This document shows positions 1-38,536 of a stretch of 38,536 nucleotides of DNA, piece after piece. Each line of letters opens with the position of its first letter. Within the stretch, counting starts at the first letter, position 1. The stretch covers positions 1 through 38,536 of the forward strand of contig CALZJF010000020.1 of the NCBI GenBank assembly GCA_945787885.1. The letters are read 5' to 3'. Under the pieces are notes generated by a model that worked only from the letters and a program-made list of their open reading frames with translations, had not been told where the DNA came from and searched no databases. The DNA is from an uncultured Bacteroidales bacterium (GTDB lineage: Bacteria; Bacteroidota; Bacteroidia; Bacteroidales; Bacteroidaceae). Made by a program: the position numbers and the translations under genes.

Positions 1-7
1 TTCCCAT
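1..7 (-). CDS. Start of a third AAA-ATPase/PD-(D/E)XK array copy (partial)
   Basis: The first seven bases read, on the minus strand, as ATG GGA plus one base of a third codon. This matches the Met-Gly-Thr start of the two complete copies to the right. The following bases (8-30) closely match the junction between the two complete copies (1634-1656), so the spacing from stop to next start is also repeated. I infer that another member of the array begins here and runs off the left edge. Only two codons are visible, so identity rests on the junction repeat rather than on protein sequence. Confidence 0.5.
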
Positions 8-19
8 AATTTCTGTCTA

Positions 20-1633
20 TTACGCCTTTACCATTCTCTCTATCTTGCAGGCATGTTGCTTGGTCTCCTTGTCGTAGTTGATGCCAACGAGGAGCAAATC
101 GCCTGTGTATTCTGCTATTTTCGCAGGATATTGCTTTCGCTTGATTTGATCGATGGCGGTGTCGGCGGTGTGGTTGAATTTGAGTTCTATGACGAGCGCG
201 GGCTTGGCGACATTGCGGCGAGGAATCATCACAAGGTCGGCATAACCCTTGCCCGTGGCATATTCGCGGTGGATGATGTATTCGTTGCGCGCCCAAATGT
301 AGGCGATAGTCAAGACGCAGGCTAAGGAGTTCTCATCGTTATAGGAGAGGATGCTCGTGTGCTCATCGTGAGCTACGTCAATGGCTTTTGAGACAGCCTC
401 TTCATTGCCAGCGATAGTGGATTCGAGGAGGGCTTTTGAATTTTGTATCGTCCTGGCTAACGGTTCCCACGATGTTGCCTCTATGGCATTGTTCATTTCG
501 TCCGCCACCTCCTTGTTCGGCATATAGCATTCCTGCGCATCTTCATCGTAGGCCAAGTAACCAAGATGTATCAACACGGTCAGCACATCGTTCTTGCTGC
601 GCACGATGTGCATATCATTTTGGAATTTAGTGGTATTCACATACACGCGCTCCCCGGCCAGCATTCGGATGATGTCGTCTTTCAGGCCCTCGAAGTTCAT
701 CTGTATGTAGGTGATGACGGAATCGTAGGCCCCCGTCGTCGTCCAATAGCTGCGACACGAACGCCGCTGCAGGGCCTTCATCACGGAATAAGGGTTGTAG
801 ATAGAAGTTTCGCTGCCTATTTTATAACCGTCATACCACAGTTTCAGACTTTCCATCGAGGCTCCATGCCGTTCTGCCAATGTCTGCACCTCCTCATTCG
901 TAAACCCATAGCAAGAGGCTAAGAAAGCAGGGTCAATCATTGAGTATTCGCAGAAATTGTTCAACGCCGACTCCGTGTTGTATTTCTTAATCGGCAAGAT
1001 GCCCGTGAGATAGGCACCGGCAAATACCTCATCGGAATCCTGCGTCTTGAACAACCGGCGGAGCAGCATGACGTATTCATCCAGGATAGTGGGAGCGACG
1101 GTGTCAGGGTCGCCCTTCATCTTCTGACGCTCAGGAAACTCACGACAAATGGCATCCCATTCGTCGATGATGAAGAAGAATCTTTCGCCAGTGCCATGGT
1201 AAATGGCTGAAAGCACATCCATCAGGTCTGAGTTCTCCCTATATTTTACATCAGGAAAAGCCTCTTTCAACTCGCAGATAATCTTATCCTGCATAGCCCA
1301 CACGATGTTTCTCCTGAGTTCGGGGCGGGCGGTGAAGGAAGTAACGTCCAAATAGAGGACGCTGTATTGATTGAGATACGTCTCGAATGAGGAGTCCTGC
1401 TCAGCCTTTAATCCACGGAAAAGTTCGCGTGAGGAACACGACTTGTCGTAATAGGCACAGAGCATCTTCGCCGCCATCGATTTTCCAAAACGACGGCAGC
1501 GCGTCACGCAACTGTAGCGACTCTCCGTGTCTATCGTGGCGTTGATGAGCGGAATGAGCGATGTCTTGTCCACATACTCATGCCGAACGATGTTGCAAAA
1601 TTCTATATTGCCTCTGTTGATATACGTTCCCAT
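20..1633 (-). CDS. AAA-ATPase-like / PD-(D/E)XK nuclease family protein, copy 1
   Basis: A 537-residue protein with the two-part layout of the AAA-ATPase-like (PF09820) plus PDDEXK_9 (PF08011) family. A degenerate Walker A, RRFGKS, lies at residues 47-52, and a Walker B-like FFFIIDEWD ends at D160 (D157, E158). The C-terminal nuclease-type core shows D466 in GYADLVM, E483-x-K485 in VIELKF and Q496. The family is abundant in anaerobic Bacteroidota and Firmicutes; its function is not established. It begins with ATG nine bases after the stop of the identical-type gene to the right, suggesting one transcript. Residues 1-211 are identical to copy 2, whereas about 228-301 and 366-401 diverge. Nuclease activity is inferred from motifs only. 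Confidence 0.85.
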   Translation of the reverse strand: MGTYINRGNIEFCNIVRHEYVDKTSLIPLINATIDTESRYSCVTRCRRFGKSMAAKMLCAYYDKSCSSRELFRGLKAEQDSSFETYLNQYSVLYLDVTSFTARPELRRNIVWAMQDKIICELKEAFPDVKYRENSDLMDVLSAIYHGTGERFFFIIDEWDAICREFPERQKMKGDPDTVAPTILDEYVMLLRRLFKTQDSDEVFAGAYLTGILPIKKYNTESALNNFCEYSMIDPAFLASCYGFTNEEVQTLAERHGASMESLKLWYDGYKIGSETSIYNPYSVMKALQRRSCRSYWTTTGAYDSVITYIQMNFEGLKDDIIRMLAGERVYVNTTKFQNDMHIVRSKNDVLTVLIHLGYLAYDEDAQECYMPNKEVADEMNNAIEATSWEPLARTIQNSKALLESTIAGNEEAVSKAIDVAHDEHTSILSYNDENSLACVLTIAYIWARNEYIIHREYATGKGYADLVMIPRRNVAKPALVIELKFNHTADTAIDQIKRKQYPAKIAEYTGDLLLVGINYDKETKQHACKIERMVKA

Positions 1634-1642
1634 AATTTCTGC

Positions 1643-3259
1643 CTATAACGCCTTTACCATTCTCTCTATCTTGCAGGCGTGTTGCTTAGTCTCCTTGTCG
1701 TAATTGATGCCGACGAGGAGCAAATCGCCTGTGTATTCTGCTATCTTTGCAGGATATTCCTTCCGTTTTATCTGGTCGATGGCAGTGTCGGCGGTGTGGT
1801 TGAATTTGAGTTCTATGATGAGCGCGGGCTTTTCTACATTGCAGCGCGGAATCATCACAAGGTCGGCATAGCCCTTTCCCGTAGCATATTCGCGGTGGAT
1901 GATGTATTCGTTGCGCGCCCAAATGTAGGCCACGGTCAAGACACAGGCTAAGGAGTTCTCATCGTTATAGGAGAGGATGCTCGTGTGTTCATCATGAGCC
2001 ACGTCGATAGCCCGTGCCACGGCTTGCTCATTGCCAGCGATGGTGGATTCGAGAAGATTCTGCGAGGCAGTAATGGCATCTACGAGCCTCGACCATGAAG
2101 TGTCTTCCACAGCGTTCAGAAATTCATCTGCCACCTCCTTGTTCGGCACGTAACACTGACGCTTGTCTTCATCGTAGGCCAGGTAGCCAAGATGTATCAG
2201 CACAGTGAGAACATCATTCTTGCTCCTCACAATGCGCATGTCATTCTGGAATTTACTGGTATTCACATACACGCGCTCCCCGGCGAGCATTCGGATGATG
2301 TCGTCCTTCAGGCCCTCGAAGTTCATCTGTATGTAGGTGATGACGGAATCGTAGGCCCCCGTCGTCGTCCAGAAACTACGGAAACGCCTGTCCTCAATCG
2401 CCCGCATGACGGAGTAGGGATTAAATATATGCGATGCCTCGCCGATGCGATAGCCGTCATACCAGCGTTCCATATCCTGAATGTCCATCCCGTACTTCTC
2501 GCATAGCTTCTCCACCTCTTCGTGGGTAAAGCCAAGAGAAGTTGCCAGAGTGCCGGGATAAATCATCGAGTATTCCCGGAAATTGTTCAACGCCGACTCC
2601 GTGTTGTATTTCTTGATCGGCAAGATGCCCGTGAGATAAGCACCGGCAAATACCCTATCGGAATCTTGCGTCTTGAACAAACGGCGGAGCAGCATGACAT
2701 ATTCGTCCAGGATGGTGGGAGCGACGGTGTCGGGGTCCCCCTTCATCTTCTGACGCTCAGGGAACTCGCGGCAAATGGCATCCCATTCGTCGATGATAAA
2801 GAAGAATCTTTCCCCAGTGCCATGGTAAATGGCTGAAAGCACATCCATTAGGTCTGAGTTCTCCCTATATTTTACATCAGGAAAAGCCTCTTTCAACTCG
2901 CAGATAATCTTATCCTGCATAGCCCACACGATGTTTCTCCTGAGTTCGGGGCGGGCGGTGAAGGAAGTAACGTCCAAATAGAGGACGCTGTATTGATTGA
3001 GATACGTCTCGAATGAGGAGTCCTGCTCAGCCTTTAATCCACGGAAAAGTTCGCGTGAGGAACACGACTTGTCGTAATAGGCACAGAGCATCTTCGCCGC
3101 CATCGATTTTCCAAAACGACGGCAGCGCGTCACGCAACTGTAGCGACTCTCCGTGTCTATCGTGGCGTTGATGAGCGGAATGAGCGATGTCTTATCGACA
3201 TACTCATGCCGAACGATGTTGCAAAATTCTATATTTCCTCTGTTGATGTACGTTCCCAT
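1643..3259 (-). CDS. AAA-ATPase-like / PD-(D/E)XK nuclease family protein, copy 2
   Basis: Second complete member of the array, 538 residues from the ATG at 3259. An upstream in-frame ATG at 3295 would add 12 residues with no counterpart in copy 1, so the shorter start is preferred. It carries the same RRFGKS, FIIDEWD, YADLVM, IELKF and QIKRK motifs as copy 1. The family is PF09820 plus PF08011. It differs from copy 1 mainly in two internal blocks, giving a mosaic pattern typical of gene conversion or recombination between paralogues. It is the promoter-proximal gene of the array, with a TAnnTTTG element about 60 bp upstream. The cellular role is unknown. Confidence 0.85.
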   Translation of the reverse strand: MGTYINRGNIEFCNIVRHEYVDKTSLIPLINATIDTESRYSCVTRCRRFGKSMAAKMLCAYYDKSCSSRELFRGLKAEQDSSFETYLNQYSVLYLDVTSFTARPELRRNIVWAMQDKIICELKEAFPDVKYRENSDLMDVLSAIYHGTGERFFFIIDEWDAICREFPERQKMKGDPDTVAPTILDEYVMLLRRLFKTQDSDRVFAGAYLTGILPIKKYNTESALNNFREYSMIYPGTLATSLGFTHEEVEKLCEKYGMDIQDMERWYDGYRIGEASHIFNPYSVMRAIEDRRFRSFWTTTGAYDSVITYIQMNFEGLKDDIIRMLAGERVYVNTSKFQNDMRIVRSKNDVLTVLIHLGYLAYDEDKRQCYVPNKEVADEFLNAVEDTSWSRLVDAITASQNLLESTIAGNEQAVARAIDVAHDEHTSILSYNDENSLACVLTVAYIWARNEYIIHREYATGKGYADLVMIPRCNVEKPALIIELKFNHTADTAIDQIKRKEYPAKIAEYTGDLLLVGINYDKETKQHACKIERMVKAL

Positions 3260-3318
3260 AGTAGTATTGCTTCCTTGCAGGAGAGATAAGCCCACAAGAT
3301 GCCATAATAATCGTGCTA

Positions 3319-3326
3319 CAAAAGTA
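3319..3326 (-). promoter_or_regulatory. Probable -7 element for the AAA-ATPase array
   Basis: On the minus strand the bases read TACTTTTG, a full match to the Bacteroidota -7 consensus TAnnTTTG. It lies 59 bp upstream of the copy 2 ATG at 3259. No clear TTTG is seen at the -33 position, so the call rests on one box. Confidence 0.4.
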
Positions 3327-4183
3327 ACAATAAATTCTGAGAAGTCAGCCAGTTGCGAAGAAAAAACTGCTTTTTACGCCCTTTTGCCGCTGCAACCTTT
3401 ATATGGAACGCGAATGACACGAATTGTACGAAGGTGGAGAGTATATGGATTTTGCCAAATATGCCTTGAACCGCAGGTTTGTTGCAGGCAGCCTGCCTTC
3501 TGTCCGTGCCGCACTTCCCATTCTGTTAATGCCCGTCAATAATTCGTGCTCTGTGACCTCATTTTCCCCCATTCCACCCCCCCCGAAACTCCCTGTCCCG
3601 GACGGTCTGCAAGCGCAGTGCCGAGGCGGAAATGCTGGGCTTCGCGCCCCATCCGCAGAACTTCTGCCTCAGAAGTGGTCACTTAGCCCCCTGATAGTCA
3701 TCATTTTTATCCTCAAAAGTCATCATTTTTACAAAAAAAATCATCACTTCCACCCCTGAAAGTGATGACTCGGAAACGAAAATGACGGAGGAATTCAAAA
3801 TATGGAATGTCACCGACTACAACTATGACATATCAGGCAACTGCACTATCCCCAGACTGCACAGGAGGACGCTACGATGTACTCACGCCACGGCCATGGA
3901 AGCGCGCTTTTGAATACGGACGACTGCGGGCGGAACGCCTCCGTCAGCCAGCCGTTCCTGAAGGGAAAGCTGATAGCCCACACCGAAGCGTTTGACATCA
4001 TCCACCAGCTTTCATCAATGCAATACGAGGAGAACGCCCAAGACCATGCAGAGACGTTAATCCCGCACGCAGCCGCACCATGTCACATATAGTCTTCCAT
4101 TACAACAAGAATCCGAAAGGAGGACAAGCAAAGTTCAAGGCTGCATTTTCTGCACTTCCTCTGGCAGACTCCCTGCCACCCGC
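3327..4183. other. Gene-poor region with degenerate repeats, no recognised gene
   Basis: About 850 bp with no coding region I can defend. Short open frames exist on the plus strand (for example 3877-4092), but their translations match no family I know, have no good start context and overlap repeats. They could be decayed remnants. The stretch includes the repeat block at 3640-3790, described separately. From about 3800 to 4180 I see nothing recognisable. Confidence 0.5.
3640..3790 (-). repeat. 22/23-bp intergenic repeat block, locus A
   Basis: On the plus strand, consecutive units of about 23 bp run through 3668-3690, 3691-3713 and 3714-3736, each centred on a GTCATCATTTTT-like core, followed by degenerate units to about 3790. 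The leading segment (about 3639-3667) has the same CTTCGCG ... TCCGCAGA.CTTC.GCC wording as the tail of the block at 32791-32885, in opposite orientation. Near the end TCATCACTT (from 3741) and AAGTGATGA form a 9-bp inverted repeat around a 10-nt loop. This is one of three related blocks in the window. Confidence 0.6.
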
Positions 4184-4837
4184 CTACTCCACTCTGCTGG
4201 CTTTCAACACAAGACGACTCTCGGGTCCACAATTAAAAAGGAGGTCGATCATGGAAAGATTAGGGAGGAATCCGTGGCGCTGGGCGAAAACCTGAAAATA
4301 GGGCACGGGGCGAAACGAAGGGTCGGCATCGGCGGCGAGCTTCGGACGTATGGTCTGACGGAAATCTTCTACCGCATAGCCCTGCCGCCGCAGTGCTTCG
4401 GCATCAATGTACGCCTCGGTGTTGATGCGGATGTCGGGGTGAAGATCGAGGAGATGGAGGATGAGCGCCAGAAGGTCGGCGCTGAAATCTACGAGATACC
4501 GATAGGGACGACGATAGATGGCTTCGAAATCGTCGGCATAATAGCTGAAGAAGGCACTGCGGTCGTAGGCAGAGACGATGGCCTGCCAATGCTGATGGCG
4601 CCAGTTGCCATGATTGCTGATGCGAATGTCGCGCATGGGGGTGCGCGATGTCCCTGCCGCTTCCGTCTCTACGGGAACGGTGAGTGGGAGCGGACCATCA
4701 TCGGCGGCAATGATGCAGCGATTGCGATAGGTCTGCTTCACATAATGGTCCGCCCGCTCTTCTACGATGGGGAGGCCGCTATAGAGCTTCGTAAAATACT
4801 GTATGGGAGGCAGATAGGCAGAAGTAAGGAGTATCAC
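4184..4837 (-). CDS. WbqC-family protein
   Basis: A 217-residue protein opening with ILLTSAYLPPIQYFTKL, the typical start of WbqC-like proteins (PF08889). It has the family's later features: a basic KQTYRNRC segment, a hydrophobic PLPLTVPVE stretch and a C-terminal FNCGPESRLVL. WbqC proteins are linked to surface polysaccharide gene clusters, and the biochemical role is not settled. In Bacteroidales the gene commonly sits downstream of dapB and lepB, as here. The start codon is GTG at 4837, with no better ATG nearby. A strong terminator lies between lepB and this gene, so it may need read-through or its own promoter. Confidence 0.85.
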   Translation of the reverse strand: MILLTSAYLPPIQYFTKLYSGLPIVEERADHYVKQTYRNRCIIAADDGPLPLTVPVETEAAGTSRTPMRDIRISNHGNWRHQHWQAIVSAYDRSAFFSYYADDFEAIYRRPYRYLVDFSADLLALILHLLDLHPDIRINTEAYIDAEALRRQGYAVEDFRQTIRPKLAADADPSFRPVPYFQVFAQRHGFLPNLSMIDLLFNCGPESRLVLKASRVE

Positions 4838-4872
4838 GGGGGAAAGGAAGAGTTTATAGGGCTGAAGGAGAC

Positions 4873-4930
4873 AAAAAAAGCGCGGCGAGGATGTGACTGT
4901 TCGGCAGACAGTGAGACATCCTCGCCGCGC
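4873..4930 (-). terminator. Strong intrinsic terminator after lepB
   Basis: A perfect 15-bp stem pairs 4880-4894 with 4916-4930, and the loop itself contains a smaller ACTGT/ACAGT stem. Seven A's at 4873-4879 become a U-run for minus-strand transcription, immediately after the stem. There is no T-run on the other side, so termination should be one-directional, 29 bp past the lepB stop and before the WbqC-family gene. Confidence 0.85.
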
Positions 4931-4959
4931 GTGATGATTCGAGATTTCTCAGGGAGATT

Positions 4960-6495
4960 CTATTTGATTTTGCTCACCCACTTAAAGCATCTGGAGAAGC
5001 GCAGATGCCCCTCGGTCCAGCCATAATCCTTATCCGTAGAGAGCCAGATGAAGAGGGGCTTGCCGACGATATGGTCTTCAGGCACAAAGCCCCAGAAACG
5101 ACTGTCGGCAGAATTGTCGCGATTGTCGCCCTGCATCCAGTAGTAGTCCATCTTGAAGGTGTACGACTTTGCCTCGTTGCCGTTGATGAAGATGCGTCCG
5201 TCGCGTATCTGCAAATCGTTGCCCTCATAGACGCCGATGCAACGCTCATAGATGGCGATGTTCTCCATCGTGAGGTCGAGGGTCTTGCCGCGTGCGGGAA
5301 TCCAGATCGGACCATAGTTGGCGGTGGTCCAGCCCGTGGTCATATTCAGGGGATAGAGGAGTTCGCCCAGTGCGGGAGCCTGCTCGATGACGCGGCAGAA
5401 CTCAGGATGCTGCTTCAGCACCGCCTTCGTGGCCTTCGTCAGCGGCATGCAGACCACGTTTTCGCCTGCCACATTGCTAAGGTCTTCCTCGGTGATGCCG
5501 TTGTCTCTCATGAAATAGCGGTCGCCCGTCAGCCACTCCGACACATCGCTCATCGTGTAGCCACCCTCTCTGAGATGGGCGGGGGTGAAGCCGCGCAGTG
5601 CGCCCCAGTTTTTCCACTCCACATAGTACGTCTGCTGCGCCAGTTCGGGAGTAGGAAGGGCTTTGCCATTGATATAGACCACATTGTCTTTGATTTGCAA
5701 CGTCTGCCCGGGCTTTCCTACGCAACGCTTCACATAGTTCTCCCGACGGTCAACGGGACGGCTGATGATGCGGCCATACTCTTCGGGATGCTGGGCGATA
5801 TAGCTGCGTCCTGCCTGGTAGATGCCCGCGTAAGCCTCGCGCTGACGGGCAATGGGGAGAGAGTCGGACGGCAAATCGCACTGAAGAATCTGCCGGCCAC
5901 AGTCGTAGCAGAGACGATAGAAGTCGGCACCCTGAGTGTATTCTGCCAAAGTGTCGCCAGCGGGATAGGTGAAGACGACGATGTCGCCCACTTCAACCTC
6001 CTCCAAGCCCTTCACGCGGCGATATTCCCAGCGCGGCCATTCGATGTAGCTCTGTCCGCCACCGAGGAAGGGGGGCATATTGTGCTGAGTCAGGGGCATG
6101 GTGAGCGGCGTAGAGGGAATGCGAGGGCCATAGTTCACCTTTGAAACGAGCAGATAGTCGCCCGTCAGCAGACTTTTCTCTAACGATGAGGAGGGAATGA
6201 CAAAGTTCTGGAAAAAGAACAAATTGAGGAAATAGATGGCTACGCCTGCGAAGATGAGGGCATCTACCCACGACATGATGCCGCGGAAGACGGGATTTTC
6301 CAAGTCGCGCCACCAGCCCCAATTGATTTTATGGCTGATATAGGCATCATAGATGAAGGGAATGACGATGACGCCCCACCAGCATCCCACCCAATAGAGG
6401 AAGGCACAGTAGAGGAGCGTGACGATGAGGAAGGCAGAAGCACCCTTGCGCTGACTGACCGCAGGGTTTTGTTTAGAATCTTTATTGTTGGCCAT
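4960..6495 (-). CDS. lepB: Signal peptidase I
   Basis: A 511-residue membrane serine protease that removes signal peptides from exported proteins at the outer face of the inner membrane (family S26). Hydrophobic segments lie at about 20-50 and 75-95. The nucleophile motif IPSSSLEKSL gives S104 as the catalytic serine by position, and the general-base lysine is K256 in NYVKRCVG. The C-terminal box GDNRDNSADSRFWGFVP is intact. The length is well above the roughly 320 residues of the E. coli enzyme, because of the long insert between the serine and lysine boxes and after the lysine box, a known trait of Bacteroidota enzymes. It follows dapB, with a palindromic element in the gap. Confidence 0.95.
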   Translation of the reverse strand: MANNKDSKQNPAVSQRKGASAFLIVTLLYCAFLYWVGCWWGVIVIPFIYDAYISHKINWGWWRDLENPVFRGIMSWVDALIFAGVAIYFLNLFFFQNFVIPSSSLEKSLLTGDYLLVSKVNYGPRIPSTPLTMPLTQHNMPPFLGGGQSYIEWPRWEYRRVKGLEEVEVGDIVVFTYPAGDTLAEYTQGADFYRLCYDCGRQILQCDLPSDSLPIARQREAYAGIYQAGRSYIAQHPEEYGRIISRPVDRRENYVKRCVGKPGQTLQIKDNVVYINGKALPTPELAQQTYYVEWKNWGALRGFTPAHLREGGYTMSDVSEWLTGDRYFMRDNGITEEDLSNVAGENVVCMPLTKATKAVLKQHPEFCRVIEQAPALGELLYPLNMTTGWTTANYGPIWIPARGKTLDLTMENIAIYERCIGVYEGNDLQIRDGRIFINGNEAKSYTFKMDYYWMQGDNRDNSADSRFWGFVPEDHIVGKPLFIWLSTDKDYGWTEGHLRFSRCFKWVSKIK

Positions 6496-6560
6496 GTGGC
6501 AATAGATGTGGCGATGGATGGTGTATGGGTGGGGTTCTATATAATATTCCCACCGTCAAA

Positions 6561-6724
6561 AAGGTTAATAACTATGGGCTGACGTTTTGCCATCTATTTG
6601 GATTCTTTGCGGCCCAAGCTGCAGGTTGGCTCGGTCACGCAGCTCGCGCTACGCTCTCTCCTTTGACTTGCAGCTTGACCTCGAAGATAATTCCAAAATC
6701 TGACAAGGCTGACTGATAGAACCC
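6561..6724 (-). repeat. Palindromic intergenic element, copy 1
   Basis: An imperfect palindrome filling most of the dapB-lepB gap. A central stem pairs 6616-6626 with 6666-6676 (11 pairs, one G-U). Between them lies the apical hairpin, CGCAGC/GCTACG at about 6638-6653, with one mismatch. The outer arms (TGACGTTTTG near 6590 and CAAAATCTGACA near 6694) are also inversely similar. The element aligns along its length with 17621-17782, and homology to that copy extends left to about 6541. Read in the sense of the flanking minus-strand genes, it carries the shared core GAGCGTAGC...CGTGAC. Confidence 0.75.
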
Positions 6725-6727
6725 GCC

Positions 6728-7492
6728 TTAAACGTCCCAATGGAAGAGGTCGTCGATGGTGAGCCAGCCCGAATGGTCTTGCAGGAACTCTGCTGCCAGC
6801 ACGGCTCCTAAGGCAAAACCCTCGCGAGTGTGGGCAGAATGGGTAATCTGAATGAGGTCGGCAGGGGAATCGTAGGTGACAGTGTGAATGCCAGGCACAT
6901 TGCCGCTCCGCTTGGCATCAATGCGGAGCAGGTCGGCAGGCGTATCGGTCGTGCCCGTGGTGTGGCCGTCGGTTTCGTGTACGAGGCCCTTTGCCCATCC
7001 TACCTTGCGGTCCAACTCTTCGCAAGCCTGCTCTGCCAGCGTGATGGCGGTGCCGGAGGGCGCATCGAGCTTATGGATATGGTGGGTCTCCTCAAGTGTC
7101 ACGTCATACTCGGGGAAACGATTCATGATGCGAGCCAAATAACGGTTGACGGCGCGGAAAATGGCCACGCCGACACTGAAATTGCTACTCCAAAGCAGGG
7201 TCTTACCTTCTTCCTGACATAACTGCTGCATGCGGCTCTTCATCTCTGCGTTCAACCACCCCGTACTGCCGCTCACCACCTTCACTCCGCGCTCCATACA
7301 GCCCAGCACATTCTCAGCGGCTGACTGCGGCGATGTAAACTCTATAGCCACATCGGCAGAATGAAAAGCCTCACTGTCCATCTCCGAACGGCTGTCAATA
7401 TCTACGATTGATACGATTTCATGGCCACGACTCAGGGCTATCGTCTCTATCATATGCCCCATCTTGCCATATCCTATAAGCGCAATCTTCAT
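6728..7492 (-). CDS. dapB: 4-hydroxy-tetrahydrodipicolinate reductase
   Basis: A 254-residue cytoplasmic enzyme of the diaminopimelate/lysine pathway, which reduces 4-hydroxy-tetrahydrodipicolinate with NAD(P)H. The N-terminal dinucleotide fold shows GYGKMG at residues 7-12. The active-site segment is ETHHIHKLDAPSGTA, with H137/H138, K141 and the DAPSGTA loop at 143-149. Length and motifs are complete. It is the first gene of the dapB-lepB-WbqC order common in Bacteroidales, and a good promoter lies 33-64 bp upstream. Confidence 0.96.
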   Translation of the reverse strand: MKIALIGYGKMGHMIETIALSRGHEIVSIVDIDSRSEMDSEAFHSADVAIEFTSPQSAAENVLGCMERGVKVVSGSTGWLNAEMKSRMQQLCQEEGKTLLWSSNFSVGVAIFRAVNRYLARIMNRFPEYDVTLEETHHIHKLDAPSGTAITLAEQACEELDRKVGWAKGLVHETDGHTTGTTDTPADLLRIDAKRSGNVPGIHTVTYDSPADLIQITHSAHTREGFALGAVLAAEFLQDHSGWLTIDDLFHWDV

Positions 7493-7524
7493 AAATGTTA
7501 CGGGAATTTTGAAAAAACTACGCG

Positions 7525-7556
7525 CAAAATTACGTCAAACAAGCCTATTTGCCAAA
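7525..7556 (-). promoter_or_regulatory. Promoter of dapB
   Basis: On the minus strand TTTG (7553-7556) is separated by 20 bp from TAATTTTG (7525-7532), both full matches to the Bacteroidota -33/-7 pattern. The predicted transcript starts about 25 nt before the dapB ATG at 7492. Confidence 0.7.
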
Positions 7557-7614
7557 TCTTTTGCTGATTTTCAAGGGTTTTCGCTCCCTGCCGTGACGAT
7601 ATGAGCCGTATTTT

Positions 7615-7645
7615 TTTGCAGTTTCGCCATTTTCGCTTAATTTTG
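7615..7645 (+). promoter_or_regulatory. Promoter of ychF-lgt
   Basis: On the plus strand TTTG (7615-7618) and TAATTTTG (7638-7645) are 19 bp apart, matching the Bacteroidota consensus. The predicted leader to the ychF ATG at 7763 is about 110 nt. This and the dapB promoter are divergent, with their -33 boxes about 58 bp apart. Confidence 0.7.
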
Positions 7646-7762
7646 CCGCAAAGAAAACAGACGTTTTCACTAAGCCAGATGAGCCTTAAATATGCTGCCA
7701 TGGCAAGAAAACGGAGCTTAAAACCTAACAATCACTGAAAAAAACATAACCTCCTACCTCCA

Positions 7763-8866
7763 ATGAGTCTTAAATGTGGCATAGTCGGGCTGCCGAACGT
7801 GGGCAAATCGACCCTCTTCAACTGCCTGAGCAACGCCAAAGCACAAAGCGCAAACTTCCCCTTCTGCACCATTGAGCCCAATGTCGGGGTCATCACCGTC
7901 CCCGATGAGCGTCTCGCCGTGCTGGCACCGATGGTCAATACTACGAAAATCGTGCCGACGACGGTGGAAATCGTTGACATCGCCGGACTCGTGAAGGGCG
8001 CATCGAAGGGAGAAGGACTCGGAAACCAGTTCTTGGGAAATATCCGCGAGACGGATGCCATCATACATGTGCTCAGATGCTTCGATGATGAGAACGTTGT
8101 CCACGTAGATGGAAGCGTCAATCCCGTTCGCGATAAAGAGATTATCGACACAGAACTTCAGCTGAAGGACCTCGAAACCTGCGAAAACCGCATCAAGAAG
8201 GTGGAGAAGGTGGCTCAGGTGGGCGGCGACAAGAACGCACGCATAGAGTATGATGTCCTCTGCGCCTACCGCGAAGCTCTGCTCGAAGGCAAGAATGCAC
8301 GCAGCGTCAGCTTCGAAAGCAAGGAGGAGCAGGCTGCCGCCAAGGGGCTCTTCCTGCTCACGGCAAAGCCCGTGCTCTATGTCTGCAACGTGGATGAGAA
8401 TGCTGCAGCCTCGGGCAACGCATACGTGGAAGCCGTACGCGAAGCCGTGAAGGACGAAGGGGCTGAAATCCTTGTAGTAGCCGCCCAGACGGAGGCTGAC
8501 ATCGCCGAACTCGACACTTACGAGGAGCGGCAGGAATTTCTCCGCGACCTCGGACTCGAAGAGAGCGGATGCAACCGTCTCATCAAGGCTGCCTACAAAA
8601 TGCTTGAACTCGAAACCTTCATCACCGCCGGAGAAATGGAGGTGAAGGCCTGGACATACCGCAAGGGATGGAAGGCTCCGCAGTGTGCAGGAGTCATCCA
8701 CACCGACTTCGAACGCGGATTCATCCGTGCACAGGTCATTAAATACGACGATTTCGTACGCCTCGGCAGTGAAGCCGCCGTGCGCGATGCAGGATTGCTG
8801 CATATCGAAGGCAAGGACTACGTAGTGCAGGACGGAGACATCATGCACTTCCTCTTTAACGTCTAA
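7763..8866 (+). CDS. ychF: Redox-regulated ATPase YchF (Obg-family P-loop protein)
   Basis: A 367-residue member of the YchF/OLA1 branch of Obg-like NTPases, cytoplasmic and ribosome-associated. The G1 loop GLPNVGKST is at residues 9-17, the G3 motif DIAG at 72-75, and the G4 position reads NVDE (209-212) instead of NKxD, the change that makes this family prefer ATP. A TGS-like C-terminal domain ends in QDGDIMHFLFNV, typical of the family. The gene leads a likely two-gene unit with lgt, which begins 35 bp after its stop. Confidence 0.96.
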   Translation: MSLKCGIVGLPNVGKSTLFNCLSNAKAQSANFPFCTIEPNVGVITVPDERLAVLAPMVNTTKIVPTTVEIVDIAGLVKGASKGEGLGNQFLGNIRETDAIIHVLRCFDDENVVHVDGSVNPVRDKEIIDTELQLKDLETCENRIKKVEKVAQVGGDKNARIEYDVLCAYREALLEGKNARSVSFESKEEQAAAKGLFLLTAKPVLYVCNVDENAAASGNAYVEAVREAVKDEGAEILVVAAQTEADIAELDTYEERQEFLRDLGLEESGCNRLIKAAYKMLELETFITAGEMEVKAWTYRKGWKAPQCAGVIHTDFERGFIRAQVIKYDDFVRLGSEAAVRDAGLLHIEGKDYVVQDGDIMHFLFNV

Positions 8867-8901
8867 ACCGAAACGACTCTCAACAGCATCAGCCAACCAT
8901 C

Positions 8902-9747
8902 ATGATTTTCTGGAATCCTGATTTAGTAGCCTTCTCCGTCGGTCCGCTGACCGTGCGTTGGTACTCCCTGCTTTGGTGTATCGGCTTGGCCGTGGCCTAC
9001 TACGTCGTCATGCGCCTCTACAAAAAGCAGGGCATTCCCGAAGAAAAGTTCGACCCACTCTTCTTTTACTGCTTCGTGGGCATTCTCATTGGAGCGCGTC
9101 TGGGCCACTGCCTGCTCTATGAGCCTGCCTACTTCCTGGCTCATCCGCTCGAAATGTTTCTCCCTATCCGCTTCGACGAGGCTGGCGACTGGCACTTCAC
9201 GGGCTATGCCGGACTGGCGAGTCATGGCGGCACGGCGGGAATCATCATTGCGCTCTGGCTCTATGTGAAAAAGACGGGGGTCAACTTCATCCGCGTCATC
9301 GACAATATCGGCATTGCAACGCCCATCACGGCGTGCTGCATTCGACTTGGAAACCTCATGAATTCTGAAATCGTGGGGAAATATACGAATACTGACTATG
9401 GCTTCGTCTTCGTACGCCTCGGCGAAACGCTGCCGCGACATCCCGGGCAGCTCTATGAAGCGATTGCCTACTTCGTCTTCTTCATCGTCAGCCTCTGCCT
9501 CTATCGCCGCTGGCCGCAACGTGTAGGCACGGGGTTCTATTTCGGATTCTGCCTCACCAGCATCTTCCTCTTCCGCTTCTTCGTCGAAATGTTCAAGGAG
9601 GTGCAGGAGCCGTGGGAACTGGATATGATGCAGGCGGTGGGCATCAATCAGGGGCAGCTTCTCTCCATTCCCTTCGTCATCATCGGCGTCATGGGGCTAT
9701 TGGGCGTTTACCGCCGCTTTGGCGATGCCGCAGCTCAGCAGGCTTGA
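8902..9747 (+). CDS. lgt: Prolipoprotein diacylglyceryl transferase
   Basis: A 281-residue integral membrane enzyme that moves a diacylglyceryl group from phosphatidylglycerol to the lipobox cysteine of prolipoproteins, the first step of lipoprotein maturation. Conserved segments are GARLGHCLLYEP (64-75), GLASHGG (104-110), RLGNLMNSEIVG (148-159, with the conserved Arg and Asn) and HPGQLYEA (180-187). Several hydrophobic helices span the chain. Its product would act on the lipoproteins encoded next door (9834, 11700) and elsewhere in the window. Confidence 0.95.
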   Translation: MIFWNPDLVAFSVGPLTVRWYSLLWCIGLAVAYYVVMRLYKKQGIPEEKFDPLFFYCFVGILIGARLGHCLLYEPAYFLAHPLEMFLPIRFDEAGDWHFTGYAGLASHGGTAGIIIALWLYVKKTGVNFIRVIDNIGIATPITACCIRLGNLMNSEIVGKYTNTDYGFVFVRLGETLPRHPGQLYEAIAYFVFFIVSLCLYRRWPQRVGTGFYFGFCLTSIFLFRFFVEMFKEVQEPWELDMMQAVGINQGQLLSIPFVIIGVMGLLGVYRRFGDAAAQQA

Positions 9748-9833
9748 TGCTTCCTGACAGAAGGCTCTTTCCCTCGCGCATACGCGCATACCTATATATA
9801 TGTATAACCACAAAAAATCAACCACATAATCGT

Positions 9834-11501
9834 ATGAAACTAGCAAACGTATTTTTGGGAACAGCCGGACTTACCGTCCTTTTCCTGACCAGTTGCAGCA
9901 AGCTCGGCGAACTCTCTGCCGACAATTTCACTGTAACGCCTAACCCTCTCGTAGAAAGCGCCAGCAAGGTGCCCGCCACCATCGACGGTCGCTTCCCCGT
10001 GAAGTACATGAAGAAGAAGGCTGTAGTCACCGTAACCCCCGAACTCCGCTATGCCGGTAACGCCGTACAGGGACAGTCTGCCACCTTCCAGGGTGAGAAG
10101 GCGGTTGGTAACAACCAGACCATCAGCTACAAGATGGGCGGTAACTACACCATGAAGACCACCTTCGACTATCTCCCCGAGATGGCTCAGAGCGAACTCT
10201 ATCTGACCTTCAACGCTGCTATCGGCAAGAAGACCTTCAACGTTCCTGCCGTGAAGGTGGCCGACGGCGTGCTCGCCACCAGCCAGCTCGTCTATCGCAC
10301 CGTCAAGAGTGCCAACACTTGCGTGGCTCCCGATGCTTATCAGCAAATCATCGCTCAGCATCAGGATGCTCAAATCAAGTATCTCATCAACCAGAGCCGC
10401 ATACGCACCAGCGAACTTTCTACGACTTCTATCCAGGACTTCGTGAAGGTGCTCCGCGACATCAAGGCTGACCAGAAGTCTTATGCTCTCGACAATATCG
10501 AAGTCAGCGCATACGCTTCGCCCGATGGTGCCCTGAGCTTCAACGAGAAGGTAGCTTCCGGACGTCAAGCTACGGCTTCTGACTATGTGAACACGCAGCT
10601 CAAGAAAATCGCCCTCGACGGAACGGTTGATACGAAGTACACCGCTGAGGACTGGGAAGGCTTCCAGGAAATCGTGGCTGCCAGCAACATTCAGGACAAG
10701 GATGTCATCCTCCGCGTCCTCAACATGTATAAGGATCCCGAGGAGCGCGAGGCTCAGATTCGCAATATGAGCGTGGCCTTCCGCGAACTCGCTGACGAGG
10801 TGCTCCCCGAACTCCGTCGTGCTCGCCTGACCATCAACTACAAACTCATCGGCCGCACCGATGCTGAAATCAAGCAGCAGTTCAAGGACGATGCCAGCAA
10901 GCTCAGCGTTGAGGAGCTTCTCTATGGTGCTACCCTGACCAACAACCCCAGCGAGCAGAAGCAGTATTTCGAGACTGCCGCACGCCTCTTCCCCAACGAC
11001 TATCGTGCTTACAACGGTCTGGCACAGGTGGCTATCGCTCAGGGCGACCTCGCCGCTGCCAAGGCTGCCCTCCAGAAGGCGGGCAACAAGACCGAGGCTA
11101 ACGCCAACGCTGCCCTCATCGCCATCTCTGAAGGCAACCTCGATCAGGCTGAAGCTCTCCTCGGCAAGGCTCTCACCGCTGCTAACTACAATGAAGTGCT
11201 CGGCAACCTCCAGATTGCCCGCGGCAACTGGACTCAGGCTGCTCAGGCTCTCAAGGGTGTGAACACCAACAGCGCTGCCCTGGCACAGATTCTCACCAAG
11301 GACTATGCTTCTGCCAAGCGCACGCTCGACGCTGTTGCTGCTCCCGATGCCATGACTTCTTATCTCAAGGCCATCGCTGCTGCCCGCACTGGCGACACCT
11401 CTGCCGCCAAGACGGCTCTCCAGAAGGCTATCTCTCTCGATAGCTCGCTGGCTGAATATGCTGCCAAGGATATGGAGTTCATCCTCACGGGTGTTAAATA
11501 A
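9834..11501 (+). CDS. OmpA-like / tetratricopeptide-repeat lipoprotein
   Basis: A 555-residue exported lipoprotein. The start at 9834 gives a clean signal peptide ending in LFLTSCSK with the acylated Cys at residue 21; earlier in-frame starts lie inside lgt. The middle (about 215-260) contains IEVSAYASPDGALSFN, resembling the OmpA-type peptidoglycan-binding segment. The C-terminal third consists of Ala-rich helical repeats with TPR character (FPNDYRAYNGLAQVAIAQGDLAAAKAAL and similar). Related proteins are common in Bacteroidales with no proven function. The gene is unusually rich in GCT/GCC and AAG codons, suggesting high expression. It ends at a strong terminator. Confidence 0.85.
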   Translation: MKLANVFLGTAGLTVLFLTSCSKLGELSADNFTVTPNPLVESASKVPATIDGRFPVKYMKKKAVVTVTPELRYAGNAVQGQSATFQGEKAVGNNQTISYKMGGNYTMKTTFDYLPEMAQSELYLTFNAAIGKKTFNVPAVKVADGVLATSQLVYRTVKSANTCVAPDAYQQIIAQHQDAQIKYLINQSRIRTSELSTTSIQDFVKVLRDIKADQKSYALDNIEVSAYASPDGALSFNEKVASGRQATASDYVNTQLKKIALDGTVDTKYTAEDWEGFQEIVAASNIQDKDVILRVLNMYKDPEEREAQIRNMSVAFRELADEVLPELRRARLTINYKLIGRTDAEIKQQFKDDASKLSVEELLYGATLTNNPSEQKQYFETAARLFPNDYRAYNGLAQVAIAQGDLAAAKAALQKAGNKTEANANAALIAISEGNLDQAEALLGKALTAANYNEVLGNLQIARGNWTQAAQALKGVNTNSAALAQILTKDYASAKRTLDAVAAPDAMTSYLKAIAAARTGDTSAAKTALQKAISLDSSLAEYAAKDMEFILTGVK

Positions 11502-11604
11502 TTCCTGACATCGCATCATCATTGCTGAGGGCAAAAGCAGGCTATCTATATCAGATTTCTTCATAGGGGCCTACTGTTTGAATCCCTCTCATAGCTAACA
11601 ATTT

Positions 11605-11646
11605 GGGGAGGCGGGTGAGTAAATCTCCCGCCTCCCCTTCTTTTTT
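11605..11646 (+). terminator. Intrinsic terminator
   Basis: A perfect 11-bp GC-rich stem (11605-11615 with 11627-11637) with an 11-nt loop, followed by TTCTTTTTT. It lies about 105 bp after the lipoprotein stop at 11501, so that gene has a long 3' UTR. The next gene starts at 11700. Confidence 0.85.
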
Positions 11647-11699
11647 CTTCCATCTCTGCAGCGATGCCGCGCTGCCCTCTTTCCTCACGCTCAGACATC

Positions 11700-12743
11700 A
11701 TGAAACACAGCATCCGTCCTGCCTTCATTTTCCTCATTCCGCTTCTCATCGCCTTCATTTCCTGCGGTCCCGACGAGCATCATGGCCGCATCGACGGCGA
11801 GCTTGAAGGCATCAATCAGGCGAGAATCCTGGCTATTCCTGCCATCATGACGGCTGCCGATGCCGGAGGAGCAGATACCATCGAGATAAAGCGTGGCAAG
11901 TTCAGCTACGACCGCCCCGTCTCTGAGCCCATCATCCTCACACTCCTCTATCCCAACTTCTCACAAACCACCCTCGTGCTCGAACCGGGCAAGACGGTGC
12001 GACTGAAAGGCGATGCCAACCGGCTGAAGGAAATCACCCTCGATGGCAACGACGACAACCTCCTTCTGACAGAATTTCGCCAACGTATGCTGAAGCTCCA
12101 GCCCCGCGAACAGGAGCGCGAGGCTGCCACCTTCGTACGCTCGCATCCTGCCACATTGGCTGCCCTCACCGTCTTCCTCGATTACTTCGCACATCAGGAG
12201 ACTTTCGACCCCTCGCCCGCACGCTCCCTCCTGGAAACCATGGAGAAGAAGCAGCCCGACAACGAGGCTCTGCGCCAGTTGGCAGCTTTTATGAAGCCCA
12301 TTCTGTCTAACGCGCCGGGCGAAACGATAAAGCCCTTCACCGCCACCGACATGGATGGCAAACAATTCTCCGAGGCTGACCTCAAAGGCAAGCCCACGCT
12401 CTTCATCTTCTGTGCGCAATGGCAGGGAAATTTCTTCCAGATCAGCACGAAGTCGAACGATATTCGCCAAGATTTCCCCACTTCAAAGCTCAACATCGTC
12501 TATATCGTCCTCGATGAGCGTATGGGCAGTCTGCGCAAACGTCTGAAATCCATCTCGCTTCCCGGCCGCGTGGTCTGCGACGAGAAGGGCATGTCGTCGC
12601 CCCTCGTGCAAGCATTGGGCGTCAGATACATTGGCGGCAACATCCTGACCGATGCGCAGGGCAAGATTCTGGCGCGCGACATCGACCTCGAACATTGGCA
12701 CGACAAAATGCCTGCCTTCCTCAAGCCTTCTGACGGCAAATAG
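11700..12743 (+). CDS. Lipoprotein with DUF4369-like N-terminus and thioredoxin-like fold
   Basis: A 347-residue lipoprotein; the ATG at 11700 gives a signal peptide ending LIAFISCGPD, with lipidated Cys22. Residues about 30-120 (DGELEGINQ, LEPGKTVRLKGDA) look like the DUF4369 domain common in Bacteroidota. Residues about 205-345 have an AhpC/TSA-thioredoxin pattern (FTATDMDGKQFSEADLKGKPTLFIFCAQW ... GVRYIGGNILTDAQGKILARDI). The usual WCxxC is reduced to a single Cys in CAQWQGNF, so a normal disulfide exchange cycle is unlikely. It may start a unit with the GH43-like gene 52 bp downstream. Substrate unknown. Confidence 0.8.
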   Translation: MKHSIRPAFIFLIPLLIAFISCGPDEHHGRIDGELEGINQARILAIPAIMTAADAGGADTIEIKRGKFSYDRPVSEPIILTLLYPNFSQTTLVLEPGKTVRLKGDANRLKEITLDGNDDNLLLTEFRQRMLKLQPREQEREAATFVRSHPATLAALTVFLDYFAHQETFDPSPARSLLETMEKKQPDNEALRQLAAFMKPILSNAPGETIKPFTATDMDGKQFSEADLKGKPTLFIFCAQWQGNFFQISTKSNDIRQDFPTSKLNIVYIVLDERMGSLRKRLKSISLPGRVVCDEKGMSSPLVQALGVRYIGGNILTDAQGKILARDIDLEHWHDKMPAFLKPSDGK

Positions 12744-12795
12744 GCTTTGTCCGCCCTATACGCTTTTGGGGCTTAACCCACAAAACTTATATTCC

Positions 12796-14406
12796 ATGAA
12801 ACGCCTGACTATCCTCTTCGCCTTAGTGCTGACATTTGTCATCCCCACATTTGCCCAGAAAAGCTGCCTGCAAACTGCCATCTGCGGAGCGCGGAGCAAC
12901 GCCGAACGCACGGACTACAAAGGCAAGGCAAGCCTGCTCAAAGCCATCGGGCACGCGGAGAAAGTGCTGGAGCAGGAGAGCAATATCCACAAAATCAATG
13001 CAGAAACCGCCCGGCTACGACGTGCCACGGAGAAATATCTCAGCCACCGCCCATCGCAGTGGGTGACGATTCAGAATGGAAAACTCTGGACGACCACTGC
13101 GGGCGACACCGTGCAGGCCCACGCCCCTGGCTTCCTCCGTATCGGCGACCTTTGGTATATGGTGGGCGAAGACCGCAGCAAATCGTGGAATCCCGATGTC
13201 AATCTCTATTCCTCCACCGACCTCGCGACGTGGAAGTTTGAGAAGAAAATCATCGAGAACGGCGTCACCTCGCCCGAACTGGGCAAGACCCGCATGATTG
13301 AGCGGGCAAAACTGATGTACAACCAGCGCACGGGTAAATTCGTCGTCTGGTGCCACTGGGAGGCGAGCAACTACGGTGCTTCCGAGGCGGCTTGCTTCGT
13401 CGCCGACTCCGTCAATGGCAGCTATCGAATGGTCTGGAGCGGGCGTCCACTGGGCATCAAGAGTCGTGACTGCAATGTCTTTCAAGACACTGATGGCACG
13501 GCATATTTCATCTCCACGACGGAGGAGAACAATCACCTCGGGCTCTTCCAGCTCGCCGACGACTATCTGAGCGTGACTGCCCACACCCAGCTTTTCCCTT
13601 GGCAGAAACGCGAGGCTCCTGCCATCGTCCGCCTCGCCGACCGCTATTTCATGTTCTCCTCGGCTTGTTCGGGATGGGACCCCAACCAGTGCAAACTCTC
13701 CGTCAGCTCTTCGCTGCAGAGCGGATGGAGCGAACTGGCAAACGTCGGGAACGCCATTGCCTACGACACGCAGGCGGCTGCCATCCTCGAAATCCGCGGC
13801 ACGAAGCAGACCACCTATCTCTATGTGGGCGACCGCTGGCAGGACCCCGACTTGCCCCGCACGAAGACCATCATCTTCCCCATCTCCTTCAGCGACTCCA
13901 CCTGCCACTTCGCCTATCACGAACGCTTCGACCTCAATTTCGTCACGGGCGAATGGCGCGCGACTCCCTCCGCGCCCTCCTTTGCCGACAAATCGGGCTG
14001 GACGGTGGCCAGTTGCAGCAGCCAAGAGACTACGAGCGAGAATGCTCCTGCGCAGCACGCCATTGATGGCAATGCCCAGACGCTTTGGCACACGCGCTAC
14101 AGCAGCACGCCGGCCACGCCTCCCCATCACCTCACCATCGACATGGGGCGCACGCTCGCCATTCAGGGCTTCCTCGCCACGCCGCGGATGGACGGCGATG
14201 CGAACGGGCTCATACGCAAATATGAATTTCAGGTCAGTCAGGACGGCTATCGCTGGACCACCGTTGCCGCTGCCGACTGGCTACCCTACTGCACCGAGGT
14301 GGACTTCCCCGCGCAGTCCTGCCGCTATTTCCGCCTCGTCAGCACGGAGGGAGCGTTTGCATCGCTCGCCGAGATTGATGTCATCAATGCTTCTGCTGAT
14401 TATTGA
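12796..14406 (+). CDS. Secreted GH43-like glycosidase with F5/8-type C (CBM32-like) domain
   Basis: A 536-residue exported protein with a signal peptide ending around PTFAQ. Residues about 90-410 have the five-bladed propeller pattern of family 43 glycosidases: HAPGFLRIGDLWYMVGEDRS, NLYSSTDLATWKFEKKII, AKLMYNQRTGKFVVWCHWE, REAPAIVRLADRYFMFSS and DRWQDPDLPRTK. Residues about 415-535 form a discoidin/F5-8C carbohydrate-binding domain (HAIDGNAQTLWHTRYS; LTIDMGRTLAIQGFLATPR; CRYFRLVST). Likely role: trimming of galactan or arabinan side chains in the periplasm or at the surface; the substrate cannot be fixed from sequence. Start chosen at 12796 because the signal peptide begins there. Confidence 0.82.
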   Translation: MKRLTILFALVLTFVIPTFAQKSCLQTAICGARSNAERTDYKGKASLLKAIGHAEKVLEQESNIHKINAETARLRRATEKYLSHRPSQWVTIQNGKLWTTTAGDTVQAHAPGFLRIGDLWYMVGEDRSKSWNPDVNLYSSTDLATWKFEKKIIENGVTSPELGKTRMIERAKLMYNQRTGKFVVWCHWEASNYGASEAACFVADSVNGSYRMVWSGRPLGIKSRDCNVFQDTDGTAYFISTTEENNHLGLFQLADDYLSVTAHTQLFPWQKREAPAIVRLADRYFMFSSACSGWDPNQCKLSVSSSLQSGWSELANVGNAIAYDTQAAAILEIRGTKQTTYLYVGDRWQDPDLPRTKTIIFPISFSDSTCHFAYHERFDLNFVTGEWRATPSAPSFADKSGWTVASCSSQETTSENAPAQHAIDGNAQTLWHTRYSSTPATPPHHLTIDMGRTLAIQGFLATPRMDGDANGLIRKYEFQVSQDGYRWTTVAAADWLPYCTEVDFPAQSCRYFRLVSTEGAFASLAEIDVINASADY

Positions 14407-14435
14407 ATAACCTACTGAACCCCCATACAACGCAA

Positions 14436-14693
14436 ATGAAAGAGATTGTTTATCACACACAAGGCACGTGCAGCCAAATCATCCGCCTGACGGGTGATGC
14501 CGGACGCATCGTTAATGTAGAATTTCTGGGCGGATGCCACGGCAACCTTCAGGGCATTGCCTCCTTGGTGCGCGGCATGAAATACGAAGAGGTCATTGAC
14601 CGCGTGGAGGGCATCCGCTGCGGCATGAAGCCCACAAGCTGCCCCGACCAGCTCGCCAAAGCTCTGCGACAACTGATGGCGGAGGAACAATAA
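14436..14693 (+). CDS. TSCPD domain protein (TIGR03905 type)
   Basis: An 85-residue protein containing the TSCPD signature (PTSCPDQLAKAL at about 66-77) that names the PF12637 domain, with the preceding conserved GGCHGNLQGI and GIRCGMKPTS segments. Three conserved cysteines suggest a metal site. The domain is also found at the end of some ribonucleotide reductases; the free-standing form has no assigned function. The ATG at 14436 is preferred over an earlier in-frame ATG at 14403 that overlaps the previous gene and adds residues outside the domain. Confidence 0.85.
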   Translation: MKEIVYHTQGTCSQIIRLTGDAGRIVNVEFLGGCHGNLQGIASLVRGMKYEEVIDRVEGIRCGMKPTSCPDQLAKALRQLMAEEQ

Positions 14694-14785
14694 ACAGGCA
14701 TTATGTAGGTAACAATACTACTTTTACCGAAGCATTGCTATAACCTGATTTTCATTACCTACTTATCCCCCCAAAAACCACAAGC

Positions 14786-16513
14786 ATGAACACGATACAA
14801 CAACGCGTCGCCAACCTCAGAGATTGGATGAAGCAAGAGGGAATCGACATATTCCTCGTGCCTACGCTCGACCCTCACAACAGCGAATACGTGGCAGAAT
14901 ACTGGAAGTGCCGCCAATGGCTGACGGGATTTACGGGTAGTGCCGGGACGGCAGTCGTGACGGCCGACGAGGCACTGCTCTGGACCGACTCCAGATACTG
15001 GATTCAGGCAGGAGAGCAACTGCTCTCTACGCCCTTCACCCTGATGCGCGAGGGCGAAGACATTGACATCAGCGAATGGTTCTTCCGTGCCGTCTGGAAA
15101 AATCCCGGCGTGCGCATCGGGTTTGCCCCCGACATGATGACGCCGGAGGCATTTGAGAGCTTCTTCGCCCGCATCAGAGAGAGGCGGTGCAGCTTCGTCT
15201 ATGATTCCGACCCTTTCAGCCGCCTCTGGAACGACAGGCCTGCCCTGCCCAAAGCCCCTGCCATGCGGATTCCCGACGAGATAGCAGGAAAGTCGGCGAA
15301 CGAAAAACTCCGCGACATGATTCTGTGGATGCAGGAGCGCCGCATGAAACGCTATCTGCTGACCGACCTTTCCGAGATTTGCTGGATGCTCAACCTCCGC
15401 GGCGCCGATGTGCCATACAATCCCTTCCTCATCGCTTTCCTCGACGTGCGTACCAACGAGCCCAGCTGTCTCTACGTGGAGCCATACAAGATGATGGGCC
15501 TGGTTTCCTATCTTCAGTCCATCGATGTCAGCGTCCACTGCTACAATGAGGGTCTGCTCCTCCAGCGGTCCCAGATTACCGAGCCCCGCATTGAAAGTCC
15601 CGTCCCGTTTTGGCGCGCGGTGAAGAACACTACGGAGCAGGAGGGGTTCAGGGAGGCCCATCGCCGCGATGGTGTGGCCATGGTGCGCTTCCTCGCTTGG
15701 CTCGACCGCACCGTGGAGGGCGGCGGCGAGATGCCGACGGAGATGGACATCGACCGCCGGCTCACCGCGCTGCGCATGGAACAGCCGGGCTGCTGCGGAC
15801 TCTCCTTCGAGACGATTGCTGCCTATGGGCCGCACGGTGCCATCGTTCACTATGAGGCGACGCCCCAGACGGATGTCCGCCTCGAACGCCGCGGACTCCT
15901 GCTCCTCGACAGCGGCGCACACTACGACTGCGGCACCACCGACATCACGCGAACCATCGCCCTCGGAGCGCTGACCGATGAGGAGCGGAAGGCCTACACG
16001 CTCGTACTGAAGGGCCATCTGCAACTCGCCCGGGCGGTATTCCCCGAGAACACCACGGGCCTCCAGCTCGACACGCTCGCACGGGCTTCCATGTGGCGCG
16101 AGGGCATGGACTACGGTCACGGCACGGGCCACGGCGTCGGACATCGGCTCGGAGTTCACGAAGGTCCGGTGCAAATTCGGAAAAACCTCCGCGCCTGCAC
16201 CACGCTCCCTTTCCGCGCCGGACAGACCATCACCGATGAGCCGGGCATCTACGTCGCGGGGCGTTTCGGCGTACGCATTGAGAACACGCTCCTCACGCAG
16301 CCTGCCTTTGAAACCCCGATGGGGCACTTCCTGCACTTTGAAGACCTCACCCTTTGTCCCTACGACCTCCGCCCCGTGCTCCTCCACATGCTGACTCACG
16401 AGGAGCGGCAGTGGCTGAACGATTACCATCAACGCGTGGCAGAGACGCTCATGCCTTTCCTCACCGACGAGGCCGACCGCGAATGGCTGCGCCGCGCCAC
16501 ACAGAAGTGCTAA
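14786..16513 (+). CDS. pepP: Xaa-Pro aminopeptidase (aminopeptidase P, M24B)
   Basis: A 575-residue metallopeptidase that removes N-terminal residues preceding proline. It is a three-domain long form: two creatinase-like N-terminal domains (to about residue 300), then the pita-bread catalytic domain. The expected dinuclear-metal ligands are all present: D375 and D386 (LLDSGAHYDCGTTDITRT), H453 (GHGVGHRLGVHE), E485 (TDEPGIY) and E499 (RIENTLL). A C-terminal extension (LTLCPYDLRPV ... EEREWL-type) fits the long APP1-like class. No signal peptide, so cytoplasmic. The MazG-like gene starts 17 bp after its stop. Confidence 0.94.
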   Translation: MNTIQQRVANLRDWMKQEGIDIFLVPTLDPHNSEYVAEYWKCRQWLTGFTGSAGTAVVTADEALLWTDSRYWIQAGEQLLSTPFTLMREGEDIDISEWFFRAVWKNPGVRIGFAPDMMTPEAFESFFARIRERRCSFVYDSDPFSRLWNDRPALPKAPAMRIPDEIAGKSANEKLRDMILWMQERRMKRYLLTDLSEICWMLNLRGADVPYNPFLIAFLDVRTNEPSCLYVEPYKMMGLVSYLQSIDVSVHCYNEGLLLQRSQITEPRIESPVPFWRAVKNTTEQEGFREAHRRDGVAMVRFLAWLDRTVEGGGEMPTEMDIDRRLTALRMEQPGCCGLSFETIAAYGPHGAIVHYEATPQTDVRLERRGLLLLDSGAHYDCGTTDITRTIALGALTDEERKAYTLVLKGHLQLARAVFPENTTGLQLDTLARASMWREGMDYGHGTGHGVGHRLGVHEGPVQIRKNLRACTTLPFRAGQTITDEPGIYVAGRFGVRIENTLLTQPAFETPMGHFLHFEDLTLCPYDLRPVLLHMLTHEERQWLNDYHQRVAETLMPFLTDEADREWLRRATQKC

Positions 16514-16530
16514 CCTACTCCCCCCCTCCC

Positions 16531-16878
16531 ATGGAACAAACCAACCGAGAGCTCACTCTGCGGCAGGCGCAGCAGATGGTGGACGAATGGATACGCACCT
16601 TCGGCGTGCGCTATTTCTCCGAACTGACCAACATGGCCATCCTGACCGAAGAGGTGGGAGAATTGGCACGCGTGATGTCGAGGAAATATGGCGACCAAAG
16701 TTTCAAGCCCGGCGAACCCACCGACCCTGCCGACGAAATGGCAGACATCCTCTGGGTTCTCCTCTGCTTAGCCAACCAGACGGGCACAGACCTCACCGAA
16801 GCCCTGCAACGGAACATACAGAAAAAGACGCAACGCGACCACCGAAGGCATCTTGATAATCCTAAACTTCAAGGATAA
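16531..16878 (+). CDS. MazG-like nucleotide pyrophosphohydrolase
   Basis: A 115-residue all-alpha NTP-PPase. The Mg-binding pairs are EEVGE (40-44) and DEMAD (68-72), the E-E-x-x-E and D-E-x-x-D pattern of MazG-type enzymes, which hydrolyse non-canonical (d)NTPs to monophosphates. Single-domain length, like the short MazG-like house-cleaning proteins. The start at 16531 is chosen because it follows the pepP stop and the upstream in-frame codons lie within pepP. Substrate not determinable. Confidence 0.88.
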   Translation: MEQTNRELTLRQAQQMVDEWIRTFGVRYFSELTNMAILTEEVGELARVMSRKYGDQSFKPGEPTDPADEMADILWVLLCLANQTGTDLTEALQRNIQKKTQRDHRRHLDNPKLQG

Positions 16879-16946
16879 AAAAAAAGACAGTGCGGTCAGG
16901 AAACTAACCCTCGTGTTAGCCCTTGGCCGCACTGTCTTTTCCCGCG
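16877..16946. terminator. Bidirectional terminator between convergent genes
   Basis: AAAAGACAGTGCGG (16882-16895) pairs perfectly with CCGCACTGTCTTTT (16927-16940), and an inner CTAAC/GTTAG stem closes the loop. The stem is flanked by A's on the left and T's on the right, so it can terminate both the MazG-like gene (plus) and the small membrane protein gene (minus). Confidence 0.88.
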
Positions 16947-16993
16947 AGACGAGATTCAGCGATTGTCGATACGCCTGAATTACGCTCTCGCGC

Positions 16994-17371
16994 CTACGCC
17001 TTCTCTGTAGCCTGACCAGCCTTGCCGCGTCTCAGCACCAGCTCCAGCACACTCAGGCATGCCATGAACTCCCAGAATCGCAGCAGTTGATGGTCATATT
17101 GATAGCAGAGGATGATTCCCAGGATACTGATGGCTAAATCTGCAAGACACGGCCAAAAGCCTCTGCCCTGCATCAACGTCTGCAAAAAGTTTTTTCCACT
17201 ATTGATTGTCAGGCGCCCAAAGGTGCTGACGGCGAGGACTACACACAGTCCCATCAGAATCCACAACGTCTTGTACCCCACCTCGCTGTCTCCGACGACG
17301 GGCATAATGGCAAAGAGCAGGATGAACAGACGGAAAAGCGCGCTTGGCACGCTAAACACAAACTTCTTCAT
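16994..17371 (-). CDS. Small integral membrane protein, function unknown
   Basis: A 125-residue hydrophobic protein starting MKKFVFSVPSALFRLFILLFAIMP, with about four predicted membrane segments (about 10-27, 36-52, 70-90, 94-112) and a charged C-terminal tail (RRGKAGQATEKA). The ATG at 17371 is preferred to the upstream one at 17461, whose extra 30 residues are AT-rich and lack coding character. I recognise no family with confidence; it resembles generic four-helix membrane proteins of unknown function. It ends at the shared terminator and has an AT-rich upstream region. Confidence 0.65.
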   Translation of the reverse strand: MKKFVFSVPSALFRLFILLFAIMPVVGDSEVGYKTLWILMGLCVVLAVSTFGRLTINSGKNFLQTLMQGRGFWPCLADLAISILGIILCYQYDHQLLRFWEFMACLSVLELVLRRGKAGQATEKA

Positions 17372-17620
17372 GGTGATAAGCAAATAATAAAAATTATTTT
17401 TATAGTAAATAAAGTAGGTTATTATGATGGTTTGTATGTTTGAACGCTTTCTTTGGCGCATCCTTTAGCCGTGAGAACAGTCATGGTTCACCTATTATTT
17501 TGGACCCAATAATATAAGCTCGCTCCTTTACTTCAAGGCTAAGACCTGCATCCAAATGGAGCATTCTAACATAAAAATCATTTTCGTCACCTACTTATAA
17601 TATAAATTACCTCCGTTAAA

Positions 17621-17782
17621 AGGGTTTATAATTATGGTTTGACGTTTTGTCATCTTTTGGCTTCTTTTCGGTTCAAATTGCAAGTCTCATCGGTCACGTA
17701 GCCCGCTACGCTCCCTCTTCAACTTACAATTTGAACTCGAAAATAATCTCAAAATCTGACAAAGCTAATTGATAGAAGCAAC
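17621..17782 (-). repeat. Palindromic intergenic element, copy 2
   Basis: The central stem pairs TTCAAATTGCAAGT (17672-17685) with ACTTACAATTTGAA (17722-17735), 13 of 14 paired, and continues through TTTTCG/CGAAAA. The apex is a perfect CGTAGC/GCTACG hairpin at 17697-17710. The outer ends are inversely similar (TTTATAATTA on the left; TCTATCAATTA when the right end is reversed). It is the closest relative of copy 1; the stem arms differ by compensatory substitutions. The core reads in the sense of the minus-strand genes on both sides. Confidence 0.75.
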
Positions 17783-17984
17783 CATAAGAGATTAAATGAA
17801 TAATATGAGCAACAGAAAAAGTGTTATTGCATGGCAAAAATAGTTCTTTATGGCGAACAGGACAAATAAAAACGCAGATATTTTTACACGTTTTTTACAC
17901 CTTCTACACACGTCGGATTGCAGAAAGCTGACATTCAAAAGGTTAGAGAGCGAATACACCTTTTTTACACTTTTGGGGAAAACG

Positions 17985-18041
17985 CATGAGAGACCGCAAA
18001 ATGAGCGTTGGATGCCACTGCTCATCTTGCGGTCTCTCATG
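17985..18041 (-). terminator. Hairpin terminator after the TPR regulator
   Basis: A 22-bp inverted repeat (17985-18006 with 18020-18041), with a single mismatched position and a 13-nt loop, begins 20 bp after the stop of the gene at 18061. On the minus strand it is followed by GCGTTTTCC, so the U-run is short. It is likely a terminator or an RNA-stabilising hairpin. Confidence 0.65.
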
Positions 18042-18060
18042 CTCGCCGACAAGGTTTTCC

Positions 18061-19818
18061 CTACACTTTCAGCGATTTTGGCATATCCATGATGTTCGTC
18101 GTCAGCGTCTTGGCACCCTGCTCGCCGAACAACTTGCGGTTGATGTTCGCACGGATGTTGGTGAAACGCTGGGCAGACAGGTTCATCAGCATACGAATCT
18201 CGTAGAGACTGAAATAGCAACGGGTGAGAACCACCAAAAGGATTTCCTGCTTCGTCAGGAACTGATGGAACACGACGGTCAGGTTGCAGAACTCCGGCGT
18301 GAACTCCCGGATTGCCTCATACAGTTCGTGCCAGTCTTCCTCCGTGATAGCCGATGTCTCGGTAGCCTTTCGGTGGAGTTGCCGCACGATTGTGCTGTTC
18401 AGCAGTTCCGCCTCGCCCTTTTCATTGTGCTGCTGCGCCCTCCGGCTCTCATCGAGCAGAGCCCTCAGCCGTGCTATCTCCGCTTCCTTGTCGGCGATGA
18501 AAGCCTGCTGATTGTGCTTCGAAGCATGAAGTTCCTCCTCTGCCGTCTGCAATCGTTCGCAGAGGTTGTCGTATTCCTCCATCGCCCGCCTTCGGTCTTC
18601 CTCCATCTTCTGGCGTTGCTTGCGGACAAGGCGGTAGTATTTCCATGCAGCCTCCATTCCCAGCAACGAAACCACGAGCACGAATATCAGCATGCGCCAC
18701 AGCCGAGCGGCCTCACGCGTCTTCTCGGCAGCTATGCGCTGATGTTCGGCATAATTGTATGTGGCCTCCATGCGAATCACCTCGTCAGCTGCGTGAACCT
18801 TATTGGAAGAATCCTTTGCCGCTGCATAGAGACGGGCATACTTTGCCATGGAGTCTGGCTCATGCTTCATCTCGTAGGCATCCAGCAATCCTTGGTAGCC
18901 CATCGCAAGATTCGTCACGTCATGGGTGTAGCTCAGCCGCTGGCGATAATAGTATATGGCAGAGTCCGGATTTCCTATAGCGCAATAATAGATGCCTAAA
19001 TAGGAAAGGAACTCTGTGCAATAGGGATTGATGCGCCCATTGCCATCGAACAGACCCGAACCGGCTATATACTCGTCTATCAGTTGCTTGGCCTTCGGGT
19101 AATTCCCTTCTTTTATATAGGGCAGGATAAGGAAGGACTGCGACGCTGCGATATAATTCCTTAACCCAAGCTTCTTGAATGACTCCAATGCCTGCACGTC
19201 ATAGTAAGCAGCAGAATCCATCTCGTGGAGCTGTTTAAAAGACCAAGACCTAAGCTGCCGGTATTGTATGGAAGATATGGTATCAGTCGTACGGTCTGCA
19301 TAACGTGCGGCCGCACGCCATGACTCCAGCGCCTTCCTCGGAAGCATCTGCTGATCATAGAGCATTGCCATCTGTCCGTAGATGCGTGAGAGCGTGAGGA
19401 TGTCGCAATCGGCAGCCGCGGTATCGGCATGGCTGACAGCTTCGCGATAATACTGTATCGCCATCGGGACATTGCCCTCATCGCGGCAGATGCTACCCAT
19501 GATATAGAGCGAACGCATACGGAGATTGGCATCGCCGTAACGCTGGAAATAAGCGTTGACGGTGTCAAACCGCAGCGAATCCATATTCCGCATCGTCTTG
19601 TTCATCGCCTCGGCGCGGAGCAGGGCGTAGTGCATGCGTTCGGCTCGGGAGCCGAGGCTCTGCTGCAACTCAGGCTCGCCCAGACGTTCCCACATCTCTT
19701 CGGGAAAACTGTCCAGTCGTCTCTCTATCTCCGTCAGCTGAGGGTTGCTCCGGCGAAATGTGCAGGAGACGACGGCAAGCAGGAATAGCGGAAGCAGTGT
19801 TAGCGTGCGGAATTTCAT
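18061..19818 (-). CDS. TPR / transmembrane / coiled-coil / HTH regulator (lipoprotein-type signal)
   Basis: A 585-residue protein with four parts. The N-terminus ends LLAVVSCTFRR, a lipobox-like signal (Cys19). Residues about 30-365 are helical TPR-type repeats (MGSICRDEGNVPMAIQYYREAV; YLGIYYCAIGNPDSAIYYYR). A membrane helix follows at about 390-410 (LIFVLVVSLLGMEAAW), then a coiled coil (about 415-480). The C-terminus (about 520-575) resembles a LuxR-like helix-turn-helix (LTKQEILLVVLTRCYFSLYEIRMLMNLS ... INRKLFG). Such membrane-bound one-component regulators are common in Bacteroidales. The periplasmic TPR part would sense, and the cytoplasmic HTH would bind DNA. Target genes are unknown. 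A leader ORF overlaps its ATG by four bases. Confidence 0.8.
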   Translation of the reverse strand: MKFRTLTLLPLFLLAVVSCTFRRSNPQLTEIERRLDSFPEEMWERLGEPELQQSLGSRAERMHYALLRAEAMNKTMRNMDSLRFDTVNAYFQRYGDANLRMRSLYIMGSICRDEGNVPMAIQYYREAVSHADTAAADCDILTLSRIYGQMAMLYDQQMLPRKALESWRAAARYADRTTDTISSIQYRQLRSWSFKQLHEMDSAAYYDVQALESFKKLGLRNYIAASQSFLILPYIKEGNYPKAKQLIDEYIAGSGLFDGNGRINPYCTEFLSYLGIYYCAIGNPDSAIYYYRQRLSYTHDVTNLAMGYQGLLDAYEMKHEPDSMAKYARLYAAAKDSSNKVHAADEVIRMEATYNYAEHQRIAAEKTREAARLWRMLIFVLVVSLLGMEAAWKYYRLVRKQRQKMEEDRRRAMEEYDNLCERLQTAEEELHASKHNQQAFIADKEAEIARLRALLDESRRAQQHNEKGEAELLNSTIVRQLHRKATETSAITEEDWHELYEAIREFTPEFCNLTVVFHQFLTKQEILLVVLTRCYFSLYEIRMLMNLSAQRFTNIRANINRKLFGEQGAKTLTTNIMDMPKSLKV

Positions 19819-19991
19819 GGCGTAATCAAGACTTTTACTTCTGAGAGGGCGGGATAACTTTCATACTTAACGTTCATGACGTGCATGATGTTTATATCGT
19901 TCTCAACGTGCATGACGCTCTCAACGTTCATGACATTCTCAACGATCATGACGCTCTTGACGTTTTTAACATTCAAATCGTTCATCACGTT
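19815..19991 (-). CDS. Possible leader ORF of hexapeptide repeats, coupled to the TPR regulator
   Basis: An open frame whose stop TGA (19815-19817) overlaps the regulator's ATG (19816-19818) as ATGA. Over 19866-19991 it translates as seven hexapeptides of the type N-V-M-N-V-E/K, followed by an ordinary tail ending VLITP. The frame stays open upstream to 20297, but that part covers other repeats. The array supplies several in-frame ATG codons. Whether it is translated is unknown; the overlap geometry suggests translational coupling. It could equally be a non-coding repeat array that is open by chance, since 18 is a multiple of three. Confidence 0.35.
   Translation of the reverse strand, partial: NVMNDLNVKNVKSVMIVENVMNVESVMHVENDINIMHVMNVKYESYPALSEVKVLITP
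19866..19991 (-). repeat. 18-bp tandem repeat array (7 units)
   Basis: Seven degenerate 18-bp units abut without gaps: 19866-19883, 19884-19901, 19902-19919, 19920-19937, 19938-19955, 19956-19973 and 19974-19991. The plus-strand consensus is about CTCAACGTTCATGACGCT, itself two 9-bp halves. The array fills most of the predicted leader of the TPR regulator. Confidence 0.85.
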
Positions 19992-20000
19992 TAGCTCCTG

Positions 20001-20008
20001 CAAAATTA
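20001..20008 (-). promoter_or_regulatory. Possible -7 element of the TPR regulator
   Basis: On the minus strand the bases read TAATTTTG, a perfect Bacteroidota -7 box. A CTTTG lies upstream but at only about 12 bp spacing, so no proper -33 box is seen. If used, transcription would begin near 19994, at the edge of the 18-bp array. Confidence 0.4.
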
Positions 20009-20132
20009 GACATATTTTCGCAAAGCGATGCACGGACGTTTTGTTTTTTTGCAGGGAAGCTGCCAGACGCTCCTCCATGTCTTTCTCAAATTCTGAAGAA
20101 AAGTCTCGGGATTCCGGCGGCTTTTTCACGTC

Positions 20133-20198
20133 GGCAAGTGATGTATTGGAGGGGCGGAAGTGATGACATTTGGGGGCAGAAATGACCATTTTCCGAGG
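20133..20198 (+). repeat. 22-bp intergenic repeat block, locus C
   Basis: Three abutting 22-bp units at 20133-20154, 20155-20176 and 20177-20198 share the pattern [GA]AA[GA]TGA(T/C)(G/C)A..TTT...GG. The same unit length and wording occur at 32791-32856 and, inverted, at 3668-3736. Confidence 0.65.
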
Positions 20199-20989
20199 CT
20201 TTTCCCCAACGCTTTTTGCCAAGGAAACAGGAGGGGAAATATCGAAGCGGGATGTACTGAATGCGATGTCGGGGCGGACGAAATAATCATAATACAAAAT
20301 TTTTCAAAACGAACGCAGACAAAATGTTTTTTTGATTTTAGAAAAGCTATTAGCAATAATTGTGCCATCTTTTCAAATACAAACAATCTAATTCAGTCAA
20401 TCATGACATATCAAATAATCATGACATCATCGCGCACGATTCATGCCAAGCAGGGCTGCAATGACCCTCCCCCCCCTATAATCCCCCCAAACTTTCACCT
20501 TTCCCCCCCCCTTATATATCCCCCTATATAATAATAATAATAAAAATAATAATAATAACAATAATAATAACTCTCATCATAATTAGAAGAGCGCGCGAGA
20601 AAAAAGAAAGGGAGGGAAGAGAGATAAGAGAGAGGGGAAGATTATTTTGCTGTGAAGGATGATGTGAAGGACGATGTGAAGGATGATGTGAAGGACGTGA
20701 CGTGAAAAAGGGAGAAGCGAAGGCTGATGAAAAAAAAGGGCAGGGAAGCCCGAGGCTGCGATGGCAGACTGTCAGGATGTCAGGATGGGGCGGACGATTG
20801 TCCTGCATTGCCCCGCCGCCGCCCACCTTTGCCTTCCCCTCCGCAGCGCGACGGCCCTTCATTCAGGATTCATGGCGCACCAAGCCCGGAGCCTGACAGA
20901 CTGCGGGAGGGAGATAACCAAGAAAACGGAAGCAGAAAGGACAAAAAAACGGGGCGGAGAGGAGAAATGAGTAGTTTTCGGCGAAAATC
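20199..20989. repeat. Gene-free low-complexity region
   Basis: No gene is supported here. It holds C-tracts of 8, 6, 9 and 5 (20469-20476, 20483-20488, 20503-20511, 20520-20524), a run of ATA/AAT triplets (about 20525-20572), a purine-rich stretch (20587-20640), and a 12-bp AAGGA(T/C)GATGTG repeat of about four units at 20655-20704. The rest (20705-20980) shows no recognisable feature; its open frames have no coding character. Confidence 0.7.
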
Positions 20990-21021
20990 CTTGCAAACCC
21001 TTAGAGGTTAGTGTATATTTG
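20990..21021 (+). promoter_or_regulatory. Promoter of the ftsX operon
   Basis: TATATTTG (21014-21021) matches the TAnnTTTG -7 box, with CTTG (20990-20993) 20 bp upstream as a weaker -33 box. The predicted start site is about 20 nt before the ftsX ATG at 21047. Confidence 0.6.
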
Positions 21022-21046
21022 CCACTATAATCCCATCAAATCTGCA

Positions 21047-21925
21047 ATGGCAAAAAAAAGGAAACGCCGCCACTCCTGGAGTTTCATGACTCACGTGACG
21101 GCATGTATTAGCACAACGATGGTCCTCGTGCTGGTAGGGCTCATCGTTTTCGGTGCATCCATGGCCGATACGCTGGAGCGCACCATGAAGGAAAACTTCA
21201 CCGTCAATGTCCTGCTTGACGACTATATCAGCAATGCCGATGCCTATCATCTGCAAACCGATTTACGCCGTATGCCCTATGCCAAGCATGTGCGCTACAT
21301 CTCGAAGGAGAAGGCCACGCGCATTCAGGCTGAGACCTTGGGGAGCGACCCCGCAGAGTTTCTTGGCAGCAGTCCGATTCCTGCCTCGTTCGAGATTCAG
21401 CTGAAGGCGGACTATGCCTGCAACGACTCGCTCGACCGCTTCATGCCTGAGCTCCGCAAGGCGGGGGGCGTGATGGACGTGGACTATCCGAAGGACCTCA
21501 TGGCGCAGGTGAACGAGAACTTCCGTCAGGTGTCTGCCGTGCTGCTCGTCATTGCCGTCCTGCTCGGCTTCGTCAGCCTTTCGCTCATCAACAACACGAT
21601 GCGCCTCTCGATAGCGCGGCGGCGCCACAGCATACAGATCATGAAGCTCATCGGCGCGAAATGGAGCTTCATTCGCCGCCCCTTCCTGGGCAATGCCCTC
21701 CGCATGGGACTGCTGGCAAGCCTGCTCGCCGATGGCATCATCTATTCCTGCATCGCTGCCCTCTGCTCCTGGGAGGAAGGCTTTGCCGTCCTCATCTCGC
21801 CCCTCATGATTGGCGTGACGATGGGGAGCGTCGTCGTGGCGGGCCTGCTGCTGACTTTCGTCTGCGCCTATTTCTCCGTCAACCGCCATCTGTCCATGAC
21901 GCGCGAGGAGGCCATACTCTACTAA
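21047..21925 (+). CDS. ftsX: Cell division protein FtsX
   Basis: A 292-residue inner-membrane protein, the permease-like partner of the FtsE ATPase, which regulates cell-wall hydrolases at the septum. A short basic N-terminus (AKKRKRRH) precedes the first membrane helix (about 20-42). A periplasmic domain follows (about 45-165, with FTVNVLLDDYISNADAYHL and EFLGSSPIPASFEIQL), then three more helices. The ATG at 21047 is chosen because the promoter's -7 box overlaps any earlier start. It heads the co-directional run ftsX-DUF3098-uppP-truB-queA, a conserved order in Bacteroidales. Confidence 0.93.
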   Translation: MAKKRKRRHSWSFMTHVTACISTTMVLVLVGLIVFGASMADTLERTMKENFTVNVLLDDYISNADAYHLQTDLRRMPYAKHVRYISKEKATRIQAETLGSDPAEFLGSSPIPASFEIQLKADYACNDSLDRFMPELRKAGGVMDVDYPKDLMAQVNENFRQVSAVLLVIAVLLGFVSLSLINNTMRLSIARRRHSIQIMKLIGAKWSFIRRPFLGNALRMGLLASLLADGIIYSCIAALCSWEEGFAVLISPLMIGVTMGSVVVAGLLLTFVCAYFSVNRHLSMTREEAILY

Positions 21926-21951
21926 TAAACATCTACCATACAAAACAAACG

Positions 21952-22218
21952 ATGAAACACGATTTTGCATTTGCACGCATCAACTTCATCCTGCTTGCCG
22001 TCAGCATGTGTATCGTCATTCTGGGCTATGTGCTCATGAGCGGACCGGGCAGCACGCATGAAGAGTTCAACGAGAGTATCTTCGACTTCCGCCATACCAC
22101 GCTGGCGCCCATCACGTGCCTGCTGGGCTATGTGCTGATGATCGTTGCCATCCTCTATCGTCCGAAGGAGGAGCACGGAGCAGCGGAGCAGACGGGGAAC
22201 GAACCTAAGGAGGCATAG
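21952..22218 (+). CDS. DUF3098 family membrane protein
   Basis: An 88-residue protein with two membrane helices (about 9-28 and 48-66) joined by a loop containing the family segment [27 protein letters not shown]3098 proteins sit between ftsX and uppP in many Bacteroidota, as here. No function is known, but the constant neighbourhood suggests a role in the cell envelope. Only 5 bp separate its stop from uppP. Confidence 0.9.
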
Positions 22219-22223
22219 AGGCT

Positions 22224-23045
22224 ATGGAGTGGATAGAAGGATTGATTCTGGGTTTCGTACAAGGTTTGACGGAATACCTCCCCGTGTCGTCCAGCGGCCA
22301 TCTGCAGATTGGGCAGATACTCCTCAATGACGGCAAGCCCTTCCCCGGCGGGCTGCAGTTTGACATTGTGGTCCACGTGGCTACCGTGCTCTCCACGCTG
22401 GTAGTCCTCTGGCGCGAAGTGGCATGGATATTCCGCGGCCTCTTCCAATTCCGCTGGAACGACGAGACGCGCTACACGGCGAACATCCTCGTTTCGATGA
22501 TTCCCATCGGCATCGTAGGCCTGTGCTTCAAGGATCAGGTAGAAGCCATCTTCGAGGGCACCCTCATCGTCGGCATCTGCCTCTGCATCACCGCCCTGCT
22601 GCTGACGCTGACCCACTTCTACAAGCCTCGGGAGCACGAGCGCCTCTCCCTGCGCGATGCCTTCATCATCGGCATTGCCCAGGCCTTCGCCGTCCTGCCG
22701 GGCCTGAGCCGTTCGGGCTCCACCATCGCCACGGGCCTGCTCCTCGGCAACAGCCGCAAGACGCTGGCGCAGTTCTCCTTCCTCATGGTCATTCCGCCGA
22801 TATTGGGCGAGGCTCTGCTCGATGTGCGCCACATGTTTTTCCCCTCTGCCGAATACATTGCCGAGCATGGCGTGGAGGCGAGCATCGGCACGCCCGCCCT
22901 CGTGGCAGGCTTCGTGGCAGCCTTCCTCAGCGGATGCCTGGCCTGCAAGGGCATGATAGCCCTCGTGCGCCGCACATCGCTCATCGGTTTTGCCATCTAT
23001 TGCGCCATCGTCGGACTGGGAGTCATCGCCTATTCCCTGTTCTGA
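22224..23045 (+). CDS. uppP: Undecaprenyl-diphosphatase
   Basis: A 273-residue membrane phosphatase (BacA family) that converts undecaprenyl diphosphate to the monophosphate, recycling the lipid carrier for peptidoglycan and O-antigen synthesis and giving bacitracin tolerance. Both signature motifs are intact: [13 protein letters not shown] (14-26, with E17 and H26) and [11 protein letters not shown] around R163. Multiple hydrophobic helices. A GGAG-containing stretch 10-14 bp upstream of the ATG lies within the end of the DUF3098 gene. Confidence 0.95.
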
Positions 23046-23110
23046 TGCAGCCACGGCCAAGGAAGGCACACGAACCGCAAATAATCCATATCTGATACAT
23101 CCTGACAGAC

Positions 23111-23833
23111 ATGACGGACTTCAAAGCCGGAGCAATTCTGGTATTCGACAAACCTCTGGGCTGGACCTCCTTTCAGCTGGTGGGGAAAGTAAGGTGGATG
23201 CTCTGCCGCGCCATTGGCGAGAAGAAGCTGAAAGTGGGCCATGCCGGCACGCTCGACCCTCTTGCCACGGGCGTGATGGTGGTCTGCACGGGCAAGGCCA
23301 CCAAGCGCATCGAGGAACTGCAACTGGGCGCGAAGGAATACACCGCACGCCTGCAACTGGGAGCCACCACGCCGAGCTTCGACCTTGAACACGAAATCGA
23401 CGCCACCTTCCCCACCGCACACATCAATGCCGAGAGCGTGGAGCAGGCCCTCGCACAGTTTCGCGGAGAGATAGAGCAAGTGCCGCCGGCATTCTCCGCC
23501 TGCAAGATTGACGGAAAGCGGGCCTACGACTTGGCCCGCAAGGGCCACGATGTGGAACTCAAGGCGAAACGCATCTGCATCCATGAGTTAGAACTCCTGC
23601 ACTTCGACCCCGACGCCATGACGCTCGACATCCGCGTGCGCTGCTCGAAGGGCACCTACATCCGCTCTCTGGCGCGCGACATCGGCGAGGCACTGCACTC
23701 CGGCGCACACCTGACGGCACTGCGGCGCACCAGGGTGGGGGAATACGGCGCGGAACACGCCTTCAAAGACATCGAGGCCTTCGGGCAATGGCTGGAAGGC
23801 GAACGCGCAGCAGCACTGCAAGCACGGCAATAA
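23111..23833 (+). CDS. truB: tRNA pseudouridine(55) synthase
   Basis: A 240-residue cytoplasmic enzyme that makes pseudouridine 55 in the T-loop of tRNAs. The N-terminal FDKPLGWTSFQ and catalytic GTLDPLATGV (nucleophile D49) are canonical, followed by GATTPSFDLEHEID, the conserved PPAFSACKIDGKRAYDLAR and the RCSKGTYIRSLARDIG block. The length is normal for the short form; a C-terminal PUA-type extension is absent or minimal. Confidence 0.96.
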   Translation: MTDFKAGAILVFDKPLGWTSFQLVGKVRWMLCRAIGEKKLKVGHAGTLDPLATGVMVVCTGKATKRIEELQLGAKEYTARLQLGATTPSFDLEHEIDATFPTAHINAESVEQALAQFRGEIEQVPPAFSACKIDGKRAYDLARKGHDVELKAKRICIHELELLHFDPDAMTLDIRVRCSKGTYIRSLARDIGEALHSGAHLTALRRTRVGEYGAEHAFKDIEAFGQWLEGERAAALQARQ

Positions 23834-23899
23834 GGGGCGAAGCCTCCCCCCCCCACACTCCCTCCATACAGCAAAACCTGCTATCTCACCAAAGAAAAC

Positions 23900-24955
23900 A
23901 TGAAACTCTCACAATTCAAGTTCAACCTTCCCAAAGACCATATTGCAGAATATCCCGCTCCGCACCGCGACGACTGCCGCCTGCTCGTGCTTCACCGCAA
24001 CAGCGGCGAGATAGAGCACCGCAACTTCATCGACCTCCTGGACTACTTCGACGAAGACGATGTGTTCGTCTTCAACGACACGAAGGTGTTTCCCGCACGC
24101 CTCTTCGGCAATAAGGAGAAGACGGGGGCGAACATCGAGGTGTTCCTCCTGCGCGAGCTCAACGAGGAGCTTCGCCTCTGGGATGTGCTGGTAGAGCCGG
24201 CACGGAAAATCCGCATTGGCAACAAGCTCTACTTCGGCGAAGACAATTCGATCGTGGCGGAGGTCATCGACAACACCACCAGCCGCGGACGCACGCTGAG
24301 ATTCCTCTACGACGGCGACCACGACGACTTCAAGCAGCAGCTCTACGCCTTGGGCGAGGCGCCGCTGCCCAGCCATATCATCAAGCGCAAGGCGGAGCCG
24401 CAGGATCTGGAAGACTTCCAGTGCATCTTCGCACGGCACGAAGGGGCTGTGACGGCCCCCACTGCCGGACTCCATTTCTCCAAGTCGATGCTCAAACGCC
24501 TCGAAATCCGCGGCATCAAGCAGGCTTTCGTCACGCTCCACTGCGGACTGGGAAATTTCCGCCAGACCGACGTGGAAGACCTCACGAAGCATAAGATGGA
24601 CAGCGAGGAGATGCGCGTCACGGCGGAATGCTGCGACGTGGTGAACCGGGCGAAGCGTGAGGGCCGACGCATCTGCGCCGTGGGGACCACCGTGCAGCGG
24701 GCACTGGAGACGTGCGTCAGCACGGGCGGCGAAATCAAGGAGTATGAGGGCTGGACCAATAAATTCATCTTCCCGCCCTACACCTTCAGCGTGGCGAACA
24801 CGATGATTTCCAATTTCCACCTCTCTGAGAGCACGATGCTCATGAGCGCGGCGGCATTCGGAGGCTACGAAGGCACGATGAAGGCATACAAGGAGGCTAT
24901 CAAGGAGGGCTACAAGTTCGGCCCCTACGGCGATGCCATGCTGATGGTGGACTGA
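23900..24955 (+). CDS. queA: tRNA preQ1(34) S-adenosylmethionine ribosyltransferase-isomerase
   Basis: A 351-residue enzyme that adds the ribosyl moiety of SAM to preQ1 at the tRNA wobble position, giving epoxyqueuosine. Typical features are [19 protein letters not shown] near the start, [33 protein letters not shown] and the C-terminal [20 protein letters not shown] and [13 protein letters not shown]. Full length. It closes the ftsX-uppP-truB-queA run; a palindromic element separates it from folK. Confidence 0.95.
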
Positions 24956-25016
24956 CGGGGATGCTGACGCCCCCATCTTTTGCACTTTCCTCTTTCTCTG
25001 ACACCCTATTTTTTTA

Positions 25017-25203
25017 GTAGGTTCTATAAATTAGCTTGCGATGTATTTGCGACTATCGTGCCGTAGGTTTTTGTTTTTCACGAAGGAGCGTAGCGGGCTA
25101 CGTGACTGAATGAAAGACAAAAAGATACGGTGCGAGAGGCGTGAAGACATCCAAGCAAGACAGAAACACTGCCTTACATTGAAAACTAATTTATAGAACC
25201 TAC
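25017..25203 (+). repeat. Palindromic intergenic element, copy 3, with perfect 18-bp terminal inverted repeats
   Basis: The ends GTAGGTTCTATAAATTAG (25017-25034) and its exact complement (25186-25203) form 18-bp terminal inverted repeats. An inner stem pairs 25061-25080 with 25111-25130 (18 of 20), and the apex carries CGTAGC/GCTACG at about 25088-25102 inside the shared core. The stem arms are unlike those of the other two copies in sequence but equally self-complementary. The core reads with the plus-strand genes queA and folK. Confidence 0.8.
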
Positions 25204-25222
25204 CTTTTCTTCCGCACACACC

Positions 25223-26197
25223 ATGCTCTTATACGTAGGATTAGGCTCAAACTTAGGGGAGCGCGAGGAGAACATCCGCCGCGCCGCCCAGCTCATCAGC
25301 GAGCGCGTGGGGCAACTGCTGAAGTGCTCCTCCATCTATGAATCTGCCCCCGTGGATATGAAGACGGACAATATGTTCCTCAATGCCGTGGCTCTCTTCG
25401 AGACGGACATGGAGGCGCACGAGATTCTCCGCATCACGCAGCAGATAGAGCGCGAACTCGGGCGTACGCAGAAAAGCGATGCCCGACACTACGACCGCAC
25501 CATCGACATCGACCTCCTGCAGTATGGCGACCTCAATTTCGAGGAGGCCGAACTCACGCTGCCTCACCCCATGGTGCCGGAACGGAAATTCGTCCTTGAA
25601 CCCTTGGTGGAAATAGACCCCGATGCCCGCTTCATGGCACCGCCCTTCCCCACCTTCGCACAGCTGCTGGAGGATTTCGACACGGCAGAAATCACGGTGC
25701 CTACGGAGCCGCTGCCCATCGACTGGCGCGCCGTCAATTTCCTCCTCAGACAGCTCTCGCCGGGCAAGAGCATCACCTGGACGGACTATCAGCAGCTGTT
25801 TGAAACCCCTAACACCTATCTCGTCTTCCTCTCTGACTATGTGGAGGACGTCAAGCGGCGCGTGGGAATGGCCACGCTCTGCATCACGCAGTCGCCCACG
25901 GGGAGAAAGGCGTGGGTGGAAGACCTCGTCATCGACCAGCCCTTCCGCGGCCGCGGACTGAGCCATCGCCTGCTGGCCTGCCTGAAACTCAAGGCGGCGG
26001 AGATGGGCGTGCGGAAGCTGATGCTCACTTCGCGCCCCGTGCGAGTGGCGGCCAACCGCCTCTATCAGCATGAGGGCTTCGAACGCCGGGAGACGAACGT
26101 CTATGCCTTTGAGATTCTGCCCGGCGACATCGAGGCCTACAGGCTCGCCACCAACGGGCAACGGCTGAAATGCGTCGGGCCGCTGCTGACGGACTAA
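25223..26197 (+). CDS. folK: HPPK (FolK) fused to a GNAT acetyltransferase domain
   Basis: A 324-residue fusion. Residues 1 to about 150 are 6-hydroxymethyl-7,8-dihydropterin pyrophosphokinase, a folate synthesis enzyme: LLYVGLGSNLGEREENI, SSIYESAPV, the Mg-binding RHYDRTIDIDLL (D95, D97) and LPHPMVPERKFVLEPL. Residues about 175-310 have the GNAT acetyl-CoA fold: VGMATLCITQSPTGRKAWVEDLVID, the P-loop-like RGRGLS (R242-S247) and AANRLYQHEGFERRETNVY. Free-standing FolK ends at about residue 160. There is no stop or frame change between the parts, so the fusion is real in this sequence. The GNAT substrate is unknown. Confidence 0.9.
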   Translation: MLLYVGLGSNLGEREENIRRAAQLISERVGQLLKCSSIYESAPVDMKTDNMFLNAVALFETDMEAHEILRITQQIERELGRTQKSDARHYDRTIDIDLLQYGDLNFEEAELTLPHPMVPERKFVLEPLVEIDPDARFMAPPFPTFAQLLEDFDTAEITVPTEPLPIDWRAVNFLLRQLSPGKSITWTDYQQLFETPNTYLVFLSDYVEDVKRRVGMATLCITQSPTGRKAWVEDLVIDQPFRGRGLSHRLLACLKLKAAEMGVRKLMLTSRPVRVAANRLYQHEGFERRETNVYAFEILPGDIEAYRLATNGQRLKCVGPLLTD

Positions 26198-26248
26198 GGC
26201 TCCTGCCTCTGCCCCCTGCCCTCCCCCATCTTCTGACTGCATTTTGCC

Positions 26249-26893
26249 ATGACGAATCTTGACGACTATATTCTGGAGCATATCTCGCCCGAACATCCTT
26301 ACCTCTACCGCCTCTACCGCGCCACAAACACGCAACTGCTGCGCCCACGGATGGCAAGCGGACACCAGCAGGGACTCTTGCTCAGGATGCTTTGCCAGAT
26401 GCTGCGCCCCATGACAGTGGTAGAAATCGGCACGTACAGCGGATATTCCGCCCTCGCTATGGCGAGCGGAATGCCCGACGGCGCACGGCTCTACACCTTC
26501 GAAATCAACGATGAGCAGGAGGACTTCACACGGCCGTGGATAGAGGCTTCGCCCTGGGCTGAGAAAATCTCCATGCTGACGGGCAACATCGCTGAAATGC
26601 TCCCGGAAATGCACTTGCCCCCCATCGACCTCGCCTTCATTGACGCCAACAAGCGCGACTACGTAGGCTACTATCACCTCCTGCGCCCCTTCATGCGCTG
26701 CGGGGGATGGATGCTGGCTGACAATACGCTCTGGGACGGCCACGTGGCTGACCATGCCTACGACCGCGATGCGCAGACCATCGGCATCCGGGCCTTCAAC
26801 GACCTGATGGCTGAAGAGGCGCGGAGCGGGCGCATCGACACGAACATCCTGCCCCTGCGCGATGGGCTCACCATCATTCGCATAAGAGAATAG
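26249..26893 (+). CDS. Caffeoyl-CoA-type SAM-dependent O-methyltransferase
   Basis: A 214-residue class I methyltransferase of the PF01596 family. The SAM-binding motif I is VVEIGTYSGYSALAMA (57-72); the metal ligands are D132 (in FIDANKRDY) and D158-N159 (in ADNTLWDG), the Mg-dependent O-methyltransferase pattern. No signal peptide. The physiological acceptor in Bacteroidota is not known. It is followed 36 bp later by rbfA. Confidence 0.9.
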   Translation: MTNLDDYILEHISPEHPYLYRLYRATNTQLLRPRMASGHQQGLLLRMLCQMLRPMTVVEIGTYSGYSALAMASGMPDGARLYTFEINDEQEDFTRPWIEASPWAEKISMLTGNIAEMLPEMHLPPIDLAFIDANKRDYVGYYHLLRPFMRCGGWMLADNTLWDGHVADHAYDRDAQTIGIRAFNDLMAEEARSGRIDTNILPLRDGLTIIRIRE

Positions 26894-26929
26894 GCAGAAA
26901 CCCAACGAACACACTCCTCTATTATATAT

Positions 26930-27265
26930 ATGGAAACCACACGACAACAGAAAATAGCACGACTCCTACAGAAGGAACTGAGCGACATCTTCCAGAAAGA
27001 TGCCAAAGCCATGCCGGGCGTCATCGTGAGCATCACGAAGGCTTACATCAGCCCCGACATGAGCGTATGCCGCGCATACATCAGCGTCTTCCCCTCTGAG
27101 AAGGCGGAAAACATCCTGCAGGGCATCAATGCGCAGAACTCGCGCATTCGCTATGAGCTCGGCACGCGCGTGCGGCATCAGCTGCGCATCATCCCCGAAC
27201 TCAAATTCTTCATCGACGATTCGATGGACTATCTGGAGCACATCGACGAACTCCTGAAACAATAG
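26930..27265 (+). CDS. rbfA: 30S ribosome-binding factor RbfA
   Basis: A 111-residue protein of the KH-like RbfA family, which assists maturation of the 16S rRNA 5' end and the 30S subunit. Characteristic stretches are TTRQQKIARLLQKELSDIF, VSITKAYISPDMSVCRAYISVF and the C-terminal RIIPELKFFIDDSMDYLEHID. The length is typical for Bacteroidota. A LolC/E-like permease gene follows after 24 bp, the same neighbour order as in many Bacteroidales. Confidence 0.95.
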   Translation: METTRQQKIARLLQKELSDIFQKDAKAMPGVIVSITKAYISPDMSVCRAYISVFPSEKAENILQGINAQNSRIRYELGTRVRHQLRIIPELKFFIDDSMDYLEHIDELLKQ

Positions 27266-27289
27266 GGCCGTGCCCTGACTCCTTCGCCC

Positions 27290-28525
27290 ATGCACCTTCC
27301 TTTTTTCATCGCACGGCGCTACCTTTTCTCCAAGAAAAGCCATAATGCCATCAATATCATCAGCGGCATCGCTGCGGCGGGCATTGCAATCGCCACGGCG
27401 GCCATGGTCTGCATCCTCTCCGTCTTCAATGGGTTTCACGACCTCATCGCCACGCTCTACTGCCACTTCGACCCTGAACTGCAGGTGACGGCAGTGCAGG
27501 GCAAGACGTTCGAGGCCGACGATGCCGTCGTCAGGCAGATGAAGAGCCACCCCGAGGTGGAGTTTGCAGCCGAATGCCTGGAAGACAATGCCCTCTTCCT
27601 CTTCCGGGGCCATCCGCTCGTCATCACCCTCAAGGGCGTTGACAAGAACTTCGAGCACGTCACGGGCATTCGCGACATCCTCTACGGCGAGGGCTCCTAC
27701 CGCCTGCAGAGCGGCGAGGTGTATTACGGCATTCCCGGCATCGGGCTGGCGGCAAAGATGGGCGGTGCGAACTATGGCACGCTGCAAATCTGCGCACCGC
27801 GAGGCGGCGAACGCATCAATCTGGCCAACCCCATCGAATCGTTCTCCGTGGAAGACATCCTCAGCCCCGGCATTGTCTTCGATGTCAATCAGCGGAAATA
27901 CGATGAGCACTATATGCTCACATCGCTCGCCTTCGCCCAAAACCTTTTTGAGAAGGAGGGGCGCATATCCTCGCTTGAGCTGAAGGCAAAGGCTGGGACC
28001 GACATCGCCCACCTCAAGGCTGAACTGCGGAAAATGGCTGGCGGACGCTTCAGCGTGAAGGACCGCATGGAGCAGCAGGCCGACGTGTTCAACATCATGA
28101 ACATCGAGAAGCTCGTGGCCTACCTCTTCCTCACGTTCATCATCCTCGTAGCCTGCTTCAACATCATCTCTTCGCTCTCCATGCTCATCATTGAGAAGCG
28201 CGACGATGTGCTCACTCTTCAGCATCTGGGCATGACGCCCGGCCGCATTCGCTCCATCTTCATGACCGAGGGCCGCCTCATCAGCATCTTCGGCGGAGCC
28301 ATCGGCATCGTCGTCGGCCTTGCCCTCTGCTATCTTCAGCAATATTTCGGCATCATCAGCATGGGCGATGGCCAGGGATTCATCGTGAAGGCCTACCCCG
28401 TGGCCGTTCATCCTGCCGATGTCCTCGTGGTCTTCGCCACCTCCGTTGCCATCGGCTTCGTCAGTGTCTGGTATCCCGTCCATCTCCTCACTCGCCGGCT
28501 GCTTTCCAGCCCTTCAGCCGAATAA
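27290..28525 (+). CDS. LolC/LolE-like ABC transporter permease
   Basis: A 411-residue inner-membrane protein of the MacB/FtsX permease superfamily. An N-terminal membrane helix (about 20-50, FIARRYLFSKKSHNAINIISGI being the LolC/E-type start) is followed by a large periplasmic domain (about 55-265) and three C-terminal helices (about 275-300, 320-350, 370-395). Such proteins work with an ATPase to extract lipoproteins from the inner membrane. No ATPase gene is adjacent, so the lipoprotein-release role is inferred from similarity. Confidence 0.85.
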   Translation: MHLPFFIARRYLFSKKSHNAINIISGIAAAGIAIATAAMVCILSVFNGFHDLIATLYCHFDPELQVTAVQGKTFEADDAVVRQMKSHPEVEFAAECLEDNALFLFRGHPLVITLKGVDKNFEHVTGIRDILYGEGSYRLQSGEVYYGIPGIGLAAKMGGANYGTLQICAPRGGERINLANPIESFSVEDILSPGIVFDVNQRKYDEHYMLTSLAFAQNLFEKEGRISSLELKAKAGTDIAHLKAELRKMAGGRFSVKDRMEQQADVFNIMNIEKLVAYLFLTFIILVACFNIISSLSMLIIEKRDDVLTLQHLGMTPGRIRSIFMTEGRLISIFGGAIGIVVGLALCYLQQYFGIISMGDGQGFIVKAYPVAVHPADVLVVFATSVAIGFVSVWYPVHLLTRRLLSSPSAE

Positions 28526-28620
28526 TCGCCCGGGAGCTGCCGCATTCGCCCTCATGGCGGTTCGCCATCTTCCATATTCCCTTAGCCCCCGAAACAGAAA
28601 CAACTCTCTCACCTTACGCT

Positions 28621-31600
28621 ATGAAAACAAACCTCAAGACCCTCTTCTTCGCCCTCCTCGCCGGCATGCTCGCACCGCTGACGGCAAGCGCAGAAATCGT
28701 AGATGGTGCCTGCTACCACATCGTCAATGCGTGGTCGGGCAAGACCATGACGAACAAAGAATTTGAAGACAACAACGCGAACATCACGCTCACCACGGAG
28801 GATGAAAAGAAATGGGGACAGGTGTGGGAAGCACGTCGCTACGCCAACGATGTCTTCTATCTCGTCAATCCCTACTGCGAAAAGGCCATCGACCAGAATC
28901 CCTACGGTGGCGGCCAACTCCTGCAATGGCAGTATTCCATGGGCGCAAGCGGCAGCAACCAGCGTTTCTACATCGCCCAGGCTGACGTGGATGCCGACAC
29001 GTATGTGATCTACAACAACGAGAAGCCGCAGAATGGCAGCTACGATGCCCGTTCGCGCTGCATCGCCCTCCAGAGCAGCGTCCTCCTCATGTCGGCCGAC
29101 ACGAAGTCCGCCACGAGCCAGTGGATTTTCAAGAAGATTGACACCGAGAAGGTGGAGCCTCCCACGAGTGCCTCAAGCGACAACGTCTGGGAAGACCAGG
29201 CCATCTTCGGCATCAACAAGGAGAAGGCCCACGCCTCCTTCATCCCCTATCCCTCCACCGAGGCCCTGAAGGCCGACGCCGAGACGTTCGCCCACCCCTG
29301 GATTACGCCTGCGAAAAACACATCCTACCTTTCTCTCTGCGGCACCTGGAAATTCCTCTTTGCCAGCAACACCGATGAGCGGCCGCAGGAGGAATTCTAT
29401 GCCGACGACGTTGATGCCAATGCCTGGGACGATATCCACGTGCCGGGATGCTGGGAGATGTTCGGCTACGACAAGATGATGTATCTCAACGTCGAATATG
29501 CCTTTGCCGACAATCCGCCCTTCATCCGCAACAAGGTGAACGGCGTGGGCGACAACCCCGTCGGCTCCTATCGGCGCGACTTCACCCTCCCCTCGGGATG
29601 GGAGGAGCAACGCGTCTTCCTCCACTTCGATGGCCTCTATTCGGGTGCATTCGTATGGGTGAACGGCAAGGAAGTGGGCTATACGCAGGGCGGAAACAAT
29701 GATGCAGAGTTCGACATCACGCCCTATGTCCGCACGGGCAGCAACAATATCTCCGTCCAGGTCATCCGCTGGACCGATGGTTCCTACCTCGAAGGTCAGG
29801 ACATGTGGCACATGAGCGGCCTGCACCGCGATGTCTATCTCTACGCCACGCCGCGCACCTTCCTCCGCGACCACTACGTCTCCACTGCGCTCACCGCACA
29901 GGCTGGCTACAAGCGCGGCACGATGACCTTCGAAATGGAGCTCGACAACCGCGATGGCAAGGCTGCCACGAAGCAGATTGACATCACGCTGCTATCGCCC
30001 GCCGGCGAGGAGCTCAACTCCTGGAGCAAAACCTTCAGCCTGGCCGAGGGCGAGACCAGCAAGACCATGAAGTTCACCACTCCCACGCTCACCAACCTCC
30101 AGACATGGAGCGCGGAGCACCCCACGCTCTACACCCTCCTCTTCAGCCAGAAGTCGGAAGAGGGCAAGGAGGAAATGGCTTTCCAGACGAAATTCGGATT
30201 CCGCGACGTCACCGTCAAGAACAGCCTCGTGTACATCAACGGCCAGCGCGTGTATTTCCGCGGTGTCAATACGCAGGACACGCACCCCGTGCTCGGACGT
30301 TCCATCGACATCGAGACCATGCTCACCGACATTCTCATGATGAAGCAGGCGAACGTCAATACCGTGCGCACTTCCCACTATCCGCGCCAGCCCAAGATGT
30401 ATGCCATGTTTGACTACTACGGGCTTTACGTCATGGACGAGGCCGACGTGGAATGCCACAAGAACTGGAACGACGGCGGCGGAATCTCCAACGATGCTTC
30501 CTGGCAGCCGCAATACATTGACCGCACGGAGCGCATGGTCTTCGGCCACCGCAATCATCCCTCCATCATCTTCTGGAGCCTGGGCAACGAGAGCGGCACG
30601 GGGCAGAACCTCAAAGCCACCTACGACCGCTGCAAGGACCTCGACTCGCGGCCCGTCCACTATGAGGGTGCCACGCGGGGATGGGCAAACTATACCGACC
30701 TCCACTCCCACATGTACCCCAGCCTCGACGAGGTGAGAAGCAGCTCCAAGGGCAACAGCCGCTCCATCCCCTACTTCATGTGCGAATATGCCCACGCCAT
30801 GGGCAACGGCGTCGGGAACCTCCGCGAATACTGGGACATCATCGAAGGGAGCAACATGGGCATCGGAGGCTGCATCTGGGACTGGGTGGACCAGACCGTC
30901 TATGACCCCGCCGTCATTCCCCACGACATGCTCGTGCCGGGCGTGGGCCACGACCCCGAAAAGCTCGACCCCGCGCTCTCCGAAAACGGCTTCCCGCGCT
31001 ATGTCTCCGGATATGACATGCCCGGCAACCATCAGGGCAACTTCCTCAACAATGGCATCATCACTCCTGACCGTGCATGGACGCCGAAGCTCGCTGAGGT
31101 CAAGAAGATTTATCAGCCCGCCAGCCTCGTCCTGGCTGAAGACGGCGAACGCATCGTCATCACGAACAAGCTCAACTTCACCAACCTCAATGAGCTTTGC
31201 ACGCTCCACTACGAGGGGCTGAAGGCGGGCAAGGTGATTTCAGAGGGCGACATGGAGCTGCCCGCCCTCGCGCCGGGAGCTGCCGACGTGGTGTATCTCC
31301 CTGCTGACTGCGTCACCGACGGCGATGGCTATGTCAATCTCGAACTGCGCCTGAAGGAGGCTTCGCTCTATGCCGAGGCGGGCTACCCCATCGCCACGGA
31401 GCAAATCAAGCTGGCCGCGGCTCCCGACCCCGCACCCACGCCTGAGCCGGAGACTTCCGCCCTCACCGTGAAGCGCAACGGCACCGACAAGACTTACACC
31501 ATCTCGGGCGAACGCGTACGGCTCACCATTGGCGACGATGGATTCATCAAGGAATACGTCAGCAATGGCGTCAATATGCTTGCCGCCGAAAGCCCCATCG

Positions 31601-32481
31601 ACCAGCCCATCTACTCCAACATCCGCTGGATTGAGAACGAATCGCCCTACGGCGGCCACTCCTTCGGCAACTCTACTGCCGCCATCACCTCCACGACGCT
31701 CAATAAGCCGACGCTCTCCGAGGGAGACACGCAGGCCAACTTCCGCACCACCGTCAGCGACGACCAGTGCAAATACAGCATCATCTATACGCTCCTCAAC
31801 ACGGGAGAGCTGAAAATGGAGGTCACCTATACGCCCGTGGCTAACGGACTGCGCCGAATCGGGCTCGACATGAAGTTCCCCGCGGGATTTGAACACGTGG
31901 CTTACTACGGGCGCGGACCTCTCGAAAACTATATCGACCGCTGCGATGCTGCCTACATGGGCTACTACGAGACCACCATCGACAATCTCTATCAGCCCTA
32001 CATCCACCCGCAGAGCAATGGCAACCGCATGGATGCACGCCTCATAGAGCTTCGGAATCCTGACACGAACCAGTGCATCCGCATCAAGAGCGAGGGCGGC
32101 ACGAACTTCTCGCTCTCTCACTTCGACCAGAGCAAATTCCTCAAAGCCGTCGTCCACAACTGGGAGCTGAAGCGTCAGGACGAAGTCTTCGCCACGCTCG
32201 ACTATATGCAGCGCGGTCTTGGCAATGGCTCGTGCGGCCCCGGCACGCTCTCGGAATACTATTGCCCATCGAGCGGCAGCTACAAGCAAGACCTTTCCTT
32301 CATCGGCATCAGCCAGTTCGACACGTCTGTACGTCACACCCTCACGGATGCTGACCCCTCTGCCTCCAACGCTGCCATCTACAACCTCGGCGGCGTACGC
32401 CTTCCCTCGCTCGAAGGACAGCCCCACGGCATCTACATCGTGAAAGACGATAAGGGCTCTCAGCGCATCCTACGCAAATAG
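28621..32481 (+). CDS. Secreted GH2 beta-galactosidase with ricin-like N-terminal domain and T9SS-like tail
   Basis: A 1286-residue exported enzyme. A signal peptide (about 1-24) is followed by a beta-trefoil, ricin-B-like domain (about 25-175). The GH2 sugar-binding, immunoglobulin-like and TIM-barrel domains run from about 225 to 830, with acid/base E657 in SLGNESG and nucleophile E722 in CEYAHAMGN. A Bgal small-chain domain occupies about 980-1235. The final residues, YNLGGVR ... GIYIVKDDKGSQRILRK, resemble a type A C-terminal sorting signal of the type IX secretion system. It probably cleaves terminal beta-galactosides of glycans at the cell surface. A strong terminator follows. Confidence 0.92.
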   Translation: MKTNLKTLFFALLAGMLAPLTASAEIVDGACYHIVNAWSGKTMTNKEFEDNNANITLTTEDEKKWGQVWEARRYANDVFYLVNPYCEKAIDQNPYGGGQLLQWQYSMGASGSNQRFYIAQADVDADTYVIYNNEKPQNGSYDARSRCIALQSSVLLMSADTKSATSQWIFKKIDTEKVEPPTSASSDNVWEDQAIFGINKEKAHASFIPYPSTEALKADAETFAHPWITPAKNTSYLSLCGTWKFLFASNTDERPQEEFYADDVDANAWDDIHVPGCWEMFGYDKMMYLNVEYAFADNPPFIRNKVNGVGDNPVGSYRRDFTLPSGWEEQRVFLHFDGLYSGAFVWVNGKEVGYTQGGNNDAEFDITPYVRTGSNNISVQVIRWTDGSYLEGQDMWHMSGLHRDVYLYATPRTFLRDHYVSTALTAQAGYKRGTMTFEMELDNRDGKAATKQIDITLLSPAGEELNSWSKTFSLAEGETSKTMKFTTPTLTNLQTWSAEHPTLYTLLFSQKSEEGKEEMAFQTKFGFRDVTVKNSLVYINGQRVYFRGVNTQDTHPVLGRSIDIETMLTDILMMKQANVNTVRTSHYPRQPKMYAMFDYYGLYVMDEADVECHKNWNDGGGISNDASWQPQYIDRTERMVFGHRNHPSIIFWSLGNESGTGQNLKATYDRCKDLDSRPVHYEGATRGWANYTDLHSHMYPSLDEVRSSSKGNSRSIPYFMCEYAHAMGNGVGNLREYWDIIEGSNMGIGGCIWDWVDQTVYDPAVIPHDMLVPGVGHDPEKLDPALSENGFPRYVSGYDMPGNHQGNFLNNGIITPDRAWTPKLAEVKKIYQPASLVLAEDGERIVITNKLNFTNLNELCTLHYEGLKAGKVISEGDMELPALAPGAADVVYLPADCVTDGDGYVNLELRLKEASLYAEAGYPIATEQIKLAAAPDPAPTPEPETSALTVKRNGTDKTYTISGERVRLTIGDDGFIKEYVSNGVNMLAAESPIDQPIYSNIRWIENESPYGGHSFGNSTAAITSTTLNKPTLSEGDTQANFRTTVSDDQCKYSIIYTLLNTGELKMEVTYTPVANGLRRIGLDMKFPAGFEHVAYYGRGPLENYIDRCDAAYMGYYETTIDNLYQPYIHPQSNGNRMDARLIELRNPDTNQCIRIKSEGGTNFSLSHFDQSKFLKAVVHNWELKRQDEVFATLDYMQRGLGNGSCGPGTLSEYYCPSSGSYKQDLSFIGISQFDTSVRHTLTDADPSASNAAIYNLGGVRLPSLEGQPHGIYIVKDDKGSQRILRK

Positions 32482-32505
32482 CGGATTCACGAATCAGGAC
32501 TTTCA

Positions 32506-32558
32506 ATCGCGTCCTGCCATTCCAAAATTCATACGGAATGGCAGGACGCGATTTTTTT
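32506..32558 (+). terminator. Intrinsic terminator of the beta-galactosidase gene
   Basis: A perfect 18-bp stem (32506-32523 with 32535-32552) with an 11-nt loop, followed directly by a run of T's to 32558. It lies 24 bp after the stop codon. Confidence 0.92.
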
Positions 32559-33055
32559 CATGCCCTCCAAGCAAACTCCGCATTGGTTTGCCCCGCATCA
32601 GCAGGGCTACAGATTTTTTTTTGACCTGTACGCCTTCCTTTATTGATGTCCGCACGCGCTATTCTATACGGGCATGGCGAAGATGGGAATACGCATGGCA
32701 GGACGCCACACGATGTCCCCCGTTCCCCCGACAGCAGTCCTCGAATCTTCGGCAGCGCATTTCGGCTCAGCGTCATCACTCTGGGTACTCAAAATGACCA
32801 TTTACAGGGATGAAAATGACCACTTGAAAGGGCGAAATTGGCCACACGGAGGGCTGAAGCTCTGCGGAAGGGAGCGCGAAGCACAGACAATTTTTCTCTT
32901 TTTTGAAAGATTTGAGAACTTTCAGCCCTATCGTAAGGGCTGCCAAAGGTCAAAACATGCACACTTTGCCATTCAAGCCTTGCAGACTTTACGAATAATT
33001 CAGAAAATTTCTTTATTTTTCCATAAAGAGGCAAACAAAAAATAGGCAAAAAGGG
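32559..33055. other. Intergenic region with repeat locus B, no gene
   Basis: About 500 bp with no defensible coding region. The block at 32791-32885 belongs to the 22-bp repeat family. A small AGCCCT/AGGGCT hairpin occurs at about 32926-32942. The segments 32560-32780 and 32945-33050 show nothing recognisable. Confidence 0.6.
32791..32885 (+). repeat. 22-bp intergenic repeat block, locus B
   Basis: Three abutting units of exactly 22 bp at 32791-32812, 32813-32834 and 32835-32856 share AAAATGACCA at the head and GGG at the tail, decaying along the block. They are followed by a GAAGCTCTGCGGAAGGGAGCGCGAAGC segment (two parts shorter than 20 bases each: GAAGCTCTGCGG, then AAGGGAGCGCGAAGC) that matches, inverted, the head of locus A at 3639-3667. 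Confidence 0.7.
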
Positions 33056-33063
33056 TAATTTTG
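33056..33063 (+). promoter_or_regulatory. Possible -7 element for the lipoprotein pair
   Basis: TAATTTTG is a perfect Bacteroidota -7 box, 33 bp before the ATG at 33097. No clear TTTG lies 19-21 bp upstream in the A-rich sequence. Confidence 0.45.
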
Positions 33064-33096
33064 CGGTGTTGAATTATCAAACCTATAAATTCTACA

Positions 33097-33471
33097 ATGA
33101 TGAAAAAAATTCTTTTTGTAGCCTCTGTGCTGATTATGACGTTGGCATCTTGCACAACGACGAAGAAAACTGCTACTTCAATGGACGTAAACAATTACGT
33201 TGGGTCAAAGAACACGGTTGAACTTGAAGTTTCTGACACACGAATCTCTTACGATTTCTACACGACGAAGAGCATACGCCGCGGTGGAAGACAGAATGTC
33301 TATGACTGTGCTACTGCTGAAGCTCTGATGAGAAATGGCAATGCTGACGTGCTGGTGGCTCCCGAATATGAAACCTACATACGCAAGGGACTCTTCGGCC
33401 CTAAGAAAATCAAGCGCGTAGTTGTATCCGGATTCCCTGCCAAATACAAGAATTTCAAAATTGAGAAATAA
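33097..33471 (+). CDS. Small lipoprotein, paralogue 1
   Basis: A 124-residue lipoprotein; the signal peptide ends IMTLASCTTTKK with Cys19 as the likely acylation site. The mature part shares a pattern with the next gene: SCTT.KKTAT..DV.N.V near the start, an ADVLVAPEYE segment (about 86-95) and a final GFPAKYKNFK. I do not recognise a named family. Two ATGs are adjacent at the start, and the second would also serve. It forms a two-gene unit with the paralogue 17 bp downstream. Likely periplasmic or outer-membrane anchored, function unknown. Confidence 0.8.
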   Translation: MMKKILFVASVLIMTLASCTTTKKTATSMDVNNYVGSKNTVELEVSDTRISYDFYTTKSIRRGGRQNVYDCATAEALMRNGNADVLVAPEYETYIRKGLFGPKKIKRVVVSGFPAKYKNFKIEK

Positions 33472-33488
33472 ATCACCATTATAAGACC

Positions 33489-33953
33489 ATGAAAAAAACT
33501 GCATACTTCCTGACTTTCTGCGGTCTTTTACTGGTGTCTTCTTGCACTACACTGAAGAAAACGGCAACCACCGCAGATGTAGAAAACAATGTTCTTCAGC
33601 ATCCCGTTGTTGTCAATACCATTGTCAAGGAAAAAATTTCTGCCACGAAGACGTGGTATTGGAAACCTTTCCACTGGGGAGAGTTGAAATACGAAATTGC
33701 CAAGGGAAACCTCGTGGCAGAAACACTGAAAGAACATGAAGCCGATGTGCTCCTCGAACCCCAATTCATCTTTACGAGAACACCGTTCGGTGAACGCGTA
33801 CTCACCGTGACGGGCTTTCCCGCCATTTACAAAGACTTTAGAAATGCCACTCCTCAGGATCTTGAACTCATCAATTCCTGCAAGGAGGCAAACGAAAAGG
33901 TGAAATACAACAAGGACGAAACGTTCCTGAAGAAATTCTTATTTTTGAAATGA
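33489..33953 (+). CDS. Small lipoprotein, paralogue 2
   Basis: A 154-residue lipoprotein with signal peptide end LLLVSSCTTLKK (Cys19). It keeps the pattern of paralogue 1 (KKTATTADVENNV, ADVLLEPQFIF, VTGFPAIYKDF) but has about 25 extra residues in a C-terminal tail (DLELINSCKEANEKVKYNKDE) and a longer middle section with WYWKPFHWGELKYEIAKGN. The pair looks like an old tandem duplication. Function unknown. A hairpin terminator follows within 10 bp. Confidence 0.8.
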   Translation: MKKTAYFLTFCGLLLVSSCTTLKKTATTADVENNVLQHPVVVNTIVKEKISATKTWYWKPFHWGELKYEIAKGNLVAETLKEHEADVLLEPQFIFTRTPFGERVLTVTGFPAIYKDFRNATPQDLELINSCKEANEKVKYNKDETFLKKFLFLK

Positions 33954-33960
33954 TAATATC

Positions 33961-34004
33961 GCAGCAGTGGAGACCCGCTTTGGGGCTTCGCTGCTGCTGT
34001 TTTC
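33961..34004 (+). terminator. Terminator of the lipoprotein pair
   Basis: GCAGCAG (33961-33967) pairs with CTGCTGC (33991-33997), with further inner CCC/GGG pairing, followed by TGTTTT. It starts 7 bp after the stop at 33953. The remaining 34005-34200 holds no recognisable feature. Confidence 0.7.
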
Positions 34005-34200
34005 TGCTACGGAATCGGATTTTCCTTACTTAAATCTCTGCTCTCCCATCAAGGCCAAAAGATGCGAAGTGGAATGTCGCACAATATTTTACAGATAAAA
34101 ATGGGGAGGAATGGATATTTTCTAAAGATTTCGTTGCTATGACCCCATTATTTTGATGTATCTTCGCTGTAGAAAACAGCAATAAAACCAAAAGAACTTT

Positions 34201-35379
34201 ATGGAAATTCTGAAAACCTGGATTGAAGAATGGCTGACGACTGTGGGAGTAGATGGTGCAACGCTGCAATGGCTCGTCCACGGCATGATGGTCTGCCTCA
34301 CCGCCACGCTGGCACTGCTGGCTGACTGGGTGTGCCTGCGCGTCTTCGTGCCGCTCGCCAACAGAGTGACGGCGCACACGGAGACGGAATGGGACGATAT
34401 GCTGCTCAACGAGAAAGTGGTGCGCTCGGCCTGCCATATCATCCCTGCCATCGTAGTATGGTGGCTGCTGCCCATGACCTTCACGCAATATCCCGTGGCA
34501 CAGGAGGCGATGGCGCGCGCCACTGCCATCTACATCACCATCATGACGCTGCGCACGGCACAATGCATCATCGGAGCCGTGGCGCAGATGGACACTGACC
34601 GCCGCTCGTCGGCACAGCAATATTTCCACACCTTCTGCGGAGTGCTGCGCATCGTGTTCTACATCCTTGCCGTCATCATCGTCATCGCCATCATCATCGG
34701 CCGCAATCCGCTGACCATCATGGCGGGTCTGGGTGCCACGTCGGCCGTGCTCATGCTCGTCTTCAAGGACACGATTGAAGGGCTCGTGGCGGGCATTCGC
34801 CTGACGAGCAACGACATGATGCACATAGGCGACTGGATTACCGTGCCGCAGGCGGGAGCTGACGGTACGGTGATTGGCATGTCGCTCACAACGGTGAAAA
34901 TCCGTAACTTCGACAATACGATCGTCACCCTCTCGCCCAAGGCCCTCGTTGATAATGCCTTCAGGAACTGGAAGGGTATGCTTCAGGCTGACGGCAGAAG
35001 AGTGGCGCGGAAGCTCTTCTTCGAGCAGCATTCCGTATGCCGCATCGACGAGGCCCTGCGCGAACGGCTCGCGGAGAAAGGCTACTTCAGCCGCGAAGAG
35101 CTGCAGGGCGAACACATCAACATGCAGCTCTACAGAAAATACATGGAGCGATTCGTGGAGAAACGCGAAGAGGTGAACCGCGATATGCTCCTCATGGTTC
35201 GCCAGCTGGAGCCTTCGCCCTACGGACTGCCCTTGGAGTTCTACTTCTTCCTGCGCGACAAGGAGTGGGTGAACTATGAGCACCAGATGGCCGACATCAT
35301 GGAATGGGCCATGGTCATCGCTGCCGACTTCGACTTGCGGCTCTACGAGGCGCGGGGCATGACGACGGTGAAGGCGTAA
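34201..35379 (+). CDS. MscS-family mechanosensitive channel (YbdG-like)
   Basis: A 392-residue inner-membrane channel protein. About five hydrophobic helices cover residues 20-200. The pore-lining helix and start of the MscS beta domain are recognisable (LTIMAGLGATSAVLMLVFKDTIEGLVAGIRL, about 176-206, then MHIGDWITVPQAGADGTVIGMSLTTVKIRNFDNTIVTLSPKALV). The cytoplasmic part is longer than in MscS and ends in FYFFLRDKEWVNYEHQMADIMEW, as in YbdG-type miniconductance channels. It would release solutes on hypo-osmotic shock. A GC-rich hairpin follows. Confidence 0.9.
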   Translation: MEILKTWIEEWLTTVGVDGATLQWLVHGMMVCLTATLALLADWVCLRVFVPLANRVTAHTETEWDDMLLNEKVVRSACHIIPAIVVWWLLPMTFTQYPVAQEAMARATAIYITIMTLRTAQCIIGAVAQMDTDRRSSAQQYFHTFCGVLRIVFYILAVIIVIAIIIGRNPLTIMAGLGATSAVLMLVFKDTIEGLVAGIRLTSNDMMHIGDWITVPQAGADGTVIGMSLTTVKIRNFDNTIVTLSPKALVDNAFRNWKGMLQADGRRVARKLFFEQHSVCRIDEALRERLAEKGYFSREELQGEHINMQLYRKYMERFVEKREEVNRDMLLMVRQLEPSPYGLPLEFYFFLRDKEWVNYEHQMADIMEWAMVIAADFDLRLYEARGMTTVKA

Positions 35380-35415
35380 GCCATGGCGCAAGCGCAAATG
35401 GCATAAGGACGCAAA

Positions 35416-35465
35416 CGACAAGCGCGCGCGACTCTGCTGTGAGGGCAGGTCGCGCGCGCTTGTCG
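35416..35465. terminator. GC-rich hairpin between convergent genes
   Basis: A perfect 17-bp stem (35416-35432 with 35449-35465) made mostly of CG dinucleotides, with a 16-nt loop. It has no T-run on either side, so it is either a weak or factor-dependent terminator, or a transcript-end stabiliser for the channel gene and the opposing broken barrel gene. Confidence 0.55.
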
Positions 35466-35510
35466 TGTTCATGCCGGAGCAAGGCGGTGGGAGGAGAAGG
35501 GGGGATGCCG

Positions 35511-37125
35511 TCAGTGCTTGCCGGAACCTATGCGGCTGATGGCGTCCTGCCCCGCACCCGTGCCCTTGTATTTGCTCCGCACGGGGTTGAAATTATAGCG
35601 GAGCGTGAGTATCAGGCGGTTATAGTCCATCCGGTTCGTCTGGTGGATGCTGTAGCTGCCATAGTTGATGAAGACGCTCTCGTTGGCCTTGCGGAAGATG
35701 TCCTGCCAAGAGAGGCGGAGCGTCAGGGCATCGTTCTTGAGGAACGACTTCTGCACAGCCCCCGTCAGCATCCAGTAGTTGCAGGTGAGCTCCACATTGC
35801 TGTAGTTCGCCTTGCTGTGGTATTCAGAGTTCAGCTCGAACTGCCAGCTGTGGGGCAGGCGGACATTGAACTGCGTGCGCTGGCTCAGGGCGCAGCCGTA
35901 CTGCACGAAGGCTGCCACCGTGTTGTCTTGCACGGCTGACTGTGAGTCTTTCAGCTGAGTCCCGCTGGTGGAATTGCTGTTGTCGCGGCTAACGAAGCTT
36001 TCCTCTGTCCCCAACGGAGAGGTTGCCCTTCCAGATGGGATAGGAGAGGATGAGCTTCGTGGCGATGAGATGGTTCGACGATGATGTAGCGGCTTCCACG
36101 TCGCGGTCGGTATTCGTATCGGTCAGCTCCGTGGAGGCCTGGCGCTCATTGTCGTTGGAGAAGAACATGTCGGCATTGAAGTCTATGTTCAGCTTTCCCA
36201 GATTGCCGTTGTAGTAGGCATTGACCTGAACGTTGTCAGGCTTGTCGCTCCATTTCTTCAAGTCCGTGTCAATGTATTCCACCTTAGTGCCTCGTTCGGA
36301 CTTCTCCATCGTGAGCCTCTCGCGCGTATCAGAATGGGTGGTCACGGCATAGTCCACCTTGGCTCCCAGTGAGTGCTTGTCGTTGATTTGCCAGTTCAGG
36401 CCGCCATTGACGTGGGTTCCGATGCCTCGCCAACGGTTGTCCATGTCGCCCTCGTAGCGATAGAGCTCGGTGCCGTCGGCAGGCAGCGTGGTCATTTGCC
36501 CAAGCTGGCTCCACTGGCAGGTGCTGTATTTCCACTCTTTCGCAGAGGCGAAGATGTCAAGCCCTCTGACGCGATAGTTCAGGCTCAGCATTCCCTCGGG
36601 GTCGTTGCCATCCGTGCGGAGGCTTTGCTCCGTCTTGCCGAAGAGATCGAGACTGAGGCCGGCGGCCTTGCGCCGAAGGGTGTGGATTCTGACGACGGCG
36701 GTCACCGTGGCATCGTATATGGCACCGGGATTCGTGATGACTTCCACCTGCGAAACTTCATCGCTCATCAGGCGTTTCAGCTCATCGAGGTCTCGCACGC
36801 GCCTGCCATTGACATAATACGCGGGGGCACCTCGCCCGATGACTTCAAGGCCATCGCCCTTCTGAATCATGCCCGGCACTCGCCGCAACAGGTCATGGAC
36901 GGTGCCCGACTTTTCAAGTGGCGTGCCGGCTATGCGCGTCACCATCGCATCGCCCTTCATCTTCGTCTGCGGCAAGTGGCCTCTGACGACGGCTTCCTGT
37001 AGTTCCTGCACACCGATCGTGTCCGCCATCTGGACGTAGGCTGAAGTGCTGTCGCTCTGCGCACGCGCTGAGACGACGGATACAGAGAGGATGGCAAGCA
37101 GAATAATGGTTTTCATCGTTTTCAT
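35511..37125 (-). pseudogene. Broken outer-membrane beta-barrel protein (TonB-receptor-like, PF14905 type)
   Basis: Two overlapping frames encode the ends of one protein. The upstream part (from ATG 37125) has a signal peptide (SVVSARAQ) and a plug domain (TPLEKSGTVHDLLRRVPGM, YYVNGRRVRDLDEL, VEVITNPGAIYDA), then barrel strands to LSYPIWKGNLSVG. The reading continues only in another frame (TEESFVSRDNS ...) and ends with the usual FLKNDALTLRLSWQDIF and LILTLRYNFN strands. An extra base in the CCCC run at 36009-36012 would explain the shift. The total of about 538 codons is also short: the stretch between VAAFVQYG and LPHSWQFELN (junction near 35890) seems to lack a large part of the barrel. 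Function therefore probably lost. Confidence 0.75.
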
Positions 37126-37215
37126 TGGGAAAAGGGATAGAGGAGAATCATGCCTCCGCACGGCGGAGGCTGGCTCCGGGAGGCATTCTGATGGGAAACT
37201 TCCCGAAACTGGGCG

Positions 37216-37223
37216 CAAATTTA
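37216..37223 (-). promoter_or_regulatory. Possible -7 element of the broken barrel gene
   Basis: On the minus strand the bases read TAAATTTG, a match to TAnnTTTG, 90 bp upstream of the ATG at 37125. No TTTG is seen at -33; instead the -33 region carries CGTTTTTTACACC (37244-37256), a 13-mer also found at 17889-17901. Confidence 0.4.
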
Positions 37224-37310
37224 TGGCTAAATTCCTGCTTCGAGGTGTAAAAAACGGACAAACCATGAAAAACGACCCTCCTCGTGGCTTCTCCCTGCTG
37301 AAAACCCTGC

Positions 37311-38132
37311 TCAAAGATGATAAGACTGATAGCCATCCAACACATAATGCTGCCGCAGCTGCTCGATGTGCTTCATATATTCGCTGGGCGACATGCCGGC
37401 TATCTGATGGAACTCTTTGTTGAAATGTGAATGATCGGTATAGCCCAGCTTATAGATGATGGGCGAAAAGTCATTGGAATCCATGTGGAGCATCATCTGC
37501 GTGGCTCTGTAAAAACGGTGGATTCGCTGCAAACGCTTGGGCGCAATGCCTGCATTATCTGAGAAGACACGCCGAAACTGACGATTGCTCAGGCAAGCCA
37601 CGTCTGCCAGACGCTCGACGTCTATGCAGGGGTGGTGCAACATCGTGTGATAGACCGCCGAAAGTCGTCGGTGAAGAAAGGCATCGTAATGCATTGAAAG
37701 CTGCTGAATCAAGAAATTTTCTATATACCTGATGGCTTCGGCATCTGTTGCAGACTCCAGCACTTGCCTCTTGAGCAGCTTGAAGCCGGAATCGTCCAAG
37801 GCTTCCATATCTACATTATCATCAAAAAAGCTCTCGCAGGGCATACCCATCACCATCTTCGCCACGTACGGCTGGAAGAAGACAAAGAGAAGATGCGTGG
37901 CGCCATCAGACTGAACATGAGTGGCACGCGAATTGCAACCGCAAACCGTCGCCACCATACTTGTATCAACGATACCATTGACAATCAGTGGGCGACGCCG
38001 ATGGAACATCCATTTCATACAGCCCACGGGCATGATATTCATGGTCATGCCCCATCCCTCTGTCTGCATCACCCAGTAATGATGCACGAACGGTCTGAGA
38101 TTTTCAGAAGGCCCTATGATAGAAGTACGCAT
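37311..38132 (-). CDS. AraC-family transcriptional regulator
   Basis: A 273-residue regulator. The N-terminal half (FVHHYWVMQTEGWGM, MPVGCMKWMFHRRRP, LLFVFFQPYVAKMVMG) is of the DUF6597-like ligand-sensing type. The C-terminal half (about 165-260) is a two-helix-turn-helix AraC domain: DVERLADVACLSNRQFRRVFSDNAGIAPKRLQRIHRF, then FSPIIYKLGYTDHSHFNKEFHQIAGMSPSEY. It lies upstream of the broken barrel gene on the same strand and may once have controlled it; this is inference from position. No clear promoter is seen. Confidence 0.9.
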   Translation of the reverse strand: MRTSIIGPSENLRPFVHHYWVMQTEGWGMTMNIMPVGCMKWMFHRRRPLIVNGIVDTSMVATVCGCNSRATHVQSDGATHLLFVFFQPYVAKMVMGMPCESFFDDNVDMEALDDSGFKLLKRQVLESATDAEAIRYIENFLIQQLSMHYDAFLHRRLSAVYHTMLHHPCIDVERLADVACLSNRQFRRVFSDNAGIAPKRLQRIHRFYRATQMMLHMDSNDFSPIIYKLGYTDHSHFNKEFHQIAGMSPSEYMKHIEQLRQHYVLDGYQSYHL

Positions 38133-38220
38133 ATATCAGTGTTGATGGTTTGAAACTGAAAGCTTTTGAAAACCGCCTTTTATAGATTTTCCAGAACAAC
38201 TAAAAGCTCCGAAATTTCTT

Positions 38221-38299
38221 CAGGAACACTATAGTCAAAATAATCAGTCAGGAAAAATTCCATAGGAACAATAAACCCAAAACAATCAGTCAGGAAAAA
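38221..38299. repeat. Two-copy 42-bp direct repeat
   Basis: 38221-38257 and 38263-38299 align with a 42-bp period; the last 16 bases, AATCAGTCAGGAAAAA, are identical (38242-38257 and 38284-38299). It sits directly after the last 5S terminator. The rest of 38133-38220 shows no recognisable feature. Confidence 0.6.
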
Positions 38300-38336
38300 A
38301 AAGAACCCCAAGTTCAATGCGAACTCAGGGCTCTTC
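38294..38336 (-). terminator. rRNA operon terminator, copy 1
   Basis: On the minus strand, AGAGCCCTGAGTTC pairs with GAACTTGGGGTTCT (14 pairs, three of them G-U) and is followed by eight U's. It is a near-identical copy of the hairpin at 38440-38475. Confidence 0.85.
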
Positions 38337-38343
38337 GTGAAAA

Positions 38344-38411
38344 TGGCGGCGACCTACTCTCCCGCGCCAATAGTGCTAATAAGCAGTACCATCGGCGCGA
38401 CTGTGCTTAAC
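38344..38411 (-). rRNA. 5S rRNA segment, 5'-truncated
   Basis: The minus strand reads GTTAAGCACAGTCGCGCC, then GATGGTACTGC, then GCGGGAGAGTAGGTCGCCGCC split by an enlarged helix IV region: these are the middle and 3' end of 5S rRNA. Upstream of GTTAAGC the sequence departs from 5S (no complement to the 3' GGTCGCCGCC is present before the preceding terminator), so the 5' third is missing. The helix IV segment carries about 11 extra bases relative to the next copy. It is probably a non-functional duplicate. Confidence 0.75.
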
Positions 38412-38439
38412 CACACCATTGCCTTGAATCCTTAATATG

Positions 38440-38475
38440 AAAAGAGCCCCAAGTTCAATGCGAACTCAGGGCTCT
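38440..38475 (-). terminator. rRNA operon terminator, copy 2
   Basis: The same hairpin as at 38294-38336, with a fully G-C/A-U paired outer stem (AGAGCCC/GGGCTCT) but only four U's. It lies between the intact-looking 5S 3' end and the truncated 5S segment. Confidence 0.75.
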
Positions 38476-38485
38476 TCGTGAAAAA

Positions 38486-38536
38486 TGGCGGCGACCTACT
38501 CTCCCGCGGGTGTGCAGTACCATCGGCGCGACTGTG
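38486..38536 (-). rRNA. rrf: 5S rRNA (3' part, continues past the window)
   Basis: The minus strand reads CACAGTCGCGCCGATGG, TACTGC, ACACCC, then GCGGGAGAGTAGGTCGCCGCC in two pieces, matching the last half of Bacteroidales 5S rRNA with a normal helix IV loop. The 5' half lies beyond the right edge. It marks the end of an rRNA operon transcribed leftwards. Confidence 0.88.

Follow-up and report, generated by a model that had tools for sequence, protein, structure and literature searches.

The non-autonomous transposons known as MITEs are commonly regarded as depending on their ends alone. Porphyromonas gingivalis belongs to the order Bacteroidales, the host order of the elements presented here. 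A MITE of that species, similar to ours in being a MITE of the same order, differs, by the available part of the source, in carrying a minisatellite (PMC4596501). The BOX, RUP and SPRITE repeats of Streptococcus pneumoniae are small, interspersed, multi-copy elements with transcripts that are predicted to fold and are thought to affect co-transcribed genes; the elements here share their small size, their multiple copies and their predicted folding when transcribed but have another host and another sequence, and the accessible portion of that report mentions neither a tandem-GA cap nor a cap common to the three families (PMC3049150). Correia/NEMIS and ERIC elements are also MITEs whose folded transcripts can alter the fate of mRNA, through RNase III or RNase E, although the available parts of the sources contain no mention of a covarying cap common to families with different ends (PMC10969869, PMC3049150). 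REP/BIME elements of the RAYT type resemble ours in combining a hairpin with a 4-base tag, in their intergenic location and in their alternative complementary stems, whereas REPs, in the part of the review available, are tied to a Y1 enzyme; here no link to Y1 was found, and the hairpin lies within elements that have inverted ends (TIRs) and target duplications (TSDs) (PMC3733652). MITEs with folded transcripts and tagged REPs with alternative stems are thus already known, while a tandem-GA cap across MITEs with different ends is not described in the literature found, in so far as these sources were accessible (PMC10969869, PMC3049150, PMC3733652), and none turned up in the literature searched, mostly outside subscription journals. 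The initial annotation of this DNA knew of no described family with such a core, and that still holds for the same literature and for Rfam: Rfam 15 gave no match above the gathering threshold in the window and, at four loci, ten matches at E up to 1, all under the gathering score, and in a letter search of the literature, where 62 papers contain at least one core fragment, a 15-base fragment of the core had no occurrence in the 10 papers listed.

The window, by which we mean the whole 38,536-nucleotide stretch of DNA that was analysed, contains three palindromic elements that had been picked out by the initial annotation and are confirmed by direct reading of the sequence (Table 1). The compensated pairs reported between copies 1 and 2 are likewise correct, in that G6618-C6674 has become A17677-T17730, C6619-G6673 has become T17678-A17729, and the G.U pair at 6624/6668 is A-T at 17683/17724, and in all three copies the core does have the sense of both neighbouring ORFs. 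By Pfam, the neighbours of copy 3 are a gene for queuosine synthesis and an HPPK/GNAT gene, copy 1 comes after a DapB gene, and copy 2 is flanked by a gene for a TPR protein and an ORF of 155 aa (16994-17461) that has no Pfam match, the other five of the six neighbours of the three copies having one. Folded as RNA, copies 3, 2 and 1 have z-scores of -10.7, -7.5 and -3.1 (200 shuffles each), with 0/200, 0/200 and 1/200 shuffles folding equally well. What did not stand was the description of these elements as a three-copy family. This was too small, as the core GGAGCGTAGCGNGCTACGTGAC has 128 exact matches in the 2.7-Mb draft source genome (the reversed core pattern, used as a control, has none), and it was also too inclusive: copies 1 and 2 do belong together, in a minor family that we call B, but copy 3 belongs to the main family, A, so its different arms reflect a different MITE family and not drift inside one. 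Copy 1 has no match to the pattern GGAG..TGAC and stands outside all pattern-based counts given below.

Table 1. Features of the three elements and the adjoining fragment, in window coordinates; the boundaries of all three elements were set by eye.
Feature	Position	Strand	Description	Basis or remark
Copy 3	25016..25204	+	Complete family-A MITE, 189 bp	Sequence, family alignment, TSD statistics
TIRs of copy 3 (position of the element)	25016..25204	+	(A/G)GTAGGTTCTATAAATTAG..CTAATTTATAGAACCTACC	
Flanks of copy 3	25012-25015 and 25205-25208		TTTT on both sides	Boundaries set by eye; the flanking TTTT sits within T runs
Apical core of copy 3	25085..25106	+	GGAGCGTAGCGGGCTACGTGAC, tandem G.A hairpin	Exact core
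Copy 2	17602..17783	-	Family-B MITE	By-eye comparison with other B copies
Right TIR of copy 2 (position of the element)	17602..17783	-	Lost at the junction with the family-C fragment	
Apical core of copy 2	17693..17714	-		Exact core
Left half of a family-C MITE	17511..17601	-	Adjoins copy 2; TIR TAAGTAGGTGACGAAAAT...; stops at its own GGAGC	Assigned to family C by eye against other family-C copies
Copy 1	6528..6727 (about)	-	Degenerate family-B MITE, immediately 3' of a dapB-like stop codon	
Core of copy 1	about 6634-6661	-	Degraded	

The elements of the window are MITEs, as their inverted ends, target duplications and many copies establish, which bears out the earlier suggestion that they are MITE-like; they are presumably moved in trans by transposases encoded elsewhere. 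Both TIRs are recognisable in 73 of 84 distinct source-genome copies, and among source-genome elements taken by their ends and 180-200 bp long, a 4-bp direct TSD flanks 65 of the 83 full-length family-A copies as against 7/83 when flanks are swapped between copies. A length of 189 bp is found in 71/83 family-A elements and the longest stop-free run in the family-A consensus is 57 aa; short, non-coding, many-copy elements with TIRs and TSDs count as MITEs without a known parent. Family A predominates among the copies examined, which differ from the consensus at 1-4% of sites, and it looks recent, many of its copies being near-identical as in recent bursts. Because draft contigs end within family-A copies (L184, L186, L187 and L336-L339), the family seems to break the assembly and its copy number is a lower bound. 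Family C accounts for 26 core matches, with GGAGCATAGC..GCTATGTGAC, and has the ends TAAGTAGG..CCTACTTA; by eye, the flanks of 24 of 25 copies have TA on either side and no longer duplication, and this TA could either be duplicated target or belong to the ends themselves. Compared by eye, the ends of A and of a 184-bp form of C agree at 15 of 20 positions, so the transposition systems of the two families may be distantly related. Rearranged copies also occur. In the family-A copies of L016 and L090 the two arms have the opposite orientation with respect to the core, and there are chimeras with B on the left and A on the right (L034, core at 1039) or A on the left and C on the right (L059, core at 44), in each of which the switch falls within the core, and with C on the left and A on the right, switching in the left arm (L035, core at 1043). 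The chimeras look as if recombination or template switching had used the common sequence, and those that switch in the core suggest one route by which the module could pass between families.

What the families have in common is a cap, GGAG-[6 bp]-loop-[6 bp]-TGAC, on a long imperfect stem with tandem G.A (GA/GA) loops. With one mismatch allowed, this pattern occurs 267 times with sufficient flank in the loci collected (a count in which overlapping loci enter twice), and these occurrences form 25 arm groups at a cut of 60% ungapped flank identity. From these we aligned 36 representatives, gap-free, at most three per group and restricted to the loop length of the window core. In this alignment 86.5% of the 792 cells at 22 pairs (14 arm, 8 cap) are paired and both sides have changed at 20 pairs, in 179 cells; controls in which the pairing was slid have 37.6-43.6% paired and 44-80 both-side cells, and none of 500 shuffles reached the observed values. 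Relatedness inflates such counts of covariation, but the sliding control preserves relatedness. The interior of these MITEs is thus one conserved folded strand, with a stem kept by compensatory change, and since G.U cells outnumber A.C cells (66 vs 20) it is the core sense strand that has the conserved fold. For copy 3 the predicted RNA fold is -50.1 kcal/mol in the sense and -29.7 in the antisense direction, and the DNA fold -26.8 kcal/mol for the sense strand against -15.2 for the other; the GC skew of the sense strand is positive in 23/25 groups. Of the inference made initially, that selection acts on a folded RNA or cruciform and not on the letters of the arms, the conserved pairing between families upholds the fold; a dsDNA cruciform or operator is disfavoured by the lack of complementarity between GGA and GAC and by the excess of G.U over A.C, and the operator idea was abandoned on the first of these grounds.

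Among symmetric 2x2 loops in the folds of 25 representatives, 60/73 are GA/GA, or 36/49 when the 24 cap loops fixed by the pattern are left out, a proportion to be read knowing that the energy model favours GA/GA loops; in the raw letters, two bases outside the core, A/G or G/A are opposed in 23/25 and a standard pair is found in 2/25. A kink-turn has a 3-nt bulge beside tandem G.A. It was considered and rejected here, the cap loop being symmetric 2x2 in 24/25 predicted folds, in which the nine asymmetric (3,2) loops lie elsewhere, outside the cap. As the search pattern itself prescribes GGAG and TGAC, their invariance in the pattern set proves nothing. Elements selected by their TIRs form a more independent set, albeit one drawn in part from loci that the core had originally retrieved, and here the exact core is present in 82/90 elements of the source genome and 41/61 of other genomes. 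Among the 20 from other genomes without it, 15 retain GGAG and TGAC, four have one or the other altered (L208, L211, L212 and L226) and one, L217, has its core interrupted by an insertion. A fully compensated stem, CGGTGC..GCACCG (cap GGAGCGGTGCGGGCACCGTGAC), occurs in seven TIR-selected elements, which come from two genomes only and so perhaps represent one event, and TGTAGC..GCTACA in three TIR-selected elements of other genomes.

Across 41 genomes in the genus the exact core is present in 11, one of them the source, and eight of the 11 have five copies or fewer. Cultured carriers include Prevotella sp. P5-108 and Prevotellamassilia timonensis. A scan of named genomes gave at least 85 stretches with the core, the listed matches being mostly from Bacteroidales (Prevotella, Bacteroides, Muribaculaceae, Mediterranea and others), together with MAGs labelled Lachnospiraceae, and the core also occurs in one viral contig. 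When 198 genomes from the phylum were searched with a covariance model, only the source genome had matches, with 26 candidates per genome scored among the matches listed, so that this search is weak on absence. Several of the core elements in other genomes have different TIRs, and where their ends pair the duplications are of 4 bp or of 3 bp, TAA/TTA (TWA), with the proviso that in many stretches the ends could not be paired and that such short matches may be chance. The same cap is therefore found in MITEs with different ends and flanks: 4 bp, 3 bp TWA, and TA or none. In the Lachnospiraceae-labelled MAGs (L374-L383, genomes G246-G248) the elements that contain the hairpin have TIRs of other kinds (GACTGTCCGAAAACG; TAGTGGAGCGTTTCAATGACT); the three genomes have 1, 5 and 12 covariance-model matches, and a multi-copy type in one of them, GGAGTCGTAGCGGGCTACGACGAC, has G-C instead of G.U beside the tandem G.A. 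The family name is that of the MAG labels and mis-binning is possible, so this is perhaps an occurrence in Lachnospiraceae.

How mutations are distributed can be seen in a set gathered blind to the core, comprising 93 of the 97 exact left-TIR sites on contigs C1-C29, of which 72 are full-length A-like copies. Departures from the consensus number 14/1512 in the core (loop base excluded), 127/3527 and 206/5470 in the arms and 39/1296 in the right TIR. Singletons are as frequent in the core as in the arms of the 72 copies (10/1512 vs 77/9000, p 0.54), whereas variants found in three copies or more affect 0/21 core columns as against 34/125 arm columns (p 0.004). With four copies or more the contrast is 0 vs 22 columns (p 0.044), and with five or more, 0 vs 16, it is not significant (p 0.13). 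Core mutants arise, then, yet have founded no visible sub-lineages. Within the 12 columns of the cap stem singletons are rarer, 1/864 vs 77/9000 (p 0.014), which hints that standing copies are under constraint. Nor is the core alone in its conservation, since columns 113-133 in the right arm of the family-A consensus (GCGAGAGGCGTGAAGACATCC) are conserved as strongly. Most copies identified through their ends retain the hairpin, but there are also core-less deletion derivatives of family A, 61-105 bp long (L181, L182, L185, L188, L189, L190, L386 and L397, forms of 79, 80 and 101 bp included), of which 10/11 have exact 4-bp TSDs and several have the same deletion junction at different sites. 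They have therefore moved, and transposition can do without the hairpin.

The initial annotation had regarded copies inserted randomly with respect to strand and inside genes as the mark of a plain MITE. With genes taken from an in-house ORF caller and replication direction uncontrolled, 111 cores of the source genome fall into 58 gaps between tandem genes (42 sense, 16 anti), 15 divergent and nine convergent gaps, one ORF and 28 locus edges, so that only 1 of the 83 placeable cores is intragenic. The copies are thus intergenic in 82/83 cases and, in the source genome, biased to the sense strand. A wider hairpin pattern at more loci gave 52:16 sense to anti, and de-duplication by host flank 58:18, the rest of that set being 32 without a neighbour, 16 divergent, 12 convergent, one inside a gene and three too short; in other genomes the ratio is 37:26 and not significant (p 0.21). 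Binned by the gap between genes, element included, the source-genome ratios are 25:4 below 300 bases, 15:1 from 300 to 400, 9:8 from 400 to 600 and 9:5 above 600. Below 400 bases this makes 40:5 as against 18:13 at 400 or more (Fisher p 0.0026), a cut picked after the bins had been seen; a cut at 350 bases gives p 0.065 and a rank test on the gap 0.062. The orientation bias at closely spaced tandem genes points to an effect in transcripts. However, core-less derivatives follow the trend of full-length copies, with seven sense, two anti, two convergent and one divergent, numbers too small to be decisive, and the bias is thus not creditable to the hairpin and may have another source.

The best reading of these data is a selfish module, folding as RNA or ssDNA, that aids the amplification or tolerance of MITEs, rather than a domesticated regulator, and we favour selection that acts chiefly through the success of the elements. 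In its more specific form, which we advance tentatively and judge to fall a little short of probable, the module folds as RNA and makes MITE insertions in transcripts tolerable. The cap would be untied to any single transposase and would act while the sense strand is in single-stranded form, most probably as RNA from a MITE within a transcript. Being rigid, poor in C and rich in purines, its fold could make insertion between co-transcribed genes tolerable, with little polarity or cleavage, and lineages with an intact fold would leave more surviving daughter copies. Evasion of Rho or of RNases and protein binding are candidate routes; as the sense RNA is C-poor and the antisense would expose UC loops, Rho is suggested as one possible partner. 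Counted against this reading are the movement of core-less forms (10/11 with TSDs) and their 7:2 orientation, private core mutations as frequent as those in the arms, the non-significant bias in other genomes, the post hoc cut at 400 bases, the p of 0.13 at five copies, the four altered and one interrupted among the 20 non-exact cores, the possible relatedness of the A and C transposition systems, and the ORF caller and uncontrolled replication direction behind the orientation counts. Wider still, and rather more doubtful in our estimation, is the proposal that the structured module GGAG..TGAC, with its repeated tandem G.A, is a transposase-independent helper of selfish DNA, an RNA making MITEs compatible with transcription, that has been passed among the MITEs of several kinds of transposase in Bacteroidales, perhaps also Lachnospiraceae, partly by recombination in the cap. 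A covarying interior across families with different ends and flanking duplications, possibly in two phyla, implies selection on something beyond the ends; the GA/GA loops and cap mutants provide a testable handle on the survival of non-autonomous elements in operons or on their amplification, and a recognisable RNA or ssDNA motif would, if this is true, be added to genome annotation.

The strongest rival is a fold of single-stranded DNA, on the lagging strand or in excision, that would bring the ends together, serve as a binding site for a protein of the host or of the element and raise transposition, with transcription irrelevant. Constraint seen on shared variants and not on single copies is what it would lead one to expect, and the sense DNA strand of copy 3 does fold better than its complement. 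G.A and G.T pairs stabilise DNA folds, and a change from C-G to T-A across a 2-base loop, in 1/36 sequences, would also fit DNA. Nevertheless, we consider this reading unlikely, as it does not lead one to expect a sense bias focused at close tandem genes, one cap serves ends with differing flanking duplications, and core-less forms still move.

An element used by the host in mRNA, whether to stabilise 3' ends, to mark a processing site or to bind a protein, was among the initial suggestions and would be in keeping with the intergenic, sense-biased location in the source genome, the strong RNA fold and the rarity of singletons in the 12 cap-stem columns. The core as a whole, however, has no deficit of private mutations, which speaks against domestication as an mRNA regulator, and the patchy occurrence across the genus, low copy number in most of the genomes concerned and burst-like, near-identical copies make such a role improbable. 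Plain MITEs, with no selection on the fold, could have inherited their pairing or renewed it by template switching between the arms, as long palindromes are corrected in this way (quasi-palindrome correction), and the recombinant and inverted copies (L034, L016, L090 and L059) are the kind of product this would leave. Correction of this type would, however, erase the GA/GA mismatches, which recur at similar places in many groups, and the excess of G.U over A.C needs a strand-specific cause, so we give this explanation very little credence.

An autonomous parent with the same ends was not found through three transposase families, PF01609, PF01797 and PF13358. PF01609 and PF13358 have no match in the source genome, and in eight other genomes PF01609 has 46 matches, 30 loci of which were inspected and have no matching ends. 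Eight contig-end TIRs lead into family-A sequence and not into a parent, TIR scans of viral contigs gave 0, 2, 0 and 7 stretches with no second end beside a gene, and copy 3 has no match in plasmid and phage collections. The Y1 transposase (PF01797) has matches in 8/13 core-bearing genomes, but no linkage of a Y1 (RAYT) gene to the hairpin was found at the 11 loci examined except at one, the source-genome locus of a 21-bit, below-cut-off match, with a family-C MITE. GGAG counts, to our knowledge, as a variant REP tag, and REPs are not known to have TIRs or TSDs. REPs are defined, in the available part of the review, by a palindrome of 20-40 nt together with a tag of the GTAG type (PMC3733652). 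That GGAG and the 22-nt hairpin form a REP element of a RAYT system is most improbable given these Y1 loci and an element that embeds the hairpin between TIRs and bears TSDs.

Two further observations concern the sequences around the core and the neighbourhood of copy 3. In L001, L005, L111, L131, L172 and L221 a different repeat, with letters like TTGTCGTCGG and GCTTTCGCCTTCCTC, sits in the left arm or takes its place, and this repeat is common to elements of different families and genomes. In the window, at 25223-26197, a folK-like HPPK domain is fused to a GNAT acetyltransferase domain.
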